Both the position numbers and the translations under genes were made by a program. A model generated the notes under the pieces. That model saw only the letters and a list, made by a program, of their open reading frames with translations. It made no database searches and was not told the origin of the DNA. Positions 1 through 62,712 of a stretch of 62,712 bases of DNA are shown piece after piece. Source of the stretch: a virus; the IMG/VR virus record IMGVR_UViG_3300047477_000098, positions 1-62,712 of that record; one strand, given 5' to 3'. Every line of letters begins with the position of its first letter. Positions within the stretch are counted from its first letter, which is position 1.

Positions 1-680
1 CGTTTACATTTTCTGATAAGATATTCCTATTAGATCATCACGACTCTGCTGTTGGATTTCATAACCCTGAGAAGAATAGAATTGTCGTTCCTGGGGAATC
101 TGCAGCCAGACTTGTAAAAAAGTTCTTTGAGAATCTCCATGATTTAGATATGAGTTATTTAGATGTTTTTTGTTCCGCTGTGAACGATTATGATATGTGG
201 ATAAACAGTATTCCGGAGGGTTGGATGCTAAATGAACTTTACTTCAAACTCTGGGATGAAAAGTTTAGAAACAGATTCAAATCAGGTAACATGATTCTCA
301 CAGACGAAGAAAAATCTTATATCAAGGAACGAAGAATGGCTCTTATTGAAAGATATAATAGCCTTACAATATATGATTCAGATATCATAAATGGTTGCTT
401 CTTCTTCTCAACAAACTTTGTTAATGATCTATGCCATAAACTTATTTCTGAAAAGAAGTATGACTTTACAGTGTGCATTAATCCAAAGACCAAGAACTGC
501 TCTGTGAGGACAAGTGACCGAATTGATATGCACATTGGAAATATTCTAAAAGAGATTGACTTAGGTGGTGGACACCCACACGCCGCAGGTTTCATGGTAG
601 AAGAGTATGAAGATGTGGAAGACAGTATTAATAAGATTGAAAAACATCTTAGGGACAACTATCCCCAAATAAGGAAATAA
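1..680 (+). CDS. DHH/DHHA1 phosphoesterase (partial, 5' end outside window)
   Basis: The reading frame is open from base 3, so the gene starts upstream of the window; 225 residues are visible. Residues 11-13 of the visible part are the DHH metal-binding motif (LLDHHDSAVG), and a DHHA1-type nucleic-acid-binding segment GGGHPHAAG lies near residues 188-196, preceded by SVRTSD. This two-part design is that of the DHH family (RecJ-like, NrnA-type nanoRNases, pAp phosphatases), which hydrolyse short oligonucleotides or related phosphodiesters with Mn2+. It ends 2 nt before the DNA polymerase gene, so a role in nucleic-acid turnover during replication is likely. The exact substrate cannot be told. 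An internal ATG at 150 is not the true start because the DHH motif lies before it. Confidence 0.85.
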   Translation, partial: FTFSDKIFLLDHHDSAVGFHNPEKNRIVVPGESAARLVKKFFENLHDLDMSYLDVFCSAVNDYDMWINSIPEGWMLNELYFKLWDEKFRNRFKSGNMILTDEEKSYIKERRMALIERYNSLTIYDSDIINGCFFFSTNFVNDLCHKLISEKKYDFTVCINPKTKNCSVRTSDRIDMHIGNILKEIDLGGGHPHAAGFMVEEYEDVEDSINKIEKHLRDNYPQIRK

Positions 681-682
681 CA

Positions 683-3271
683 TTGTTTACCAACATATAT
701 TATGATGAATATAAAGGAAAGATGCATCTATGGGAACTAAACGAACAAGGTAGAATACAGCACATCGTTGAAGACCATCAGATAGAATATTATGTTGAGG
801 ACGACACAAAACGATCACATACTACAGATATCTATGGTACACCAGTAACAAAGAAAATAGCTTCTTCAAGAAAGTCGTTGAAGGAGTTGAGAAACAGTAA
901 TGTTAAAATGTACGAATCAGATATCTCGGAAGAGGTTAAGTTCTTACATAAGAGATATGCTGATAATGACTTTCGACCAAATGTAAATAATTACAAGGTT
1001 GCCAATATTGATATTGAAATTCAATCTGGTAATGAGTTCCCTGAACCAGATGATGCTAAGTATCCTGTCAATCTAATCACCATTGATCTGATACGACAAG
1101 ATAAGTTCATAACACTTGGCTTGGAACCTTATACTGGTGATATGAATACTTGGACGAACTTCGAGTACATTCATTGTCCAACAGAAGAAATGTTACTTAC
1201 AAGATTCTGTGATATTCTGAAGAAAGAAAAAGTTCAGATCATCACTGGTTGGAATGTTGCAGACTTTGATATTAAGTATATCTGCAATAGAATAGAGAAT
1301 CTAGGTATTGCTGACATGGCATGTATGTCTCCAATAGGAAGAGTTATAAAGAATCGCAAGGGTATGTTTACTATCCCTGGCATCGCAGTATTGTGCTTGA
1401 TGGAACTATATAAAAAGTTCTCATACCAAAATCAATCATCTTACTCTCTTAACTATATCGGATTGCAAGAAGTCGGTGAAGGTAAGTTAGATTTTGAAGG
1501 TCAGATCAATGATCTTTGGGCAAGAGACTGGAACCTTTTCGTAGACTATAACGTACAAGACTGTGTGCTTGTAAGGAAGATAGAGAAGAAGAGGAAGTTC
1601 ATTGACCTTGTAATTAATCTTTGTACACAGACTAGAACCCCTTTTGGTAAAGTATTCTCAACCATCGCAATTGTTGAAGGCTATATGCTCAGATATATGC
1701 ACCGTGAACACATGGTGTTTTCTGATAGTCCTTTCGATAATGATGATGAGGAAGAAACTATTGAAGGTGGATATGTTGAAACTCACCCTGGGTTCTATAA
1801 CTTCCTACTTTCAATTGACGCAACTTCTGAATATCCAACTCTTGTCCGAATGATAAACATATCTCCAGAGACGAAGGTGTGGCATCCATCAGAAAGAGAT
1901 ATTCCGAATCTAATCAAAGCACACACTCCTGGTTTGTACTATAGGAAAGAACAAGGAATTATACCAAAGATTGTGACCGACATCTTTAACTCAAGAAAAG
2001 AGTTTAAGGCGTTGATGGAATTGGCAGCAGAGAATAAAGATAGAGAATTGGAAGAATATTATGATGCTCAACAGCTAGTAAGAAAGATTTTGATTAACTC
2101 CATCTACGGTTGCTTGGCTAATAAGTTCTTCCACTTCTTTGATTTGGATAATGCTGCAGAGATCACTCTTGGTGGCAGAACTGCGATTCAATATATTGCT
2201 AACTGCATAAATGAATACTTCTCAAAATCATTTCCAGAACATGCTGATATGTATTATCCAAACACCAAAATCAAGGTTGGGGATGTTCCAAACAGACTTG
2301 TGAGAGTTATAGATACAGATTCAAATTATATTTGGTTTGAACACGTTTACAAAATGACTAGATCAGAGAATCAATCATTCTTGGATTGGTCACTCGACTT
2401 TGAAGAAAGAATATTCAATCCATTCCTCAACAGATGTATGGACATCTATGCTGAAAGATATAACACAAAGAATCTTCTGTTCTTCAAACGAGAAAAGATT
2501 ATCCTTAAACAATATGTTCAGGCTAAGAAAAAATATGCCACTCTAATCATAGCCAATGAGAAGAAGATTTATAAAGAACCAACTTTAAAGATCACTGGCA
2601 TTGAAATTAATAAATCAGATCTCTGTGCATATAGCAGAAAGAAGATTAAAGTCCTATTGGAAATTATGTTCGAGGGTGATGAGTTCTGCGTTCCTAACAA
2701 AGATAAAATGCAGGAATACATCAGAAAATGCTATAAAGAGTTTAAGAAACAGACCATAGAAGATATATCTGCTCCTAAGGGAGTTAATGATTATGATGGT
2801 TATTACAAGGGCTTGAAGCTAACACTGAATGATGGTACCCTTGTTTATGTCAAAACTGAAAAGTTCTCTTCCGCAAAGAAGGGTGATCCTTTTGGAAAGA
2901 GTGCAACTATCGTAAAGAAAGAACCATTCACAGCTGATATGGAAACTTATATCTCTGGTACTCCTATGCACAATAGAGCTGCCATAGTATATAATTTCAT
3001 TATCAAATCTGAACAACTACCCTACATGGAAATCTTCAACGGCACGAAATTGAAATATGTTTTCGTGGAAAGTAAAAATAAATATAAGACCAATGTAGTT
3101 GGATACATTGGAAATTATCCGAAAGAGTTTAACAAAATATTCAAGATTGATTTCAATGAACAGTTTGAAAAACAATTTAGAGCCATCGCACAGAGAATGT
3201 TCGATACTCTAGACTTCGGAGTTATAACACTAAAAGACAGTAAAATAGTAAGTATAATAGAGGAAGATTAA
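683..3271 (+). CDS. 43: Family B DNA polymerase (T4 gp43-like)
   Basis: Replicative DNA polymerase with 3'-5' exonuclease. Exo I acidic residues D110 and E112 occur in NIDIEIQS, close to T4 D112/E114. Polymerase motif A is SIDATSEYPTLV with D379, motif B is KILINSIYG, and motif C is IDTDSNY with D544 and D546. At 862 residues it is slightly shorter than T4 gp43. The start is TTG at 683, supported by an AAGGAA ribosome-binding site at 671-676; the next in-frame ATG is 13 codons in and has no better site. It lies directly between the DHH phosphoesterase and uvsX with almost no spacing, so it is probably in one operon with both. Confidence 0.96.
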   Translation: MFTNIYYDEYKGKMHLWELNEQGRIQHIVEDHQIEYYVEDDTKRSHTTDIYGTPVTKKIASSRKSLKELRNSNVKMYESDISEEVKFLHKRYADNDFRPNVNNYKVANIDIEIQSGNEFPEPDDAKYPVNLITIDLIRQDKFITLGLEPYTGDMNTWTNFEYIHCPTEEMLLTRFCDILKKEKVQIITGWNVADFDIKYICNRIENLGIADMACMSPIGRVIKNRKGMFTIPGIAVLCLMELYKKFSYQNQSSYSLNYIGLQEVGEGKLDFEGQINDLWARDWNLFVDYNVQDCVLVRKIEKKRKFIDLVINLCTQTRTPFGKVFSTIAIVEGYMLRYMHREHMVFSDSPFDNDDEEETIEGGYVETHPGFYNFLLSIDATSEYPTLVRMINISPETKVWHPSERDIPNLIKAHTPGLYYRKEQGIIPKIVTDIFNSRKEFKALMELAAENKDRELEEYYDAQQLVRKILINSIYGCLANKFFHFFDLDNAAEITLGGRTAIQYIANCINEYFSKSFPEHADMYYPNTKIKVGDVPNRLVRVIDTDSNYIWFEHVYKMTRSENQSFLDWSLDFEERIFNPFLNRCMDIYAERYNTKNLLFFKREKIILKQYVQAKKKYATLIIANEKKIYKEPTLKITGIEINKSDLCAYSRKKIKVLLEIMFEGDEFCVPNKDKMQEYIRKCYKEFKKQTIEDISAPKGVNDYDGYYKGLKLTLNDGTLVYVKTEKFSSAKKGDPFGKSATIVKKEPFTADMETYISGTPMHNRAAIVYNFIIKSEQLPYMEIFNGTKLKYVFVESKNKYKTNVVGYIGNYPKEFNKIFKIDFNEQFEKQFRAIAQRMFDTLDFGVITLKDSKIVSIIEED

Positions 3272-4375
3272 ATGAAAAAAGATAACCTAATTAATAGCAA
3301 AGCAAGTTCCTTGATGGAAAGAATTATGAAGAATAGCACTATCAAAAAGACAGAAACTTTGGTAGATTCAACAATTCTTCAAGAGAAACCACAGATTCCT
3401 ACACACATACCTATGATGAATCTCGCATTGGGTGGAAGACTTAACGGAGGATTAACAGCAGGTATAACTACCATCGCTGGTCCTTCCAGACACTTTAAAA
3501 CATCATTCGCACTTGTTATGGTAGCAGCATATCTTAATTCGGATCCAGAAGCAGTTTGTGTATTCTTGGATAATGAATTTGGTGCTAAGAAAAGCTACTT
3601 TGAACAGTATGGTGTGGACATCAATAGAGTTATCCATATACCTTTTGAGGACGTGGAACAGTTGACGTTTGAAAGTATGAAGCAGTTAAGCGAACTTACG
3701 GAAAAGGATAAAGTTATATTTCTTATTGATTCTGTTGGTAATGCCGCATCAAAGAGGGAACTCGATAATGCTCTTGCCGAGAAGAGCGCATTGGATATGA
3801 CCAGAGCAAAGTCTCTAAAGGCTTACTTTCGAATGGTTACTCCTGTTCTTAACATTAAGGATATACCAATGATTTGCGTGGCGCATACTTATAAAACGAT
3901 GGAGATATATTCTAAGGATGTTGTAGGTTCTGGTGTTGGTATCATTTATGCCTCAAATACTGTATGGATCATAAATAAGAATCAATTGAAAGAGAAGGAG
4001 GATGTTACTGGGTCCAAGTTCATAATTAAGATTGAAAAGTCTCGATATGTCCGAGAGAGGTCACAGTTCCCAATCACAGTGAGATGGAACACAGGCATCG
4101 CCAAGTGGTCTGGTTTCGAGGACCTAGCTCTTGAACTTGGAATTATATATAGCTCAAAGATTTCAAGGTCCGGTGCATACTCTTATGACACTATCTCAGG
4201 TGAGACTATGCAGGTGCTTGCGTCCGAAGTTGATTCTAATGACAAGTTCTGGGAAACAGTCATTAAAGAAACTGATCTACTTGAGAGAATGGAAGCTATG
4301 TATGCCATAGGAAAAGTTCCGATGGATCAAGTCGTTTTTAATGAGGACTTCTCTGAGGAAGAAGCTGCTGTATAA
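3272..4375 (+). CDS. uvsX: UvsX-like RecA-family recombinase
   Basis: Strand-exchange recombinase used by T4-type phages for recombination-dependent replication and repair. The Walker A loop is GPSRHFKTS (70-78), the T4 UvsX variant of the usual GxxxxGKT. Walker B is VIFLIDSVGN with D153, followed by a Rad51/RecA-type core (ICVAHTYKT, then GSGVGIIYAS). Length (367 residues) is close to T4 UvsX. The start ATG follows the polymerase stop directly, with AGAGGA just upstream. The acidic C-terminus (EDFSEEEAAV) is also typical of phage recombinases. A strong hairpin terminator follows. Confidence 0.95.
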   Translation: MKKDNLINSKASSLMERIMKNSTIKKTETLVDSTILQEKPQIPTHIPMMNLALGGRLNGGLTAGITTIAGPSRHFKTSFALVMVAAYLNSDPEAVCVFLDNEFGAKKSYFEQYGVDINRVIHIPFEDVEQLTFESMKQLSELTEKDKVIFLIDSVGNAASKRELDNALAEKSALDMTRAKSLKAYFRMVTPVLNIKDIPMICVAHTYKTMEIYSKDVVGSGVGIIYASNTVWIINKNQLKEKEDVTGSKFIIKIEKSRYVRERSQFPITVRWNTGIAKWSGFEDLALELGIIYSSKISRSGAYSYDTISGETMQVLASEVDSNDKFWETVIKETDLLERMEAMYAIGKVPMDQVVFNEDFSEEEAAV

Positions 4376-4384
4376 TTGAGTCTG

Positions 4385-4414
4385 AAGGGAGATGAATATT
4401 CATCTCCCTTTTCT
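4385..4414 (+). terminator. Rho-independent terminator after uvsX
   Basis: A perfect palindrome (4387-4408, GGGAGATGAAT mirrored by ATTCATCTCCC) is followed by TTTTCTT. It ends the polymerase-uvsX transcription unit and separates it from the homing endonuclease gene. Confidence 0.85.
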
Positions 4415-4430
4415 TATATAAGGTATAAAG

Positions 4431-5351
4431 ATGCACTGTGTTTATAAAATAACTTTTATTGAAAGAGAAAGACAGAATATCTATCCATGTTACTACATTG
4501 GATCAAAAGGTAATGTGGATGTTCGTGATGGTGTGATGTATAGAGTTGGTAGAAAGAAACCTTATTGGGGAAGCCCGTCAGATAAGTCTTATCCAGAAGC
4601 ACTTAAAGAACCAAAGAAAATGGAAGTACTGAAATACTTTGAAGATTACACTGAATGTTTGTCATATGAACGTGCTGTTCATATTGAAAATGATGTGATA
4701 ATAAATCCAAAATATTTTAATAAGAATTATGCTGTAGAAGGAACATATAGCCATCCAGATTACGGATCATTTAAACATAATGAAACTGGTAAGACTATTA
4801 GACTGCCATTAGATCACGCAATGGTTTTAAATGGAACTTATGTTGGTTCTACTAAAGGTGTTCATCAAACAGAAAAGTGTAAAGAGAAGAAGAAACGATT
4901 TGGTAAAGATAATCATTTTTATGGAAAAGAGCATACTACAGAATCTAAGAAAAAAATTGTTGATGGTCAAAATGAATGGAAAACAAAGAATCCAGAAGCG
5001 TATGCTGAACATATAGAAAATGTTAGGGCTCATATGACCAGAGTCAGTCGAGGAGTTCCAAAATCAGAAGACCATAAGAATAAAATTGGCCGTAAAGGTA
5101 TGGCGATGATTAAGAATATTGAGACTGGTGAAGTTAAAAGATTGTATATGACTTCTGATGAGTATATTAATAGAGATAAGAAACTTTGGAAAACACCTTA
5201 TCAAATTTCATGTGATAATGGTACTGTTCCAAAGGTAAAATGTGATCATTGTGGGAATATGTTCAATAGTGCCATGCACACCAGATGGCATGGAGATAAC
5301 TGTAAGATGAAGCCAAAAGATTCATCCAAGTTAATAGACATAATAGAATAA
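4431..5351 (+). CDS. GIY-YIG homing endonuclease with NUMOD3-type repeats
   Basis: Free-standing mobile endonuclease. The N-terminus has the GIY-YIG pattern (CVYKITF, then CYYIGSKGN). The middle carries two NUMOD3-like DNA-binding modules (GKDNHFYGKEHTTESKKKI around residues 163-181, and GVPKSEDHKNKIG around 204-216). The C-terminus has a C2HC finger (CDHCGNMFNS then WHGDNC). These are the parts of T4 Seg-type enzymes, which nick or cut a site in related phages and spread their own gene. It sits alone between uvsX and the helicase operon, after a terminator and before a promoter, as expected for an inserted mobile gene. AAGG at 4420-4423 serves as ribosome-binding site. Confidence 0.88.
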   Translation: MHCVYKITFIERERQNIYPCYYIGSKGNVDVRDGVMYRVGRKKPYWGSPSDKSYPEALKEPKKMEVLKYFEDYTECLSYERAVHIENDVIINPKYFNKNYAVEGTYSHPDYGSFKHNETGKTIRLPLDHAMVLNGTYVGSTKGVHQTEKCKEKKKRFGKDNHFYGKEHTTESKKKIVDGQNEWKTKNPEAYAEHIENVRAHMTRVSRGVPKSEDHKNKIGRKGMAMIKNIETGEVKRLYMTSDEYINRDKKLWKTPYQISCDNGTVPKVKCDHCGNMFNSAMHTRWHGDNCKMKPKDSSKLIDIIE

Positions 5352-5354
5352 CTG

Positions 5355-5383
5355 TTGTTGACGCGAATTTAAAATGTTATAAT
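5355..5383 (+). promoter_or_regulatory. Sigma70-like promoter for helicase-gp59-gp32-primase operon
   Basis: TTGTTG (5355-5360), 17-bp spacer, TATAAT (5378-5383) with extended TGT just upstream. The spacer ACGCGAATTTAAAATGT resembles those of four other promoters in this window (18915, 28480, 31343, 37163). Confidence 0.8.
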
Positions 5384-5404
5384 GATTAAGAGTTAAGGGA
5401 GAAT

Positions 5405-6793
5405 ATGAACGAAACTGATAATAAAATACTTTATGAGAAATTACTAATCCAATATATGTTTACAGATGTTGAGGTTAGAGAAAAGTTGTTACCTTATCTT
5501 GACGCCAAGGTATTCTCAAACTTCAATCATTCACAGATAATAAAAGAGATACAGTCCTTTCAGGAGAAGTATAATTCATTTCCAAAGGTAAATGAACTGA
5601 GACTATCAATGTCCAGTGAAGATACTTATGATAAGTTGACTGACATAATGAATATTGATAATTCCGAATATGGAAAGGAATTCATTCTATCAGAGCTTGA
5701 AGAGTTTTATCGGAAGAGCTTAATGCTTAATGTCTTACTTGATGCCAATGAGAATCTCTCTGATGAGAGTTCTGCGTTGTCGGATATGCCAGATAAGATG
5801 CGTGAGGCGCTCTCATTTACGTTCTCCAACGAGATCGGCACGTCATTCGTAGATGATGGTGAGAAGATTTACGATGCTCTTAATTCGAAGGATAGAGTCA
5901 TTTCCACAGGCATTAAGATTCTCGACAAGCACACTGAAGGTGGCTCGCATGAGAAAAGTCTTAATTTAATTATGGGTGGTACCAATATTGGTAAATCTTT
6001 AATTATGTGCGGATTATCAGTAAATTTTTTGCTTCAAAACAAAAATGTGTTATACATTTCCTTAGAGATGTCCGAAGAAAAGATTTCAGAACGAATCTTA
6101 GCGAATATGTTTGACGTGGAAATTGGCCATCTTAAATTGATGGAAAAGAAAGCCTTTATGAAGAAGCATGATGCCATTCGCAATGCTTTGAAATCAAATT
6201 TTGTGGCGATCCAATATCCAGCAAAAACTGTAAATGCTAACAAGATCCGTGCAATTCTAAAAGAACTGAAGATCAAAAAGAACTTCATTCCAGAGGTATT
6301 GGTTGTTGATTATCTTGGGTTGATGTCTACAAATAATAAGACAAAGGATTCCAACTCCTACTCTGAAATGAAAACGATTTCAGAAGAACTTAGAGCAGTT
6401 GCAGTTGAATGTAATCTTGTGTGTTGGTCAGCAGTTCAAACTAACCGTAATGGTATTAAGAGTGTCGAACTTGACTTGACAGATATTGCAGATTCTATTG
6501 GAACGGCAGCAACTGCAGATCTAATCATAGGTGTATCTATTACTGATGAAATGAGAGAAGCTGGAAGATATATTTGGATGCTGTTGAAAAACCGATATGG
6601 TATAAATCAACAAAAGATGCACGTTGGTGTATGCTTTCCAAAGATGCGGATATATGATATAGATGATAACAATGACGCTACACCTGTGAAGAAACCAACA
6701 AATAATTTGGTTGATGATGCTGCAGTAGCTGCAATATCGGCTATAAGAAATAATGGTAGAGTTAAAGTAAATAACATTGCAGGTATAGAATGA
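5405..6793 (+). CDS. 41: DnaB-like replicative helicase (T4 gp41-like)
   Basis: Hexameric 5'-3' replication-fork helicase. The Walker A loop is GGTNIGKS (191-198), Walker B is VLVVDYLGLMS with D302, and the downstream QTNRNG stretch matches the DnaB/RecA-core H4 region. An N-terminal all-helical part of about 150 residues precedes the ATPase core. Length (462) fits T4 gp41 (475). AAGGGAG lies 5-11 nt before the ATG. The next gene overlaps its stop by 4 nt, so it heads a translationally coupled operon with the late-factor-like, loader, SSB and primase genes. Confidence 0.94.
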   Translation: MNETDNKILYEKLLIQYMFTDVEVREKLLPYLDAKVFSNFNHSQIIKEIQSFQEKYNSFPKVNELRLSMSSEDTYDKLTDIMNIDNSEYGKEFILSELEEFYRKSLMLNVLLDANENLSDESSALSDMPDKMREALSFTFSNEIGTSFVDDGEKIYDALNSKDRVISTGIKILDKHTEGGSHEKSLNLIMGGTNIGKSLIMCGLSVNFLLQNKNVLYISLEMSEEKISERILANMFDVEIGHLKLMEKKAFMKKHDAIRNALKSNFVAIQYPAKTVNANKIRAILKELKIKKNFIPEVLVVDYLGLMSTNNKTKDSNSYSEMKTISEELRAVAVECNLVCWSAVQTNRNGIKSVELDLTDIADSIGTAATADLIIGVSITDEMREAGRYIWMLLKNRYGINQQKMHVGVCFPKMRIYDIDDNNDATPVKKPTNNLVDDAAVAAISAIRNNGRVKVNNIAGIE

Positions 6794-7197
6794 GTGAAGG
6801 GAATACTATTGACTCTTTCATGTTGGATGAAATCCGTCCAAAGAAAGATTGCATGGTTAATAGAGATTTGGAATCAGATATATTCAAAAATCTTTCAAAG
6901 GAAGTCTTTTCTACAGAGATGGAGAAAATGGGTTTCGATCTTATGTTGGTTGCTAATGGTAGACGAAATAAGAATGAACACTTCCATAAGTTTAACATAT
7001 TCATAAAGATGATGAACTCCGAAAAGAAGTTTAGCATCCATGATATGGCACTATACTTGGAAGAAGATTACTTTGATATGAAAACTGTAGCCAACTGTTT
7101 CAATGAAGAGAATCTCTATATCCTTAGAGAGGAAATGACTTTGAAATATAATATCAAACAGAAGAAAACACGACTGACCTTAATCATAGAAGAGTGA
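6790..7197 (+). CDS. Possible gp33-like late transcription coactivator
   Basis: A 135-residue charged protein without a recognised domain. Two clues point to T4 gp33, the protein that links RNA polymerase to the sliding clamp for late transcription. First is position: in T4 the order is 33-59-32, and this gene sits directly before a gp59-like and a gp32 gene. Second, its N-terminus MLDEIRPKK resembles the LNDIRP of T4 gp33, and a helical segment (YLEEDYFDMKTVANCFNEEN) loosely matches gp33's middle. The similarity is weak and partly from memory. The ATG overlaps the helicase stop (ATGA), so it is translationally coupled. If wrong, it is a hypothetical protein of the replication operon. Confidence 0.4.
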   Translation: MSEGNTIDSFMLDEIRPKKDCMVNRDLESDIFKNLSKEVFSTEMEKMGFDLMLVANGRRNKNEHFHKFNIFIKMMNSEKKFSIHDMALYLEEDYFDMKTVANCFNEENLYILREEMTLKYNIKQKKTRLTLIIEE

Positions 7198-7198
7198 T

Positions 7199-7768
7199 AT
7201 GATAACAATAAAACCCCAACATTTCTACCTTTTTCTAAGGAACGTGGATAAAGGTTTGATTGAGAATAAAGAAATTAAACAGTATGTGAGCAATGCAGTG
7301 ATAAAGGTTAAAGGTATACACATGATCAATGGTTGTGATAAACTATTGCAGTTGTATAATAATAATCATTTTTCCATGAAGGAATTTTGCTTACATATAC
7401 TGTATAAGCTACTCATGGAAGGTGGAGGTAGAGAGTTCCTCTATAATCCATCGAAGTGGGATATTGAAAGTATTTCTAAGGTGTCAAACTTATTTTCCGA
7501 AGAACGGAATAGAAAGGATCAGGATTTTATAATTCAGGTCTCTAAAAAAACTGGGTTTGATTCCATACAAAATTACTTTAATATAAATAGTAATGGTGAG
7601 AGCCTTGTGTATGACTTCATGAAAAACCAATACATCTCACCATTATTCATCTTACGCTATAAAAGCGCGTTTAATGTTTCAACTTTCCCAGAGAGTGCAG
7701 AGCATGAAAACGCAAGACGGATAATAGACGTAATCGAGCAAGTAATAAATCTAAAAATAATAAACTAG
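7199..7768 (+). CDS. 59: gp59-like helicase loader
   Basis: Protein of 189 residues placed exactly where T4 has gene 59, between the helicase region and gp32. The C-terminal half shows the gp59 pattern: VSKKTGFDSIQNYF followed by FMKNQYISPLFILRYKSAFN, comparable to SKKVEVSAFKEIFEYN and LLQSNIISFETFILLDSFLN in T4. T4 gp59 is an all-helical fork-binding protein that displaces gp32 and loads gp41. This one is about 30 residues shorter than T4's. The ATG comes 1 nt after the upstream stop. The assignment rests on remembered sequence plus synteny. Confidence 0.72.
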   Translation: MITIKPQHFYLFLRNVDKGLIENKEIKQYVSNAVIKVKGIHMINGCDKLLQLYNNNHFSMKEFCLHILYKLLMEGGGREFLYNPSKWDIESISKVSNLFSEERNRKDQDFIIQVSKKTGFDSIQNYFNINSNGESLVYDFMKNQYISPLFILRYKSAFNVSTFPESAEHENARRIIDVIEQVINLKIIN

Positions 7769-7779
7769 GAGCAAGTAAA

Positions 7780-8646
7780 ATGGCACGTAAAATTGATTGG
7801 AACGCAGTAGCTAATGAGATGAAGACTTTTGATAAGAAAGGTGCAGGACATGGCGATAGAGCAGTTGATGTAAATCTATTCCAGCCTAAGCTTAAAGAAG
7901 ATGGAACCTATGATGCAATCATCCGTTTCCTCCCAGCACCTGATATGGATATTCCATATGCTATCGTTTATAACCATGGATATCAGGCACCGTCTGGTAA
8001 GTGGGTTATTGAGAACTGTCCTAAATCCATTAATAAGAAATGTCCAGTATGTGATTCCGCATCCAAGATATGGGCTTCCGGAGATGAAGAGTCTGCTCGT
8101 CGTAGATTCAAGAAGTTCTCCGCATACTCAAACATCCTTGTAGTGCGTGATCCACAGAATCCAGAGAATGAAGGTAAAGTGTTTATCTTCCGTTATGGTA
8201 AGAAGTTGTTTGAAGTCATCCGTAACAAGATGGTTCCGCCTTCTACTCTTGACGAACCGTTGATGGTGTTCGACTATGATGAAGGAGCTAACTTCAAGCT
8301 CAAGATCCGTAGCAAGATTATCAATGATGCAAAGGGTAACAAGAAGCCTGTTCCGAACTATGATTCGTCAGAGTTCACCCAGCAGTCCACACTTGACGAG
8401 GCTCTCATTGAGGAAATCGAATCCCTCTTGATCCCTATCAAGCCTTACATCTCTGAAGACAAGTTCTTGAGCTTCTCCGAGCTTGAGAAGAAAGTTGCCG
8501 CTGGTGACGGCGTTGCAACAGCAGATAATGAGTCTTACACTACACCGGAAGCACCTGTCCAAAAGGCAGCAGCTCCGGCAAAGAAAGCCGCATCTTCTGC
8601 AGCATCTGACGAAGATTTCTTCGCAAGACTCCGTTCCGGAGGATAA
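7780..8646 (+). CDS. 32: Single-stranded DNA-binding protein (T4 gp32-like)
   Basis: Coats ssDNA at the fork and recruits other replication proteins. A zinc site is visible: H66, C80, C88 and C91 (VYNHGY, ENCPKS, KKCPVCDS), matching the T4 gp32 H-C-C-C arrangement. The first 20 residues (MARKIDWNAVANEMKTFDKK) form the N-terminal cooperativity segment; the C-terminus is an Ala/Lys linker followed by SDEDFFARLRSGG, which is less acidic than the T4 tail. Length 288 against 301 in T4. AGGAG at 7767-7771 precedes the ATG. Codon choice here is richer in C-ending codons than in the neighbours, consistent with high expression. Confidence 0.93.
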   Translation: MARKIDWNAVANEMKTFDKKGAGHGDRAVDVNLFQPKLKEDGTYDAIIRFLPAPDMDIPYAIVYNHGYQAPSGKWVIENCPKSINKKCPVCDSASKIWASGDEESARRRFKKFSAYSNILVVRDPQNPENEGKVFIFRYGKKLFEVIRNKMVPPSTLDEPLMVFDYDEGANFKLKIRSKIINDAKGNKKPVPNYDSSEFTQQSTLDEALIEEIESLLIPIKPYISEDKFLSFSELEKKVAAGDGVATADNESYTTPEAPVQKAAAPAKKAASSAASDEDFFARLRSGG

Positions 8647-8651
8647 GATAA

Positions 8652-9650
8652 TTGGTTTTCAATAGATTCATATTGGAGACCTATGTTGAGAGAGCCCTGG
8701 GAACTTATGCTTCCAGGGCTTCTTTTCATTCTGGTCATATCATGTGTAGGTGTAAAGTTTGTGGAGATTCTGAAAAGAATCGTACCAAACGGAGAGGATA
8801 CATTCTAAAAAGAAACCCGAAAGGTGATGGGGAATGGATTTACTATTGTCACAATGATGACTGTGATGCTAATAGCGGAATAAGAGTTACTACATGGTTG
8901 AAGAATGAGTTCCCTGCTCTGTATGAAGATTACAGAAAAGAAAACTTCTTAGCCACAAGAAAAGAATATGTTGCTGTAAAAGAAAAACCAATTGTTCAAG
9001 AACCCTACTTGGAAATAAATGACACAAAACATTTTGTTCCAATCTTAACAGGTACAGGTGAACTATTTAAAACTGCTGTTAGATATTGTATGGAAAGAAA
9101 GATTCCAAAAGATATTTGGAGACATTGGTTTGTAGCTACAGGTGGTAGGTATCAAGGCAGAATGGTAATTCCTTTCTTCGATACCAAAGATATGATATAC
9201 TATTATCAGTGCAGAACTTTAATTGGACAAGATCCAAAGTATCTCAATCGCAAGTCTGACAATGGTGAGAAAGAAATATATAACATCTTCCACATAGATA
9301 AGACGAAGCCAGTTATGGTGACTGAAGGACCGATTGATTCTATGTTCTTGGAGAATGCGATCGCCACACTTGGTGTTAAGTTTACAAAGAAAGTCCAATC
9401 AATATTGGACACTTTGGATTGCTACTACATATTAGATAATGATGAAGCTGGCATGAAAGTTGCAAAGAAATTTTTAGATAATGGAATGACAGTCTTTAAC
9501 TGGAAGAAGTTCCTGAGAGATAATAACATTGACTCTCCTATCAAAGATGTAAATGACTTTGTAAAAATCAAGGATATAAATACATTAAGCTTCCAAGACT
9601 TAGAGAAGTATTTCACAAAAAGTAATTATGATAAGGTATGGTTTGTATGA
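8652..9650 (+). CDS. 61: DNA primase (T4 gp61-like)
   Basis: Makes RNA primers for the lagging strand. A zinc-binding N-terminus is seen in CRCKVCGDS (C34, C37) and CHNDDC (C66, C71). The Toprim catalytic core follows: VTEGPIDSM with E225 and YILDNDEAGM with D262/D264. At 332 residues it is nearly the length of T4 gp61 (342). It starts with TTG at 8652; GGAGGA at 8638-8643, inside the end of gp32, is an excellent ribosome-binding site at 8 nt. It closes the helicase-loader-SSB-primase operon. Confidence 0.92.
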   Translation: MVFNRFILETYVERALGTYASRASFHSGHIMCRCKVCGDSEKNRTKRRGYILKRNPKGDGEWIYYCHNDDCDANSGIRVTTWLKNEFPALYEDYRKENFLATRKEYVAVKEKPIVQEPYLEINDTKHFVPILTGTGELFKTAVRYCMERKIPKDIWRHWFVATGGRYQGRMVIPFFDTKDMIYYYQCRTLIGQDPKYLNRKSDNGEKEIYNIFHIDKTKPVMVTEGPIDSMFLENAIATLGVKFTKKVQSILDTLDCYYILDNDEAGMKVAKKFLDNGMTVFNWKKFLRDNNIDSPIKDVNDFVKIKDINTLSFQDLEKYFTKSNYDKVWFV

Positions 9651-9660
9651 GGTATATTAA

Positions 9661-10758
9661 ATGGATGGCATAAATCTTGTTTGCAATTTTACAGGTGATT
9701 TTGGACTTGGGGTATACTCAAGAATCATCGCTAAACTGATTAGGAGAAAAAATATACCTCTTAATATAATGAATCTACCTCTTCCTGGTAGAGATGCACC
9801 TATTGATGATTATAAAGATTATATTCCTTTCATGTCCAATTCTCCAAGATACGATACTAATCTATTTGTATTTGGAGCAGATTTGGCTAAGATATTACCA
9901 CATATTGCCAATTACGTCAATCTGAATAACAAGTTCAATGTATATATTCCTTTCTGGGAACTATATGAATTTTCTGACGACTTTATACAATTAAAGGATG
10001 TCATGGATGTTTTCATTGCTCCAACAAACTTTATTAAGTATTCAATGATGAGAGTTATGGATAACACTCATATAGAATATCTACCACCGTTTGTTACCAT
10101 TCCACAACAACTTGGGAAGGTGGAAAAGCATAATAGATTTAGATTTTATTATAATTTTGATATAGGAAGTTCTATTAGTCGAAAGAATCCGAACCCACTA
10201 ATAAAGGTATTTGGAGAGACATTTTATAATGACGAGTCTGTAGAACTTGTATTGAAATTATCAAGACCCGCGTCACCAGATCAAAAACAGGAATTGATGA
10301 CACATGGTAACAATACAAACAATATAACCATCCATGATACATTCTTACCTTACAGTAAAAATATAGACTTGGTTAATTCTACAGATTGCTATGTTTCTAC
10401 ACATAGATCCGAAGGATTAGGAATGGGGATGTATGAAGCAATGCTTCTAAAGAAGCCAGTTATCGCCACTGCATTTGGTGGTAATGTTGATTTCATGGAC
10501 AATAGCTGCTCCATCATGGTTCCTTATACAAAGGTTCCTGTAGAATGTCCATTATATAAAAGTATTTGTAATAAGACAGATACTTGGGCTGAAATCAATC
10601 AGGATGAATTGAAAAAATCTATGATGCTTATTAGATCCAATAACTCCATGAGAAATGTTCTTGGTAAGAATGGATATGATAAAGTAAAAGAAATTGAAAA
10701 GCAATTCTGGAACACAAATGTCTTCGAGAGTATAAGGAAAATTCAGAGTAGAAAATGA
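9661..10758 (+). CDS. GT4-family glycosyltransferase
   Basis: 365 residues with a GT-B fold pattern. The N-terminus carries a glycine-rich donor-site loop (NFTGDFGLGVYSR) and the C-terminal half the GT4 signature STHRSEGLGMGMYEAM followed by KKPVIATAFGG, where the EGxGMxxxE glutamates contact the nucleotide sugar. It opens a block of seven co-directional sugar genes whose starts and stops nearly all overlap. The acceptor (phage DNA, virion protein or host surface) cannot be told from sequence. Confidence 0.85.
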   Translation: MDGINLVCNFTGDFGLGVYSRIIAKLIRRKNIPLNIMNLPLPGRDAPIDDYKDYIPFMSNSPRYDTNLFVFGADLAKILPHIANYVNLNNKFNVYIPFWELYEFSDDFIQLKDVMDVFIAPTNFIKYSMMRVMDNTHIEYLPPFVTIPQQLGKVEKHNRFRFYYNFDIGSSISRKNPNPLIKVFGETFYNDESVELVLKLSRPASPDQKQELMTHGNNTNNITIHDTFLPYSKNIDLVNSTDCYVSTHRSEGLGMGMYEAMLLKKPVIATAFGGNVDFMDNSCSIMVPYTKVPVECPLYKSICNKTDTWAEINQDELKKSMMLIRSNNSMRNVLGKNGYDKVKEIEKQFWNTNVFESIRKIQSRK

Positions 10759-11426
10759 TTAATTTACCAAATGTTACATTAGTAAATATCACATCGGTCA
10801 AACATGAACAAAATATTAAATCTTTGGTTCAATCAAAGAAGCATATAAAGTTCGGAAGTGTTAAATTTATTTCCGATATTAAACCGGATTACCTTCCTTC
10901 AGACATAGAATATTGTAAGTGTGACAAATTAGACTCACTGTCATTCGCACATTTTGCTTGGTATGATTGGTGGAAATATATAGATACTGAACTCTGCTTA
11001 TTTGTTCACCATGATGGTTTTGTACTAAATCCAAAACTATGGTCAGATGATTTTCTAAAATTTGATTGGGTTGGTGCTCCTTGGCCGAATCATTCTGGAT
11101 ATCATAATAAGGGTAGATATATACCTGTTGGTAATGGTGGATTTGCGATAAGAAGCAGAAAAATTCTTAAAGCTCCTACTGATCTGAATTTACCATTACT
11201 AGATAATTGTGGGTTTGGATTTCCACACGAAGATATGAATTACTGCAATTACCATTATGATGCTATGATTGAATATGGCATCAAATATGCAGATATTGAT
11301 ACCGCTGCAAGATTTGCTACAGAGATGTATGTTGATGGACATTCGCAAAATTCTTTCGGGTTCCATGACTTTAGATACTATCCGCAGTTTGAAAAAATAT
11401 TAGATGATATAGACTTGAGAGGATAA
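10755..11426 (+). CDS. DUF5672-type glycosyltransferase
   Basis: 223 residues, ATGA-coupled to the upstream glycosyltransferase. The run LCLFVHHDGF, DWVGAPWP, PVGNGGFAIRSRK and FPHEDMNY is the arrangement seen in DUF5672 proteins, GT-A-like enzymes with a DxD-equivalent HHDG. Part of the sugar block; likely adds a residue to the same glycan as its neighbours. Confidence 0.7.
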   Translation: MINLPNVTLVNITSVKHEQNIKSLVQSKKHIKFGSVKFISDIKPDYLPSDIEYCKCDKLDSLSFAHFAWYDWWKYIDTELCLFVHHDGFVLNPKLWSDDFLKFDWVGAPWPNHSGYHNKGRYIPVGNGGFAIRSRKILKAPTDLNLPLLDNCGFGFPHEDMNYCNYHYDAMIEYGIKYADIDTAARFATEMYVDGHSQNSFGFHDFRYYPQFEKILDDIDLRG

Positions 11427-11427
11427 A

Positions 11428-12630
11428 ATGTATATAGTGAAAGAATTGACAGAATGTAAATGTTGCGGATCTAAAAATCTTATCAAGTACTGTGACCTAA
11501 GAAAGCAACCATTAGCTAACTCATTACATGATAAAACTGTACATCTTGAGAAATATGATTTGGCTGTAAATGTATGCTCGAATTGTTTCCACTCTCAGTT
11601 ATCGGTGACAGTTAATCCTGAAATCATTTACAAACACTATCTTTATGTGTCGGGTGTATCTAAGCCATTCATTCAGCACTGTAAAGAACTTGTTTCTAAT
11701 GTTACAAATGTCCATGGTGGAAAAGAACTATCAGTTTTAGATATTGCTTGTAATGATGGAACAATGTTAGAAGAATTCCGAAATGCTGGACATAAAGTAT
11801 TTGGAGTTGATCCTGCCGAGAATATTAGACAGATGTCAATTGAAAAGGGAATTGATGTTGAAGTCGCTTTCTGGAGCAATGATGTTGCAGAAACATTAGG
11901 AAAGACATTTGATGTCATAACAGCTACTAATGTATTTGCTCACGTGGATGATAACTACTCCTTCCTGGAAGCTTGTAAGAAAGTCTTAAATCCTAATGGG
12001 TTGGTAGTCATTGAATTTCCTTATGCCAAAGATATGATTGCTAAGGTTGAGTTTGATACAATCTACCATGAACATATTTCTTACTTCACTGTAAGCTCTT
12101 TCAATGCTCTTGTGACCAGACTAGGATATAAGATCCATAACATACAGAGAACTAATATTCATGGAGGGTCAATCAGATTCTCAATCTCTCTTGACAGAGA
12201 AGAGACAAATGATGTCAGTCTTTTAATGAATGAAGAAGAGAAGTCAAAACTGTATGATGTTGATGCATATAAGTCATTCCAAACACAGATGATTGAAACC
12301 AAGAAAGATATTGAAACTTATCTAAATGGTAAAGAATATATTGGGTTTGGAGCTTCCGCCAAAGGTAACACAATGCTTAACTATTTCAATCTAACCAATA
12401 TGAAATATGTTGTCGATGATACCAAGATCAAGCAAGGGAAATATACACCAGGCTGTGATATTGAAGTGAGACCTGTTAATGAAGGTCTTGATGTTGATGG
12501 TGACCTATATGTTGTTTGTATGTGCTGGAACTTTAAGGATGAAGTTATTCGTAGAATTAAATCAATCCGAAGTGAAGGAAGAACCCATCTTATATTTTAT
12601 GTGCCCAACTTCTATGTGGAACTTATATGA
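11428..12630 (+). CDS. Nucleotide-sugar C-methyltransferase (TylC3/NovU type)
   Basis: 400 residues with the three-part design of sugar C-methyltransferases: an N-terminal zinc ribbon (ECKCCGSKN, later VCSNCFHSQL), a SAM-binding Rossmann domain (LDIACNDGTML around residues 104-114, then VFGVDPAE), and a C-terminal extension including YIGFGASAKGNTMLNY. The conserved IYHEHISYF stretch holds the His-Glu-His associated with catalysis. Such enzymes make branched deoxysugars from dTDP-4-keto sugars, so this phage likely builds an unusual sugar itself. Its stop overlaps the next ATG. Confidence 0.85.
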   Translation: MYIVKELTECKCCGSKNLIKYCDLRKQPLANSLHDKTVHLEKYDLAVNVCSNCFHSQLSVTVNPEIIYKHYLYVSGVSKPFIQHCKELVSNVTNVHGGKELSVLDIACNDGTMLEEFRNAGHKVFGVDPAENIRQMSIEKGIDVEVAFWSNDVAETLGKTFDVITATNVFAHVDDNYSFLEACKKVLNPNGLVVIEFPYAKDMIAKVEFDTIYHEHISYFTVSSFNALVTRLGYKIHNIQRTNIHGGSIRFSISLDREETNDVSLLMNEEEKSKLYDVDAYKSFQTQMIETKKDIETYLNGKEYIGFGASAKGNTMLNYFNLTNMKYVVDDTKIKQGKYTPGCDIEVRPVNEGLDVDGDLYVVCMCWNFKDEVIRRIKSIRSEGRTHLIFYVPNFYVELI

Positions 12631-13748
12631 TTAAATATATTGTTTTTGGAGATGGCTTATTAGGAACTGAAATAGTTAGCAATACTGGCTGGGATTATAT
12701 CTCCAGAAAAAAGAATAATCTTGATTTTGGAAAAGATGAAGATTTTCAGAAATATTTGGAGATGGCTAAAAACTATGACACTATAGTGAACTGTATAGCT
12801 TTTACAAAAACATACTCTGAAGATAAAGAAACCAATTGGTTAATAAATTTCAAACGAGTGGTTGAACTTTCTGATTGGTGTAAAGCTAACGGAAAGAAAT
12901 TGATTCACTTCTCTACAAACTATGTGTATTGTGGATCTAAAGAATCACCTTCCGAAGATGACATCCCTGTTCATTGTAGGACTTGGTATGGATATACAAA
13001 ACTTTTGGGTGATTCTTATGTTCAGCTGAATCCAAACTCATTGGTCATAAGAACATCCTATAAAAGTAATCCATTTCCTTATGATAAAGCCATAATGACG
13101 CAAGTTGGTAATTTCGATTATGTTGACGTTATATGTAAACTAATCATAATACTGATAATCAATAATGTGTTAGGTGTTTATAATGTTGGTACAGATATTA
13201 AAACAATGTATGAATTGGCAATTAAAACCAAACCAGATATTGAGAAAATGTATTTGTTGCCAATGAAAGAGATGCCTCAAAATATAACTTTTGACATTTC
13301 CAAAATGAATAAAGTTAGATATAAGATGATAAGTGTTACAGATGATCTTTTAGAGCTAGAGCATCTGAGAGACATAAGAAATAACTGTAGAGAGTTTATG
13401 ACTAACAATACAGATACAATCTCCAAAGACGCACAGATTGAATGGTTCTCCAATCTAACACCAACAAAGAAACCATTCTTATTTTCAGAAGATGAATTTA
13501 TTATAGGATATGGTTTTATTAATATTGTTGATGGTGTGTCGATACTTAGCGGTGGTTTGATTGAGAAATATAGGAATAAGGGTCTTGGAAAGATTCTATT
13601 CAAAACTTTAATTGATATGTGTGATACTGATAAGGTTGATCTTGAAGTTTTGAAAAGTAATCACAGAGCATATAAAACATACAATAAACTTGGATTTGTT
13701 ACTTATTCAGAAGATAATGAAAAATATTCCATGAGGCTTGTTAGATGA
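12627..13748 (+). CDS. RmlD-like NAD(P) sugar reductase fused to GNAT acetyltransferase
   Basis: 373 residues in two parts. Residues 1 to about 235 look like a short-chain reductase of the RmlD/epimerase class: YIVFGDGLLG nucleotide loop, FSTNYVYCG, then the catalytic YxxxK as YGYTK. Residues about 260-373 look like a GNAT N-acetyltransferase: GGLIEKYRNKGLGKILF is the acetyl-CoA loop, and NHRAYKTYNKLGF the typical C-terminal helix. A reductase joined to an acetyltransferase suits consecutive steps on one keto- or amino-sugar. The domain split is inferred from motifs. Confidence 0.72.
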   Translation: MIKYIVFGDGLLGTEIVSNTGWDYISRKKNNLDFGKDEDFQKYLEMAKNYDTIVNCIAFTKTYSEDKETNWLINFKRVVELSDWCKANGKKLIHFSTNYVYCGSKESPSEDDIPVHCRTWYGYTKLLGDSYVQLNPNSLVIRTSYKSNPFPYDKAIMTQVGNFDYVDVICKLIIILIINNVLGVYNVGTDIKTMYELAIKTKPDIEKMYLLPMKEMPQNITFDISKMNKVRYKMISVTDDLLELEHLRDIRNNCREFMTNNTDTISKDAQIEWFSNLTPTKKPFLFSEDEFIIGYGFINIVDGVSILSGGLIEKYRNKGLGKILFKTLIDMCDTDKVDLEVLKSNHRAYKTYNKLGFVTYSEDNEKYSMRLVR

Positions 13749-14467
13749 AAAAAGATTTAAGTATTATAACTGTAAATTACAACCACCGAAGTTTAATAGA
13801 CTTCCAAAGAGATTTGTACAGGAACTCAAATGTGGATGTGTTTGTGGTTGAAAATAGTAATGACGAATCACAGGTTTGTGATTTCAATATAAGAAATCCT
13901 AATAGGTATTCTTTTGACGGAGAGAGTCATGGAAGCTCTATTGATTTGGGTGTTAAAAATACTGAATCAGAATACGTCATTATAATGGATTCAGATTTTA
14001 TTTTATTTGATGTTAAACTAATACCTACTATGATAGAGTACATGAAAGAGCATCAGATTGAAGCATTTGGGACTCCATATGGTGACGGTGAGAGTAACAA
14101 TAGATTTATAGCAAGCAGTCCAGAAACATTTGTAAATATACCTTGTATATATTTCCTAATAGTTAAAAGAACTCTACTGGAAGATGTATCATTCATGATA
14201 GGTCATGATGAATGTTATAGCAATATGCAGAAATATGGATGTTATGTTGAAGTTGGGTTTCAGTTAAGAAAGAAATGTTTTGAAAATAAAATAAAAACTG
14301 AATCATTTCAGATGTATCAACACTCGCCAGGTTATGGTAAATGTTTCTATAAATGGAATGGTGATGATGTTGGGTATCATCACTTTGGTGGATGCCATAC
14401 AAACAAATATGAAGTATTGAATACTCTGGTAGAATTAAGGGGAAGATATAATGATAAGAATGTTTAA
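13745..14467 (+). CDS. GT2-family glycosyltransferase
   Basis: 240 residues with GT-A features: LSIITVNYNHRSL at the N-terminus, then VFVVENSNDES, and YVIIMDSDFILF, which contains the metal-binding DxD (DSD). ATGA-coupled to the RmlD-GNAT gene. Fourth transferase-type gene of the sugar block. Confidence 0.82.
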   Translation: MKKDLSIITVNYNHRSLIDFQRDLYRNSNVDVFVVENSNDESQVCDFNIRNPNRYSFDGESHGSSIDLGVKNTESEYVIIMDSDFILFDVKLIPTMIEYMKEHQIEAFGTPYGDGESNNRFIASSPETFVNIPCIYFLIVKRTLLEDVSFMIGHDECYSNMQKYGCYVEVGFQLRKKCFENKIKTESFQMYQHSPGYGKCFYKWNGDDVGYHHFGGCHTNKYEVLNTLVELRGRYNDKNV

Positions 14468-15530
14468 AGTTCGGATGTCCAAGAAGGCATCTAAAGACGT
14501 TAAGAAAGTCCTAGATAGTGGATTTATTGGACAAGGCCCTAAAGTTGAAGAATTTGAAGACCTTCTACAAAAAGAATTAAAAAGTTCGATTAGACCAGTC
14601 ACAGTTAATTCATGCACAAACGCAATTCAACTGGCGCTCCATCTGATTGGTGTTAGACCAGATGATGAAGTTATTTCAACACCTCAGACTTGTTTTGCTT
14701 CTCAGATCGGCATCCTTCAAAATAGAGCAGCTATTAAATGGGCGGATATTGATCCAGCATCAGGTCTCATTGATCCAGTTAGCGTTGAAAAGTTAATAAC
14801 TGATAAAACAAAAGCTATCGTCGCTGTTAACTGGGCCGGAAAGTTTGCAGACTATGAAAAGCTGAAGTCATTTGGAATACCTGTGATTGAAGATGCCGCA
14901 CACACATGGGATGTGTATGAGCATGAAAAGGCACGCGGTGACTATATTTGTTACAGTCTTCAAGCAATCAAGTTCTTAACTGCTTCTGATGGTGGAGTAT
15001 TGATAACTCCTAAAGAACAAGAACATAGAGCAAGACTGCTTAGGTGGTTCGGTCTAGACAGAACTAAAGGTCAATCATTTAGATGTGCACAGAACATTGA
15101 AGAAGCTGGCTTTAAGTACCATATGAATGATGTATGTGCTGCTATAGGCATTGCAAATATTCCAGAAGCTAGAGACTCTGTATTTACCAATAGACGGATT
15201 GCTCAGAGATATTGTAATGCGTTCAAGAATCTGAAGAATGTTAAGGTTTTACCATTTGACAACACTTCATCGTATTGGTTGTATTCTATGATAGTGGAAA
15301 ATACAACCGCTTCTAAGTTTACAGAATATATGACTTCTAAAGGAATAGAAGTTAGTCCAGTCCATTACAGAAATGATCTATATTCATGTGTTTCTGATTA
15401 CAAAATTGGAGATCTGCATGGAGTTGATACCTTTACTGAAAAGCAGATAAACATTCCAATCGGATGGTGGTTGACACGAAAGGAAATAGCTGAAATAATA
15501 AAGTGTGTCACGGACTTTGATTCATTATGA
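14451..15530 (+). CDS. DegT/DnrJ/EryC1/StrS sugar aminotransferase
   Basis: PLP-dependent enzyme that converts a keto-sugar into an amino-sugar. Family features: GFIGQGPKVEEFE at the start, VNSCTNAIQLALHLIGV, VIEDAAHTWD, and the Schiff-base lysine in YSLQAIKFLTASDGGVL. Length 359 is usual for the family. The ATG at 14451 has AGGGGAAG upstream and lies 17 nt inside the preceding gene; a second ATG at 14460 is possible. Next to the GNAT-fused reductase it suggests an N-acylated amino-sugar as the product of the block. Confidence 0.9.
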   Translation: MIRMFKVRMSKKASKDVKKVLDSGFIGQGPKVEEFEDLLQKELKSSIRPVTVNSCTNAIQLALHLIGVRPDDEVISTPQTCFASQIGILQNRAAIKWADIDPASGLIDPVSVEKLITDKTKAIVAVNWAGKFADYEKLKSFGIPVIEDAAHTWDVYEHEKARGDYICYSLQAIKFLTASDGGVLITPKEQEHRARLLRWFGLDRTKGQSFRCAQNIEEAGFKYHMNDVCAAIGIANIPEARDSVFTNRRIAQRYCNAFKNLKNVKVLPFDNTSSYWLYSMIVENTTASKFTEYMTSKGIEVSPVHYRNDLYSCVSDYKIGDLHGVDTFTEKQINIPIGWWLTRKEIAEIIKCVTDFDSL

Positions 15531-15709
15531 AACCAGGAATAGACATCGAAATCATAAATGAAATGGCTATCATAAGAGTAGATTGTAAGACTCTTCCACC
15601 ACTTAAGGCAGAAGAACATTGCAAGAGAACAGCCAAACTGTTTCCGAAAAGAGTTAGATCAATGCTGGGTGTTAGACACTGTTTGTTTATTCCATATTCA
15701 TCTATTTGA
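15527..15709 (+). CDS. Small hypothetical protein
   Basis: 60 residues, ATGA-coupled to the aminotransferase, so probably real and co-translated. It is mildly basic, with no domain recognised. It ends 8 nt inside the 3' end of the convergent RuvC-like gene. Confidence 0.5.
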   Translation: MKPGIDIEIINEMAIIRVDCKTLPPLKAEEHCKRTAKLFPKRVRSMLGVRHCLFIPYSSI

Positions 15710-16400
15710 ATATGAAAGGTTGATTGAGAATATCAACCTTTGTCACTTTTGTGGTGCGAGTCATGACCCTTCTACAAGTGTTAGTAACCAGTCCAAGAGC
15801 CGCTGGAACGCTCTTCAACCATAGTTCATGTCTCAACATATCACAGATAAAGAAGGCGTCTACAAGGTCACTCGTAGGCGAAATCCCATCTTTATTTCTT
15901 TGTCCTGCGTTCTTACCTTTAACATGAACTTTGATTTGTGGTAGATAAGAAAAATCTTCTTTGTAACTCAGAGCCTGGTATGCATCAAACATATCAGGCT
16001 TTTTTGCATTCCCTTTTCCAGTTGCGTAAAGCTTAACCGACCCAGGATCATAAGCACGAATCTTCTTTCCATCGTCAAAGAGTCTTGACTTTATATTACC
16101 ACATACTTCTGCTAACATGGTTATCTTACCCTTCGCAGAGAATGCATAATCCTCAAGAGCCACATAGTCTGCATCTTTAAGAAAATCCATAATCTTAGGA
16201 AGCATGAAACTTTGTCTGTGGTAGTATGTAGTGAACTGACCATCTTTATAAGTAACCACATCTTTCCAAGCACTCTTTGAAGTCTGAGCAATTTCACAAA
16301 AGCCAAGCTTCTCTATTTTAACAATGTTGAACTGAGAATCCAATTCAAACTTTATACACCCTGTGGATGTTGGACTTACGTCAAGGCCAGCTATTTTCAT
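15702..16400 (-). CDS. RuvC-like Holliday junction resolvase
   Basis: 232 residues from the ATG at 16400. RNase H-fold acidic residues are spaced as in RuvC: IAGLDVSPTSTG at the N-terminus, YVALEDYAF in the middle and SDLVDAFFICDML near the C-terminus; YDPGSVKLYATGKGNAKK matches the RuvC substrate loop region. T4 uses the unrelated endonuclease VII, so this is a replacement for branch resolution before packaging. The longer frame begins at GTG 16415, but the ATG at 16400 lines up with the family start; no clear ribosome-binding site is visible for either. Confidence 0.8.
   Translation of the reverse strand: MKIAGLDVSPTSTGCIKFELDSQFNIVKIEKLGFCEIAQTSKSAWKDVVTYKDGQFTTYYHRQSFMLPKIMDFLKDADYVALEDYAFSAKGKITMLAEVCGNIKSRLFDDGKKIRAYDPGSVKLYATGKGNAKKPDMFDAYQALSYKEDFSYLPQIKVHVKGKNAGQRNKDGISPTSDLVDAFFICDMLRHELWLKSVPAALGLVTNTCRRVMTRTTKVTKVDILNQPFIFK
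15715..15745 (+). terminator. Hairpin at convergent ends of sugar operon and resolvase
   Basis: AAAGGTTGAT (15715-15724) pairs perfectly with ATCAACCTTT (15732-15741) across a 7-nt loop. It lies between converging genes, inside the resolvase 3' end. The T-run after it is weak, so termination efficiency is uncertain. Confidence 0.5.
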
Positions 16401-16405
16401 GGAAG

Positions 16406-16413
16406 TATTTAGC
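16406..16413 (-). promoter_or_regulatory. Late-type box GCTAAATA facing the resolvase
   Basis: Matches the TAAATA core of the other late-type boxes but lies only 5 nt before the resolvase ATG, so a transcript from it would be nearly leaderless. Mirror image of the box at 16429. Confidence 0.35.
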
Positions 16414-16428
16414 ACGCCACTAATCTTT

Positions 16429-16436
16429 AATAAATA
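16429..16436 (+). promoter_or_regulatory. Late-type box AATAAATA before the 16442 gene
   Basis: TAAATAC box ending 5 nt before the ATG at 16442. With the mirrored GTATTTA at 16405-16411 it forms a divergent pair. The spacing is much shorter than at the other late-type boxes. Confidence 0.4.
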
Positions 16437-16441
16437 CTCTT

Positions 16442-17110
16442 ATGAACATAAATCTTACCAACTATCTGTTAGAATCTGAACCAGTTCTAAACCCAGCTGC
16501 TGTAAAAGCTTTTGATTATCTAAAGACCATTAAGCTTGATAAGGCTCCAGTACATAAATCATGGACACTACATGATGGTTACTCAGTAGCTTTCAAATCA
16601 ACACAGGTGGCCACAATTGATGTTAAGGTGATGCATACTGGCAAAGTTGAGATTACACAGAATGGTAAGATCATTGAATCTTTTGACTTCACATCCTTTG
16701 CGGAAATCAAGAACGGATTGAAGAAAGTCTTTAGAGTAACTGAACCAAAAGAAGAAGTTACTGAAGAGAAGAAAGAACGGTCTTCCAACAAACAAGTTTA
16801 TGTTAACAAGGTATATAACTTAGCTCCAACAAGAGAACTTTGGCTCGGTGTAAGACAAGCTGTAAAAGCTTTGAAGACACCTACACGGTCGTTTGAAGAT
16901 TGCGTTCAGTATGTTTTAGAAAAGGTTAGGAATCAAGTTGAGAAGAATATTCCTAAAGAATATAAAGTTAAGAGTCCTGTAATGGAACTTGAATTTATAT
17001 CCAAACCAAAAATCATAGTTAGTGGAAAGTTGACTCTTGAAATTGAAATGGCTCAGATATTGCCATTTGAAGAGTACCTTAGCAAGATTGGATTTAGAAT
17101 AAAGAAATAA
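16442..17110 (+). CDS. Hypothetical protein, candidate internal virion protein
   Basis: 222 residues, no recognised domain. The N-terminus MNINLTNYLLESE contains an LLE/S site of the (L/I)xE type cut by T4 prohead protease, and a late-type box lies just upstream. The middle holds a Glu/Lys-rich linker (PKEEVTEEKKERSSNK) between two probable folded parts; the second part (residues about 115-222) has YNLAPTRELWLGVRQAVKAL. It is the only rightward gene in this block. Virion location is inferred only from the leader and the promoter. Confidence 0.55.
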   Translation: MNINLTNYLLESEPVLNPAAVKAFDYLKTIKLDKAPVHKSWTLHDGYSVAFKSTQVATIDVKVMHTGKVEITQNGKIIESFDFTSFAEIKNGLKKVFRVTEPKEEVTEEKKERSSNKQVYVNKVYNLAPTRELWLGVRQAVKALKTPTRSFEDCVQYVLEKVRNQVEKNIPKEYKVKSPVMELEFISKPKIIVSGKLTLEIEMAQILPFEEYLSKIGFRIKK

Positions 17111-17138
17111 AAAAAGGGACTAAAAAGTCCCTTTTTTT
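17110..17138. terminator. Bidirectional rho-independent terminator
   Basis: AAAAAGGGAC, a short A-rich loop and GTCCCTTTTTTT form a hairpin with A- and T-runs on both sides, between convergent genes ending at 17110 and 17157. It can stop transcription from both directions. Confidence 0.85.
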
Positions 17139-17156
17139 ATTTAATTCCTTTTAGGA

Positions 17157-17465
17157 TTAAAGTTCGTCAAAGTCCACGTCAGCTTTTTCTTTCTTAGGCT
17201 TAACAGTTGCTTCTTCATCTTCAGTCTCTTCTTCTTCGCCAAGGGCTTTCTTAAGATCGGCAACAAGCTTCTCTAGCTTCTCGTCTTCGGTCTTCTCAGC
17301 GTGCTTACCAATTTTGGCAACAAGCTTTAGAGCCTTCTCAACATCAACTGCATCCTCTTCTTCAGTCTCAACCTCAGTTTCAACTTCGGCAGTTTTCTCA
17401 GCTTCAAGAATCGCATCGTAGCTTTCTTCAAGCAACCATGTGGCGCGTCTGGATTGTTCTCTCAT
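17157..17465 (-). CDS. Small acidic protein, candidate prohead core/internal protein
   Basis: 102 residues, very rich in Glu and Lys. The leader MREQSRRATWLLEESYDAIL has LEE/S at 12-15 and ILE/A at 19-22, both of the (L/I)xE form. The rest is an acidic coiled-coil-like body (VETEVETEEED, EEEETEDEEA) ending KADVDFDEL. T4 prohead core proteins such as gp67 are similarly short and acidic, but this is analogy, not homology. A late-type box lies 23 nt upstream and the ribosome-binding site AGGAG precedes the ATG. Confidence 0.6.
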   Translation of the reverse strand: MREQSRRATWLLEESYDAILEAEKTAEVETEVETEEEDAVDVEKALKLVAKIGKHAEKTEDEKLEKLVADLKKALGEEEETEDEEATVKPKKEKADVDFDEL

Positions 17466-17488
17466 AGTAATCTCCTGATTAATAAAAG

Positions 17489-17496
17489 TATTTAGT
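17489..17496 (-). promoter_or_regulatory. Late-type promoter box ACTAAATA
   Basis: TAAATA core 23 nt before the start of the acidic protein at 17465; its TAA is also the stop codon of the upstream gene (17492-17494). Confidence 0.6.
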
Positions 17497-17881
17497 TTTT
17501 AACTAATTTCTTAAACTCCGATCTAATATCAGACACGATATCTGTTTCCATACCTACGAAATAGAAACGAATGCTGTCATACTCTACAGCATAAACGCAA
17601 CCCTTATGAGTTGCGTGTAATAATCCTAAAAGGTATCCGACTTCCAATAAATCCTCATGATTGGATTCACTGTCATTTTGATAACACAAACTTTCAAATG
17701 TGACAGACAAGTCTACAAGAATATCTCTGATTACAGTTTTCTTATATCTACCAATACAACACTCTATAAACTCGGATATAGCATCGCTATCCTTATAACG
17801 GAAATATGCGTTCTTATCAAACTGAAGATTTGTAAGGGTGTCTATATTCTTCTGAACCAAATAATTCTTAAACTTCGTCAT
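17492..17881 (-). CDS. Hypothetical protein
   Basis: 129 residues from the ATG at 17881, which has a TGGAG ribosome-binding site; an in-frame TTG five codons upstream is less likely. No domain recognised. Features seen: a hydrophobic helix EVGYLLGLLHATHKG and a C-terminus VSDIRSEFKKLVKN. A terminator lies just upstream, so transcription must come from read-through or an unseen promoter. Confidence 0.6.
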   Translation of the reverse strand: MTKFKNYLVQKNIDTLTNLQFDKNAYFRYKDSDAISEFIECCIGRYKKTVIRDILVDLSVTFESLCYQNDSESNHEDLLEVGYLLGLLHATHKGCVYAVEYDSIRFYFVGMETDIVSDIRSEFKKLVKN

Positions 17882-17892
17882 ACTACTCCAAA

Positions 17893-17919
17893 ACAAAAAA
17901 AGAAGGCTTTTACACCTTC
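17893..17919 (-). terminator. Rho-independent terminator, leftward
   Basis: On the minus strand GAAGGT, loop GTAAAA, GCCTTC, then TTTTTTT. It follows the gene ending at 17940. Confidence 0.75.
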
Positions 17920-17939
17920 AATATTACAACTCATAATGA

Positions 17940-18380
17940 TTACTTAAAAATACCGGTAGCTTGCTTAGGAGCATAATCTCCTCTTGAATGTAAGCGCGCC
18001 TGTGATTCATTAACTGGTCCACGCTCAACAATACGATCATTCTTATTTACAATATACCAACCAGCTGGGAAGTTTTCAGTAAATGTTTGACCTGCGAAAT
18101 CTCTACTGACAATATGCTTGGAGTTCTTCAACCTAATGATATCAGTATCTTTAGGATCAAGCTTCTTCTCAACAGCTTTATCATAAACCATATAAGCTCG
18201 GACTACAGGTCCAATCTCAATGTTACCCGTGGCAGTGTTGATAGCATACCAACCATCAGGAAGATTTCCAGCCTTCTGCATCTCTTTGAACAATCTACCT
18301 TTAGGTATGCTCAAAGTTTCTGGCTTTAATTCGGTCAAGAAAGAATTGCTCATTTCATACAGATATTCATTATCAAACAT
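17940..18380 (-). CDS. Late protein with duplicated GWY repeat
   Basis: 146 residues, function unknown. Two copies of one motif are visible: LPDGWYAINTATGNIEIGPV (about residues 40-59) and FPAGWYIVNKNDRIVERGPV (about 105-124), i.e. GWY(A/I)xN, a few residues, then I(E/V)xGPV. This looks like a small beta-hairpin repeat. The N-terminus has L-T-E/L at 15-18, a possible (L/I)xE cut. A late-type box and AGAGG precede the ATG. Confidence 0.6.
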   Translation of the reverse strand: MFDNEYLYEMSNSFLTELKPETLSIPKGRLFKEMQKAGNLPDGWYAINTATGNIEIGPVVRAYMVYDKAVEKKLDPKDTDIIRLKNSKHIVSRDFAGQTFTENFPAGWYIVNKNDRIVERGPVNESQARLHSRGDYAPKQATGIFK

Positions 18381-18391
18381 ACGTTACCTCT

Positions 18392-18874
18392 TCACTTATT
18401 TAGAAATGTTAAATATCTCTGCTTTTTAACTCTATCTACTGGAGCTAATGTAGAAACTAAATTAAACCGATTGAAAGTAAACAATCTCTTATACAGATAA
18501 TTCATAATGGATCTATCTGATTGTCTTAACATAAATCTTTTCTTGGTGTATAACTTTCTTGCGGAGAATATAGTTGAACCTAATTCTATAAGAGACTTAA
18601 CAACACCTGGTCCGATGTTACCTTTTGCAAAAGAGAAAAGAACTTTTTCCAAAGATTTAAATATTGAAAGAACCAACATGTTGACTTCTTCAATATTGTT
18701 CTGATAGTCAACTTCTTGTGAGTTGACTATATTTTTTTCTTTTGTATTAACTATCTCTTCAGCTTTCTCTTCTTCTGAGTCCTGCAGCTTCTCTGCAGCA
18801 CGATCAGTTTTCATTTGGTTTAGAAGCTCAAGAATTGGCTCATCTTCGTCGCCAGTAAGTTTATCAATTAACAT
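18392..18874 (-). CDS. Hypothetical late protein
   Basis: 160 residues from ATG 18874. The longer frame would begin at TTG 18904, but the late-type box GATAAATA (18891-18898) lies inside that extension and AGAGG (18879-18883) fits the ATG, so the shorter form is chosen. The N-terminal half is acidic and Glu/Lys-rich (low complexity, VNTKEKNIVNSQEV); the C-terminal half is basic (RKLYTKKRFMLRQSDRS). A stretch ILSIFKSLEKVLFSFAKGNI could be an amphipathic helix. No family recognised. Confidence 0.6.
   Translation of the reverse strand: MLIDKLTGDEDEPILELLNQMKTDRAAEKLQDSEEEKAEEIVNTKEKNIVNSQEVDYQNNIEEVNMLVLSIFKSLEKVLFSFAKGNIGPGVVKSLIELGSTIFSARKLYTKKRFMLRQSDRSIMNYLYKRLFTFNRFNLVSTLAPVDRVKKQRYLTFLNK
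18397..18404 (-). promoter_or_regulatory. Late-type promoter box TCTAAATA
   Basis: 16 nt upstream of the start at 18380, followed by AGAGG ribosome-binding site. It lies in the last codons of the upstream gene. Confidence 0.6.
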
Positions 18875-18890
18875 AACACCTCTTTGGTAG

Positions 18891-18898
18891 TATTTATC
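18891..18898 (-). promoter_or_regulatory. Late-type promoter box GATAAATA
   Basis: 16 nt upstream of ATG 18874; it decides the start of that gene. Confidence 0.6.
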
Positions 18899-18914
18899 GA
18901 GCAAGAAAGATTGG

Positions 18915-18943
18915 TTGATGACGCAAAATTAAAATGATATAAT
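18915..18943 (+). promoter_or_regulatory. Sigma70-like promoter for RNase H-gp4-nrdJ operon
   Basis: TTGATG (18915-18920), 17-bp spacer ACGCAAAATTAAAATGA, TATAAT (18938-18943) with extended TGA. Divergent from the late-type box at 18891. Confidence 0.8.
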
Positions 18944-18964
18944 AAAGTATAAAGAAGGGAACAA

Positions 18965-19894
18965 ATGTCAAACCTAAAAAATATTATAGAAAGTGATGTA
19001 AAGGAAAAGATCGTAGTCATTGATGGACACAATCTTATCTTTAGAACTCTGTTCATCTCAGAGAAACATAACGACCAATTTGGAATCGAAGGAGACCAGA
19101 CTTATTCTTATTGGAAGTATATCTTCCTGAAGACTATTGTAAACACTATCTCCACATTCAATCCAACAAAACTTATCATCTGTATGGATGAGAAGAATAC
19201 TTGGAGAAAGGATGTATATCCAGAATACAAGGCGCAAAGAAAAGCTGCTAGAGATAACTCAAAGATTGATTTCAAAGTATTCTTTCCTATCATGGACGCA
19301 TACTATACTGATATGATGGAAATCATAACTAACATTATGTACCTTAAGGTAGATAGATGTGAAGGTGATGATATTATGGCGGTCATTTCAAGAAGCTATC
19401 CTGACGCCAATATTGAACTCATTTCTACTGATAAGGATTTAAACCAGCTTCTTAAAAGAAAGAATGTTAAGCAGTATGATCCGGTCAAGAGAGCTTATAC
19501 CAACTCTCTAAATCCTGTGGTTGATCTTGAAATGAAAATCATTACTGGTGATAAGGGTGATAACATTCCTGCTATTAAACCCAAATGTGGTCCAGCTACG
19601 GCAGCTAAAATTCTTACTGAAAATCTTCTTCCTACACTTCTAAAAGATAAAGATATTTCAGATGCGTACGATAGAAATCGGATACTTATAGACCTAGATT
19701 GTATCCCAAAAACCATTGTGGATGATATAACGAACCATCTAAATAGTTACACACTAAAAAGTTATGACGGAAAAAAGTTCTTCAATTTTGCAATCAAACA
19801 CAGATTGGCTTCCATGATTGAGAACATTCAAGAGATTAACAGTGTACTATCAACATTGGACGATTATGTCGGAACCGGAAAGTCAGAACAATAG
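18965..19894 (+). CDS. rnh: RNase H / 5'-3' FEN-type exonuclease (T4 Rnh-like)
   Basis: Removes RNA primers and flaps from lagging-strand fragments. Metal-binding acidic clusters in order: VIDGHNLIFRTLF, IICMDEKNTWRKDVYPEYKA, RCEGDDIMAV, LISTDKDLNQLL, and ITGDKGDNIP followed by the helix-hairpin-helix segment KCGPATAAKIL. Length 309 matches T4 RNase H (305). GAAGGGA precedes the ATG. First gene of an operon with gp4 and ribonucleotide reductase. Confidence 0.93.
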   Translation: MSNLKNIIESDVKEKIVVIDGHNLIFRTLFISEKHNDQFGIEGDQTYSYWKYIFLKTIVNTISTFNPTKLIICMDEKNTWRKDVYPEYKAQRKAARDNSKIDFKVFFPIMDAYYTDMMEIITNIMYLKVDRCEGDDIMAVISRSYPDANIELISTDKDLNQLLKRKNVKQYDPVKRAYTNSLNPVVDLEMKIITGDKGDNIPAIKPKCGPATAAKILTENLLPTLLKDKDISDAYDRNRILIDLDCIPKTIVDDITNHLNSYTLKSYDGKKFFNFAIKHRLASMIENIQEINSVLSTLDDYVGTGKSEQ

Positions 19895-20375
19895 GAAATA
19901 TATCTCAGGAGCTTATACTCCTAAGAATCCTGAAAAGTATAAAGGAAAAGGTTTACCATATTATAAGTCTTCCTATGAATGGAGAGTTATGTATTGGTGT
20001 GATCTTAACACAAATGTTATTGAATGGTCATACGAACCTTTTCCAATAGAATATACTTTTCAGGTCCCTTCTGATTCGCCGCAATGGATGAAAAACTTGG
20101 TTGATTATAGAACCCACAAATACTATGTTGACTTCTATGCAAAGGTTCTTGATAATAATGGTAAAGCACAAAACTTTATGTTGGAAATAAAACCAGCAAA
20201 TCAAACAGTTGCACCAAAAGAACCTAAAAGAAAGACCAAGAAATCTCTCGAAAAGTTTATGACCGAGATGAAAGAATATATAAAGAACTGTAATAAATGG
20301 AATGCCGCAGATACCTTCTTCAATAAAAGAGGCTATAAGTTCCAAGTTCTTACTGAACAAGATTTGTTTACTTAA
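19866..20375 (+). CDS. 4: Head completion protein (T4 gp4-like)
   Basis: 169 residues from ATG 19866; a longer frame from 19818 lies deep inside RNase H and is less likely. It matches T4 gp4 along its length: SGAYTPKNPEKYKGK, YKSSYEWRVMYWCD, VIEWSYEPFPIEY, YYVDFYAKV, MLEIKPANQT and a C-terminal RGYKFQVLTEQDL (T4: RGIKFRILTEDGL). The E...D...ExK set resembles TnsA-type nuclease folds. In T4 the protein is needed to finish filled heads before tail joining. It is the one clearly structural-assembly gene in the window, embedded in a replication operon. Confidence 0.85.
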   Translation: MSEPESQNNRKYISGAYTPKNPEKYKGKGLPYYKSSYEWRVMYWCDLNTNVIEWSYEPFPIEYTFQVPSDSPQWMKNLVDYRTHKYYVDFYAKVLDNNGKAQNFMLEIKPANQTVAPKEPKRKTKKSLEKFMTEMKEYIKNCNKWNAADTFFNKRGYKFQVLTEQDLFT

Positions 20376-20386
20376 TGGAGAAAAAT

Positions 20387-22837
20387 ATGTATAGTAGAGA
20401 AGAGGCTGTTGCCGCAAGCCTAGTTTATTTCGACGGCGATAATTTGGCCGCAAATGTGTTTGTTGATAAGTATGCTCTGAAAGATAATGACGGAAATATT
20501 CTGGAAGATACTCCAGATAAGATGCATGATAGACTTGCCAAAGAGTTCGCAAGGATTGAACAAAAGTATCCAAATCCTCTCTCCGAAGCAGAGATACTTC
20601 ATTCAATTAAAAATTTCAAGTATATTGTTCCACAAGGCTCTCCGATGGAAGGCATTGGAAACAACCATAGAGTTACTAGCTTATCTAATTGCTATGTTAT
20701 TCCTTCGCCAGAAGATTCTTACGGTGGTATATTTAAAGCGGACCAGCAAGAAGCTCAGTTGATGAAGAGACGCGGTGGTGTTGGAATGGATATTTCAAAC
20801 ATTCGTCCTAAGGGAATGTCTACCAATAATGCAGCAAAGACTACAGACGGTATAGCAGTGTTTATGGATAGGTTCTCAAACACTTGTCGTGAAGTCGCAC
20901 AGAACGGTAGACGCGGCGCCTTGATGTTAACTATTGATTGCCGACACCCAGAAGTGGAAACATTCATCAATATTAAACGAGATAAGACCAGAGTAACTGG
21001 AGCCAATATCTCAGTTAAGATGAGTGATGACTTTATGGAAGCTGTTAAGAACGATACAACATATCAACAGAAGTGGCCAATCAATTCTCCAAACCCTTCT
21101 ATTGTTAGAGATGTCAACGCAAGAGAAATTTGGGAACAGATAATTGATGCAGCATGGACATCTGCCGAACCAGGAATATTGTTTTGGGATAACGCAATAA
21201 AGAATACTCCATCCGATATCTACACAGAAGAAGGATTCGGTAGTGTGTCAACTAATCCCTGCGGTGAAATTATTCTCAGTCCTTCGGACAGCTGTCGCCT
21301 CATATCACTCAACCTTCTATCGTTCGTGATGAACCCATTCACTGAAAAGGCACAATTTGATTATATCGGATTCAAGTCTTATGTCAAAATGGCTCAGCGT
21401 TTGATGGATGATATGATTGATCTTGAGTTGGAAAAATTAGATGCCATTCTTAATAAAATTGATGCTGATAATGAACCAGAATCCGTTAAGAGAGAAGAGA
21501 AAGAGTTGTGGATCTCAATCAGAGAAGCTTGTCTAAATGGACGTAGAACTGGATTGGGAATCACTGCACTTGGTGATACTATAGCTGCACTTGGAATCAT
21601 ATACGGATCTGCTGAGTCAATAGAGACTACTGAGAGCATCTACAAGACCTTGGCTCTTGGTGCACATGAATCATCTATCGACATGGCAGAAGAGCGTGGA
21701 TCGTTTCCAGTCTTTAATTACGACAAAGAAAAGTCCCATGAGTATCTTTCAAGAGTCATCTGTGAACTTGGACCAGAATATGTTTTGAAGTGGAGGAAGT
21801 TCGGTCGTAGAAATATCGCACTGACCACAACAGCTCCTACAGGAACTGTTTCCTTAATGACACAAACAACCTCTGGAATTGAGCCATGTTTCCAGCCGGT
21901 CTATAAGCGCCGTAAGAAAATTCTTTCTGGCAGCACTGATAGAGTGGATCATATTGATGTGAACGGCGATAAGTGGACTGAGTTTGAAGTTTGTCATCAT
22001 CAGTTCTCCGAGTGGAGAAAGATTTCAGGTAAGACTAATGTTGAAGATTCTCCATACTACAAGGCAACTGCTAATGATGTTGATTGGTCTGCAAGCGTTG
22101 AGCTACAAGCTGTCGCACAAAAGTGGATTGACCATAGCATAAGCAAGACTTGTAATCTTCCAAACTCTGCCACCAAAGAATTAGTGTCAGAGATATATAT
22201 GAAGGCTTGGGAAGTTGGATGCAAGGGTTTCACAATCTATCGTGACGGATGCAGAGATGGAGTTCTTCTAACTGGATCAGAAGAGAAGAAGTCTACATTC
22301 GAGACCAAGGACGCACCTAAGAGACCAGATATTCTTTCTTGCGGAATCAATCAAGTCAAGATTAAGAATGATAGCTGGACTGTTCTTGTTGGATTGATGG
22401 AAGATAAACCTTATGAGATTTTTGCTGGACTATCCAAGTTTGTTTCTATTCCAAAGTCTCTTACAAAGGGTCAGTTAATTAAGACTAAGATTAAGGGAAG
22501 TAAGAAATCCTCTTATGACCTGAGACTTGGAGAGAGTGATGATTCAGTAGTTATCAAAGATATTGGAAAGGTGTTTGAGAATCCAACCGAGGGTGAGTTC
22601 ACAAGAATGATCTCCCTAACTCTTCGTCATGGTGCACCAATCCAATATGTTGTCGAACAACTACAGAAGGATGAAGAGAGTGATATGTATTCATTCTCAA
22701 AGGTCATCGCAAGAGTATTGAAAAAGTATATTCCTGAAGGTGCAGTTACAAGCGAGACTTGCCCAAGCTGTGGATCAAAGATTGTTTACATTGAAGGATG
22801 TAAGCAGTGTCAAAATTGTGCTTGGAGTAAATGTTAA
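20387..22837 (+). CDS. nrdJ: Ribonucleotide reductase, class II (B12-dependent)
   Basis: 816 residues. Reduces ribonucleotides using adenosylcobalamin. Seen: the substrate/active-site segment SNCYVIPSPEDS, EPGILFWDNAIKN, STNPCGEIILSPSDSC, and the TTAPTGTVSLM loop near the second half; the C-terminus ends in a zinc ribbon, CPSCGSK followed by CKQCQNCAWSKC, typical of NrdJ and acting in thiol exchange. No NrdB partner is present, in line with class II. ATG 20387 is preferred because GGAG (20377-20380) lies 6 nt before it; ATG 20375 overlaps the gp4 stop. T4 itself uses class I, so this is a clear difference. Confidence 0.92.
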   Translation: MYSREEAVAASLVYFDGDNLAANVFVDKYALKDNDGNILEDTPDKMHDRLAKEFARIEQKYPNPLSEAEILHSIKNFKYIVPQGSPMEGIGNNHRVTSLSNCYVIPSPEDSYGGIFKADQQEAQLMKRRGGVGMDISNIRPKGMSTNNAAKTTDGIAVFMDRFSNTCREVAQNGRRGALMLTIDCRHPEVETFINIKRDKTRVTGANISVKMSDDFMEAVKNDTTYQQKWPINSPNPSIVRDVNAREIWEQIIDAAWTSAEPGILFWDNAIKNTPSDIYTEEGFGSVSTNPCGEIILSPSDSCRLISLNLLSFVMNPFTEKAQFDYIGFKSYVKMAQRLMDDMIDLELEKLDAILNKIDADNEPESVKREEKELWISIREACLNGRRTGLGITALGDTIAALGIIYGSAESIETTESIYKTLALGAHESSIDMAEERGSFPVFNYDKEKSHEYLSRVICELGPEYVLKWRKFGRRNIALTTTAPTGTVSLMTQTTSGIEPCFQPVYKRRKKILSGSTDRVDHIDVNGDKWTEFEVCHHQFSEWRKISGKTNVEDSPYYKATANDVDWSASVELQAVAQKWIDHSISKTCNLPNSATKELVSEIYMKAWEVGCKGFTIYRDGCRDGVLLTGSEEKKSTFETKDAPKRPDILSCGINQVKIKNDSWTVLVGLMEDKPYEIFAGLSKFVSIPKSLTKGQLIKTKIKGSKKSSYDLRLGESDDSVVIKDIGKVFENPTEGEFTRMISLTLRHGAPIQYVVEQLQKDEESDMYSFSKVIARVLKKYIPEGAVTSETCPSCGSKIVYIEGCKQCQNCAWSKC

Positions 22838-23871
22838 AGTGTGAACTGTGTTCCGAAATCTTTGAAAATAATAGGGGTGGACAATTAACATCACATCTTA
22901 GGAAATGTCATTCCATATCATTAGAAGAATACAAAATAAAAGTGTTTCATAATGATGTGGTTCCTAAATGTGGTTGTGGATGCGGCAGTGCCGCCCCTTT
23001 TGTTAGGGGTGAGTTTAAAGATTATATTTATGAACACAAATCCCAAAAAAATAAGATTGATATGTATTTAAAGCTCAACGGTCATCCTAAATGTTTAACT
23101 TGTGGTGCTGAGACTCGTTTTAATTATCGCGGTGGCATAGTTAAATATTGTTCAACAAAATGTATTCCTAGAATTGTTAAACAAAAGAACATGACTCATG
23201 GATTCTGTAATCCATTGGTTCAGGAAAAGATACGACAGAATACAATTATTAAATATGGTGTGGATAATATTTCTAAAACTCAAGTCATTAAAGATAAAAT
23301 ATCTGAACTATCTAAAGGTAAAGTTAGATACTACCCAACAACTGAACATAGACAAAAAATGTCTAATTTTATGATTGATATGTGGAAGAATCAAGATTAT
23401 AAGATTTCGCAGTGTGAGTTGATAAAAAAATCAACAAATACTGTAAATGAGAAACTCCGACGTAGGAATTTGGCAATATCAAGAATGGTTGATGGTGCTG
23501 TTCCATTCAAAGGAAAATCATCAAAACTGCATATTAAAATTAGAGAATATTTAAATCTGTCTGATCTTGGATTTGTATCGGAATATAATATTGGTCCATA
23601 TATTGTTGATGAAATTAACACAGAATTAGGAATCGTTATTGAAATTAATGGAGACTATGTGCACGCAAATCCAAATAAGTATAGTGCTGAAAGTTTAATA
23701 AGACTACGAGGAACTGCATATATGTCTATTGAAAAATGGAAAAATGACGAAGTTCGTACAAATTTCTTGGTTGATTGTGGTTATTGTGTTTTTGTTATTT
23801 GGGAAAGCGATGACCTTGATATAGTTAAAAAAACATTATTGGATTTGGTGTATAGAAGTTATGACAGCTGA
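22831..23871 (+). CDS. Vsr-like (EDxHD) homing endonuclease with zinc fingers
   Basis: 346 residues. The C-terminal nuclease part reads IVIEINGDYVHANPNKY, then CGYCVFVIWESD, as in Vsr/EDxHD homing enzymes where E, D and H bind metal. The N-terminal half has Cys-rich finger segments (KCELCSEIF, KCGCGCGSA, KCLTCGAET, YCSTKC) and an NUMOD-like middle (YPTTEHRQKMSNFM). It begins 7 nt inside the last codons of nrdJ, so it arrived as a mobile gene placed exactly at the end of that conserved gene. Its host target is probably nrdJ of related phages. Confidence 0.8.
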   Translation: MLKCELCSEIFENNRGGQLTSHLRKCHSISLEEYKIKVFHNDVVPKCGCGCGSAAPFVRGEFKDYIYEHKSQKNKIDMYLKLNGHPKCLTCGAETRFNYRGGIVKYCSTKCIPRIVKQKNMTHGFCNPLVQEKIRQNTIIKYGVDNISKTQVIKDKISELSKGKVRYYPTTEHRQKMSNFMIDMWKNQDYKISQCELIKKSTNTVNEKLRRRNLAISRMVDGAVPFKGKSSKLHIKIREYLNLSDLGFVSEYNIGPYIVDEINTELGIVIEINGDYVHANPNKYSAESLIRLRGTAYMSIEKWKNDEVRTNFLVDCGYCVFVIWESDDLDIVKKTLLDLVYRSYDS

Positions 23872-24136
23872 AAATGCCCCTATTTTAATTGATATGGACA
23901 ATAATATGTTCCGTACTCCAGAATCAATGCCGTGTAAAATATGTGGTGGAATATTAACAACGCATATAAAACGCGGAAGAATTATTGGAGTGTGTGTAAA
24001 TCAACATGTTCGGTGTGAATCTAAAAGTTATAGATCACCAACAGTTTTAAAAAAAGATCAGAGGAATGATATAAACCTCTATTGGATGCTAGCAGCCTAC
24101 ATTTACGTTGTGGAAAAATGGAATGCAGATAATTAA
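23861..24136 (+). CDS. Small Cys-rich hypothetical protein
   Basis: 91 residues overlapping the endonuclease end by 11 nt. CKICGG and later CVNQHVRC may bind one zinc. The C-terminus is INLYWMLAAYIYVVEKW. No family recognised. Confidence 0.55.
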   Translation: MTAENAPILIDMDNNMFRTPESMPCKICGGILTTHIKRGRIIGVCVNQHVRCESKSYRSPTVLKKDQRNDINLYWMLAAYIYVVEKWNADN

Positions 24137-24566
24137 AAAAGATATAACTACAGTTACTAAAGGAATAATAGCACATCAAGTAAACTGTACCAATCATATT
24201 GGTAGCGGGGTTGCTAAAGCTATAATAAACAAGTGGCCAATTGTAAAAACAGCATATCATGAATGGTGTTCAAATTACAAAAACTTATCCGACATGTTGG
24301 GCAAAGTTCAATTGATTGAAGTTGAGCCTGGACTATATGTTGCAAACTGTTTTGCACAACTTGATAAGGGTTATGATGGAAAAAAGTACACTGATTATAA
24401 TGCCTTAGCTGACACTTTCCATGATCTTGTATTGCTTTCTGGTGGGAATAAGATACAAGTTTATGTTCCTTATAGAATTGGATGTGGATTAGCTGGTGGA
24501 GACTGGAATGTGGTTGAAAGAATAATTGATGTTAGCCTACCAGGAGTAATCGCGTGCGAAATATAA
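24123..24566 (+). CDS. Macro-domain protein (ADP-ribose binding/hydrolysis)
   Basis: 147 residues from ATG 24123; the TTG at 24108 is less likely. Macro-domain landmarks: IIAHQVNCTNHIGSGVAKAI (ADP-ribose loop 1), VANCFAQ, then VYVPYRIGCGLAGGDW (loop 2). Such domains bind or remove ADP-ribose and its derivatives, including 1''-phosphate forms made during RNA repair. In a phage it could undo host ADP-ribosylation or process tRNA-repair by-products; RlaP-like, CCA-adding-type and kinase genes elsewhere in the window support the latter as inference. Confidence 0.85.
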   Translation: MQIIKKDITTVTKGIIAHQVNCTNHIGSGVAKAIINKWPIVKTAYHEWCSNYKNLSDMLGKVQLIEVEPGLYVANCFAQLDKGYDGKKYTDYNALADTFHDLVLLSGGNKIQVYVPYRIGCGLAGGDWNVVERIIDVSLPGVIACEI

Positions 24567-24994
24567 CCAATATAGAACATGGAATTATACTTAACCTCGT
24601 GTCATATGACAGGGTTTATGTGGACGATGTTGTAACATTTGATATTCTGAAAGCCTTTCCTAACACTAAGGGTCGATGGGAATTATCAATACAAAATTGC
24701 AGGGACCTACAATGGGTCACACCATATACATTGCAAGGTACAGCTCACAGCCATTGGGAAAAGTATGGTCACTTAATGGTATACAATTGTTTCGTTAAGG
24801 AATTGGTTGGGAAAAGTTATCAAATTAACTCCGAGAATTTGAAAAAAGTTTTGACGAATATTCGCAATTGTTGGCCCACATTTATCAATAATTTTACAAA
24901 CACTCCAGAAGTCTTTATATCAAAAGATTATTCTTCACAGTTCTGTCTATTGGATGTTATCGGAAATACTTGGCCAGAGATACGAGTTGTATGA
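24554..24994 (+). CDS. Hypothetical protein
   Basis: 146 residues, GTG start with CAGGAG at 24541-24546. It overlaps the macro-domain gene by 13 nt. Rich in aromatic residues (WELSIQNCRDLQW); no family recognised. Confidence 0.6.
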   Translation: MRNITNIEHGIILNLVSYDRVYVDDVVTFDILKAFPNTKGRWELSIQNCRDLQWVTPYTLQGTAHSHWEKYGHLMVYNCFVKELVGKSYQINSENLKKVLTNIRNCWPTFINNFTNTPEVFISKDYSSQFCLLDVIGNTWPEIRVV

Positions 24995-25338
24995 CCGTTC
25001 AAGATTTCATAGATATGGTAAGAGAATATCATATACCAATGGATGCGGTGCTTGATTCTGTAGATACGATAATATATTCACCAAATGACACTGCTTATGA
25101 GATAGCATATGATGTCAGTAAAGGTAATGTTAATATACGATCAGATAAACCGATTGTTCAAATATTCCAAACTGATCTTGAAGCTATTGTAAATGATATT
25201 CCAGATATGTCATCTGAGACAGAATACTATAAAGCTGTTACTGACAAAGTCACTGTAACAGCTGACTCAAATTATTGGAAAGCCCGAGTCGATAGAACTA
25301 TAAGGGCACATATAAAAGGTAGAATTGATGAGACCTAA
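24991..25338 (+). CDS. Hypothetical protein
   Basis: 115 residues from ATG 24991, ATGA-coupled to the gene before. Acidic and without recognised motifs; the start TVQDFIDMVREYHIPMDAVL looks helical. Confidence 0.6.
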   Translation: MTVQDFIDMVREYHIPMDAVLDSVDTIIYSPNDTAYEIAYDVSKGNVNIRSDKPIVQIFQTDLEAIVNDIPDMSSETEYYKAVTDKVTVTADSNYWKARVDRTIRAHIKGRIDET

Positions 25339-25966
25339 AAGAGATTGGAGTAAGGTTGCTTCTCAAATGAAGGACCAAGATAAGAAAGAAGAAAGTGAAC
25401 GGTTGGTAAACAATACAGTATCTGAACATGATCCTATGTTGTTAACTATGCCCCCTCTGGTAAAGCCGCTACATGGAACAGCTCCGAGAATGATAATGGG
25501 TGAATCTTGGTGGAATGATACTAGACAAGAGGTTTATAAAAAGAATAAGTTCCATTGTGTAGCGTGTGGTGTACATAAGTCAAATGCTAAAATCCATCAA
25601 TGGCTTGAAGCGCATGAATACTACGAAGTGGATTATGTTAACACCAAATACGCACTGAAGGATATCATCCCATTGTGTCATTGTTGCCACGCATTTATCC
25701 ACTATCAAAGATCAACTGCTATGTTAAATGCTGGTAAACTATCCAAAAAGAACTTTGATATTATCATGGATCATGGCAAAGAAGTTCTCTCAAGAATTGG
25801 TGTAGATAAATCAGAAATCATCCTACCAGAAGATCACTTCCCAGAAACAAATGGTAAGTGGGGTGATTGGTATTTTGAATTTGAAGGTGTGAAACATTAT
25901 TCCAAGTTTGAAAATTATGACGCATGGAATGAGTTTTATACAAACCAGAATAGCAAACAAGACTAA
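25328..25966 (+). CDS. HNH-like zinc protein with gp32-like N-terminus
   Basis: 212 residues from ATG 25328 (a TTG one codon earlier is unlikely). Residues 1-20, MRPKRDWSKVASQMKDQDKK, match gp32 of this phage (gene at 7780) at 11 of 20 positions without gaps. Residues about 75-130 look like a treble-clef HNH module: FHCVACG, WLEAHEYYEVDY, IIPLCHCCHAFIH. The C-terminal 60 residues are acidic and aromatic. I infer a nuclease or DNA-binding protein that may join gp32-coated DNA through the shared N-peptide. A free-standing homing HNH is an alternative. Confidence 0.62.
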   Translation: MRPKRDWSKVASQMKDQDKKEESERLVNNTVSEHDPMLLTMPPLVKPLHGTAPRMIMGESWWNDTRQEVYKKNKFHCVACGVHKSNAKIHQWLEAHEYYEVDYVNTKYALKDIIPLCHCCHAFIHYQRSTAMLNAGKLSKKNFDIIMDHGKEVLSRIGVDKSEIILPEDHFPETNGKWGDWYFEFEGVKHYSKFENYDAWNEFYTNQNSKQD

Positions 25967-25969
25967 ATA
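25962..25969 (+). promoter_or_regulatory. Late-type promoter box ACTAAATA
   Basis: 24 nt before ATG 25993; the upstream stop TAA is part of the box. CGGAGA follows as ribosome-binding site. Confidence 0.65.
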
Positions 25970-25992
25970 ATTCTAAACGGAGAAACAATATA

Positions 25993-26805
25993 ATGGCTAC
26001 TTTTAAAGAATACTTGACGGACAATGTCCACTACGAATCCCTTATTGAAACTGTTGCAGTTGAGGACCTTGAAGTTCTTGCTGAGGGTCTTGCTGAAATT
26101 GAGACTGAACTTAATGAGTTCTTGGGTCTTGGTAAGGCTGCTAAGTTTCTAAAGGATCGCGCAGAAAAGAAAGCTGTCGACAATCAGGGTAAAGCTTACG
26201 ATAAGGAACGCTCCGCCAATGAGAAGGCTGCTAAACTGAAGAAAGAACAGGAAGAGAAGGCAGCTAAAGAGAAGGCTGATAGAGAAGCTAAGGCTGATAA
26301 GTCCAAGGCATCTAAGGATGCTAAGACTGAAGACAAGAAAGAAATGGCTGATCGCCTGAGCAAGATGTCCGCATCTGCTGATAAGAAAGTCACTGCTGCT
26401 AAGGACGCCGTCGTTTCTGCCGCAAAGGACAAGGTTGTTACTGCAGCCGTTGGTGCAAAAATGGCAGCTAAAGACATCAGCGATAAGAAGGATGCTATTA
26501 AGGATTCTTTCTTAAAGGTTTCTGATGAAGCAAAAACCATCTTTAAGAAGTTCTTCAAGGATACTAAGAATGTATCTGAAGATCAGAAGAAGACCCTTGG
26601 CGAAGTTGAAGTCATCTTCACAAAGCTAACTGAAGGAAAGACTGTCTCTGGTGTAGAAGCTATCAAGATTCTCGCAACCGTTCTTGCCGGATCTCCAGAA
26701 GCTAATACTGTCCCAGGATTCAAGGCTTACACAAAGCAGCTTGAAAGACTTCGCGCACTTCCAGGAATCTCTTCCTACAAGTTCAGCGTAAAAGTTAACG
26801 CCTAA
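25993..26805 (+). CDS. Candidate internal head protein (Lys/Ala-rich coiled coil)
   Basis: 270 residues, very rich in Ala, Lys, Asp and Glu, with long coiled-coil stretches (residues about 50-180). The leader MATFKEYL resembles the T4 capsid-targeting start MKTYQEFI, and (L/I)xE sites follow: LIE/T (17-20), LAE/G (29-32), LAE/I (33-36), LNE/F (40-43). The C-terminal 80 residues look folded. Codons are C/G-biased as in gp32, suggesting abundance. A late-type box precedes it and a strong terminator follows. Function is inferred; no family is recognised. Confidence 0.62.
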   Translation: MATFKEYLTDNVHYESLIETVAVEDLEVLAEGLAEIETELNEFLGLGKAAKFLKDRAEKKAVDNQGKAYDKERSANEKAAKLKKEQEEKAAKEKADREAKADKSKASKDAKTEDKKEMADRLSKMSASADKKVTAAKDAVVSAAKDKVVTAAVGAKMAAKDISDKKDAIKDSFLKVSDEAKTIFKKFFKDTKNVSEDQKKTLGEVEVIFTKLTEGKTVSGVEAIKILATVLAGSPEANTVPGFKAYTKQLERLRALPGISSYKFSVKVNA

Positions 26806-26828
26806 GAATTAGAAACAACTTTAAAAAA

Positions 26829-26855
26829 AAGGGAGATACGTCTCCCTTTTTTATT
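26829..26855 (+). terminator. Rho-independent terminator
   Basis: GGGAGA, TACG loop, TCTCCC, then TTTTTTATT (26831-26855), with an A-run upstream. It ends the 25993 unit. Confidence 0.85.
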
Positions 26856-26857
26856 GG

Positions 26858-26865
26858 AATAAATA
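26858..26865 (+). promoter_or_regulatory. Late-type box AATAAATA overlapping a start
   Basis: The box overlaps ATG 26865 by one base. If real, translation would have to begin at ATG 26871. The spacing is unlike most other boxes, so it is tentative. Confidence 0.3.
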
Positions 26866-28238
26866 TGTATATGAATGAAACCTTCCTTTTCGCCGAAGAA
26901 TTACTTAATGAGATGGCTATTTCCAATGATAGGTTTTCTAACAACGATCTAGCTTCAGCATACGCTAAAGCTTATCCTGATAGACTCCGAGGTGGAACTT
27001 CACAGAACTTATATGGTCTGTCAAGAGACGCCATCATAGATGCCATAAAAGATGCTGCAAAAGATTTTGAACCATACAAGATTGCATCTGCAAGACATGC
27101 TGATGAAGATGAGCTTTTGAGCTTGGCTATCAGAGCTATCAATGATCCTAAGTTTGTTCCTATTAAGGGTGAAGCTGATCCTGCAGATAGTCAACAAGAC
27201 CAAGGTGGAAAGGGTGAAGAGGAAGTCGCGAATGATATTCCTAAGAACAAATGGCCGTCGTATAAAGCATTTCGTATAAAATGGTATAGAGAAACTGTAC
27301 AACTTGGATGGCCGGCAGACATCCTTCCTCCAATAAAGAAGCCAGTGAAAATTGGCAATATTATAACTTTCTGGAAAGAGGACGATCATACTGCTTATGC
27401 GTTCAGCAGAAATGGAATTGGAAGAGCTTCACCATTCACAAACTATACAAAGAAAATAAAGGATGCCCTTTATGGTGAATTTGAACATGATGTTAGAGGA
27501 CTGAAGCTTCTTTATGAGCAGGTAAATAGTATTGTTGAATTAGAGAAGCAGTATTTCCATGGAAGGTTGCTTCCAAATATTGCTGGATTCTTAGTTAAAC
27601 AAGCATTCAAAGGTATGGGTGCATCTGAAGTTGCTGACAATGCTTTTGTAAACTTCCTACTTTCCAAGATTAAAGGAATGACTGTTTTTGAATATCAACA
27701 GATGATATTGCGAGAGATGGTTACTAAGATGGATCTTAATGATACAACACTTAGGGATCTTAAAGGCATATTGTCTCCTTTGAGAAATCTGTGCATTAGA
27801 AAACTTCCTCTTTATAACAGCACCAAGATATCTGCAGAGTTTAGACCTGGTAAACCAGGTGAAAGACCAGATGGTTATGTGTGTAGTTTTAGAGTTGTAC
27901 AGAGAAAGAAAGATACTCATGTATTCCCTGGTGATGCTATGTACGACACCCATAGAGAAATAATTGGACCTATGAGTGAAGGCAAACTATCGGATGAAGA
28001 TTTTGAGATTTTCCCACCAATCGAAGATGTTAAAAAGAATATGGCTAGGTTGGAAAAGCTCAAAGCTGATAAGAATCACACTGAGCGAGAGATTCTAAAT
28101 GCTCTCAAACCAATGAAGTTTGGAACTAAGAAAATAGTCGGCAATGATGAAAAAGGAATGTATTATATTACCTTCAATTTCATAACTCATTCCTGCAAGA
28201 TAGATGTTATATATGAACCAAAGGTGACACCAAGATGA
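26865..28238 (+). CDS. Hypothetical protein, candidate internal virion protein
   Basis: 457 residues, no recognised domain. Leader MYMNETFLFAEELLNEM has LNE/M at 14-17. An acidic low-complexity spacer (ADPADSQQDQGGKGEEEVAND, about residues 105-125) separates a short N-terminal part from a large C-terminal part that includes SAEFRPGKPGERPDGYVCSF. ATG 26865 has only GGA nearby; ATG 26871 is an alternative. It is followed by an ATGA-coupled small gene of the same class. Confidence 0.55.
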   Translation: MYMNETFLFAEELLNEMAISNDRFSNNDLASAYAKAYPDRLRGGTSQNLYGLSRDAIIDAIKDAAKDFEPYKIASARHADEDELLSLAIRAINDPKFVPIKGEADPADSQQDQGGKGEEEVANDIPKNKWPSYKAFRIKWYRETVQLGWPADILPPIKKPVKIGNIITFWKEDDHTAYAFSRNGIGRASPFTNYTKKIKDALYGEFEHDVRGLKLLYEQVNSIVELEKQYFHGRLLPNIAGFLVKQAFKGMGASEVADNAFVNFLLSKIKGMTVFEYQQMILREMVTKMDLNDTTLRDLKGILSPLRNLCIRKLPLYNSTKISAEFRPGKPGERPDGYVCSFRVVQRKKDTHVFPGDAMYDTHREIIGPMSEGKLSDEDFEIFPPIEDVKKNMARLEKLKADKNHTEREILNALKPMKFGTKKIVGNDEKGMYYITFNFITHSCKIDVIYEPKVTPR

Positions 28239-28459
28239 ACAAGTATGATCAGGCCTATAAATTATTGAGTGATTATTTGGAAGAAGCTACTGATAATTCT
28301 GGATTGATTAAATCTCTTCAGACTCAGAAGGACCAGCTAATATTACAGAGAAATCGACTATCTGAACAAGTTCAAAAATTAAATGATCAGATTGCGGATA
28401 TTTCTAAAAAGATATCTGCTGCTGGTGGTCCTCCAGATACCACAAATAATAAACCCTAA
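28235..28459 (+). CDS. Small coiled-coil protein, candidate internal virion protein
   Basis: 74 residues, ATGA-coupled to the gene before. The leader MNKYDQAYKLLSDYLEEA has LEE/A at 15-18. The rest is a coiled coil with leucine/isoleucine heptads (residues about 25-62) and a Gly-Pro tail. No family recognised. Confidence 0.6.
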   Translation: MNKYDQAYKLLSDYLEEATDNSGLIKSLQTQKDQLILQRNRLSEQVQKLNDQIADISKKISAAGGPPDTTNNKP

Positions 28460-28462
28460 AGA

Positions 28463-28490
28463 AAAGCAAGCTCAACAGCTTGCTTTTTCA
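28463..28490 (+). terminator. Rho-independent terminator
   Basis: AAAGCAAGCT, CAAC loop, AGCTTGCTTT, then TTC. It overlaps the -35 element of the following promoter. Confidence 0.85.
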
Positions 28491-28508
28491 TTTTAAATAT
28501 GATATAAT
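28480..28508 (+). promoter_or_regulatory. Sigma70-like promoter for thymidylate synthase
   Basis: TTGCTT (28480-28485), 17-bp spacer, TATAAT (28503-28508) with extended TGA. Confidence 0.75.
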
Positions 28509-28525
28509 GTTAGTTGAGGTAATTA

Positions 28526-29380
28526 ATGGAAAGCTATCTAAAATTGTTAAGAAAGATTCTCTCCGAAGGTGTAGAGAAAGATAATCGAACTGGGATAAAA
28601 ACAAAGTCTATATCTGGTCATATGTTTGAACATGATATGTCTACAGGATTCCCACTTCTAACCACAAAGTTTGTTTCGCTTAAAACTGTTGCAGTCGAAC
28701 TCGAAGGCTTCATCAAAGGCATCACTTCTAAGAAATGGTTCCAAGATAGAAAATGTCGCATCTGGGATGACTGGTGTAACCCCCAAGTAGTTCCTTACGG
28801 AAATGATGAAGAAACTAAATCCAAGATGAAAGCCGAAGATGACCTAGGTTTAATTTATGGTAATCAATGGAGAGACTTTAGAGATCCTGATAACTCAGAG
28901 CCCGGTGATGGTCTTGACCAATTGAAAATTATAGTGAACCGATTAAAGACTAACCCTACAGATAGAAGAATGATCTGTATGGCTTGGAATCCTTTAGCAC
29001 TAGACTACCAAGCATTACCTCCGTGCCATTATAGCTGGCAAGTCTTATCAGATGGTAACACGCTAGACCTTCTATGGAGCCAGCGCAGTTGTGACGTCCC
29101 ACTCGGAATTCCGTACAACATAGCCTCTTATGCTCTCCTATTAAAGCTTCTGGCTAAAGAAGTCAATATGAAAGAAGGTAAGTTGGTAGGTTTTCTAGCT
29201 GACTGTCAGATCTACCAGAACCAAAATGATGGAGTTACTGAACAGCTCACAAGAACTCCATTAGAACTGTGTCAGGTTGATATTCCCAATTTCAAATCTA
29301 TATATGATTGGGAATCTACTGATCTTGAGACAAAGGATTATAAACATCACGGTAAGATTAGTATGCCAATAGCTGTATGA
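28526..29380 (+). CDS. thyA: Thymidylate synthase
   Basis: 284 residues. Makes dTMP from dUMP using methylene-tetrahydrofolate. The catalytic cysteine C167 is in QALPPCHYSWQ; other landmarks are EKDNRTGIKTKSISG, FPLLTTKFVSLK, LIYGNQWRDF, WSQRSCDVPLGIPYNIASYA and the DCQIYQNQ segment. Works with the DHFR gene 1.5 kb downstream, as in T4 td-frd. No intron is seen, unlike T4 td. A sigma70-like promoter lies just upstream. Confidence 0.96.
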   Translation: MESYLKLLRKILSEGVEKDNRTGIKTKSISGHMFEHDMSTGFPLLTTKFVSLKTVAVELEGFIKGITSKKWFQDRKCRIWDDWCNPQVVPYGNDEETKSKMKAEDDLGLIYGNQWRDFRDPDNSEPGDGLDQLKIIVNRLKTNPTDRRMICMAWNPLALDYQALPPCHYSWQVLSDGNTLDLLWSQRSCDVPLGIPYNIASYALLLKLLAKEVNMKEGKLVGFLADCQIYQNQNDGVTEQLTRTPLELCQVDIPNFKSIYDWESTDLETKDYKHHGKISMPIAV

Positions 29381-29664
29381 ATGATAGACAAATTATAAAT
29401 GTCAAGTTTGGTTATTATACTTACTTGAAACTTGTTTGTGAAGATGCTGGATATGTTGCAGCATCTTCACAGATTCAAAAAGAATTGGATGATGAGCTAA
29501 TACAAAGGATGTGCGATGCTGCCAAAGTTTACGATAAGTGTGACACCAATAACAACAAAGACCAGAAAACTGACTTCTGTGGACGACCGATCAACGATAT
29601 ATGTTCGGCTCTTATCAAACACGCAGGGAAGTATTCTCCGCTGCCGCCGTCCATTCACCTTTGA
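29377..29664 (+). CDS. Hypothetical protein, possibly frameshifted
   Basis: 95 residues, ATGA-coupled to thyA. No family recognised. The frame ends in PSIHL, but an overlapping +1 frame continues with natural-looking codons (PFTFESRPPLVAAMGTDVQQ, then MMEALMEELKV) to 29749, so the true product may be longer. Confidence 0.5.
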   Translation: MNDRQIINVKFGYYTYLKLVCEDAGYVAASSQIQKELDDELIQRMCDAAKVYDKCDTNNNKDQKTDFCGRPINDICSALIKHAGKYSPLPPSIHL

Positions 29665-29765
29665 AAGTAGACCACCTTTGGTAGCTGCAATGGGAACTGA
29701 TGTACAGCAATTGATGATGGAAGCTCTTATGGAAGAATTAAAAGTTTGAAAGTTACAGATAGAAC

Positions 29766-30110
29766 TTGAGAACAATAATAGCCGGCAGTAGAGTAATAAC
29801 AGAAATTGGTGTAGTCTCTGCAGCAATACAGATGTCCAAAATAGAAATAACAACTGTCATATGTGGATGTGCACCAGGTGTAGATACTCTTGGTGCCGAA
29901 TACGCAAACCTAAATAGTATTGCAGTTGAATATTATCCAGCAGATTGGGACACATTTGGTAAATCTGCTGGATATAAACGCAATGAACAAATGGCAGAAA
30001 ATGCAGAAGCACTTATTGCCATTTGGGATGGAACGAGTAAAGGAACAAAACATATGATAAACATAGCCAAGAGAAAGGGTCTGCAGGTTAAAGTGTGGAT
30101 ATATGAGTGA
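29766..30110 (+). CDS. YspA-like SLOG-family protein (cpYpsA-related, DUF2493)
   Basis: 114 residues starting at TTG 29766. The pattern MRTIIAGSR, then VICGCAPGVDTLGAEYA, YPADWDTFGKSAGYKRNEQM and EALIAIWDGTSKGTKHMI is that of the YspA/DUF2493 members of the SLOG superfamily, Rossmann-like proteins that bind nucleotide-type ligands. Possible roles include sensing or processing a nucleotide messenger; the exact ligand is unknown. No strong ribosome-binding site is visible. Confidence 0.8.
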   Translation: MRTIIAGSRVITEIGVVSAAIQMSKIEITTVICGCAPGVDTLGAEYANLNSIAVEYYPADWDTFGKSAGYKRNEQMAENAEALIAIWDGTSKGTKHMINIAKRKGLQVKVWIYE

Positions 30111-30351
30111 TAGGAAAGCGGTAGTTGTATCTTTAGTCTGGGGTAAGAAACGTAGTTATCTGAAACGATCTGATAACTACAGTGCCTTTGGAAATTATGC
30201 AATGCCTCTGGTCAGAAGAATGTTTCCGGAGTTACTTGCAACTAAAGTTGTAGGAGTTCAGCCTATGACAGCACCTATGGGATTAGCTTACAATGAACCG
30301 GATAGAAGGAAAAAAGGATTCGAGGTTAGATGTGTTTCTGAATTTGAATAA
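30103..30351 (+). CDS. Small protein carrying a gp23 major-capsid segment (Gol-like)
   Basis: 82 residues, overlapping the upstream gene by 8 nt. Residues about 35-63, PLVRRMFPELLATKVVGVQP then MTAPMGLAY, closely match the conserved N-terminal region of T4-type major capsid protein gp23 (T4: MVRRAIPNLIAFDICGVQPM). In T4 this segment contains the Gol peptide that triggers the host Lit protease. The rest (basic N-terminus, DRRKKGFEVRC C-terminus) is unrelated. No capsid gene lies nearby, so this is a captured capsid fragment in a small separate gene. Function unknown; a decoy or assembly modulator is speculation. Confidence 0.7.
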   Translation: MSDRKAVVVSLVWGKKRSYLKRSDNYSAFGNYAMPLVRRMFPELLATKVVGVQPMTAPMGLAYNEPDRRKKGFEVRCVSEFE

Positions 30352-30547
30352 CGGACAGGTCAATTGGTCTCAAGGATATTATAAATGGCAGTCATCTGCT
30401 TGTTCAAACTTACAGAAGTTTCACAATCCTCTGAATGGACTTAATAAGATACCAGATAGATTGGTGATTGAGTTTGATTTGATTACCATTCCAAAGAAGC
30501 GTAAACCTATGAGAATAATGAAAGGTAGAAGATGGGCCCAGCGATAA
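30293..30547 (+). CDS. Small hypothetical protein
   Basis: 84 residues from ATG 30293, overlapping the gp23-like gene by 59 nt; later in-frame GTG or TTG codons could be the real start. Aromatic-rich centre (VNWSQGYYKWQSSAC) and basic tail (IPKKRKPMRIMKGRRW). No family recognised. Confidence 0.5.
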   Translation: MNRIEGKKDSRLDVFLNLNNGQVNWSQGYYKWQSSACSNLQKFHNPLNGLNKIPDRLVIEFDLITIPKKRKPMRIMKGRRWAQR

Positions 30548-30717
30548 TATACATGCCGTATCTGCCTCTATTTGTTCAAAAAACACTTGGTTCAGGTTCC
30601 GATAGAACTATGGTATGTGTTAAGTTTGGATCAGAAATATTGCACATTGATCTTGACTCACAGATTATAAAATTCAAATCGAATAGGACATACGGGAATC
30701 CATGGAAGAGAAAATGA
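30532..30717 (+). CDS. Small hypothetical protein
   Basis: 61 residues, overlapping its neighbour by 16 nt. It may form a small beta-sheet (MVCVKFGSEILHIDLDSQII). No family recognised; kept because it fits an unbroken chain of overlapping starts and stops. Confidence 0.5.
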   Translation: MGPAIIYMPYLPLFVQKTLGSGSDRTMVCVKFGSEILHIDLDSQIIKFKSNRTYGNPWKRK

Positions 30718-30872
30718 GAGAATATGTTAAGAAGTATCAGATCAAGAATCTGAGATATTCTACGGACAGAACTAATATAAGAATATTGCTAGGTGATGAT
30801 GTGTTGGAATGTACAGAATCTAAACACCTATTCTTAAACCTAAGTTTTGATTTCACTGGGAGATGGAAATGA
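30714..30872 (+). CDS. Very small hypothetical protein
   Basis: 52 residues (MREYVKKYQIKNLRYSTD ... FTGRWK), ATGA-coupled on both sides: its ATG overlaps the upstream stop and its stop overlaps the DHFR ATG. The perfect coupling argues that it is real. No family recognised. Confidence 0.55.
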   Translation: MREYVKKYQIKNLRYSTDRTNIRILLGDDVLECTESKHLFLNLSFDFTGRWK

Positions 30873-31360
30873 TAGGATTGATTGCTGCTGTTGCCAAGAA
30901 TAATGTTATCGGTGGAAACAATAACATACCGTGGAGTTGTCCAAATGATTTGCAATTCTTCAAAAGGATAACAACTGGTTCGAATGTGATCATGGGTAGA
31001 AAGACTTTCGATTCTTTAGGAAGACCTCTACCAAATAGAACTAACATAGTGATCTCCAGAAGTGAACCTGACGAATGTCCAGCAAATGTTTTGTACGCCT
31101 ATTCGTTAGAAAATGCTCTTGAGATTATTAGTTTACTTTCTAACTATAGGGATGCATGGATAATTGGAGGCTCTCAGATTTACAAGGAAGCTTTGACACA
31201 AGAACTCCCAGACAAAATATTAATATCCAGAATGAATTTTGAAGCTGATGGTGATGTTCTCTTTCCTGAGATACCATCAAGTTATCATGTAACTGACATT
31301 ATGAACATTGATCCAGAGTTCTCTGTTTATAGATATGATCGGTTGCACACGCAAAAGTAA
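30869..31360 (+). CDS. frd: Dihydrofolate reductase
   Basis: 163 residues from ATG 30869, coupled to the previous stop by ATGA and preceded by GGGAGATGG. Restores tetrahydrofolate for thymidylate synthase. Landmarks: IGLIAAVAKNNVIGGNNNIP, WSCPNDLQFFKRITTG (the acidic substrate residue D), VIMGRKTFDSLGRPLPNR and WIIGGSQIYKEAL (NADPH site). Confidence 0.94.
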   Translation: MIGLIAAVAKNNVIGGNNNIPWSCPNDLQFFKRITTGSNVIMGRKTFDSLGRPLPNRTNIVISRSEPDECPANVLYAYSLENALEIISLLSNYRDAWIIGGSQIYKEALTQELPDKILISRMNFEADGDVLFPEIPSSYHVTDIMNIDPEFSVYRYDRLHTQK

Positions 31361-31371
31361 AATGCTATAAT
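31343..31371 (+). promoter_or_regulatory. Sigma70-like promoter for Hint/methyltransferase unit
   Basis: TTGCAC (31343-31348), 17-bp spacer ACGCAAAAGTAAAATGC, TATAAT (31366-31371) with extended TGC. It starts inside the DHFR 3' end. The distance to ATG 31379 is only 7 nt, so the mRNA leader is very short, or the ATG at 31391 is used. Confidence 0.75.
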
Positions 31372-31378
31372 TATAAAA

Positions 31379-31897
31379 ATGAGAACACTAATGGATAATA
31401 ACACTCTGGTCATCGAACCAGAAAAACACGGCTTCACAAAAGAAGCTGTAGTAATTACAGCTAAGGGTAAACGATCAATTCAAGATGTCCAAAGAGGTGA
31501 CTTTGTGTTGACTCACAAAAACCGCTTTAAGAAGGTCTACAAGACTTCTAAGGACATCAACACGACTACAGTTCATACCATTCGCGCAGTCGGCTTAGAA
31601 CCCCTCCAAACGACAGCTGGACAGATGTTCTTGACCAAGAAGTCTATTGTGGATTCTCCAGCTTGGGTTGAAGCTAGAAATATTGAAACTGATTGGTATA
31701 TCGGTGTGCCTGATAAGGTTGACTTTGAATTAGTTGATCCGAAAGCTTACATCGACCAAATGATTTGGATTAAAGTTAAGTATAGTAAAGGATCTGATAA
31801 GAATCATTCTACAACTTATACTTTATCTGTTGAAGATGATGAATCCTTTATAGTCAATTGCTATCCAGCATTTACGGAGGACACATGGAAGAAATAA
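31379..31897 (+). CDS. Free-standing Hint (intein-like) domain without catalytic residues
   Basis: 172 residues that follow intein block order. Block A-like: GFTKEAVVITAKGKRSIQDV then QRGDFVLT; expected Cys1 is Gly. Block B-like: LQTTAGQMFLTKK; the usual TxxH His is Gly. Block F-like: YTLSVEDDESFIVN; block G-like CYPAFTED lacks the terminal His-Asn and +1 nucleophile. So the fold seems kept while splicing and cleavage residues are gone. It overlaps the methyltransferase start by 13 nt, implying a joint role or an intein remnant. ATG 31391 is an alternative start. Confidence 0.65.
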   Translation: MRTLMDNNTLVIEPEKHGFTKEAVVITAKGKRSIQDVQRGDFVLTHKNRFKKVYKTSKDINTTTVHTIRAVGLEPLQTTAGQMFLTKKSIVDSPAWVEARNIETDWYIGVPDKVDFELVDPKAYIDQMIWIKVKYSKGSDKNHSTTYTLSVEDDESFIVNCYPAFTEDTWKK

Positions 31898-33279
31898 AGT
31901 TTTGGCAAGCACCTACTATGGCAGATGTTCATGAGGGTGAAGAAAAGAATCTATTTACCCATGTGTCATTATTCGCTGGTCTTGGTGGTTCATCGACAGG
32001 CATGAGACTTGCTGGTGCACACACTCTTGGGATTTCAGAATTTATTGATTATAGAAATGACATCTATGGTAGAAATTATCCTAAGTGTCAAATCTGGAAT
32101 GAAGATATTCGTGAACTCTCTGGTGATGAGATTCTCCGACGCATTGGATTGAAGAAAGGCGAACTTGACCTTTTAGATGGATCTCCTCCTTGTTCTGATT
32201 TCTCTACCAATAATATGGGCAAGAGAGAGAAGCAATGGGGTAATGAGAAGAAGTATTCCAATAAGCGCCAAAGAGTTGATGACCTGTTTTATGAGTTCGC
32301 AAGAGTTCTAAAGGAAGTCCAACCAAAAGTCTTTGTTGCTGAGAATGTGAAAGGATTAACGGTAGGTAATGCTAAAACTATTTTGGGAGATCGAAGCAAA
32401 AGTCTTTCATCACTCATGGATATTGAGGAAGAAGATGAAGTATCAGATCTTACCAAGTTTAATGGAAAAGATGAAACGATTGTTGAAACCCTAAGAGCGT
32501 GTGGTTATAAGGTATCTTACCAAGTAATGAACTGTGCTCATTATGGTATACCTCAAATCAGAGAGCGTCTCATTTTCATCGGCATTCGTAATGATCTTCC
32601 TTACTCTCCAAGTTTTCCAAAACCATTTACAAAGACCAAGCAGATAATTGGAAAAGATGCTATTGGAAACTTCTTGTTTAACGGTGGTAATGTTGTTCTA
32701 AATCCTGAGACGATGACCTATAGGTATGTTAAGGAATACTTCCCTCCACATACAACTAAACTACAAGTCCTAAACAAAATGAAGGATGAGAAGTTTGGAA
32801 CTTATGCTCATCGCTACCACAGAGATAATTGGGATAAAGTCTTTTACACCATAGTTGCACAAGACGGAAACAATGTCATCCACTCTTTGGTTGATAGATA
32901 TTTCTCAGTCTGTGAGGCTAAGAAGATTCAAGGCTTTCCAGATGATTTCAATGATGGTCTCCCTCCTTTCAAGAGAATAAAGGTATCTGCAAGTGATTTA
33001 ATCAATCCAGATTTTTATTCAAAACTTAACTACAAATGGAAAGACCAAGGTCATGCTTGTGGTGATGTTAAGAATCTCATTGAACTCGGAAGATGGAAAT
33101 GGGATGATATGAAAGATCAGAAGATATTCGACTTAGATTTGGAAACTGAATATGATAAGACTCAAAAATATCTACACAGTTCTAAGTCGTGGGAGAATCT
33201 TGGAAGAGCTGTCCCGCCACTGCTTTATAAAGCAGTTGGGGAACACATCTATGAGAATGTCCTTAAACATCTGAAGTAA
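31885..33279 (+). CDS. DNA (cytosine-5) methyltransferase
   Basis: 464 residues from ATG 31885, with GGAGG at 31876-31880. Motif I is SLFAGLGGSSTGM, motif IV is DGSPPCSDFS with the catalytic Cys, motif VI is VFVAENVKGL, motif VIII is QIRERLIFIGIR, and later IQGFPDDF and GRAVPPLLYKAVGEHI match motifs IX-X. An insert between motifs VI and VIII (LGDRSKSLSSLMDIEEEDE) is longer than usual. Likely protects phage DNA from restriction; the target sequence is unknown. A Hint-like gene is coupled directly upstream. Confidence 0.93.
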   Translation: MEEIKFWQAPTMADVHEGEEKNLFTHVSLFAGLGGSSTGMRLAGAHTLGISEFIDYRNDIYGRNYPKCQIWNEDIRELSGDEILRRIGLKKGELDLLDGSPPCSDFSTNNMGKREKQWGNEKKYSNKRQRVDDLFYEFARVLKEVQPKVFVAENVKGLTVGNAKTILGDRSKSLSSLMDIEEEDEVSDLTKFNGKDETIVETLRACGYKVSYQVMNCAHYGIPQIRERLIFIGIRNDLPYSPSFPKPFTKTKQIIGKDAIGNFLFNGGNVVLNPETMTYRYVKEYFPPHTTKLQVLNKMKDEKFGTYAHRYHRDNWDKVFYTIVAQDGNNVIHSLVDRYFSVCEAKKIQGFPDDFNDGLPPFKRIKVSASDLINPDFYSKLNYKWKDQGHACGDVKNLIELGRWKWDDMKDQKIFDLDLETEYDKTQKYLHSSKSWENLGRAVPPLLYKAVGEHIYENVLKHLK

Positions 33280-33298
33280 ATCCGTCATTTCCTGGACC

Positions 33299-33306
33299 TC
33301 TAAATA
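33299..33306 (+). promoter_or_regulatory. Late-type promoter box TCTAAATA
   Basis: 26 nt before ATG 33332. The box is flanked by an imperfect inverted repeat, GACCTC (33295-33300) and GAGGTC (33320-33325), which would form a hairpin near the ribosome-binding site. Confidence 0.6.
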
Positions 33307-33331
33307 TTAGAAATAATATGAGGTCAGGATT

Positions 33332-34243
33332 ATGGATGCAAAGTTTATTTCGGATTATAAAGACTTGTTGGAATCAATCATACTAAAGCAGTGTGAAGGA
33401 AAGAAGAATATCGCTGTTGCACTTTCGGGTGGTATCGACAGCGCACATCTTTTGTTCGCATTGCTTTCTTTGGGAAAGTCTGTAAGAACATATTCTCTAC
33501 ACAGAGAAGGAATTATATCAACAGATTATAGATTATCTGAAAAGAATAGTAAGATTCTAAACATTCCTTTTACAGAAGTTATTCTTCCAAATAAATTGGA
33601 TATTAAGAGATTGATCCACATCATGAAGGACCACGAGTTAAAAAATAAAGCTGCTGTCGAATGTACATATACTATGGATTTTGTGTGGGAAGCTATGCAG
33701 AAAGACGGTATTGATTGTGCATTCTCAGGAGTTGGACAAGATAATTATTTTGGAACTACAAAGAAAGCAAGCATCCATTACAGTCAGACACTTGATCTAA
33801 ACCAAGAGTTTAGGAAGATGTCATTCGACCATTTCGATTATGACAACACTGGCGTTTGGGGAATGGGAAAACAGCCAACAGTATGGACAGAACTTGCAAA
33901 AGAGCGTGGTATAAAATTAGTTGCTCCTGCTTATGATAGGGCGGTGTATGAGTTCTTCTATCCAGTACCATGGAAGACTATGAATACTCCTAAGCAGAAG
34001 TATCCTTGCTGGGCAATCTATCCAGAATATGTTAACAAATGTTCTCTGGAAAAACATTCCGATCTTCAATGTGGTGATACTCAAATACGAGAATTGTTTG
34101 AACCACTTTTGAAAGATCCTTCCATCAATACGAAAGGAAGAACTAGAATGTTGGATATGTTTAGGGATTGGCAAGATAGACTTTGCGGACCAGAAGAAGT
34201 AAAGATAAACAAAAAGTACAGTCATATAATTGAAGAGGATTGA
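33332..34243 (+). CDS. Asparagine-synthase-like PP-loop enzyme
   Basis: 303 residues. The PP-loop AVALSGGIDSAHLLFAL (around residues 28-44) binds ATP, and CAFSGVGQDNYFG resembles the FSGEGADELFGG signature of asparagine synthetase B C-terminal domains. No N-terminal glutaminase domain is present, so ammonia or another amine donor would be needed, or the enzyme amidates something else (a sugar acid, protein or modified base). It is preceded by a late-type box, odd for a metabolic enzyme and suggesting a virion-linked or late role. Confidence 0.75.
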   Translation: MDAKFISDYKDLLESIILKQCEGKKNIAVALSGGIDSAHLLFALLSLGKSVRTYSLHREGIISTDYRLSEKNSKILNIPFTEVILPNKLDIKRLIHIMKDHELKNKAAVECTYTMDFVWEAMQKDGIDCAFSGVGQDNYFGTTKKASIHYSQTLDLNQEFRKMSFDHFDYDNTGVWGMGKQPTVWTELAKERGIKLVAPAYDRAVYEFFYPVPWKTMNTPKQKYPCWAIYPEYVNKCSLEKHSDLQCGDTQIRELFEPLLKDPSINTKGRTRMLDMFRDWQDRLCGPEEVKINKKYSHIIEED

Positions 34244-34588
34244 ATGTCAAAGATTTTAGTTGTATCTGCTCCATCAGATGACCACCACGAAACTTGGGTG
34301 GTTGATAAGAAAGAAATGAATCATATCTACAAAATATTTGGTTGCAATAGATGGGAAGAGCTTGAGGATTGTGAAGTGGAAGAGCTTGGCGATTCCTTTG
34401 TTAAAAAGATCGGTAAGCGTCTTGGTAAAGAACCAACAGTTCTGGAAGATGTTTATGAATACTTTAAGCAGATAATTGCGGATGATAGCATTACACTTAC
34501 TCAGTTCTCACATGATGTAGTGGAATGTATCAATACTGATAGAGGTTCTTGGTCGTCACATGTTTGGGTTAAAACGAAAGGTAATTAA
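34244..34588 (+). CDS. Hypothetical protein
   Basis: 114 residues immediately after the asparagine-synthase-like stop. Acidic, with a helical middle (ELEDCEVEELGDSFVKKIGK). No family recognised. Probably co-transcribed with its neighbours. Confidence 0.6.
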   Translation: MSKILVVSAPSDDHHETWVVDKKEMNHIYKIFGCNRWEELEDCEVEELGDSFVKKIGKRLGKEPTVLEDVYEYFKQIIADDSITLTQFSHDVVECINTDRGSWSSHVWVKTKGN

Positions 34589-35736
34589 TGAAAATTGGAT
34601 TGGTTAGAGAGCAGAGTAATACTCCCGGAATGGGATCACTCTTTATAAATTACGATGGTGCAGCGAACATAGAGACTCCGGGATTTCGGGGTCTTTCTCA
34701 TCTGTGGGAGCATTGTGCTTGTCACTCTTATGACTCCTTACAAGAGAGACTAATGGCAGCTGGTATTGTAGCAAATGCTATGACCTCTGACCGGAATGTA
34801 GTTTTCTATTGGATGGGATTGGATGAGAAGATTGAAGAATTCCAGAAGGAATTGCTGGATCTAATCTACTACATTCCCACTAAGGAAGAGTTTGAGAATG
34901 AGAAGAAGATCGTTATGCAGGAGTATGAAGATTATGTCTCGAAGCAGAACTTCGTATTCTCCAACATCATGCGTAAGTATTTCGATTACTTCGGTCCTAT
35001 TGGCTACAGAGATGATATTGTGAATATCACTTATACAGACTTCCTATGTTTTGTAAATAAGAACTTCTCTATTCCAACATCTATTGTTCGCATTGGTAAT
35101 TCTGAAACCATTGTCGAACTTACTAAGGATATTCAGTTCCAGACTGCTGCTGATCCAATCCCTCTAAATGAGTTGGCAACAGGAATCCTGACACACGTTG
35201 AGAATCCTTCTAAGTTTCCAACATCAACTTTGATTGCGGACTGGGCAACATTCTTCACAGATGAACTGTCAGTACAAGATGTTAAGTTGATTAACGCACT
35301 GTTCTCAAAGGGGCTTAGTTCTCCATTCTATCAAGAGATTCGTGAGAAGCGCGGACTTGTATACCATTGTGGAACCGATATTGAATTGGTGGATGCAGAG
35401 ACTTACGTTTGGTTCTTCTATGCTGGATGTACCGAGATGTCTATGGTCGAAGTTCGTTCTGTAATGAAGGACATTGTCAGTAATTACAAAGACTATATAA
35501 CTACCGAAAGATTTGAATCAGTGGTTGAATTATATAGAAATAATGCGAAGATGTCAAAGATCGGGAATCATGGTCATTCTTACATTAACAAGTTTTTTGT
35601 TAATGAGACTGAGATCCTTGATGAAGAATATCTAAATGGATTAGATTATAATGAATTCCAAAAGAGCCTTGAGTTCTTCAAAAACTCTATGGAATTCCTA
35701 CATGAAGCGCATAATGGTCCGGAGCTTAGTATATGA
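34588..35736 (+). CDS. M16 (pitrilysin/MPP-type) metallopeptidase
   Basis: 382 residues. The inverted zinc motif HxxEH is present as GLSHLWEHCACH (H38, E41, H42) and the third ligand probably is E112 in KKIVMQEYEDY. The second, catalytically inert M16 half shows its usual signature SSPFYQEIREKRGLVYHCG. Family members clamp around short peptides and cleave them. Such a peptidase is rare in phages; possible substrates are peptides cut from prohead proteins or host-made ribosomal peptides, but nothing in the sequence decides. TAATG-coupled to the gene before. Confidence 0.87.
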   Translation: MKIGLVREQSNTPGMGSLFINYDGAANIETPGFRGLSHLWEHCACHSYDSLQERLMAAGIVANAMTSDRNVVFYWMGLDEKIEEFQKELLDLIYYIPTKEEFENEKKIVMQEYEDYVSKQNFVFSNIMRKYFDYFGPIGYRDDIVNITYTDFLCFVNKNFSIPTSIVRIGNSETIVELTKDIQFQTAADPIPLNELATGILTHVENPSKFPTSTLIADWATFFTDELSVQDVKLINALFSKGLSSPFYQEIREKRGLVYHCGTDIELVDAETYVWFFYAGCTEMSMVEVRSVMKDIVSNYKDYITTERFESVVELYRNNAKMSKIGNHGHSYINKFFVNETEILDEEYLNGLDYNEFQKSLEFFKNSMEFLHEAHNGPELSI

Positions 35737-36422
35737 TAGAACCTGTAAAGGAATTTGCTTTCACAACAGTGGAGAACTTTGATGAACATATCGACATTTC
35801 AATACCGAATTACTCTTTTCTTGCTAACCAATGCAAGCAATATTCAGACTATTTTATCCGAGAGCACACTAATGTTGTTGACCTCGGCTGTTCTTCGGGC
35901 AAGTTCCTAAACAGTTTAAAAACAGTTCCGAATACTAACTACTACGGTTATGATGTAGCAGATAATCTGTTCCTCAAACCAAATGAGAATGTTCAGCTTT
36001 TGAAGCGTGACTTGGTCGAACTTGCAGATTCTACTCATTGTAGGTCTCCTCATTCAGAATGCTTCCCACAAGACATCAGTTTTGCCATCTCCCTCTTCAC
36101 CCTTCAGTTCCTTCCTCCAATCAAACGGAAAGAAGTCATTGCTGCCGTTGGTGACCACATGGTTAAAGGTGGAGCATTCATTTCCTGTGAGAAGATTTAT
36201 TCTACAGATGCTAAGTTGCAGGACGTAACTAACAGCATCTACTACGAGTTTAAGAATAAGTCATTCACTGGTGATCAGATCCTTAGCAAGGAACGTGATC
36301 TCAGAAGAATTATGACTCCTCAAAGTCTTGCCGATAGCATGAAACAATTGGAATGTATTGGTAAACCGAATCTATTCTTCATGTCCTATAACTTTGTAGG
36401 CATCATAGTAATAAAGGAATAA
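35733..36422 (+). CDS. CmoA-like SAM-dependent enzyme
   Basis: 229 residues, ATGA-coupled to the peptidase gene. The SAM-binding loop is VVDLGCSSGKFLNSL, followed by YYGYDVADN. The C-terminal region YEFKNKSFTGDQILSKERD then LRRIMTPQSLADSMKQ matches the CmoA layout (carboxy-SAM synthase of tRNA wobble-uridine modification). If so it would feed tRNA modification; a plain methyltransferase with a CmoA-like C-terminus is the alternative. Confidence 0.72.
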   Translation: MIEPVKEFAFTTVENFDEHIDISIPNYSFLANQCKQYSDYFIREHTNVVDLGCSSGKFLNSLKTVPNTNYYGYDVADNLFLKPNENVQLLKRDLVELADSTHCRSPHSECFPQDISFAISLFTLQFLPPIKRKEVIAAVGDHMVKGGAFISCEKIYSTDAKLQDVTNSIYYEFKNKSFTGDQILSKERDLRRIMTPQSLADSMKQLECIGKPNLFFMSYNFVGIIVIKE

Positions 36423-36423
36423 T

Positions 36424-36597
36424 ATGGCACAGTTCAGACTTGGCAGAGATGGGTATGAATTTGAACAGTTACATTCGAGTGCGTGCTGTATGCCAAATAT
36501 TGATGTTGAACAACCAAAGCCAAATGCTGACATAATCGACCGTCTAGATACTATAATTGAACTGTTACGAAAGTTAACAGATAGAGGAACAAAGTGA
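36424..36597 (+). CDS. Very small hypothetical protein
   Basis: 57 residues (MAQFRLGRDGYEF ... LRKLTDRGTK). It fills the gap between the CmoA-like gene and dUTPase exactly: ATG 2 nt after one stop and TGATG overlap with the next start. Its C-terminal half is a probable amphipathic helix (DIIDRLDTIIELLRKL). No family recognised. Confidence 0.6.
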   Translation: MAQFRLGRDGYEFEQLHSSACCMPNIDVEQPKPNADIIDRLDTIIELLRKLTDRGTK

Positions 36598-37157
36598 TGT
36601 ATATTGATACAATTTATGTGGACCTTCCACTCGAACTAAAAGCTATTCACAAAGATGCTGTAGTCCCAACTAAGGGATCCAAAGATGCCGCCTGTCATGA
36701 CCTGTCTTCTGTAGAAGCAAAAACTATTGGACCACATTCTACCGCAGTTGTAAAGACAGGGCTTAAGGTTGAATATATTGACAGTGCCTTTAAACTTCAC
36801 ATTTATTCTCGTTCTGGCCTTGCTGCTAAGAAAGGTGTATTTGTTTTGAACGCGCCTGGTGTTATCGACTCAGACTATCGCGGTGAGTTGATGGTCATTC
36901 TGCACAATTCTTCAGACATTCCGTTTGAGATTAGTGTTGGTGATAGAATCGCGCAGATTGCCGCCGAGGTTGCAGTTCAATCTGTATACCGTGTTCAAGC
37001 ATTTGAATCGAATGAATATCTGTGTTCTTCAAATGAGGAACGTATTCGTGGTGAAGGTGGACTTGGATCGACTGGAGTTTCTTTAGAACCGCTTACTGCT
37101 GATATACAGATTGTCACCGCTGAGGGAACTATTACTCCTTCACAGACGACTATTTAA
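36597..37157 (+). CDS. dut: dUTPase
   Basis: 186 residues from ATG 36597. Trimeric dUTP pyrophosphatase that supplies dUMP to thymidylate synthase and keeps uracil out of DNA. All five motifs are seen: AACHDLSS (1; usually AxGYDL), YSRSGLAAKKGV (2), PGVIDSDYRGEL (3), GDRIAQIAAE (4) and RGEGGLGSTGV (5). A roughly 25-residue C-terminal tail after motif 5 is extra. The longer frame from GTG 36594 is unlikely. Confidence 0.94.
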   Translation: MYIDTIYVDLPLELKAIHKDAVVPTKGSKDAACHDLSSVEAKTIGPHSTAVVKTGLKVEYIDSAFKLHIYSRSGLAAKKGVFVLNAPGVIDSDYRGELMVILHNSSDIPFEISVGDRIAQIAAEVAVQSVYRVQAFESNEYLCSSNEERIRGEGGLGSTGVSLEPLTADIQIVTAEGTITPSQTTI

Positions 37158-37162
37158 TACTG

Positions 37163-37191
37163 TTGTTGATACAAATTAAAATTGCTATAAT
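37163..37191 (+). promoter_or_regulatory. Sigma70-like promoter for the sliding clamp operon
   Basis: TTGTTG (37163-37168), 17-bp spacer ATACAAATTAAAATTGC, TATAAT (37186-37191) with extended TGC. Confidence 0.8.
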
Positions 37192-37214
37192 TGAGAGATA
37201 CGAAAGGGAAACTA

Positions 37215-37961
37215 ATGAAAACCGTTAATTTTGATAAAAATGCTTTGAAGATTATTGCTGACCTGTCCAAGATCGTTAAGACCAAGGATGGAAACACTCC
37301 AATTAAGATTGTTAAGGATGCTGAAGGCATTCATGTCAAGGCAGCAAATGGATCAAAGACAATTCTATTTACTGTAGATGCACCAACCTCCGCCTTCGAG
37401 TTTGATGGCACCGAGATTTGCTTCTACAACTATGGAGAGTTCTTTGATTATTTCAACCTCTTCGAGGCACCTGTTATCTCTCAAGACCTTATCAATGAAG
37501 GTGAGTCTGAGGAAACAGAAGCAGTGATCATTACTCAGGGTAAGAGAAAGATTAACTATCCTCTCTCCGATGCAGAAGTGATCAAGGGTTCTTTGAAGAA
37601 AGTTTCTTGGGATGAGCCAGATACTTACTTTGATTTTAGTGCTGACCAGCTAGTTCATATCAAGAAGGTCATCGGTCTTCTTGGTGATAAGAACAACAAC
37701 ATCTCCTTCACCTTTAATGGTGACGAAGTTGGCGTGAAGGCTAAGACTAATATCAACAACAACTCCTTCGAGGACTCTTACGCTATCTCGTCTCCAGTAG
37801 ATGAGGAGTTCAAGATCACCATCTCTGATGAAGTGTTCAAGTATCTATTGAATGTTGACTACCGTGTTGAAGTGAAGTCTGAAGGACTTCTACGATTCTT
37901 CTTTGAGTCTGGAAGCATTGTTGCATCCATTCTCGTAACCGCAATTGATGAGGATAACTAA
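37215..37961 (+). CDS. 45: DNA polymerase sliding clamp (T4 gp45-like)
   Basis: 248 residues from ATG 37215 with GAAAGGG upstream. Trimeric ring that tethers the polymerase and, in T4, activates late transcription. The sequence has the acidic, beta-rich clamp pattern (MKTVNFDKNALKIIADLSKI, FDFSADQLVHIKKVIGLLG, EEFKITISDEVFKYLL, RFFFESGSIVASILV). The position before gp44, as in T4, supports the call. It is about 20 residues longer than T4 gp45. Codons are C/G-biased as in gp32. Confidence 0.87.
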   Translation: MKTVNFDKNALKIIADLSKIVKTKDGNTPIKIVKDAEGIHVKAANGSKTILFTVDAPTSAFEFDGTEICFYNYGEFFDYFNLFEAPVISQDLINEGESEETEAVIITQGKRKINYPLSDAEVIKGSLKKVSWDEPDTYFDFSADQLVHIKKVIGLLGDKNNNISFTFNGDEVGVKAKTNINNNSFEDSYAISSPVDEEFKITISDEVFKYLLNVDYRVEVKSEGLLRFFFESGSIVASILVTAIDEDN

Positions 37962-38593
37962 TGAGCGAAGAACTGAATACCGAAATTACAGAACTGCCAT
38001 TTACTGAAGTAGAGATGGTAGATGAAGTCGAAACAGATGCCGTAGAAAGTTTTGATTTTACTCAAGATTATTCTACGGTTAAGATCAACAAGGGTGATAC
38101 CTTCTTTGATGAGAATGGCAATGCTATTGACCCGAAGAGTATCAGCGTCTTTGAACGTCTGAAGCTTTTCGCAAAGCAGATGGGTCAGGAAGTCAACGAT
38201 CCTAATCCGAAGTGTAAGAAGTGTTATGGCCGTGGTTACACTGGCATTAACATTGATGGAGATATCCCTCAGCCTTGCAATTGCATTTACAAGAAGTTCT
38301 TTGCTGAGAATCCTGACTGGAGAGGACAGAGCATGCCCTCTTGGAACAGAGCCACAAAGAGAAATTACCAGAAGCGTCTTGGTAAGTACATCACCCTCCA
38401 AGCTGATGCTATGAACAAGAAGTACTCTGCAGAAGAGAAGTCAAAAGCTAATCTTGGAAAGAACACTCCAGACTTTGAAGAGCGTAAAGCACTTCGTCTG
38501 GCAGCCTTCCAGGAAGCAGAAAGACTCGAAGCTCTGAAGCATGAGATTGTTCCTGAGATTGAGACTGAAGAAGTCGTAGCAGAGATTGCATAG
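37961..38593 (+). CDS. Zinc-knuckle hypothetical protein between clamp and clamp loader
   Basis: 210 residues, TAATG-coupled to the clamp gene. The first 60 residues are acidic; CKKCYGRGYTGINIDGDI then PQPCNC (about residues 86-109) looks like a DnaJ-type CxxCxGxG zinc module; the C-terminal 80 residues are a Lys/Glu-rich helix. No T4 counterpart lies between genes 45 and 44, so it is new to this operon position. A link to clamp or polymerase is inferred from place only. Confidence 0.7.
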   Translation: MSEELNTEITELPFTEVEMVDEVETDAVESFDFTQDYSTVKINKGDTFFDENGNAIDPKSISVFERLKLFAKQMGQEVNDPNPKCKKCYGRGYTGINIDGDIPQPCNCIYKKFFAENPDWRGQSMPSWNRATKRNYQKRLGKYITLQADAMNKKYSAEEKSKANLGKNTPDFEERKALRLAAFQEAERLEALKHEIVPEIETEEVVAEIA

Positions 38594-38604
38594 AAAGAAA
38601 CCAA

Positions 38605-39546
38605 ATGAGTAAAAAGAAACTATCCTATACATTATTTACAGAGAAGTATCGGCCGTCATCCGTAGCTGATATGCTTCTACCGGATAAGTATAAGAAGTTT
38701 TTCTTGAACCTTGTGAAAGAAGGAGAAGTGCCAAATCTCCTTCTTTTTAGTTCTACCCCAGGGTCCGGAAAAACATCTGTAGCTAAAGCCATCTGTGACG
38801 ATATTGATGCTGATTACCTCTACATTAATATTTCATCTGAATCGGGTATTGATACTTTGAGAACAGATATTGCCAGATTCGCTTCTGGTAAGAATCTCTC
38901 TGGTAAAAAGAAGATCGTTATCTGTGATGAGTTTGATGGATCTACACCAAAGCTTCAAATGGCTATGCGTGCTGCTATGGAAGAGTTCCATAATTCTTGT
39001 CGGTTTATCTTGACCTGCAATTATGTGAATAAAATTATTCCAGCTCTTCGTTCACGTTTGATGGAATATGATTTCAATATGAATACCAAAGATATTCGTG
39101 AAGAGATGCTTCCAAAGGTCCAACGTAGATTGAAGATGGTTCTTCAGAATGAGAGTGTTGAGTATAAAGAAGATATTGTGGATCAGCTCGCTGAGAATCT
39201 CTATCCAGACATTCGTAAGATGTACGGAACTCTTCAACAATACTCAAAGCAAAATGGAATTATTGACAGTAACATTTTCACCTTTGAATCTGTTGAAGAT
39301 CAATTCTATGATTTGATTCTGACAAAGAAGTTCACAATGGCAAGACAGTTCATGTTAGATTCTGGTTACTCTTTTGATGATATGTATTCTGACCTTTATC
39401 ACAATCTAATACCAAGAATAGCTGACAAGTCCAAGCAAGCACAGATTATTCTTGTCATAGCAGAATGGCAATACCGAGCATCATTTAGCACTGATCCGGA
39501 AATTCCTTTTGCTGCCATGCTTGTTGAAATTATGTCAAACCTATAA
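38605..39546 (+). CDS. 44: Clamp loader large subunit (T4 gp44-like AAA+)
   Basis: 313 residues. ATPase that opens the gp45 ring and places it on primed DNA. Walker A is FSSTPGSGKTSVAKAI, Walker B is KIVICDEFDGS, sensor 1 is FILTCNY, and the arginine finger lies in IPALRSRLMEYDF (SRC equivalent SRL). Length is close to T4 gp44 (319). The small subunit is found 3 kb downstream, at 41919. Confidence 0.95.
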   Translation: MSKKKLSYTLFTEKYRPSSVADMLLPDKYKKFFLNLVKEGEVPNLLLFSSTPGSGKTSVAKAICDDIDADYLYINISSESGIDTLRTDIARFASGKNLSGKKKIVICDEFDGSTPKLQMAMRAAMEEFHNSCRFILTCNYVNKIIPALRSRLMEYDFNMNTKDIREEMLPKVQRRLKMVLQNESVEYKEDIVDQLAENLYPDIRKMYGTLQQYSKQNGIIDSNIFTFESVEDQFYDLILTKKFTMARQFMLDSGYSFDDMYSDLYHNLIPRIADKSKQAQIILVIAEWQYRASFSTDPEIPFAAMLVEIMSNL

Positions 39547-39554
39547 GAGGAAAT

Positions 39555-39851
39555 ATGAACAGATCAGAGTTTGAAAACTTTATGAGTAATGAGCCGACAG
39601 GCATTGTCCTGTTTTACTCAAACCATTGTAGAGTTTGTGAAACCCAAAAGCTATTATTGTCAAGAGCTATTCCTGAGAAGTATGAAACTGTTTGCTGTGA
39701 TGATGATGTGGAGTTCTACATCACCAATCACAATATTGATCAGATTCCAGTCGTTATCATTTACGAAAATGGTATTCCTGTATGGAGAAGAGATGATTTG
39801 CTTCAACCAGAAGATGTTCATTTCTTAATAGATTATGCAAAAGGTTTTTAA
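39555..39851 (+). CDS. Thioredoxin-like protein (CRVC)
   Basis: 98 residues with a thioredoxin-fold pattern: IVLFYSNHCRVCETQKLLL (active site CRVC), QIPVVIIYENGIPV (cis-Pro loop). It may donate electrons to the class II ribonucleotide reductase, which needs a dithiol carrier. Followed by a second thioredoxin-like gene with 17-nt overlap. Confidence 0.82.
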   Translation: MNRSEFENFMSNEPTGIVLFYSNHCRVCETQKLLLSRAIPEKYETVCCDDDVEFYITNHNIDQIPVVIIYENGIPVWRRDDLLQPEDVHFLIDYAKGF

Positions 39852-40116
39852 ATCTGACCTGATAAATACCAAGAAGAATGGAGTATATGTATTCCATTCT
39901 TTTCGTTGTTGGACTTGCCGAGATCACATTGAAGAACTGAAAAAACACATCGGTCATTTTTACACATTTGACTATGATACTGATGTTGACTTCTGTGAAT
40001 CCCTTGGTATACTTATGACTCCAACAACAGTTGTTTATAAAAATGATATTGAGATATGTCATTTTCAAGGTATGTTGTTTGAAACACAGATAGATAAACT
40101 TTTAGGATTTTTATGA
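39835..40116 (+). CDS. Thioredoxin-like protein (CWTC)
   Basis: 93 residues: GVYVFHSFRCWTCRDHIEEL carries the CxxC site and LMTPTTVVYKND the cis-Pro loop. Paralogue of the gene before in tandem. Two carriers side by side could serve different partners. Confidence 0.8.
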   Translation: MQKVFKSDLINTKKNGVYVFHSFRCWTCRDHIEELKKHIGHFYTFDYDTDVDFCESLGILMTPTTVVYKNDIEICHFQGMLFETQIDKLLGFL

Positions 40117-40412
40117 GCTATATACAAAATTATTTGGTAGATCCGAAAACTACCGCAAGTATTGAAATTAGGAAAGAAGATAGAAAATATTCTGTCGATG
40201 TTAAGCTAACCAACGGAATGACTTATAACATTCCTCCAGTTGGGGCAAAGAGATTGTTTTATTATGATCTGAAAGATGTTCTACAAACGATCTATAAGAG
40301 AACTGTATATGTCTTTAGATTCCTAGACAATATAGATAATAAAGAGAATGCTGTTAATCTGAAATCTTCAGAGACACATAAAATACCAGATGGAGTTCAA
40401 TTATTTCTATGA
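40113..40412 (+). CDS. Hypothetical protein
   Basis: 99 residues, ATGA-coupled on both sides. Beta-rich pattern (IEIRKEDRKYSVDVKLTNGM). No family recognised. Confidence 0.6.
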   Translation: MSYIQNYLVDPKTTASIEIRKEDRKYSVDVKLTNGMTYNIPPVGAKRLFYYDLKDVLQTIYKRTVYVFRFLDNIDNKENAVNLKSSETHKIPDGVQLFL

Positions 40413-41089
40413 TTAAGTTTGTTGTGGCAAGATATGAAGGTGATGTGTATGATACATTTCTAGGACCATGTGTCGATGGAAAGTATGAAGTAGCTCAGGT
40501 GTTTGATGGTAATGGAATATATGAGAAGTACAATGCTGGCATTTCTGCACTCTCCATTGCTAATGACGACATTGTAATCTTCTGTCATGGTGATGTGAAG
40601 ATAATTGATCCAGACTTTGAAGATAAGGTTCTATTTGTATTCGACACTCTACCTAAGCTTGGAGTTGCTGGTGTTATAGGTGCTACAGAGCTGCATGAAA
40701 CTGCTGGATGGTGGCTATCTGATAGATCATTACATCGCGGTCACGTTATGCAGTGGGTTGATGGAAATGAAAAGAATAAGTATCACATGGTTAAGACTAA
40801 GGGAAATTACAATAACATCTGTGTCGTTGATGGTCTCTGTGTCATGGTCAGAGGTGAACTTGTGAATAAGCTGAAGTTTGATACTGAAGTTTGCCCTGGA
40901 TCTTATAACTTCTACGAATACGATTACTGCTTAGACGCTAAGTGGTTAGGATATGAAGTTGGAGTATTTGACATCCTTCTTGAACATAAATCTGCTGGTG
41001 AAGGTATCCATCAAGATGATTGGAAGAACAATAAAGAACTATTCTTAACCAAATGGAAGAATAGAGGACTTAGATTTCCATTAAGATAA
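40409..41089 (+). CDS. GT2/StrF-type glycosyltransferase
   Basis: 226 residues. IKFVVARYEGDVYDTFLG at the N-terminus, DDIVIFCHGDVKIID (HGD in place of DxD), GVAGVIGATEL and WWLSD form the pattern of StrF-like glycosyltransferase domains. Away from the sugar block at 9.7-15.5 kb but similar in type; acceptor unknown. Its stop TAA is part of the first of two late-type boxes. Confidence 0.75.
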   Translation: MIKFVVARYEGDVYDTFLGPCVDGKYEVAQVFDGNGIYEKYNAGISALSIANDDIVIFCHGDVKIIDPDFEDKVLFVFDTLPKLGVAGVIGATELHETAGWWLSDRSLHRGHVMQWVDGNEKNKYHMVKTKGNYNNICVVDGLCVMVRGELVNKLKFDTEVCPGSYNFYEYDYCLDAKWLGYEVGVFDILLEHKSAGEGIHQDDWKNNKELFLTKWKNRGLRFPLR

Positions 41090-41105
41090 ATACCGCATAT
41101 AAATA
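41085..41105 (+). promoter_or_regulatory. Two late-type promoter boxes, one exactly TATAAATA
   Basis: GATAAATA (41085-41092) and TATAAATA (41098-41105), the latter identical to the T4 late consensus, 18 nt before ATG 41124, with GTGAGG as ribosome-binding site. Confidence 0.75.
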
Positions 41106-41123
41106 ATTACAAGTGAGGTAATT

Positions 41124-41915
41124 ATGGATATGACACAACTTTTAACACTCTTTACGGGCCAAGGACTGACAGCAGCGTTGGTTACTATTGCTGCTATAGT
41201 TCTCGTATCTATAGTATTTGGAATAATCTCATGGATAAGAAAGGAACCAATGACAGTTAAGATTGGTTTCGCTTCTTTTGTTTTCGGAAAAAAGAAAGAT
41301 ACTGTTCATAAGTCTTGCAATGAAGTAGCGCTGCACAGATTTAGAAATGTTATTGTTCAAAAGGAACGACTCATTTCTAAATATCATGCTGATATATTTG
41401 AAAGACAGATGAACTTCTGTGATGATAAAGTAGCAGTCATTCGTGATATGTTTACTGAAGAATATAGAAATCTTCTATCCAAGAAATTAGAAAAATCTGC
41501 AGATGTTAAGAACCATGATAGTTATCGTCATTACATGATGATGGTTGATCTTATGTTAGATTCCTGCATTAATGAACAGACGTTTAAGAAATCTATGAAA
41601 GCTAACCATTTATTGGATCTAAGAATAGACACATGGGAAGATTTTGTGGAAGATAAGATTCGTTTAACATTCTCCTTGATGAAACGATTCTATGACGACT
41701 ACTATCCTGAATCTTCATTAGTCTCAAGAAATGAGGTTGATGAGTCCAACGATAGATTGTTTGAAAAGATAAGACCAATCATAACAATAATGTATCGTAA
41801 GGCAAGAGAGATAACCAGCGAAACGATGGTTAAAATTAACGATATACAGAAAGAGATTGATTCAGAATGCAAATCTGGAACATTTGAAATACTTTGCGTT
41901 GAACCAGAAAGATGA
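41124..41915 (+). CDS. Membrane-anchored hypothetical late protein
   Basis: 263 residues. One clear transmembrane helix (about 14-38, LTAALVTIAAIVLVSIVFGI then ISWI) followed by a basic KEP turn and a roughly 220-residue charged helical domain. This could be an inner-membrane protein with a cytoplasmic domain expressed late; lysis or superinfection roles are guesses. Preceded by the best late-type box in the window. Confidence 0.65.
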   Translation: MDMTQLLTLFTGQGLTAALVTIAAIVLVSIVFGIISWIRKEPMTVKIGFASFVFGKKKDTVHKSCNEVALHRFRNVIVQKERLISKYHADIFERQMNFCDDKVAVIRDMFTEEYRNLLSKKLEKSADVKNHDSYRHYMMMVDLMLDSCINEQTFKKSMKANHLLDLRIDTWEDFVEDKIRLTFSLMKRFYDDYYPESSLVSRNEVDESNDRLFEKIRPIITIMYRKAREITSETMVKINDIQKEIDSECKSGTFEILCVEPER

Positions 41916-41918
41916 GAA

Positions 41919-42371
41919 ATGAAAAAAAAGAAACCCTCCAATGAAAAGGTAGTTCTGGAAGATGAAAAGCGACCAGAAATTAATATCTTCACTCATTGGA
42001 AAAATCTAACTCAGCAGAAAGAAGGATTCAATTCTTCTGACCCTGAGATAGAATCGACATACATCCCGTTTATGATTAATAGAATGGCGTCTTCAATAAA
42101 CGCCATTCTTCCTTTAGTGGCAGAAATGGATAGATTTCCAGACATTCCTAAAGATGCACACCACAGATTTTATGAATCTCTCCTACCAAAAGCTTTTATA
42201 AAAACTACTTGGTATAAGAAACCTAAAAATACTAAAGAAGAAGCCGAGAATAAAGATTTGATTGGTGAATACTTTGAGTTTGGTAAAAGAGATATGGAAC
42301 TGGCTCTGAAGATTATGACTCCAGAAGATATTGAAAAAATTAAAAGAAAGTTCGGAGGAACTAGAAAGTGA
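41919..42371 (+). CDS. 62: Clamp loader small subunit (gp62-like)
   Basis: 150 residues. The segments YIPFMINRMASSINAILPLV, AEMDRFPDIPKDAHHRFYES and MELALKIMTPEDIEKIKRKF fit the small-subunit family of T4-like phages, where NR.LS, a Pro-Asp-hP motif and a final LTPEQ-like helix are usual. It complements gp44. It is separated from gp44 by four unrelated genes and a membrane protein, whereas in T4 the two are adjacent. Confidence 0.72.
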   Translation: MKKKKPSNEKVVLEDEKRPEINIFTHWKNLTQQKEGFNSSDPEIESTYIPFMINRMASSINAILPLVAEMDRFPDIPKDAHHRFYESLLPKAFIKTTWYKKPKNTKEEAENKDLIGEYFEFGKRDMELALKIMTPEDIEKIKRKFGGTRK

Positions 42372-42886
42372 TATATCCAAAAGAATACTATGTTCCAGTA
42401 GTTGTTAAGAACCGAGACTACTTGATCGGTTTCTTAGATGCTATGGCAGCAATTGCACCTATACTTGATGTTGATTATACTGCATTAGACTCTATGCGTT
42501 TTACTGATGTATTACCAGATGGACAGCGCAGAAGAAATCTCACAGCACAAGAGATTATCAATTCATTAGATACGACTGATTCCAAGAACTGTGTCACTGA
42601 ACAAGTTACAACTAAGCAGATGGAAGCTGAAGAAATACCTTATCTCGAAGTCAACTGTGCTTGCGGCAACTATCTGAAGTTTAATCATCCTATGGAGCTT
42701 CCCAAAGTTACAAGAAAGTGTGAGTTGTGCGGTAACGTATTGATTGACTACACTGGTCACGACCAAGATGATTATATGTATGATGGTGACATGGCACGCA
42801 TGATGATTGGTTATGAGATTGATGAAGATGAGTACGAGGAAGATGATGATGAAATGGATGAAGATGACGACGATGATGAGGACTAA
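42368..42886 (+). CDS. Zinc-ribbon protein with acidic tail
   Basis: 172 residues, GTG start with GTGA overlap. A zinc ribbon is seen: VNCACGNYLKFN and RKCELCGNVLID (CxC...CxxC). The last 30 residues are almost only Asp and Glu (DEDEYEEDDDEMDEDDDD). In T4 the gene after 62 is regA, but no RegA similarity was seen. Acidic tails often mimic DNA or bind basic proteins. Confidence 0.6.
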   Translation: MIYPKEYYVPVVVKNRDYLIGFLDAMAAIAPILDVDYTALDSMRFTDVLPDGQRRRNLTAQEIINSLDTTDSKNCVTEQVTTKQMEAEEIPYLEVNCACGNYLKFNHPMELPKVTRKCELCGNVLIDYTGHDQDDYMYDGDMARMMIGYEIDEDEYEEDDDEMDEDDDDDED

Positions 42887-42889
42887 ATA
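42882..42889 (+). promoter_or_regulatory. Late-type promoter box ACTAAATA
   Basis: 20 nt before ATG 42909; the stop TAA of the preceding gene forms part of it. AAAAGGA is the ribosome-binding site. Confidence 0.65.
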
Positions 42890-42908
42890 ATTAAAAAGGA
42901 AAACGCCA

Positions 42909-45203
42909 ATGTTTAAGGATTATTACGAATCTAATCGTGCCAGGCAGTTAAGCAGACTGGATGAGACTCTTTCAATTTTAGCTGAAGCTGATGATGGTGG
43001 TTTTGCTGATAGAAAATCCATCACTCAGAAAGACTTTCATGGTAAAACACTACGTCTAACAGAAGCTGGCTTCAAAGCTTTATTTAAATATCCGCTTGAG
43101 AAGTCTGGTGATCCACTTCCTGACTTTGCTGACACATTCTCTTTGATTGATGTTAAGTCGACAGATGGAAAACAGACTTTAGAATCATATAAATCGGAAG
43201 GTGCTTATAAAAGAATTATAGCATACTCTACGGATCATGCTACCTTTAGAGAATTGCCAAATGACTTTGTGGATATTCCTAGAGATTACTTTAAGGAATT
43301 CATGAGTAAGAGCCCGGACTCGGAAATCTATCAGTTCGCTAACAAGTTTTATTGGGATAAGAATTTGACAGATGCTGAGAATAAGGAAAGAGGTGCTCTA
43401 AAGTCTGACAGCATAAATCACATCCGTGTGACCAGAGAAGATGCTATCGCAACTTTGAAGTTCGGCGCTGAGAAAGTTGGACTTAAGTACGGCATTTACA
43501 CTCTTCTTGATGAAGATACTGACATGATATATCAGATCATCTATCCTGCTGCCAGAGAAGCTGTTAAAATTGGATTCATGTTCAATGTGCATGAAGGTGC
43601 AACTTCTGGTGGAAAGCTCAAAATTAAAGGATCTACACAGGAGAATGAAACCCATACACTTCTTGGATTCTACTATGATGCTGAAGAATTGAAAAAGAAG
43701 ATTGACACTTTCCGTGAAAGAAATGCTGATGTTAAAGATGAAGATTTAGCAAGCGATGAACAGTTTCAAAAACTTATTGAACCTTACACAGACGCGCTTC
43801 ACTCATCCAAGGAGTTTAATAATAAATCAAGCTGGATCATAAAAGATCACAAAACTTGGGGTTATGAAGCTTGGTATACAACACTGGCGTATGGAATCCC
43901 TGCAACAAAGTTCCACAAGGAAATTGTTAAGTTCTCTCCAGTTAATATTGTTTGCAAGAGTATTACAGAATACAGAGATCTTGAAGAACAGTTGATGAAG
44001 TATGGAGAGAATAAGATCAAGCGTTCTACAGTTGACGCATTAGTATCATCTGTTCCTGCAGCAGAACTTCTCAAACTTATGAATCTTCCGTCAACAACAC
44101 TTCATGGAAATGCTTCAGAAGGTTATGTTACTGTCAATAAAGACGGTATGGTTGTTGCAAAGTATTATCAGCTATCTTTGAAAACAAAGGATACTGATCA
44201 ACTTGGTAGAGCACAGACGTCTCTCAGTAAGAAGTATAAGTTTGCTGCAGATGCCTCTAAGATGTTTGAATCAACTAATGAAGCTGACATCTATGATGCT
44301 ATTCTAAAGGAAGGATTGATTAGCAAACTTTCTTCAGCAGCGAAGAGTGGATTGGAAGTTCTGAAGAAACTCGGAAAAGAACAATTCCAGAAACTCCTTA
44401 GCTTGACATCCAAGTTGAAGAGCTGGTCATCTAAACTTCTTTCCGGAATAAAGACATACACTGAAGCAAATCTTAGCCGTCTTGCTACTGAATTGTTTGG
44501 ACTTCCTTTAACTGAAGCCCGTAATGAAGATATTGCTCGGGTAATCGCACAAATAATGAGTCTTGATGAAAAGGGTAAGATTGCTAAATACAAGATTGCC
44601 AATAGCAAGATTCAGAATTCTTTGGTTGCCATTAAGAAATCTTCATTCACAAAACACTGTGATTTGATGTATAACGTACCTGCACACGTTGACAAGTATG
44701 ATGAGAATCTGTTCCTAAGACAGCTATTCAATTTCGCATTCCTGGAATCCATTAAGAATCTAGTCATCAGGAATGTTGATCAGAAACACATGGAAGAATA
44801 TGTTGATGAGTTGGTAGATATGTACACAGACTCCATCTTTGGAACAACAGCTCTACCTGTCTGGAGATTGTACAGTAACAAGGGACTTGAGGATTCTAAG
44901 ACTCCTTGGGAATATCTCGGAACTAAAGCTACACAGAAAGATTACAGAACAAAAAACATTCTGAACAATATGTCAGGAAATGATATTCCATTAACAGTTA
45001 TCAAAGGTACTTCTGTGAAGGGTGGTTATCATCACTTCTATCTTTATACCTTAACTCAACTTGTAGACTCAGATGGAGCATTCGCACCTATGTATATGGA
45101 GTTCGCACACTCATATCAGAAGTCGGATTTGTCTCCAGAGTTTAGAGGAACAACCCAAGTTTCTGGTCCAATTGTAGATAAGACAGACGACAGCGCAGAG
45201 TAA
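42909..45203 (+). CDS. Large hypothetical protein, candidate internal virion protein
   Basis: 764 residues, no recognised family. The leader of about 26 residues holds LDE/T (17-20) and LAE/A (24-27), sites of the (L/I)xE form. The remainder is a mix of charged helical segments, with a hydrophobic/Leu-rich helical stretch around residues 470-510 (EGLISKLSSAAKSGLEVLKK and LLSLTSKLKSWSSKLLSG), which might contact membranes. It is the longest gene of the late-type set. An injected virion protein is the leading guess; no enzyme motif was seen. Confidence 0.58.
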   Translation: MFKDYYESNRARQLSRLDETLSILAEADDGGFADRKSITQKDFHGKTLRLTEAGFKALFKYPLEKSGDPLPDFADTFSLIDVKSTDGKQTLESYKSEGAYKRIIAYSTDHATFRELPNDFVDIPRDYFKEFMSKSPDSEIYQFANKFYWDKNLTDAENKERGALKSDSINHIRVTREDAIATLKFGAEKVGLKYGIYTLLDEDTDMIYQIIYPAAREAVKIGFMFNVHEGATSGGKLKIKGSTQENETHTLLGFYYDAEELKKKIDTFRERNADVKDEDLASDEQFQKLIEPYTDALHSSKEFNNKSSWIIKDHKTWGYEAWYTTLAYGIPATKFHKEIVKFSPVNIVCKSITEYRDLEEQLMKYGENKIKRSTVDALVSSVPAAELLKLMNLPSTTLHGNASEGYVTVNKDGMVVAKYYQLSLKTKDTDQLGRAQTSLSKKYKFAADASKMFESTNEADIYDAILKEGLISKLSSAAKSGLEVLKKLGKEQFQKLLSLTSKLKSWSSKLLSGIKTYTEANLSRLATELFGLPLTEARNEDIARVIAQIMSLDEKGKIAKYKIANSKIQNSLVAIKKSSFTKHCDLMYNVPAHVDKYDENLFLRQLFNFAFLESIKNLVIRNVDQKHMEEYVDELVDMYTDSIFGTTALPVWRLYSNKGLEDSKTPWEYLGTKATQKDYRTKNILNNMSGNDIPLTVIKGTSVKGGYHHFYLYTLTQLVDSDGAFAPMYMEFAHSYQKSDLSPEFRGTTQVSGPIVDKTDDSAE

Positions 45204-45228
45204 TAGAATACATAATAGTGGTAGATAA

Positions 45229-45259
45229 AGAGCTGACTAATCATCAGCTCTTCTTTTTT
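45229..45259 (+). terminator. Rho-independent terminator
   Basis: AGAGCTGA, loop CTAATCA, TCAGCTCT, then TCTTTTTT. It ends the 42909 unit. Confidence 0.8.
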
Positions 45260-45268
45260 GGAGAAAAT

Positions 45269-45886
45269 ATGAAAGTAGTTGTGTTAATATCTGGTAAGAT
45301 GCGGTCCGGTAAGAATACTTTTGCAGATATGTTAATTGATGAGATGTCAAAATATACTGATAAGAAAGTCACATTTGATTATTTTGCAAAGCCTGTTAAG
45401 GATCAATGTAAAGATGTTTTTAGAAACCTTACAAATTATCTTAATGATGTTTCTAAAGATGTCGGTGCTAAATGCTTGTACACAGATGATGATAATTGGT
45501 ACGAAGATAAGAATGATATTACAAGGATTCTTCTTCAGACTTATGCCACAGATATCTTCAGAGATAAGGTCGATGAGTTCTATTGGGCTAAGACTATGAA
45601 GGAAAAGCTTGAGAAGTCCGAGCAAGATGTAATCCTTATCACCGATTGGAGATTCAAAAATGAAGCTCTTATCATTGAAGACAGTAAAGAATACAAGACT
45701 TTGAAGATAAGGATTGATCGGCCAGAATTATTCATTCCTTATTCCGAAATAACTCAACACCAATCTGAAGTCGATCTTGATGATTATGAGGACTTTGATA
45801 TTTCTGTATTGAACACATCCTTTGAATCTTTAAGAAACTCAACTTTACAGTTGATGCAAGTCATCAGTCTTTACGGAACTGTGTGA
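45269..45886 (+). CDS. 1: Deoxynucleoside monophosphate kinase (T4 gp1-like)
   Basis: 205 residues from ATG 45269 with GGAG upstream; a longer frame from 45218 crosses the terminator. P-loop VVLISGKMRSGKNTFADML at the N-terminus, then ILLQTYATDIFRDKVDEFYW, which matches the R...LQ...D..R....W region of T4 gp1, and VILITDWRFKNEA. Phosphorylates dNMPs to dNDPs for DNA synthesis. Confidence 0.85.
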   Translation: MKVVVLISGKMRSGKNTFADMLIDEMSKYTDKKVTFDYFAKPVKDQCKDVFRNLTNYLNDVSKDVGAKCLYTDDDNWYEDKNDITRILLQTYATDIFRDKVDEFYWAKTMKEKLEKSEQDVILITDWRFKNEALIIEDSKEYKTLKIRIDRPELFIPYSEITQHQSEVDLDDYEDFDISVLNTSFESLRNSTLQLMQVISLYGTV

Positions 45887-46269
45887 ACCTATTAAAGGTC
45901 GAACGGATGTATCTCATGGATGCGACTTATAGAAGGTCCATGAGACGTTCTTTTAGTATTAATGTTCCATACAATATGTTGATTGGATTGGACGTTTATG
46001 ATGAAGTTACTGAAGAACATTTGGAATATATTAAAAAGAATGTTCACGAACTGGAACAAATGCAAGTTCACACCACATTATTTGGAGATGTCGGTACAAC
46101 ATTCAAGTATAAATTGAAAAACATCAACAGATCAAATCCAAAAGATGATTTTGATTTTTATAAAAATCTAGTAAATAACGAGACAAGTATCTTAATATCC
46201 TCTCTGAGCGATGATCTTCTGATAAGAGAATGGTCTAAGATATTCATCCATCTTTTCAAACTGGAGTAA
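45883..46269 (+). CDS. Hypothetical protein
   Basis: 128 residues by GTG 45883 (GTGA overlap). ATG 45907, with AAAGG before it, is an equally good start and gives 120 residues. No family recognised. Confidence 0.55.
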   Translation: MNLLKVERMYLMDATYRRSMRRSFSINVPYNMLIGLDVYDEVTEEHLEYIKKNVHELEQMQVHTTLFGDVGTTFKYKLKNINRSNPKDDFDFYKNLVNNETSILISSLSDDLLIREWSKIFIHLFKLE

Positions 46270-46271
46270 TC

Positions 46272-47465
46272 ATGTCCCTCACTGCACCAATAGATATAAC
46301 AATCCTACAGACATTGAAGAAATATATACCGTCTGTGGAAGTTTATCTTGTAGGTGGTGCAGTGAGGGATTATTTTATGTCCAGGAAAAGCAAGGACAGA
46401 GATTACGTCATTATCAATGCAACCATTCATCAGATATCTGAAGCAATCTCTTCAATAGGTATTGTGAAAGAAGTCGGTAAGTCATTCGGTATTGTTAAAG
46501 CAGTTATAGACGGTGAAGAGTTTGACTTTGCAATTCCTAGAACAGAAGTTAGTACAGGAACTGGTCATCAAGATTTCTTGGTAGTAACAGGTGGTGTAAC
46601 TCTTCTTGAAGACCTTTCAAGAAGAGATTTTACAATGAATGCCATAGCATATAACATAGAAACTGAAACATTTATTGATCCGTTTGATGGAGTTGCATCT
46701 ATCAAAGGGAAATATATAAAGTTCTGCGGCACTCCTCTTAACAGATATACCGAAGATCCTTTGAGATTGCTTAGGTTAATTCAATTTGCACACCGATTTG
46801 ATATGACCATGCATCTTTCCGACAAACTTCCTTTGGGTCTATTGTCTACAGTTTCAAAGGAACGTGTGTATGAGGAATACAAGAAAATGTTCTTGAAAGG
46901 AACTCACGTTTGTAAGTCCCATCACATATTCAAAACTGTATTAGGAAGGAACATTCACAATGAACTGTTTGGTGTAAATCAATACATACCTGGTGATATT
47001 GAAGTAATTCCAGTATCAGAATTATCTGAAGATGATGTGGTGAACACTTACTTGGTCGCAATGTTCTTATACAACGGAACGTATACCAATATGTGTGTTA
47101 CAAATGATAACGCCGACCATATTGGAATGGCAAGACGTATCCACAGAATAACAAGAGGAAGAGAACAGTTTGATCCCATACACTTTAAGAACAAGGTGTT
47201 GGTGAAAAGTGTTAGAAATATCTTTAGACGGTTTGAGATGTTATCTGATGTTGCTAAGGTGGCAGCACACATCTTCAACACACCTACTACAATAAAAGAA
47301 CTTGACATAACTGGTGACGAACTTATATCACTTGGTATTGTCAATCAGCAAATTGGAATCTTAGTCCGAGAGGTATCTGTAAAAATGTATTGGGAAACTA
47401 TGGAAAATACCAACGAAGCCATTCTTGAATACATAAATGGTTCAAAGGAAGATGATGAAGTTTAG
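46272..47465 (+). CDS. CCA-adding/poly(A) polymerase-type tRNA nucleotidyltransferase
   Basis: 397 residues. Class II nucleotidyltransferase head: VYLVGGAVRDYFM, DRDYVII (metal-binding DxD), SRRDFTMNAIAYN, IDPFDGVASIKG and RYTEDPLRLLRLIQF. These are the signature motifs of CCA-adding enzymes, which rebuild tRNA 3' ends. It suggests the phage repairs host tRNAs cut or trimmed by defences; no tRNA gene was found in the window. Confidence 0.9.
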   Translation: MSLTAPIDITILQTLKKYIPSVEVYLVGGAVRDYFMSRKSKDRDYVIINATIHQISEAISSIGIVKEVGKSFGIVKAVIDGEEFDFAIPRTEVSTGTGHQDFLVVTGGVTLLEDLSRRDFTMNAIAYNIETETFIDPFDGVASIKGKYIKFCGTPLNRYTEDPLRLLRLIQFAHRFDMTMHLSDKLPLGLLSTVSKERVYEEYKKMFLKGTHVCKSHHIFKTVLGRNIHNELFGVNQYIPGDIEVIPVSELSEDDVVNTYLVAMFLYNGTYTNMCVTNDNADHIGMARRIHRITRGREQFDPIHFKNKVLVKSVRNIFRRFEMLSDVAKVAAHIFNTPTTIKELDITGDELISLGIVNQQIGILVREVSVKMYWETMENTNEAILEYINGSKEDDEV

Positions 47466-48258
47466 TGAACAGCATAGTGCTGACGAATACTTTATTTGCA
47501 ATGAGCAGTTGTCATACGCTGTAGATGGTCTTATGACGTTTACTGTGTTTGTTAAACATAAGACTACAGATGTTGTGTCAACAGCATATTATACAGAAAC
47601 TACAAACAACAAGGAACTGTTCGACAAGCGTGTTTTGGACTATTGGGCATATGTTCGTAACAGTGTTTCTGAGAGTGACAATCTTTCCGAAATTATACCT
47701 TGGGTGTTAGGAAGAATATATCCACCAGAACCAAAAGTTAATTATCTGACCCAAGAATATCACGTTCTTGAACAAGTGTTCCGAGATTTTGATTTTAAGA
47801 CTGAACACTTGTTGGGAATATATAATCATTTTAAAATGAACCTGCCGGATTCAGATATGCACAATTTGGCACAAGAACAATATGATGTCATTTTCAATGG
47901 TATGGATGATGCCGATTTGTGCCTAAAAGGAAATACTAAATGTAAATTGTATTCCGGAGTTTCAAAGGAAGAATATGCTACACATCCTAAAAGATTGTAT
48001 TGGGCGGTGCTCGATTTCTATATTCTGTGGATGAAAGAGAAAGTGGATCTGAAAAAAGCTTTTGTGGAACATTACTTGTCATTGGTATGTCATTTCAAAT
48101 ATGATGGATCACGAGAACAAGTTTTTGAATACATTAGAAATTATATCAGAGATAATGATATTGTATGGAATAAGCCATCAAAGATATATAAAGATTATAC
48201 CATTAAAACTATAGATCAATATTTCAAAGAATGTCAGCAAAATAAAATTACTGCATAA
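47455..48258 (+). CDS. Hypothetical protein
   Basis: 267 residues from ATG 47455; ATGs at 47437 and 47452 are also possible, with AAAGGA at 47443-47448. It overlaps the CCA-type gene. No recognised domain. Aromatic-rich segments such as FYILWMKEKVDLKKAFVEHY and a helical C-terminus are visible. Its stop TAA belongs to a late-type box. Confidence 0.6.
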   Translation: MKFSEQHSADEYFICNEQLSYAVDGLMTFTVFVKHKTTDVVSTAYYTETTNNKELFDKRVLDYWAYVRNSVSESDNLSEIIPWVLGRIYPPEPKVNYLTQEYHVLEQVFRDFDFKTEHLLGIYNHFKMNLPDSDMHNLAQEQYDVIFNGMDDADLCLKGNTKCKLYSGVSKEEYATHPKRLYWAVLDFYILWMKEKVDLKKAFVEHYLSLVCHFKYDGSREQVFEYIRNYIRDNDIVWNKPSKIYKDYTIKTIDQYFKECQQNKITA

Positions 48259-48261
48259 ATA
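48254..48261 (+). promoter_or_regulatory. Late-type promoter box CATAAATA
   Basis: 22 nt before ATG 48284; TAA of the preceding stop is shared. Confidence 0.65.
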
Positions 48262-48283
48262 TTTCTAAAGAGGAACTATAAAA

Positions 48284-48730
48284 ATGGATACAAGAAGTTT
48301 GGCCAATTACCTTCTTAGTGAAGGAATGGAATCTTTGGAAGAGAATGTTGTAATTGACTTTATTGCAAATGCAGGAATGGCATTGACTCTCGGAGCTATT
48401 GCTTGGAATAGACTCAAGAATGCTGATGAGAAGACTGTTGGTGAAATGATTATCGACAGAATTGCTGAGCTTAAAAAGGATAAGAACCTTGAAGGCAAGT
48501 CTCCTTTTGAGAGAGTTCAGTATAAGTTGTCAAGAGCAGTTGAGAAGTCTGGTGATTTCATGTATAATGTTTTCGAGGATCTCACCGCAAAGAAACTCAC
48601 ACCGGAAGCAGTTGCTGAAAAGGTCAATAAGAAAATTAAGTTTGACGAAGAAGAGCAGAAGTCTTTGCACGATTACTTGGTTTCCGTTTCTAAGAAATTG
48701 AACAACATGAAACGGTTGACAAATTATTGA
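48284..48730 (+). CDS. Candidate internal virion protein
   Basis: 148 residues. The leader MDTRSLANYLLSEGMESLEE has LSE/G (11-14) and LEE/N (18-21). The body is helical and Lys/Glu-rich, with one weakly hydrophobic segment near residues 26-42 (DFIANAGMALTLGAIAW). Behind a late-type box and before a strong terminator, so a single-gene late unit. Confidence 0.6.
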   Translation: MDTRSLANYLLSEGMESLEENVVIDFIANAGMALTLGAIAWNRLKNADEKTVGEMIIDRIAELKKDKNLEGKSPFERVQYKLSRAVEKSGDFMYNVFEDLTAKKLTPEAVAEKVNKKIKFDEEEQKSLHDYLVSVSKKLNNMKRLTNY

Positions 48731-48780
48731 GCTGACAAAAAGAAAATAGATTTTCTCAAAAAGTAAATTCAAATAATATA

Positions 48781-48811
48781 AGAGTAGCTCCAACGAGTTA
48801 CTCTTTTTTTG
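48781..48811 (+). terminator. Rho-independent terminator
   Basis: AGAGTAGCTC, CAAC loop, GAGTTACTCT (one G-T pair), then TTTTTTT. The 171-bp gap 48731-48901 also holds a smaller hairpin near 48850-48878 and the TGTCTCAAA element, but no gene. Confidence 0.85.
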
Positions 48812-48901
48812 TGTCTCAAAGCAAAAAGCCACAAACAAAGAAAGAGATATTGAAAAATCATTTTTCAAATATATCAAATAGCATACTAACGAAAGCACAA
48901 T

Positions 48902-49432
48902 ATGGACGACAAAACAAAATACTTCTTCATAAGTGCTTCTGGCACAAAGATGATGGACATCAGCGCCTCTTTGGGAAATGATGACCAAGATGAGATTGAA
49001 AAGCTAATCGGTAAAGCTACTGGTAAGCCGGAGATTAACAAGATCCCTGTGTCTGCAACTCAGACTATGGTTATCAAGTCTCCTACTGGTATGTTTGTCC
49101 CTGCAGCAATTGAATCTACCATCAAGAATCAGTATGGACTTGACTCGGCATCTATCGTGTTTGTCAGAGAAATGACTAAGGAAGAGTTCGATTTCAACCA
49201 AAGCGTTATAGAGGAGATGAGCAAACCAAAGCCTCTCAAGTATAATGTTAAGGAAGAGATTGAAGATATGATTGGTCGCATATCGACTGGTGATTTGAAA
49301 GTTGTTAATGACCTTCGCCCAGACTTTGCTTCCTCAGAAGAGGAAAAGGATCTACTTGACCTTGGTCTTCCTATGAACTTGTTTGATGAGTCTGGTCTTT
49401 GGGAAGATTCCGAAGACAAAGGTGAAGAATAA
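48902..49432 (+). CDS. Hypothetical protein
   Basis: 176 residues. Acidic C-terminus (LWEDSEDKGEE); the N-terminal half is beta-rich with KIPVSATQTMVIKSPTG. No family recognised. TAATG-coupled to the FmdB-like gene. Confidence 0.6.
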   Translation: MDDKTKYFFISASGTKMMDISASLGNDDQDEIEKLIGKATGKPEINKIPVSATQTMVIKSPTGMFVPAAIESTIKNQYGLDSASIVFVREMTKEEFDFNQSVIEEMSKPKPLKYNVKEEIEDMIGRISTGDLKVVNDLRPDFASSEEEKDLLDLGLPMNLFDESGLWEDSEDKGEE

Positions 49433-49686
49433 TGCCGATTTACGAGTATGGCTGTGCTAAATGTAAGCACATTGAAGAGATTTTCTTTAACAAACCCATT
49501 GCTGATGTTGTAGACCCTATAACTTGTCCAGAGTGTGGTTCGGAAGAATATACAAGACTTATATCAAAATCTACCTTTGATGTCCCTGGTGGGTCTATGT
49601 ATGAAGGTAAGAGAAATTGGAAGAAGAATCTTAACACTTATCAGCAAGCTGACGTGTTAATGAATGAGAATGTAAATCCTTACTAA
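49432..49686 (+). CDS. FmdB-family zinc ribbon protein
   Basis: 84 residues. MPIYEYGCAKCKH and ITCPECGSEE form the FmdB-type zinc ribbon; the tail is polar. FmdB-like proteins are proposed regulators, with no established role in phages. Confidence 0.85.
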   Translation: MPIYEYGCAKCKHIEEIFFNKPIADVVDPITCPECGSEEYTRLISKSTFDVPGGSMYEGKRNWKKNLNTYQQADVLMNENVNPY

Positions 49687-49708
49687 TTTTGGCCCGAGAT
49701 TAGTAATT

Positions 49709-49714
49709 TATAAT
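49709..49714 (+). promoter_or_regulatory. Possible -10 TATAAT upstream of the HAD gene
   Basis: TATAAT without extended TG and without a TTG hexamer at 17 bp; weak compared with the five others. Confidence 0.3.
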
Positions 49715-49746
49715 GTGGGCGAACACAAAAACAAACTGAGAATATA

Positions 49747-50361
49747 ATGACACGAAATCTTGACCAAGTAGTTGCTTCGATCCGTAAGACCAAGCAGCTT
49801 CGCATTGGCGTAGATATTGACAACACCCTCATTCACATTCCTGTGATTGAGTATATCAACCGGAAGTATGGCGCAGATTACAAGTATTCTGACTTTACTG
49901 AATGGAGTCTCGCAAACTTCCCACGAGAGATCGCTGAAGATGTTCAGCGTCAGTTTCTCAACCCAGACTTTATGTGTCGGGCACGTGGTTACATCTGGTC
50001 GTATCCCACGATTCGTGACTGGCATGCTGCAGGACACAAGCTATATGCTGTGACCCGTAGACATCCTTGCTTGATTCGTGACACCAAGATTCAAGTCGAG
50101 AAAGAGTTTCCTGGAATGTTTGAAGATTACTTCTTCGTCAGTCCTTCGGATTCCAAGGCTCGTCTCTTGAAGAAGGTCGATGCAGACATTCATATTGATG
50201 ACTGGGATGTTGATGATTCCATCTTCTCCGGAATCAAGACTTGGTTGATTACTAACGAGTACACGCATTACAATCACGGCATGCGGATCAATCCTCGTTA
50301 CAATCAAGCACTCGGACTTCAGTACGTTAAGCTGGATGAGAAGAAGTGGAAAACCAAGTAA
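49747..50361 (+). CDS. HAD-family phosphatase (5'-nucleotidase-like)
   Basis: 204 residues. HAD motif I is IGVDIDNTLIHIP; KARLLKKVDADIHIDDWDVD is motifs III-IV. The pattern is that of 5'(3')-deoxyribonucleotidases, which would balance nucleotide pools. Codon use from here to about 53 kb is richer in C/G-ending codons than in the rest of the window. Confidence 0.75.
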   Translation: MTRNLDQVVASIRKTKQLRIGVDIDNTLIHIPVIEYINRKYGADYKYSDFTEWSLANFPREIAEDVQRQFLNPDFMCRARGYIWSYPTIRDWHAAGHKLYAVTRRHPCLIRDTKIQVEKEFPGMFEDYFFVSPSDSKARLLKKVDADIHIDDWDVDDSIFSGIKTWLITNEYTHYNHGMRINPRYNQALGLQYVKLDEKKWKTK

Positions 50362-50558
50362 TCCTTTATGTAGCTGGGATCCAAACCCTTCTACTATTGT
50401 TCATGGGTTATGTTCTTTATGTCACCAATGTAAAAATTGAGGAATATAAAGAAACTTTGACCAAACTCGAAACCGCAGTAAACAACAACCATAAGGAAGA
50501 TTCTATCCTTATGAAAGAAATCGCAATCATCATCCGACGTTTAGTCGAGAGCATCTGA
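50346..50558 (+). CDS. Small single-helix membrane protein
   Basis: 70 residues from GTG 50346, inside the end of the HAD gene. One transmembrane helix (residues about 5-27, VILYVAGIQTLLLLFMGYVL) followed by a charged coiled-coil-like tail. Could be a holin or spanin component or a membrane anchor; nothing decides. Confidence 0.55.
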   Translation: MENQVILYVAGIQTLLLLFMGYVLYVTNVKIEEYKETLTKLETAVNNNHKEDSILMKEIAIIIRRLVESI

Positions 50559-50569
50559 AAGAATAAATC

Positions 50570-50974
50570 ATGGCAAGCATTAAAGAGTTTATTGACATCA
50601 TCGACCACACCCCTCTTTCTCAGGCTATCCTCCTGAAGGGTATCCACGGCGTCGGCAAGTCGGAATCCATCAAGTCCTACATGGAAGCTCGTGGATATCG
50701 AATGGTTACGTTGTTCCTTGGTCAGGCAGCTGACGCTGGTGACATCATCGGTCTTCCTACCCGAATCGCCAAGAAGGATCCTCAGACTGGTGAAGAGTAT
50801 TTCATCACTGACTTCGCTCCTCCCAAGTGGTGGCCGGTGGACATGAATGAAAATGTCGTTATCTTCCTTGACGAAATCAATCGTGGTAAGCCCGAAATCA
50901 TGCAGTGTGTGATGGATATGGCAAGTTGTCTGGCCGTTCTCTTCCCGAGAACACTCGCATCATCGCCGCTATGA
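50570..50974 (+). CDS. MoxR-like AAA ATPase, N-terminal part (frameshifted)
   Basis: 134 residues. Walker A is GIHGVGKS (24-31), Walker B is VVIFLDEINRG. After VMDMAS the reading turns to CLAVLFPRTLASSPL and stops, while the expected continuation KLSGRSLPENT is found in another frame starting at 50905. It is the first part of a broken gene; the paired VWA gene follows. See the 50905 entry. Confidence 0.8.
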   Translation: MASIKEFIDIIDHTPLSQAILLKGIHGVGKSESIKSYMEARGYRMVTLFLGQAADAGDIIGLPTRIAKKDPQTGEEYFITDFAPPKWWPVDMNENVVIFLDEINRGKPEIMQCVMDMASCLAVLFPRTLASSPL

Positions 50975-51681
50975 ATCCCATGGATGATGGCTATTACCAG
51001 GTCGAGGATCTTGATCCGGCTCTTATGGACCGTTTCAATGTCTATGACTTCCGTCCTACCGTTGATGAGTGGCTCGAATGGGCTCACGACTCTAAGGTCA
51101 ACGGCATCATCGAAGGCTTCATTGGTAAGCACAACGATCACCTTGATCCACCGAACAGCAAGGAAGCTAAGACTGGTGAAGTCTATCCTTCCCGTCGTTC
51201 TTGGAAGCGCGTTAGCGATACTCTGAATGAGAATCCTAAGCTGCTCGAAGGCAATCGTAAGACCTTGATGAATATCTTGCTTGGTGTTATCGGAACTCGT
51301 TCCGCTACCGCTCTTGACAAGTACATCCGTGAAGTCGGCTCTGGTCTCTCTGCTAAGTTGATTCTTGAGCAGTGGGATGATAAGGTCGAAGAGAAGGTCA
51401 AGATCATGCAGATCCAAGAGTCCCTCCACATGAACAACCAGATCGCTTACTGGATGGATGACAATGTGGACAAGCTCAAGAAGAACAAGGAATATGCAGC
51501 CAAGATCTGCAAGAACATCGAAAATTACATTGATGTGATCAACACCGAGTGTCAGGCTGGATTCTTCGGAATCGTGTCTGAAGCATCGAACAAGTCTAAG
51601 GAATGGCCGCGAATCATGATCGTCTCCAATAGCAATGTTGGTAAGAAGTTCATGGAAACTCTTCGCGGTAAGAAGCAGTAA
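50905..51681 (+). CDS. MoxR-like AAA ATPase, C-terminal part (frameshifted)
   Basis: 258 residues as read; the homologous part begins at about KLSGRSLPENTRIIAAMNP (sensor 1) and continues with LDPALMDRFNVYDF (arginine finger). With the 50570 frame it makes one complete ATPase of about 370 residues. No slippery heptamer was seen. MoxR ATPases act with VWA partners as chaperone-like machines for assembling or inserting proteins or metals. As sequenced, the gene is not intact. Confidence 0.78.
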   Translation: MCDGYGKLSGRSLPENTRIIAAMNPMDDGYYQVEDLDPALMDRFNVYDFRPTVDEWLEWAHDSKVNGIIEGFIGKHNDHLDPPNSKEAKTGEVYPSRRSWKRVSDTLNENPKLLEGNRKTLMNILLGVIGTRSATALDKYIREVGSGLSAKLILEQWDDKVEEKVKIMQIQESLHMNNQIAYWMDDNVDKLKKNKEYAAKICKNIENYIDVINTECQAGFFGIVSEASNKSKEWPRIMIVSNSNVGKKFMETLRGKKQ

Positions 51682-51689
51682 AAAACTCG

Positions 51690-51720
51690 ATGGGATGAGG
51701 GTAACTTCATCCCATTTCAT
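51690..51720 (+). terminator. Hairpin after the MoxR ATPase
   Basis: ATGGGATGA (51690-51698) pairs with TCATCCCAT (51707-51715); a short T-rich stretch follows, no clean T-run. Partial terminator. Confidence 0.5.
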
Positions 51721-51734
51721 TGTTAAGGAATACA

Positions 51735-53006
51735 ATGGCAGATATAGGTAAAGCCGAAAGGCGAATGGACAAGATCGTTGCTAATTGGTATCTTGACGAC
51801 TTTATGATGCTGGGTGCATGGTCCCTTGTAGAAAAGGTGGCTGATCCTAATCAAAAGACTATTGGTATTGATAGCTTGGTCATGCCACCAACTATTAGAT
51901 ATAATCCTAACTTTATCAATGCTTTGACTGATGAAGTTCTGGAAGCAATCATGGCGTCAGAGTGTTTCAAGCTGCTGCTTAGACATCCTACGTCTCGTTT
52001 GAAGAAGCCAAAGCACATCTCTGCACTCTCTTCACAGATCACTGTCGATCAGTTGATTATGAAGAATCTTGTCAACACTGATGGGTTGAAAGATGTTATT
52101 CCAATGCCGAAGGATTTCGGACTTGAGAATGATTCGTTCTTCGAGGAATACTTCCGTCAATTGATGGATAAACTCGAAGAGACTCAGAAGAACACCACTA
52201 AGATGTTTGGTGACAAGAACCAGCCTCCACAAGATGGTGATGGCGATGGTGGAGATGGAGATGGTGACGGACAGGGAGATGGTAAAGGATTCGCTGAGTT
52301 CGGAAAGCAGAAAGATGCTATCAAGGACTACATGGATCCCAACGGTTCTTCTTCAAAGGACTGGGGCGATAACGAACTCCTTGATGCAGAAGTTCAGCAC
52401 TTTGTAGAAAACCACAAGGGCTCGTCAAAGTCTTGGGGTAAGTATTCTGGTGATGCGATGGGACAGATTGTTGCGGCTAATACTCCCAAGATTTCTTGGA
52501 AGGAAGTTGTTCGCAGATTCAATACATCGGTTCAGACTTCTAAACAAGTCTCCACAAGAATGAAACCCAACCGTAGATTCGATTTGGATGCTCCTGGAAG
52601 ACGCCGAGTGTACACAACGAAGATCCTATTCGCTGTAGATGCCTCCGGCTCTATGAGTGATGAGGACGTTGCTGAAGGCTTTGCTGTCATCAACTCCGTG
52701 TGTAAGCACGCCGAAGTTCACTATATGCTTTTCGATACACAGATTAAAGCTGTTGAAACTAAGCTGAAACGTGCTCAGAAGACTTTCAAAATCGGTGGTC
52801 GAGGTGGAACTGATCCAGACCCCGCTTTGAAGTATGTTGATGAACACAAGTATGACGGTATTGTTATCTACTCAGATATGTTCTTCCAGAACAATCCTCA
52901 TAAGCCTCGCAAGTGTAAGGTTCTTTGGCTCGGTTCTACCAAGAACACAAAGAATCCCACGGCTGAGGGGTGGGGCTTCCACGCAGTACTTAACAGACAC
53001 GCTTGA
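51735..53006 (+). CDS. VWA-domain protein (MoxR partner, DUF2201-like)
   Basis: 423 residues from ATG 51735 with AAGGA upstream. The N-terminal third is helical; a Gly/Asp spacer (DGDGDGGDGDGDGQGDGKG) follows, then the VWA domain with the MIDAS sequence FAVDASGSMSDED and GGRGGTDPDPALKYV. It resembles CobT/NorD-type partners of MoxR ATPases. Next to the broken ATPase it forms a MoxR-VWA pair; its role in a phage is unknown. Confidence 0.85.
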   Translation: MADIGKAERRMDKIVANWYLDDFMMLGAWSLVEKVADPNQKTIGIDSLVMPPTIRYNPNFINALTDEVLEAIMASECFKLLLRHPTSRLKKPKHISALSSQITVDQLIMKNLVNTDGLKDVIPMPKDFGLENDSFFEEYFRQLMDKLEETQKNTTKMFGDKNQPPQDGDGDGGDGDGDGQGDGKGFAEFGKQKDAIKDYMDPNGSSSKDWGDNELLDAEVQHFVENHKGSSKSWGKYSGDAMGQIVAANTPKISWKEVVRRFNTSVQTSKQVSTRMKPNRRFDLDAPGRRRVYTTKILFAVDASGSMSDEDVAEGFAVINSVCKHAEVHYMLFDTQIKAVETKLKRAQKTFKIGGRGGTDPDPALKYVDEHKYDGIVIYSDMFFQNNPHKPRKCKVLWLGSTKNTKNPTAEGWGFHAVLNRHA

Positions 53007-53021
53007 TAGGTAATTAATCTC

Positions 53022-53052
53022 AGGAAGAGGGTCAATAGGCTCTCTTCCTTTA
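53022..53052 (+). terminator. Hairpin after the VWA gene
   Basis: AGGAAGAG (53022-53029) pairs with CTCTTCCT (53042-53049), followed by only TTAGG. Possible terminator. Confidence 0.45.
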
Positions 53053-53058
53053 GGTGTT

Positions 53059-53538
53059 ATGGACAGAACTAAAACAAAAACATTTATAGCCTTTATCAAT
53101 AGTAGTGGTAAGGATAAGTATTGGATTGATGGTAACTGCACATTTGAACAGGATCGTCCGACAATATTGCCTTATGAGACTGAAGAGCAGATCGAGTCTG
53201 CTAAAAATTATGCAAGAACAATGGGTATATGGGATGAAGTCACAGATGTTTGGGGTGTCATTCTAAAAGTTTCTGGTAGTCCTTTTGAAATCATAAATCG
53301 CAGAGAAGCGGATATAATTGCAAAGGAATATAAAGACAAGGAAATACAGAGAAAGTTGGATGCTGGAGTCTTTAAACCACAAGATAAGAAGAAACGTGGT
53401 AAGAAAGAAGTCGCACCTGCACCAGCTCCAGTCACCCCACCACCTACCGTTGTTAAAAAAGAGATAGTTGTAAAAACTAAAAAAGACGATAGTAATTCAG
53501 AGAAGCCAAAACGCGCTAAGTTTACCATAGAGGAATAA
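53059..53538 (+). CDS. Hypothetical protein with Lys/Pro-rich tail
   Basis: 159 residues. An N-terminal domain (KTFIAFINSSGKDKYWID) is followed by a basic, proline-rich tail (VAPAPAPVTPPPTVV, KKEIVVKTKKDD). The tail suggests a flexible binder. No family recognised. Confidence 0.6.
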   Translation: MDRTKTKTFIAFINSSGKDKYWIDGNCTFEQDRPTILPYETEEQIESAKNYARTMGIWDEVTDVWGVILKVSGSPFEIINRREADIIAKEYKDKEIQRKLDAGVFKPQDKKKRGKKEVAPAPAPVTPPPTVVKKEIVVKTKKDDSNSEKPKRAKFTIEE

Positions 53539-53540
53539 TT

Positions 53541-54035
53541 ATGAAAATTGAAAAAGGTCAGACGTTCGTATTATCACAGAAGCCATATGTCGTAGGTATT
53601 GTTTGGTCCATTAAGGATTCTAAGCAGGAGCGATATGTGATTAAGACCACTGAGGGTGAAGAGTTTGGTTGGAATAACAAGTCTCAGAAGTTCTCTGATG
53701 ATGTTGATTATACTGCTCTTTCGGAAGACACCTTGCTTGTTGAAGCTGAGACTGATGAAGAGTGCGAATGTGAAAGCTGCGACTGTTGCGAAGAAGATTC
53801 AGAACTCGGATTGGAGTCTGGAGATGTCTGGTCTACCGATAATGAGGAAGCTTATCTTATTGTTGAGTTGGACAAGCCAGCAATTCTTTTCGGTAAGGAA
53901 TATAAGTTTAGAGGCTTGAGCCTTTCTTCAGATGTAGTTGCTAATCCTGTAGCATATTTCAATGAAGCTGGTACCGATTCCCTTAACATGATTCAGCTCA
54001 CCGAATACACTGACTCTGCAGATCATCTTTTTTAA
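53541..54035 (+). CDS. Hypothetical protein with Cys cluster
   Basis: 164 residues. Beta-rich N-terminus (KPYVVGIVWSIKDS), then the unusual cluster DEECECESCDCCEED (five Cys in ten residues), then LGLESGDVWST. The cluster could bind metal; no family recognised. Confidence 0.6.
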   Translation: MKIEKGQTFVLSQKPYVVGIVWSIKDSKQERYVIKTTEGEEFGWNNKSQKFSDDVDYTALSEDTLLVEAETDEECECESCDCCEEDSELGLESGDVWSTDNEEAYLIVELDKPAILFGKEYKFRGLSLSSDVVANPVAYFNEAGTDSLNMIQLTEYTDSADHLF

Positions 54036-54038
54036 CAG

Positions 54039-54242
54039 ATGTTCATAGAAGAAAAAACATTCAATACAATTAACAACCTTTTCAAAGATATGGATATTCC
54101 TGATTGGAGAAAAGAGAAGAATACCATTGATAACTTAAAATGGATTCAGAAAAATCTCTACATCAGAAATAAGAATAAGCCTAACTATGAAAAGGTTATG
54201 TGTGTTATCAAGTCAGTATTAGAAGGAATGGGAATAAAATGA
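54039..54242 (+). CDS. Small hypothetical protein
   Basis: 67 residues, charged and helical, ATGA-coupled to the next gene. No family recognised. Confidence 0.55.
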   Translation: MFIEEKTFNTINNLFKDMDIPDWRKEKNTIDNLKWIQKNLYIRNKNKPNYEKVMCVIKSVLEGMGIK

Positions 54243-54598
54243 TAAAGATTAGAAGAATTACCAATTCCGGCATTGTCAAGACTGATGAGGGCAATTACGA
54301 AACCACCGTAATCCTTTACTGCCATGACGAACCTGGTACCCATGCTGCCATGAGAGATATGATTAAGTCTTTATATCCACGGAAGTATGAAGAACTTGGT
54401 GGAGATAATCTTGTAGTTGAAGGTAAAGCCTTTGAATATAAGATCATTGATGTCTCAGAAGAACGTGTACGGGATATCATAACTGAACTACCTAATAACG
54501 AATCTATGGCGCTGCTCTACTCTAAGTCAGAGTTTGACAGTGTTAAAGATTTCGTAGAGACCTCTCTAAAGTGGTTCGATTACGGTATGATGGAATGA
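54239..54598 (+). CDS. Hypothetical protein
   Basis: 119 residues from ATG 54239, which overlaps the previous stop; an upstream ATG at 54200 is less likely. Beta-rich start (IKIRRITNSGIVKTDEGNYE). No family recognised. Confidence 0.6.
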   Translation: MIKIRRITNSGIVKTDEGNYETTVILYCHDEPGTHAAMRDMIKSLYPRKYEELGGDNLVVEGKAFEYKIIDVSEERVRDIITELPNNESMALLYSKSEFDSVKDFVETSLKWFDYGMME

Positions 54599-54783
54599 AG
54601 AAGAAGTGGATTAGAGTTGTGCCTAGAACTATTCATCACGAAAGTGTTCCTGGAGAGTTCTTAGCAACCACTTCAAACGGTAGAAAAATATATTGTTACT
54701 CTTCAAGTTCCGAAGAAGCTTTTAAGAATGCCTTAAATGCTCTCAAGGACAGGGAATACATTCTCTCGATTGGAAGATACTGA
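54595..54783 (+). CDS. Small basic hypothetical protein
   Basis: 62 residues from ATG 54595 (ATGA overlap). Basic N-terminus (MKKKWIRVVPRTI). No family recognised. Confidence 0.5.
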   Translation: MKKKWIRVVPRTIHHESVPGEFLATTSNGRKIYCYSSSSEEAFKNALNALKDREYILSIGRY

Positions 54784-55229
54784 TGGACAAAAGTTTGAGA
54801 AACCATTTTGATACTCTAAGGAAGTTAGTTGATAAGCCAACATCCAGACGAGCAATAAGAATCCTGATGGGTTATCAATCCAAATGTCTTTATCTTGGTT
54901 TTAAAGATGTGCATGACCCTTTCTTCGCTCAGCTATTATACGAAAATTATATGGCTAAGGCTGAAAGGGCCTTTTCTGATAAAGATACTCCAGAGTGTGT
55001 TGAACTTGGAAATGCTCTTAAAGGATTGATCCGTAATTATTACCAGGCTTATATGAAACGTCAATACGTTTGGTCGGCTAAAGAGAAAGCCGCAGACCGA
55101 ACATTGTATCATGCCAGAATGTTGGCGCAGTCGATGTTTAATAAGTACACTAAGACCATGCGCGCGGACTTGTTTGAGTTTGCAGAGAAGATTAGAAAAG
55201 AATGTAAGTTCCCTTCGATCTATCCATAA
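54783..55229 (+). CDS. Hypothetical protein
   Basis: 148 residues, TGATG-coupled. Helical, rich in Arg/Lys (KPTSRRAIRILMGYQSKC). No family recognised. Its stop is shared with a late-type box that drives the endolysin. Confidence 0.6.
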   Translation: MDKSLRNHFDTLRKLVDKPTSRRAIRILMGYQSKCLYLGFKDVHDPFFAQLLYENYMAKAERAFSDKDTPECVELGNALKGLIRNYYQAYMKRQYVWSAKEKAADRTLYHARMLAQSMFNKYTKTMRADLFEFAEKIRKECKFPSIYP

Positions 55230-55232
55230 ATA
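55225..55232 (+). promoter_or_regulatory. Late-type promoter box CATAAATA
   Basis: 18 nt before the endolysin ATG; ribosome-binding site AAGGAG. Confidence 0.7.
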
Positions 55233-55250
55233 TTCTAAAAGGAGTATTTT

Positions 55251-55703
55251 ATGGATAACTTGCAAAAAGCTTTAGCCTTTACTTTGAAGTGGGAAGGTGG
55301 GTACTCGAATCACCCATCTGATGGCGGAGGAGAAACGATGCGCGGAGTTACTAAAGCGGTGTATGATGCTTACAGAACTAAGAAGGGATTGACGATTCAA
55401 TCGGTCAAACTCTTATCTGATTCTGAGTTATATGACATTTACAAAAACCAATACTGGACTGCCGCTGGTTGTGACAAGATTACTAATGTCCGTCTAGCAG
55501 CATCTGTATTTGACATGGCTGTTAATTCTGGCGTTGCAAGAGCGAAGAAATACTTGGCATTGACTTCCGATTATAAGAAGTTCAACGACAATCGTTCGGC
55601 ATATTTTGAAAAGATTGCCAAAGTTAATCCAAAATTACAAGTGTTCCTAAAAGGTTGGAACAACAGAATAAACGACTTAAGGAAGTATGTAGAAACATTA
55701 TGA
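55251..55703 (+). CDS. GH108 endolysin (muramidase)
   Basis: 150 residues. FTLKWEGGYSNHPSDGGGET with the catalytic Glu in EGGY, then MRGVTKAVYDAY, DIYKNQYW and FDMAVNSGV are the GH108 signature. Cleaves peptidoglycan at lysis. No signal peptide, so it needs a holin. The late-type box and strong AAGGAG fit a late lysis gene. Confidence 0.9.
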   Translation: MDNLQKALAFTLKWEGGYSNHPSDGGGETMRGVTKAVYDAYRTKKGLTIQSVKLLSDSELYDIYKNQYWTAAGCDKITNVRLAASVFDMAVNSGVARAKKYLALTSDYKKFNDNRSAYFEKIAKVNPKLQVFLKGWNNRINDLRKYVETL

Positions 55704-56176
55704 TTATCTCTTGCGGTTTTCTTATAGAATCTGACAACAAAGTTCTGCTATGTCACGCGACAAATGGTTTTAACAAGCCATCGGTTAAAGGATTTAGGTA
55801 TGGTATTCCCAAGGGTCAGATAGATGGTTCGGAATATTTCCTTGAAACCGCTATAAGAGAACTTAAAGAAGAGACAGATTTGGATTTGCTGGATCTTTCA
55901 AAATCAATAAAAGTGTCCAGCAATTATGCTTCCGTTAGATATAAGAGTGGAAAGAAAACATTAAAAGTTTTCAAGGTGTTAGATGCTCATGGCGAACTGT
56001 TGAAGTTTCCATTTAAGTGTAACACCTACTTTGAACATAGAGGACAGAGTCTTCCAGAGGTCGATTCATTTATTTGGATGGACTACAAGACTGCTGCTGA
56101 GATATGTATCAAAGGACAGAGAGAGTTATTTACATCAGATTATGATTGGAGTTTTAGTGAAAGTTCATCTGCTTAG
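55700..56176 (+). CDS. Nudix hydrolase
   Basis: 158 residues from ATG 55700 (ATGA overlap with the endolysin). The Nudix box G-x5-E-x7-REUxEE is seen as GQIDGSE, then RELKEETDLDL, with Asp in place of the usual Gly near the end. Hydrolyses a nucleoside diphosphate linked to another moiety; substrate unknown. Confidence 0.88.
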   Translation: MIISCGFLIESDNKVLLCHATNGFNKPSVKGFRYGIPKGQIDGSEYFLETAIRELKEETDLDLLDLSKSIKVSSNYASVRYKSGKKTLKVFKVLDAHGELLKFPFKCNTYFEHRGQSLPEVDSFIWMDYKTAAEICIKGQRELFTSDYDWSFSESSSA

Positions 56177-56654
56177 AGGTTATCCTGGTGCCGGCAAAAG
56201 CACTTATGTTAAGAGTTTGCTTGAAAATGATCCAGATTTAATTGTTGTTTCATCGGACTCATACTTTATGAAAAATGGAAAGTATGCGTTTGATCCTAAG
56301 AATCTCGGAACAAACCATCTCAAATGTTACAATGCATTTATGGAAGCTCTTTGTTATAGAAAGAATATCTGTGTTGATAATACCAATATTGTCCTAAGGG
56401 ATATTAAAAAGTATCTCGGTGCGGTGTTCAGAGTTAATACTGAAACAACAGACACATATGATGTGGATGTTGTCACTGTGATGTATAATTCCTTAGAGGA
56501 AGCAATCTCACATCGAAAGGAACAACCTGACGATAAGAATGTTCCTGAAGATGTAATCAAGAGTATGTCAGACACTCTCAAAGTGGTTACTGATGATGTT
56601 ATAAGAAAAGAATATTTAACCCACAATATTAATTTCATAACTGTCAGCAAGTAA
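56157..56654 (+). CDS. P-loop kinase (polynucleotide/AAA_33 kinase type)
   Basis: 165 residues from GTG 56157 (GGAG at 56147-56150); ATG 56142 is an alternative. P-loop LLRGYPGAGKSTYVKSLL, then VVSSDSYFM and ICVDNTNI match zeta/PNK-type kinases, which phosphorylate polynucleotides or small molecules. Adjacent to Nudix and 1 kb before the RlaP-like gene, it could belong to RNA repair. Confidence 0.8.
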   Translation: MKVHLLRGYPGAGKSTYVKSLLENDPDLIVVSSDSYFMKNGKYAFDPKNLGTNHLKCYNAFMEALCYRKNICVDNTNIVLRDIKKYLGAVFRVNTETTDTYDVDVVTVMYNSLEEAISHRKEQPDDKNVPEDVIKSMSDTLKVVTDDVIRKEYLTHNINFITVSK

Positions 56655-56661
56655 CTAAATA
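56654..56661 (+). promoter_or_regulatory. Late-type promoter box ACTAAATA
   Basis: 20 nt before ATG 56682, with AGAGG as ribosome-binding site. Confidence 0.65.
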
Positions 56662-56681
56662 CTTTTTAGAGGTTCTTATTT

Positions 56682-57107
56682 ATGCGATTTAGACTTTTAT
56701 ATTTGGAAGAAAAGGAAGCTATCAAAGTTCGTAATTTAACTGAGTTAAAAAACTTGGTTGGAACTGCTGCTGGTAAACCAGTTGATGGTGAGGAAGAGAG
56801 AAAGAAGGGCTTGTACTTTCAGATTTCTTCATTAGGTGCTTGGTCGATTTTCAAAAAGAAATTGACTGAATCACTTGGAAACTTTAAACTGGAACCAACT
56901 GACGCATTGAATCTAAAATTCGTTAGTGGTAGAATAACCCTTTATGTGAAATATGAAAAGTCTACTGTGAAGTTTTATTTCACTACCAGAAATGTAAAAG
57001 AGCCTGAATGGGAAAAAGAAATCGAAGAAGATAAGGCTAAAGACAAGAAGCCTTCCAAAGATAAACCAGAGGAAGAATCTTCTGATGATAAAGAACAAAA
57101 TAAATAA
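56682..57107 (+). CDS. Candidate internal virion protein
   Basis: 141 residues. The short leader MRFRLLYLEEKEA holds LEE/K (8-11). A folded middle (VKFYFTTRNV) is followed by a Lys/Glu-rich charged tail (DKAKDKKPSKDKPEEESS). Late-type box upstream. Function unknown. Confidence 0.55.
   Translation: MRFRLLYLEEKEAIKVRNLTELKNLVGTAAGKPVDGEEERKKGLYFQISSLGAWSIFKKKLTESLGNFKLEPTDALNLKFVSGRITLYVKYEKSTVKFYFTTRNVKEPEWEKEIEEDKAKDKKPSKDKPEEESSDDKEQNK
57099..57106 (+). promoter_or_regulatory. Late-type box AATAAATA
   Basis: 17 nt before ATG 57123, in the last codons of the previous gene; CAGGAG follows. Confidence 0.5.
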
Positions 57108-57122
57108 AATCAGGAGACTACT

Positions 57123-57521
57123 ATGAATAACGGTTATATTTTTGCAAGCGATCTACTTGGAGAATCTGATGTTGCAGCATTCGGCCCAGCAGCATCCATT
57201 CCTGGAACTGGTGCGATTAGAAATGATTTTGGACAGAGAGTCTTTCCTGAAGGTTTTACTTCGGATTGTACCGAACTTTCTCCAAAAGAGATTTCAGACA
57301 CTATTGTATACCTAACAACTGTTGATCCAAGAATGATCAACCTTTGCCTTAAACAAATTTCTGATGCAATCATTACTTGCAAACAGATGGGACAAATGCT
57401 TCGTGTTGCTGACCTTAAGATTCGTCAGTTCATGCTTTCATTCGCACTCCACAAGAATGATTATCTCGGTAAATACACCCAACAGCCAGAGACTCCACTT
57501 GCCCAAGGAATTGGATTCTAA
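57123..57521 (+). CDS. Candidate internal virion protein
   Basis: 132 residues. The leader MNNGYIFASDLLGESDVAAF has LGE/S at 12-15. The middle resembles a folded helical domain (PKEISDTIVYLTTVDPRMIN). No family recognised. Late-type box and strong ribosome-binding site. Confidence 0.58.
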   Translation: MNNGYIFASDLLGESDVAAFGPAASIPGTGAIRNDFGQRVFPEGFTSDCTELSPKEISDTIVYLTTVDPRMINLCLKQISDAIITCKQMGQMLRVADLKIRQFMLSFALHKNDYLGKYTQQPETPLAQGIGF

Positions 57522-57609
57522 GGTACTTTAGAAAGTAAATTATAACGATTGATACTTTGACTCGACTCAAACTTGAAGTCGGATCAGAAGTGTCTCAAAT
57601 GACAAACAA

Positions 57610-57640
57610 AGCTACGAAAATTGATTCGTAGCTCTTTTGA
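57610..57640 (+). terminator. Rho-independent terminator
   Basis: AGCTACGA (57610-57617) pairs with TCGTAGCT (57626-57633), followed by CTTTTG. The 135-bp gap 57522-57656 also has the TGTCTCAAA element and no gene. Confidence 0.7.
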
Positions 57641-57656
57641 TTTTAGGAAGGAATAT

Positions 57657-58598
57657 ATGCAGAGCGAAGTTTTATTCAAATCAATATTTGGATCACATCT
57701 CTATGGGACAAATGTTCCTACATCTGATAAGGATTACAAACAAATACATAAGTGTTCTGTTAAAGATATACTTCTGGGAAAAGACCAGATGAATATAACT
57801 AACAACACCAATAAGAAAGAAAAGAATACTGCAGATGATATTGACTTTGAATCAAAAGAACTTAGACAGTTTATAAAAGATTGTCTTGGTGGTCAGACAT
57901 ATGCTTTAGACCTTCTCTTCACACCAGAGAGCTTGTACATACAGACATCTAAAACATGGGATGAAATACTTACCTATAGGAATCGTTTGGTTACTAATAA
58001 CCTAATGCCTTTCATGGGCTACGTGAAGTCGCAGGCGTATAAGTATTCTAAGAAAGGCGCAACGCTATCTGATATAGAAACAGTATTACAGCTTTTTAAG
58101 AAGAAGGCTTTTAAATCTGCAAGGTTGCAAGATACCCTTACTCAAAGTGATTTGGTGGGATTGACATCTGTTAAGATAAACAACAAGTGGAACAAGTCTA
58201 CCAAAATGAATGAGGATTATCTCGTTGTCGGAACTTCTGAATATCCTATGGGTAGACAAGTTGCTGATGTTGAGAAGTCTGTTCAGAGTAAGTATGATGA
58301 GTATGGTGAACGTGCAAAGATGGCTCAGGATATGGATGGTGTTGACTTGAAAGCATTCTACCATGCATATAGAATATGTTGGGAACTTGAAGAGCTTTTA
58401 ACTGAGCACAAGATAACATTTCCTTCAAAGAATGTTGGATTTCTTAGGGAAGTCCGTGCTGGAAAGTATAAGAAGGACTATCTGGAAAGCTTTCTTACTG
58501 AAGAGATAGAAAGAGTTACAGAACTCCCGAACTTTTTGAATGAACCAAACTATGAGTTTTGGGATGAATGGTTGATACATGAATATCTCGGATGTTGA
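57657..58598 (+). CDS. RlaP-like nucleotidyltransferase
   Basis: 313 residues from ATG 57657, with AGGAAGGA upstream; the TTG at 57621 lies inside the terminator. FKSIFGSHLYGTNVPTSDKD is the polymerase-beta-type GS...D.D active site as in RNA-repair RlaP proteins and T4 homologues. Adds a nucleotide or modifies RNA ends; consistent with the other RNA-repair-type genes here. Confidence 0.82.
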   Translation: MQSEVLFKSIFGSHLYGTNVPTSDKDYKQIHKCSVKDILLGKDQMNITNNTNKKEKNTADDIDFESKELRQFIKDCLGGQTYALDLLFTPESLYIQTSKTWDEILTYRNRLVTNNLMPFMGYVKSQAYKYSKKGATLSDIETVLQLFKKKAFKSARLQDTLTQSDLVGLTSVKINNKWNKSTKMNEDYLVVGTSEYPMGRQVADVEKSVQSKYDEYGERAKMAQDMDGVDLKAFYHAYRICWELEELLTEHKITFPSKNVGFLREVRAGKYKKDYLESFLTEEIERVTELPNFLNEPNYEFWDEWLIHEYLGC

Positions 58599-58839
58599 TT
58601 TCCTTTACTTAGACAACATTCCGTTTCGATTAGAAAAAGATGTTGTCTCAAATGTAAATTACTTTAATATAGCTGGAGAATGTGTGACGATCTCTTATAC
58701 CTCAAACTCTGGAAGGAAAACTCATATTATAGGAAGTCCTCCTATACTTAGGATTGATTGTGATATAGGTGATACAAAGGCTGGTAGAGGTGATAAAGAC
58801 GTCCTAAAGATCCTTGATAGGAAGTTATATTCTGCATGA
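58579..58839 (+). CDS. Small hypothetical protein (paralogue of 58836)
   Basis: 86 residues. The segment NIPFRLEKDVVSNVNYFNI parallels NFPFRTLEDIDVNVEGYFNI in the next gene. Overlaps the upstream gene by 20 nt. Function unknown. Confidence 0.6.
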   Translation: MNISDVDFLYLDNIPFRLEKDVVSNVNYFNIAGECVTISYTSNSGRKTHIIGSPPILRIDCDIGDTKAGRGDKDVLKILDRKLYSA

Positions 58840-59099
58840 TTTTATTTGACAGTTTAAACTTTCCGTTTAGAACATTGGAAGATATTGATGTGAATGTTGA
58901 AGGATATTTTAATATTGAAATATCTGATACGGAAAACTGTATTGATGAAGATGGTAAATTGTATCCTGATTGGGATACAGATTTTGAAGATGTTAAGATG
59001 TGTATTTCGGTTGAAACTAATGTTACATATCTTACCCGTATAGAGAATGAAATGAGAATTGGTAGATTAGTGTTTAGTATAAAGGATAAAAATGAATAG
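58836..59099 (+). CDS. Small hypothetical protein (paralogue of 58579)
   Basis: 87 residues, ATGA-coupled. Paralogue of the preceding gene by the FPFR...YFNI segment; acidic (NCIDEDGKLYPDWDTDFED). Function unknown. Confidence 0.6.
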   Translation: MILFDSLNFPFRTLEDIDVNVEGYFNIEISDTENCIDEDGKLYPDWDTDFEDVKMCISVETNVTYLTRIENEMRIGRLVFSIKDKNE

Positions 59100-59547
59100 A
59101 GATATTTTGTGGAATGCTATTGAATTGAATCATAAACTGAGCGTTAAGGCTCCTAAGCTTGATGTTCTTAATGTTGAGACTGAAATGCTTGCTCAGCTTC
59201 TGGAAGCCGAGGGAGTTAAAGTCTATAGGACAGAAGAAAATGTGGTGTTGATTAATAACGCACCAGTTATGATTTCAACAAGAAACCTTGGTACAAGAGA
59301 ATCATTTGAGACTTGGCTGAATGATCTTCAGAATAGCTTCGGTGTTGTGTTGAAGGCATTCGCGGGTTTCACACGATTGGATGTTAATGATGCTGTACCT
59401 CAAACTAAGGCAATGGCAAGAGTTCATATTGTGACATACAAGGAAGACCTGGTTACGCTTGTCGACCGTGAAGAGAAGATGGTTCCTGAGAAAGAAACTG
59501 TAAAGACTGCAGCACATGTTGCAGCAATCCTGGAAGGTGTAGAATGA
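59092..59547 (+). CDS. Hypothetical protein
   Basis: 151 residues, 8-nt overlap. No family recognised; the C-terminal segment KEDLVTLVDREEKMVPEKE is charged. Confidence 0.6.
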   Translation: MNRDILWNAIELNHKLSVKAPKLDVLNVETEMLAQLLEAEGVKVYRTEENVVLINNAPVMISTRNLGTRESFETWLNDLQNSFGVVLKAFAGFTRLDVNDAVPQTKAMARVHIVTYKEDLVTLVDREEKMVPEKETVKTAAHVAAILEGVE

Positions 59548-59807
59548 TTTTAAATAAAGAACAGGTCAAGGCAAACTTTGAAAAAGATGAAGCCGCTCGT
59601 AGAGCTAAGGCTAAGAAGAATACCGTTCATGCATTGACCACGGAAGAGATTAATGCCAGAATGAAAACTTATATTTCTAAGGAAGAGCTTAAAGCTGAGA
59701 AGAAGCGTAGAGCTGAACGCCTTAGATATGCAAGACTTATGGCTAATCCCAAGAGCCGTGCTGCCCTTAGAGATAAGAAACGCGCCCAACGCGCAAAGAA
59801 TGCTTAA
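59544..59807 (+). CDS. Small highly basic hypothetical protein
   Basis: 87 residues, ATGA-coupled, very rich in Lys, Arg and Ala (RRAKAKKNTVHAL, LRDKKRAQRAKNA). Could bind nucleic acid. No family recognised. Confidence 0.6.
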   Translation: MILNKEQVKANFEKDEAARRAKAKKNTVHALTTEEINARMKTYISKEELKAEKKRRAERLRYARLMANPKSRAALRDKKRAQRAKNA

Positions 59808-60000
59808 TAAAAGAACTGTCTCTGGAACGCCTGTGAGAAATCTCAGTCGTCCAGAGATCTGTAATTGTTCACTCTCCAGTTATAACATTTCTGGAGAGGT
59901 TTTCTTGAATGGTGAATGGTTAAAAACCAAATGGACAGATCTGGGTGAAAACATATCCAGAATAAAAGATTGGAATCTTATAAATGTATCTGAAGATTGA
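59800..60000 (+). CDS. Small hypothetical protein
   Basis: 66 residues from ATG 59800; a longer frame from 59728 lies inside the basic gene. Contains ISGEVFLNGEWLKTKWTDLG. No family recognised. Confidence 0.5.
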   Translation: MLNKRTVSGTPVRNLSRPEICNCSLSSYNISGEVFLNGEWLKTKWTDLGENISRIKDWNLINVSED

Positions 60001-60817
60001 AACAGAAGCTGACATTGCAGAGTTTGATAAGTATATTGACGTGTCTGATCTAACAGTAGACTTCCTTTTGGAACCGTTTACAAAGAAATCACACACATGG
60101 GGCTCAGGTACATGGGCAAGAACTGAAATGGTTGATACCCATGAGTCTATGCTTATGTCCAAGGCACTTGCCGGTAAGAAGTATGGTGAATCTGAAATAC
60201 GATTCTACGCTACCAAAAAGGGAGGATATGGATACAGCTCTAGTATGGAAGTATCCGAATTCAGAATCTTTTACAACAATGCCAGCATAGACATCAATGT
60301 TGAAAACTGTACAATTGAGTACAATCACCTTAGAAAGAATGCTCAACGACCTATTGAAGTTATGAAGGAAGACGGTAAGTCTTATGTTCGTCTCAAATGG
60401 TCAGAGATTTATTCCGAGATTATCCGAATCAATAAAAGAGTTAATAAGACAAAACACAAGGTACAAGTAAAAGAGCTTGGAACTAAGTGGAAGATGCAAC
60501 ATCTTTTGGGTAAACTTGAAGAAGCTGGTGTTACTATATTTTCTGCAGCAGCGTATACTGATTTCCTTTATTCTAAAACAGTCTTCGGGAGAAGTTTTAG
60601 TGTAGGTCTTTTGAAAACAGATAAGGCTACTGATATTGAAATCAAGGATGAAGATAAACTTCAGTGTTCTTTGTTCGGATCCGATATGGAATTATCATTC
60701 TCCACATTCTTAACTTACGCCAAGTCTCTCCAAATATTTGTTGAAGCTGTCAATGGTAAGGATAAAGGTTTAACCCTTTGTGAAGATGCTGATGATGTAG
60801 AGGAAGAAGATGATTAA
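59984..60817 (+). CDS. Hypothetical protein, member 1 of a three-gene paralogue array
   Basis: 277 residues. Shares with the next two genes a layout of a beta-rich N-terminal part, a segment KMQHLLGKLEEAGVTIF and a closing helix LSFSTFLTYAKSLQIF. The acidic tail (CEDADDVEEEDD) is its own. Function unknown; the repeat suggests gene duplication. Confidence 0.65.
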   Translation: MYLKIETEADIAEFDKYIDVSDLTVDFLLEPFTKKSHTWGSGTWARTEMVDTHESMLMSKALAGKKYGESEIRFYATKKGGYGYSSSMEVSEFRIFYNNASIDINVENCTIEYNHLRKNAQRPIEVMKEDGKSYVRLKWSEIYSEIIRINKRVNKTKHKVQVKELGTKWKMQHLLGKLEEAGVTIFSAAAYTDFLYSKTVFGRSFSVGLLKTDKATDIEIKDEDKLQCSLFGSDMELSFSTFLTYAKSLQIFVEAVNGKDKGLTLCEDADDVEEEDD

Positions 60818-61544
60818 GGGTATTCCCAGCGTTGAAACTATTAATGGTGAAGTGTTTCTATTTTCACCATTTAGTTTTCAATGTCCTATCACTGAAGATG
60901 GTCTTAATGAATTAGAGAAATATATTCAGAACATCTTCCCTGAAAGAATAGATGTTAGATTTGGTAGAGATATGAGTTATATCTACTGTTATAGTTTAGG
61001 AATGTCTTGGGGTGAGAAAATTGTTTTTGATCATTCTGGTATAATTTTAACAGTTAAAAGAAAGAAAACTGTTATACCTTACATTGTTGAAAATGAAACA
61101 GTTCATTACAATATAACTAAGGTTATTGAACACATGACTTCTTTTAGAACTGCCCATCTTGCCAAAGTCCATGAAGATAAGTTAAAGATGGAATCCAAGA
61201 AATACAACTCTTTGTATATTTCTGGTAAGCTTGGCGAGCTAGGATTTCCTAATGAGTCCGTAACTTTCGAGAATCTAAATACAACTACTAAGGTATTCAT
61301 TCCTGTTGACCGCAAGAGTGTTGTTACCAAAAGTTACATAAAAATAGACATACGAACCACGAAAAAAGTAAGTTTTGATGTTACAGGAAATACTAAAGTT
61401 GATCTGTCATTTGTTAAAGAAACATCTAACAGGAAAGACCGAGTAGTTCCGTTTGAAAACATCAGGCTTGATGACGCATTAACCATACTAGAAAGTTTTA
61501 AGAAAGTATATTTTAAGGACGAAAATGATCAAGACACAGAATGA
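60810..61544 (+). CDS. Hypothetical protein, member 2 of the paralogue array
   Basis: 244 residues. The corresponding segments are YISGKLGELGFPNESVTF and PFENIRLDDALTILESFKKV. Overlaps member 1 by 8 nt. Function unknown. Confidence 0.65.
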   Translation: MIKGIPSVETINGEVFLFSPFSFQCPITEDGLNELEKYIQNIFPERIDVRFGRDMSYIYCYSLGMSWGEKIVFDHSGIILTVKRKKTVIPYIVENETVHYNITKVIEHMTSFRTAHLAKVHEDKLKMESKKYNSLYISGKLGELGFPNESVTFENLNTTTKVFIPVDRKSVVTKSYIKIDIRTTKKVSFDVTGNTKVDLSFVKETSNRKDRVVPFENIRLDDALTILESFKKVYFKDENDQDTE

Positions 61545-62271
61545 TATAGACGAATATTTCACTACCGATAAATTTGATACAGATGATAGAGTAGAATTGG
61601 CAAACGATAAGGTTCTACTAAAACAATTTCTCTCTGCAGTTATTACAAGAATAACAAACAAGTCTCCTAAGACAATTTACTTTGCTCCAACATACTCCAA
61701 TGCGTGGAGATCCACAAATCATGAAACTGACATTGGAGTCTATGCATTCCAACATGATTATGATAAGAAAGATAATTTCACATTGGAAATGAGATACCAC
61801 GGCGGTGAATTGGATGTTAAGAGAGACTCTTCTGGCTGTCTCTATATTACCGGCAATAAGAAACGGAAGAGTCTAAAGGTTACTGAAAAGACTATTCTCA
61901 TAAGACCAAAATGGATTACTCCATTAGTTGTTGCCAAGTTTGAGGAAGCACAAAAGGTTGAGACGGATGGTAAGATTATGAAGTTCCAGAATGAACTTCT
62001 TGCACCTTACATGATGCAGAAACTTCTTGATGTTGGTGTTCCAGAATCATTGATTAGTGTTAATAACAGTTACATCAAAATCATAAATCTTGGAAATAGG
62101 AATTGGTATTCCACAGTTGGAATATATCCGGTCAATGATGAACCAACAGAGAACATTGAAGATAGGAAATGGCAAATCAGTTTACACAAAACTTCCTTTA
62201 CCAATCTATCATTTGAATCTGTGATTAAGATTGTCAGTGCGTTTCAAGAGTCTGGTCTTTTCAAATTGTAA
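61525..62271 (+). CDS. Hypothetical protein, member 3 of the paralogue array
   Basis: 248 residues. The corresponding segments are YMMQKLLDVGVPESLISV and FTNLSFESVIKIVSAFQESG. Overlaps member 2 by 20 nt. Function unknown. Confidence 0.65.
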   Translation: MIKTQNDIDEYFTTDKFDTDDRVELANDKVLLKQFLSAVITRITNKSPKTIYFAPTYSNAWRSTNHETDIGVYAFQHDYDKKDNFTLEMRYHGGELDVKRDSSGCLYITGNKKRKSLKVTEKTILIRPKWITPLVVAKFEEAQKVETDGKIMKFQNELLAPYMMQKLLDVGVPESLISVNNSYIKIINLGNRNWYSTVGIYPVNDEPTENIEDRKWQISLHKTSFTNLSFESVIKIVSAFQESGLFKL

Positions 62272-62423
62272 TTTTGAAAAGCGAAAAAACGAGCAATAAA
62301 AAGATTTGAAGTAGATTTCTACTTACAACGGCATACGCCAAAAGGAGAACCCGCGACTTAGGTCGAGTCCGGTATGGGTCCATTATCTCATACTCGACAG
62401 GAAAAATAACAAAAGGATACCTC
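62272..62423 (+). other. Non-coding gap with possible structured RNA
   Basis: 152 bp without a gene. Two foldable parts: AAGTAG/CTACTT (62309-62324) and a longer helix GTCGA...GTATG / CATAC TCGAC (about 62362-62398) with an internal bulge. Neither has a T-run, so a terminator is unlikely. A leader or small RNA is possible, not shown. Confidence 0.3.
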
Positions 62424-62712
62424 ATGAAAAGAACACTATTTGTTGGAGTTCTTTCTCTCTGGCTTAGCACTGCTGCTATTGCCAGACTTTCTTCCAACAA
62501 TCCAACAACTGTGACTACAGAATCTCAGTTGGTAATTGATTTACAAAACCCATACAGAAATCTTCCATCAAGTGATGTGTTGTATTCCTGTATGGAAATA
62601 CTTGCTAACAGATTAAATGTTAGCACCGAAGACCTATATGCTTTGATACACTTTGAAACTGGAGGTAAAATGAATCCTTTGGTTGCAAGTAAAACATCTT
62701 CAGCAAAAGGTT
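62424..62712 (+). CDS. Secreted lytic transglycosylase-like protein (partial, runs off right edge)
   Basis: 96 residues visible from ATG 62424, with AAAGG before it. A signal peptide (MKRTLFVGVLSLWLSTAAIA) leads to export. IHFETGGKMNPLVASKTSSA then KG is the SLT-type catalytic region with E78. Enzymes of this type cut glycan strands at the periplasmic side. An exported transglycosylase fits lysis or injection; the C-terminus is outside the window. Confidence 0.8.
   Translation, partial: MKRTLFVGVLSLWLSTAAIARLSSNNPTTVTTESQLVIDLQNPYRNLPSSDVLYSCMEILANRLNVSTEDLYALIHFETGGKMNPLVASKTSSAKG

Follow-up and report, generated by a model that had tools for sequence, protein, structure and literature searches.

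An HNH endonuclease-like protein with a gp32-type N-terminal arm encoded by a T4-like phage

The locus and the nuclease core

The analyzed window comprises 62,712 nucleotides and corresponds to positions 1 to 62,712 of the IMG/VR virus record IMGVR_UViG_3300047477_000098. The first 10 kb are T4-like and encode a B-family polymerase, a RecA/UvsX-type recombinase, a helicase, gp32, and a primase (the helicase and primase were recognized by eye). The gp32 gene (7780-8646, + strand) was identified by a PF08804 match (E=1.9e-32). A second gene, the subject of this study, extends on the + strand from an ATG at 25328 to a stop codon ending at 25966 and encodes a 212-aa HNH protein with the N-terminus MRPKRDWSKVASQMKDQDKK; its start overlaps the 3' end of the ORF at 24970-25338. 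The first-pass annotation had reported this ORF with the same start and N-terminal peptide, and both the coordinates and the translation agree. A Shine-Dalgarno-like motif precedes the annotated start codon, and none was found ahead of the in-frame codons for Met14 or Met37. The features are listed in Table 1.

Table 1. Positions of the features discussed (window coordinates unless a contig is named)
Feature	Position	Strand	Basis
Shine-Dalgarno-like AAAGG, upstream of the 25328 ATG	25315..25322	+	sequence
gp32-type N-arm of the HNH protein, residues 1-20, MRPKRDWSKVASQMKDQDKK	25328..25387	+	profile and alignment; AF2 helix from residue 7
Linker of the HNH protein, residues 21-34	25388..25429	+	not gp32-like; low pLDDT at 28-30
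HNH (bba-Me, zinc) core and C-terminal region, residues 35-212	25430..25963	+	phrog_5200, 47-row alignment, AF2
gp32 N-arm, residues 1-20, MARKIDWNAVANEMKTFDKK	7780..7839	+	alignment, profile; AF2 helix 7-20
gp32 core and C-terminal tail, proposed docking partner	7840..8646	+	PF08804, PDB 8gme/1gpc profile match, AF2
Candidate acceptor helix of gp32, residues 141-151	8200-8232	+	AF2; corresponds to T4 helix 141-152 (PMC11551737)
HNH and 88-aa proteins sharing an N-terminal peptide	L029:9908-10534 and L029:11117-11383		

Two further ORFs of the window resemble homing endonucleases or nucleases. A GIY-YIG-looking ORF of 306 aa (4431-5351; by eye, no Pfam match) lies between the UvsX-like recombinase and helicase genes and recalls T4 segA, which adjoins uvsX. 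A probable second homing endonuclease (22831-23871; phrog_3339, DUF559-like) follows the ribonucleotide reductase gene and overlaps its stop codon.

The part of the HNH protein beyond the N-terminal peptide had previously been taken for a zinc/HNH module, and this assignment is borne out. Residues 38-134 match the phrog_5200 'HNH endonuclease' profile (E=1.8e-19), and C77, C80, E94, H96, E97, C117, C120, H121, and H125 are invariant in the alignment of 47 homologues. From residue 35 onwards, the protein is like the phrog_5200 HNH proteins of Pseudomonas phage JG054 and Vibrio phage 209E38-1 (~31-45% identity), with which it shares the invariant C/H/E positions. The AF2 model displays strands and a helix in the bba-Me order, with pLDDT >90 for most of the core. 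Since the zinc and catalytic residues are invariant and the bba-Me order appears in a high-confidence model, DNA cleavage activity is considered likely. A fold search with the model yielded nothing at E<=0.001 (top PDB match T4 endonuclease VII, E=0.34), and defence-system and NCBIfam scans of the protein gave no convincing match. The possibility that the protein is itself a gp32 was discarded, as no PF08804 match indicating an OB-fold core was found. The neighbourhoods of its homologues contain polymerases, Sak4/RecT annealing proteins, DnaB, helicase, UvsX-like recombinases, and exonucleases; such a replication/recombination setting fits the docking proposed below and is also expected of homing enzymes targeting genes of this kind.

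Similarity of the N-terminal arm to gp32

The first-pass annotation had described the first 20 residues of the HNH protein as a copy of the gp32 N-terminus, with which the present comparisons concur. The two peptides are identical at 11 of 20 positions, gapless, and both begin at Met1. Without Met1, the pair has a BLOSUM62 score of 49, and the best other place in the six frames of the window reaches 30 (49,912 six-frame windows, mean -17, sd 8.9). A survey of 101 loci with gp32, most of them limited to the gp32 flanks, comprised 15,094 comparisons of gene starts; the pair came out at 52 and the runner-up at 35, and no other gene start was found to copy its own gp32. As the peptide was spotted by eye, the independent tests below weigh more than its raw BLOSUM62 score.

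For these tests, gp32 arms were taken from relatives with a common core: L002 (MAERRKFNWSAVAEQM), L003 (MNKRKFAIDWTKSTEKIKEQ), G014 (MNKQKFKIDWSKAMDKIREQ), G022 (MQKKKFKIDWGNTMNKIKDQ), and L248 (MARNIDWNAVASEMK). With a profile of the first four arms, from which this phage was excluded, the HNH arm ranked first among 59,828 six-frame windows (24.8 bits), followed by the phage's own gp32 (24.3 bits) and the next match at 12.7 bits. The five-arm profile applied to the window gave 30.4 for gp32, 27.9 for the HNH arm, and 12.1 for the following match. In leave-one-out searches of whole contigs, the true gp32 arms of G014 and G022 scored 28.2 and 26.5 (runners-up 16.7 and 15.1), values comparable to the five-arm score of the HNH arm, which therefore behaves like a genuine gp32 arm and fits the same profile as those of the phage's relatives. 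In the reverse search with the HNH arm as a query, gp32 was the top match in both of these whole ~250-kb phage contigs (43 vs 35 and 46 vs 39).

The AF2 models place the start of a helix at residue 7 in both gp32 and the HNH protein, with moderate pLDDT for the arm. When residues 7-20 are plotted on a helical wheel, positions 7, 10, 11, 14, and 18 make up one face and are all identical (5/5), compared with 3/9 of the other positions (P=0.028, post hoc); position 17, an outer position of the helix, is Phe in gp32 and Gln in the HNH protein, a difference that counts against docking. Past the arm, identity drops to 1/15 over residues 21-35, and as the linker is unlike gp32, the similarity stops at the border of the T4 N-terminal domain, residue 20 (PMC11551737). 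Where residues are identical, the two genes share 7/8 degenerate codons (expected 3.9, P=0.028), a hint of DNA copying over convergence. Like the B-domain of T4-type gp32 (LAST motif), the arm is N-terminal, ~20 aa long, and helical, and it is in register with T4 gp32 at L/V10, A11, and M14 (8gme alignment). Unlike T4 gp32, it is joined to a nuclease and not to an OB-fold core, and unlike the Lys-Ser/Thr pattern of the T4 LAST motif, this clade carries DW at positions 6-7.

A chance or convergent amphipathic basic helix unrelated to gp32 is very improbable and was rejected by the profile tests. Lys-rich helical peptides as short as 20 aa are indeed common, and the arm by itself, a query too short to be useful, gave no match in a raw tblastn against annotated phage records; against this stand the results with independent phages in the profile and reverse searches, the shared codons, the same register from Met1, and the lack of equal gp32-arm-profile matches elsewhere in the window or in two whole contigs. 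These results establish the arm as a gp32-type module, its homology to gp32 arms being nearly certain.

N-terminal extensions across the HNH family

Homologues of the HNH core were collected from two overlapping IMG/VR scans (42 and 49 loci), with 8 in genome contigs and 17 matching phage records. Their alignment with the protein in most cases sets in at residue ~35, with the motif RPELLxHPNIPKPLHG, which is also where the majority of them start, unlike the HNH protein of the window; the gp32-type arm is therefore an added module. None of the homologues was found to carry it, including those of three contigs that also match gp32 (L059/G014, L103/G022, and L098/G019, the gp32 match of G019 being partial). 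Thus, the arm represents a lineage-specific gain, and since the homologues of gp32-encoding phages lack it, it is not needed for the function of the family. Absence of the peptide from HNH homologues had been named as grounds for rejecting the earlier interpretation of docking on gp32-coated ssDNA, and it is what was observed. This refutes a family-wide role but not one in this protein, and the interpretation is partly supported: the true gp32-type N-arm and the intact HNH residues stand, but the arm is not conserved in the family. The non-conservation is compatible with acquisition in the lineage of this protein, as the arm lies outside the family core and an analogous addition occurs in another clade (see below).

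One case of a gp32-arm-bearing HNH protein is known so far. A scan of IMG/VR with DWxxVAxxMK recovered gp32s (L248, L281, L304, and L293, the last identical to gp32 of this phage) and scattered matches at other gene starts, with no HNH protein of the phrog_5200 family among them. A direct search of IMG/VR with the entire HNH protein found no close relative, and no relatives of the flanking genes, the downstream gene included, were found for an empty-site comparison of homing. In the HNH tree, the protein forms a long, unplaced branch (length 2.35), and decay or a change of function is therefore conceivable. Both ~250-kb contigs contain a similar small ORF (L224:18680, +, and L218:1182, -) with a C-terminal, faintly gp32-arm-like stretch (NKIDFQKLAQKMQ and TRVDFQKMMEKTK, respectively) and near-background scores.

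The arm could also be a relic, left by a past insertion of the HNH gene at or close to the beginning of a gene 32, the first 20 codons of which it would have retained as a translation start, with no docking involved. The 7/8 shared codons favour DNA copying over convergence, T4 homing endonucleases adjoin gene 32 (PMC2988022), with segG just upstream, and the arm is a one-off within the family. A relic is nevertheless rather unlikely: the hydrophobic face of the helix is fully retained although the DNA has diverged outside the identical residues, the copied stretch stops precisely at the B-domain border, the gp32 leader and ribosome site were not brought along, and the arm scores on par with real gp32 arms of other phages.

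A different borrowed peptide was observed in a second clade. Six siphophage-like contigs (L029, L032, L034, L035, L037, and L038) encode HNH proteins with another extension of 18-24 aa, e.g., MKENNNDWIDDLFEVKETEVE, and this DWIDE-type peptide also opens an 88-aa protein encoded on the same contig ~1.2 kb downstream of the HNH gene. Between the two genes lies one for a 187-aa protein of phrog_22961 (unknown function), which may be an annealing protein in what is probably an annealing operon. With leave-out profiles of the 88-aa proteins, the HNH N-terminus ranked second in 6/6 contigs, right behind the 88-aa protein itself, with 12.9-22.1 bits compared with at most 10.9 for the next best match there. 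No such gene start was found in six control contigs with an extension-less HNH protein, where the best chance score, inside a gene, was 12.4; L034 and L038 (12.9) are hence barely above background when taken alone, and the case rests on the 6/6 agreement. The peptide is absent from both the HNH and the 88-aa protein in L033, L050, and L060, and occurs on the 88-aa protein only in L030. The HNH tree separates L037 from the other five and places it among extension-less homologues, implying more than one gain or loss of the extension. For the other N-terminal extensions of HNH proteins (L044, L046, L066, and L100), no convincing partner copy was found. A general tendency of the HNH family to gain docking tags repeatedly, each copying the N-terminus of a DNA-metabolism protein of the same phage and targeting replication or recombination intermediates, is a tentative idea, with somewhat less than even prospects; in the gp32 case, such a tag would lead to a single acceptor at the cluster end.

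Proposed docking on gp32 and comparison with known systems

In T4, residues 1-20 of gp32 (B-domain) form an alpha-helix on helix 141-152 of the partner (PMC11551737), and the N-terminus is essential to cooperative binding (PMC12893549, PMC3016280). The contact is placed in core residues 228-253 instead by PMC12893549, and the exact acceptor surface is therefore still debated. Because the T4 segment binds the core of a partner gp32 and causes cooperativity (PMC11551737, PMC12893549), docking on gp32 is a natural reading of the borrowed arm, and by this analogy the nuclease rather likely docks there. According to the proposed mechanism, the HNH nuclease would have acquired the arm from gp32 of its own phage or of a relative. 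The arm would fold as an amphipathic helix and dock on the gp32 core at the site of a neighbouring gp32 arm, both the helix docking and the acceptor site being modelled on T4, and would tether the nuclease to gp32-coated single-stranded DNA. Having the arm without a gp32 core, the protein could only cap an exposed acceptor. Each gp32 cluster would offer one such acceptor, at one of its ends, beside a single-strand/double-strand junction, which would bring the nuclease to the edges of forks, gaps, or D-loops. Nicking at such edges could start homing, recombination, or branch processing. Both the cluster-end location and the cutting role of the protein are thus put forward as what we infer from these considerations.

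Alternatively, the arm might enable the protein to compete for the contacts between gp32 molecules and to break or cap the filaments, the HNH core serving mainly for DNA binding. An arm that lacks a gp32 core would by its nature compete with cooperative binding, and T4 UvsY is thought to act partly by lowering gp32 cooperativity (PMC3016280). Such a regulator is quite improbable, given that all catalytic and zinc positions, needless for a pure competitor, are retained and that competition with the very abundant gp32 would demand much protein.

A nuclease docked in this way has no published precedent that could be found in the open-access literature searched; the nearest are the Orf/DUF968-HNH fusions (lambda Orf family), in which an SSB-linked recombination family is likewise combined with a zinc HNH (PMC4118853). 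The link in these fusions is a folded ssDNA/SSB-binding domain, not an SSB-copied peptide, and their sequence is unrelated to the HNH protein of the window. The latter also resembles the free-standing homing endonucleases of T4 (mob/seg) in its HNH chemistry (mob), phage setting, start overlapping an upstream ORF, and modular extra domains. The known extra parts of the mob/seg enzymes, unlike the arm, bind target DNA, and no description of an SSB-docking arm was found for enzymes of this type.

SSB proteins recruit their partners by their own C-terminal tails (the gp32 A-domain, the bacterial SSB tip). A nuclease wearing an SSB self-assembly arm, if confirmed, would follow a different recruitment logic, with the filament end as the binding site, and the arm would be a portable tag with which enzymes could be positioned at the ends of gp32 clusters. 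It would offer mobile or recombination nucleases a simple route to replicating DNA without sequence recognition and would help explain how nicks made by HNH enzymes are converted into recombination. The case also illustrates how a self-assembly element of 20 residues can move between proteins.

Several other genes of the window were recorded. A few genes past the ribonucleotide reductase, a macro-domain-like protein (24129-24566) is encoded, with weak similarity to the DarG antitoxin (PADLOC E=2.8e-6). A 172-aa ORF (31379-31897) is flanked by a DHFR-like gene and by a gene for a C5 DNA methylase, the ORF of which overlaps it; its match to a Hint domain (PF13403) is weak and under the cut-off, and it could be an intein-like remnant. 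An insulinase-type (M16) peptidase gene is located at 34588-35736 of this T4-like phage and is, to our knowledge, unusual among phages.

Follow-up and report, generated by a model that had tools for sequence, protein, structure and literature searches.

A small gene with a gp23 Gol segment between the thymidylate synthase and dihydrofolate reductase genes of a T4-type phage

Small genes of the TS-DHFR operon

The window, that is the whole stretch of 62,712 nucleotides analysed here, is a genome fragment of a T4-type phage, taken from IMG/VR. From their translations and, in part, from family or similarity searches, we take its genes to include those for DNA polymerase, UvsX, helicase, single-strand binding protein, primase, ribonucleotide reductase, thymidylate synthase (TS), dihydrofolate reductase (DHFR) and clamp loader. 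The features of the TS-DHFR operon are collected in Table 1.

Table 1. Features of the TS-DHFR operon (window coordinates)
Feature	Position	Strand	Evidence and remarks
Thymidylate synthase, operon context	28526..29380	+	relatives 52-63% identical
ORF 29377, 95 aa, possible gp23 spine-helix segment at residues 29-80	29377..29664	+	gp23 profiles, Pfam, codon score
SLOG-family (YAcAr, PHROG 289) protein, directly upstream, overlaps ORF1 start	29766..30110	+	PF10686 E 1.4e-8; PHROG 289 E 7.5e-30
ORF1, 82 aa	30103..30351	+	ATG 30103, stop 30349-30351; residues 23-63 = gp23 N-terminal (Gol) segment
Gol-like core of ORF1, SDNYSAFGNYAMPLVRRMFPELLATKVVGVQPMTAPMGLAY	30169..30291	+	residues 23-63; profile alignment, own-gp23 alignment
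ORF2, 84 aa, no assigned family	30293..30547	+	59-base overlap with ORF1; codon score 0.09
ORF3, 61 aa, residues 4-21 like C-terminal PY.PL strand of gp23	30532..30717	+	gp23 profiles
ORF4, 56 aa, probable tandem paralogue of ORF3	30702..30872	+	1/500 shuffles as good
Dihydrofolate reductase, operon context	30863..31360	+	Pfam DHFR_1 E 2.9e-43

The ATG of ORF1 overlaps the stop codon of the upstream SLOG gene, and its codon score, per codon, is 0.178 in its own frame, whereas the two others give -0.07 and -0.06; the in-frame value falls among those of known genes (5% quantile 0.146). Because of this gene-like codon usage and of the start/stop overlap with its neighbour, ORF1 is a real, if small, gene; it is neither a capsid gene nor a capsid subunit. 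The start of ORF 29377 likewise overlaps the stop of the TS gene, and its codon score is 0.214. Scores of ORF2, ORF3 and ORF4 lie at 0.09-0.11, and their status as genes is less certain. ORF2 matched no Pfam or PHROG family and gave no signal with gp23 profiles. PADLOC returned no defence-system match for ORF1 or the surrounding small ORFs. ORF3 and ORF4 (30532-30872) share the pattern YxxxxxxKxL..S.DRT......G...L, equalled in one of 500 shuffles.

Two other regions near the operon deserve mention. Downstream of the DHFR gene, a stand-alone Hint/intein-like protein (31379-31897) directly precedes a C5-cytosine methyltransferase (31858-33279), and PHROG 36001 unites both parts in one chain. Since the usual first Cys of inteins seems replaced (GFTKEAVVITAKG), it looks like an intein turned into a separate gene. 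Upstream of TS, a 457-aa protein (26865-28238) matching neither Pfam nor PHROG adjoins a 270-aa protein (25993-26805); both have apparent counterparts, in the same gene order, in a related record (L006).

Relation of ORF1 to gp23 and to the phage's own capsid gene

Pfam Gp23 (PF07068) matches ORF1 with 33.2 bits (E 4.8e-8), above its curated cut-off of 24.4, and PHROG 138 (major head protein) does so with E 7.1e-8. In hmmsearch, two custom gp23 profiles, based on 22 and 102 full-length sequences, gave p ~1e-18, a value equalled by none of 8817 background non-gp23 ORFs of similar size. By tblastn, ORF1 has matches in 2054 phage records (best E 4e-5), and those listed are almost all capsid genes. 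Finally, in phmmer residues 28-62 match solved T4 gp23 chains with no gaps and 15 of 35 positions identical; their counterpart, T4 gp23 90-124, takes in the 29-residue Gol region. The positions shared with the conserved ones of T4-type gp23 are VRR, P, L, A and GVQPM..P.G.

The likeness is confined to residues 23-63, the flanks being unrelated or diverged beyond recognition, and it covers only profile positions 4-38 of the 376 in PF07068. Immediately after GLAY ORF1 departs from gp23, and the following strand (IFALR..Y) is missing. Compared with T4 gp23, to which it is alike without gaps over the Gol region, ORF1 thus lacks the rest of the HK97-fold (~350 residues): its 82 aa contrast with the about 380-660 aa of a full chain and with the 379-670 aa of complete related gp23 genes. 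Moreover, it lies between the SLOG and DHFR genes and not in a head operon (gp20-gp21-gp22-gp23). The AlphaFold model of ORF1 is poor (pLDDT 54), its sole confident part being helix 25-48, with values of ~81 at 31-40. Homology being shown by the sequence comparisons, the core of ORF1 appears to be of ancient origin, descended from the Gol segment near the N-terminus of a major capsid protein of gp23 type.

A sequence-only reading had already described this 82-residue ORF as a small separate gene that carries the Gol segment of gp23 in an early-type region. Its position and length were correct, the gp23-family searches, solved T4 chains included, bear out the likeness, and gene-like codons and the TS-DHFR context agree with the rest. 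The extent proposed then, residues 35-63, is real and proves slightly wider. Of the further checks suggested with it, structure prediction gave the confident helix within an overall poor model, and alignment with the phage's own capsid gene gave 51% identity at the protein level, as detailed below.

The same reading had noted that no capsid gene lies near, and indeed no full gp23 was found within the window. A second record (L106) comes from the same phage (100% identity over 6 kb) and reaches 17 kb further upstream, with genes that are presumably gp20, gp21 and the start of gp22. A third (L196) shares 667 identical bases with the second and contains the phage's own gp23 at 10601-11890 (429 aa, E 1.1e-85), which follows gp20-22 on the linked contigs. 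Adding up the contig overlaps places it ~47 kb upstream of ORF1. Beside the head genes, at L106 8761-9957, we noticed by eye a 398-aa ORF whose product resembles a TnpB/OrfB-type transposon protein.

ORF1 is 51% identical to residues 63-103 of the phage's own gp23 over 41 residues (LVRR.FP.L.A.KV.GVQ...P.GLAY), and no DNA similarity between the two could be aligned. Therefore, as far as sequence comparison goes, ORF1 was derived long ago and does not represent a recent duplicate of the phage's own capsid gene. Where ORF1 retains the family-typical GVQPM, the own gp23 has GVQAL; the latter protein is the sole one without PM among the collected gp23s with a readable motif, most of which were fetched by the GVQPM pattern, so that the count of PM is no estimate of its frequency. 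On the predicted structure of the own gp23, the ORF1 segment corresponds to two short helices together with the beginning of the E-loop strand (72-80, 85-89, 101-109).

Further gp23-like pieces may lie close by. When all 1631 stop-to-stop ORFs of the window were scanned with the gp23 profile, the top three were ORF1, ORF 29377 (E 0.006-0.012) and ORF3 (E 0.08-0.11). The three share one strand and a stretch of 1.3 kb, and this placement by itself would have a chance of ~3e-4. For ORF 29377 the custom profiles gave p 3e-6 to 6e-6, equalled by none of the 8817 background ORFs, and the same segment was hit by Pfam Gp23, a model independent of these profiles, with E 0.17 among 24736 models. ORF3 gave p 6e-5, equalled by 0 and 1 of the 8817 background ORFs, and its top tblastn matches among the compared loci were gp23 C-termini. 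On the predicted own gp23, these segments correspond to the long helix 226-256 and to the strand 374-388, respectively. Since tblastn of ORF 29377, ORF2 and ORF3 against all phage records gave nothing significant, the claims for ORF 29377 and ORF3 derive from profile scores and position: they are suggestive of a gp23 spine-helix segment in the former, and a C-terminal strand segment is possible in the latter.

We also considered a single gp23 gene frameshifted into ORF1-ORF2-ORF3, and an A6 run does exist in the overlap. This was rejected as the main reading: ORF2 has no gp23 profile signal, ORF1 codons are gene-like up to its own stop, and the pieces follow one another in a permuted order, different from that in gp23, which speaks against mere decay of a gp23 gene. 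A K.R.L motif seen by eye at the end of ORF2 was supported neither by tblastn among the compared loci nor by gp23 profiles. Separately, a short frame at 29690-29749, AMGTDVQQLMMEALMEELKV, weakly resembles the gp23 stretch HG.DAEAEL..IL..EI (E 4.5), a stretch that is reused in ORF451 of phage XacN1.

The Gol segment in small genes of other phages

No ORF1 ortholog was found in phage records by its own sequence, or via the upstream SLOG gene or the TS gene; the syntenic relative L006 ends inside its TS gene. A Gol profile scan of viral contigs gave none either, every complete ORF among the matches listed being a full-length gp23.

The segment itself does occur elsewhere. In whole-record Pfam Gp23 scans of 22 GenBank T4-type genomes and more than 40 IMG/VR records, extra short gp23 pieces outside gp23/gp24 were present in three GenBank genomes, X1, Aeh1 and XacN1 (a 302-aa gp23/24-like frame of KVP40 was left out of the count), and none was detected in T4, RB49, S-PM2, P-SSM2 and others. 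In Xanthomonas phage X1, the piece is a 72-aa gene (57562-57780; Pfam score 21.8, just below cut-off) between two 'endonuclease' genes, which we read as gp47 and gp46. Like ORF1, this is a Gol segment standing alone, much the same in size and part of an early operon, but its neighbourhood is another one and little likeness extends beyond the segment. In XacN1, two non-capsid genes of one phage carry gp23 pieces, as ORF1 does: the Gol module forms the C-terminus of ORF261, which with 261 aa is far longer than ORF1, whereas ORF451 (74 aa) carries a different, middle segment of gp23.

The case of Aeh1 leads to a whole family. Its 140-aa gene, located in a tRNA cluster and annotated 'similar to T4 gp23' (Aeh1p187), belongs to PHROG 12830 together with Merlin284, D479_0385 and ZPAH1_317, and has tblastn relatives in 39 records, mostly of Aeromonas, Vibrio, Citrobacter and Cronobacter phages. 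Members are small non-capsid genes with a Gol core (LIA..I.GVQPM-like), as is ORF1, but they bear a 60-residue N-domain (MS.P..ALF..NG....INCGW) with the module as C-terminal tail, whereas in ORF1 this domain is absent and the module is followed by 19 residues. Merlin284 and Aeh1p187 match the family over 1-128; ORF1 matches only at 93-124 of 128 and is not a member. Among four diverged members, the 18-residue Gol core shows 52% mean pairwise identity, against 42% for the N-domain and 19% for linker and tail. Being the best conserved part, the Gol core is, judging from this comparison, under selection, and nothing else supports a functional reuse of the module as strongly as this conservation.

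These Gol-bearing small genes sit in early, accessory or tRNA-cluster positions, apart from head genes. Merlin284 lies between AsiA and a MotA-like gene, in an early block that also holds an annotated McrBC inhibitor, a place that suits a host- or defence-directed role. By these comparisons, ORF1 is one of several small proteins, scattered among T4-type phages, in which Gol is reused on its own or as a C-terminal tail. We found no study of small gp23-like genes in the literature.

Possible roles of ORF1

In T4, the 29-residue Gol stretch suffices to bind EF-Tu domains II/III, with a preference for the GDP form, and Gol bound to EF-Tu makes it a substrate for Lit (PMC3014915). Gol is also the most conserved region of gp23, and binding of host EF-Tu has been proposed as general (PMC3014915). 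Capsid proteins can trigger defences directly, as do the SECPhi27 capsid with CapRel-SJ46 and Gol with Lit (PMC9712102). Because ORF1 would be a small early protein that carries the Gol segment, it is best read as a ligand of the same partner as Gol. We tentatively propose that this early-region, non-capsid gene encodes a Gol mimic acting as a peptide ligand, most likely of EF-Tu, as competitor or takeover factor, a reading that we prefer while stopping short of calling it probable. The helix-strand core would bind the partners of the Gol segment in the capsid protein itself, of which EF-Tu (domains II and III) is the best known. Acting before capsid protein is made, ORF1 could then compete with new gp23 or redirect EF-Tu, and the outcome may be either host takeover or a weakening of defences that sense the complex of gp23 with EF-Tu. 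Early expression of ORF1, EF-Tu as its partner and competition as its effect are what we infer. To our knowledge, EF-Tu binding is known for T4 gp23 only.

The sequence-only reading had suggested a copy that titrates Lit or other capsid sensors, or acts in assembly. Plain titration of Lit is not credible because free Gol activates it: the T4 Gol peptide is an activator (PMC3014915), and an early, wild-type-like Gol would trip Lit unless it bound EF-Tu without supporting cleavage. A host- or defence-directed role in general suits the presence of the same segment in other small non-structural genes, such as Merlin284 in its early block. A non-activating competitor or an EF-Tu takeover factor would be credible, and the reuse of Gol in small non-capsid genes points to an overlooked host- or defence-directed capsid mimic.

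A decoy that titrates a capsid-recognising defence, for example Lit or a CapRel-like sensor, has in its favour that capsid proteins are direct triggers (PMC9712102), that Merlin284 neighbours the annotated McrBC inhibitor, and that ORF1 keeps GVQPM where the own gp23 has an altered core. We nevertheless consider it quite unlikely, since free Gol with EF-Tu activates Lit (PMC3014915) and a faithful copy would trigger the defence it should quench; it would have to be a non-activating binder. Still more doubtful, and the reading to which we give least credit, is a cluster of capsid mimics, in which the small genes of the TS-DHFR operon would carry different gp23 pieces (spine helix in ORF 29377, Gol in ORF1, C-terminal strand in ORF3) as early non-activating mimics that block immune sensors or factors recognising new capsid protein. 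If true, capsid-segment mimicry would be a general counter-defence strategy of T4-type phages.

Two other readings were considered. The segment could mimic the part of gp23 that contacts capsid subunits, scaffold or folding chaperone, so that ORF1 tunes or delays head assembly or carries cargo into the prohead, the PHROG 12830 module being a head-targeting tail. The mimicked piece is indeed a capsid piece (helix and E-loop strand start in the predicted own gp23), in both XacN1 ORF261 and the Aeh1p187 family Gol forms the tail at the C-terminus, and the neighbours ORF 29377 and ORF3 may mimic more of gp23. However, the genes lie in early, replication, accessory or tRNA regions and not in head operons, and at the GVQPM core the own gp23 has moved away from ORF1 instead of matching it, which leaves a role in assembly possible but rather unlikely. 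Alternatively, illegitimate recombination may have scattered gp23 pieces, the small ORFs persisting by chance without function, as several such pieces in permuted order within 1.3 kb, the different kinds of pieces in XacN1 and the failure to find an ORF1 ortholog might suggest. Yet the ORF1 frame is open throughout and has gene-like codons, within an operon of closely packed genes, debris diverged to 51% protein identity and no DNA identity would be expected to have lost its frame, and the module is the best conserved part of PHROG 12830 across Aeromonas, Vibrio and Citrobacter phages; we thus judge debris unlikely. The preferred reading remains that of a Gol-partner ligand.

Capsid proteins are triggers for bacterial phage sensing, of which the Gol segment is the oldest known example. 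The recurrent, putatively early small proteins built on Gol would allow direct tests of whether phages make capsid mimics that blind or hijack such sensing, and of whether EF-Tu binding explains why Gol is so deeply conserved.

Such genes are hidden by the annotation 'major head protein', which files them as capsid despite their insufficient length and their location in early or accessory regions. PHROG 12830 genes in OZ195776.1, NC_005260 and NC_028857 owe this misleading label solely to their Gol-like tail.
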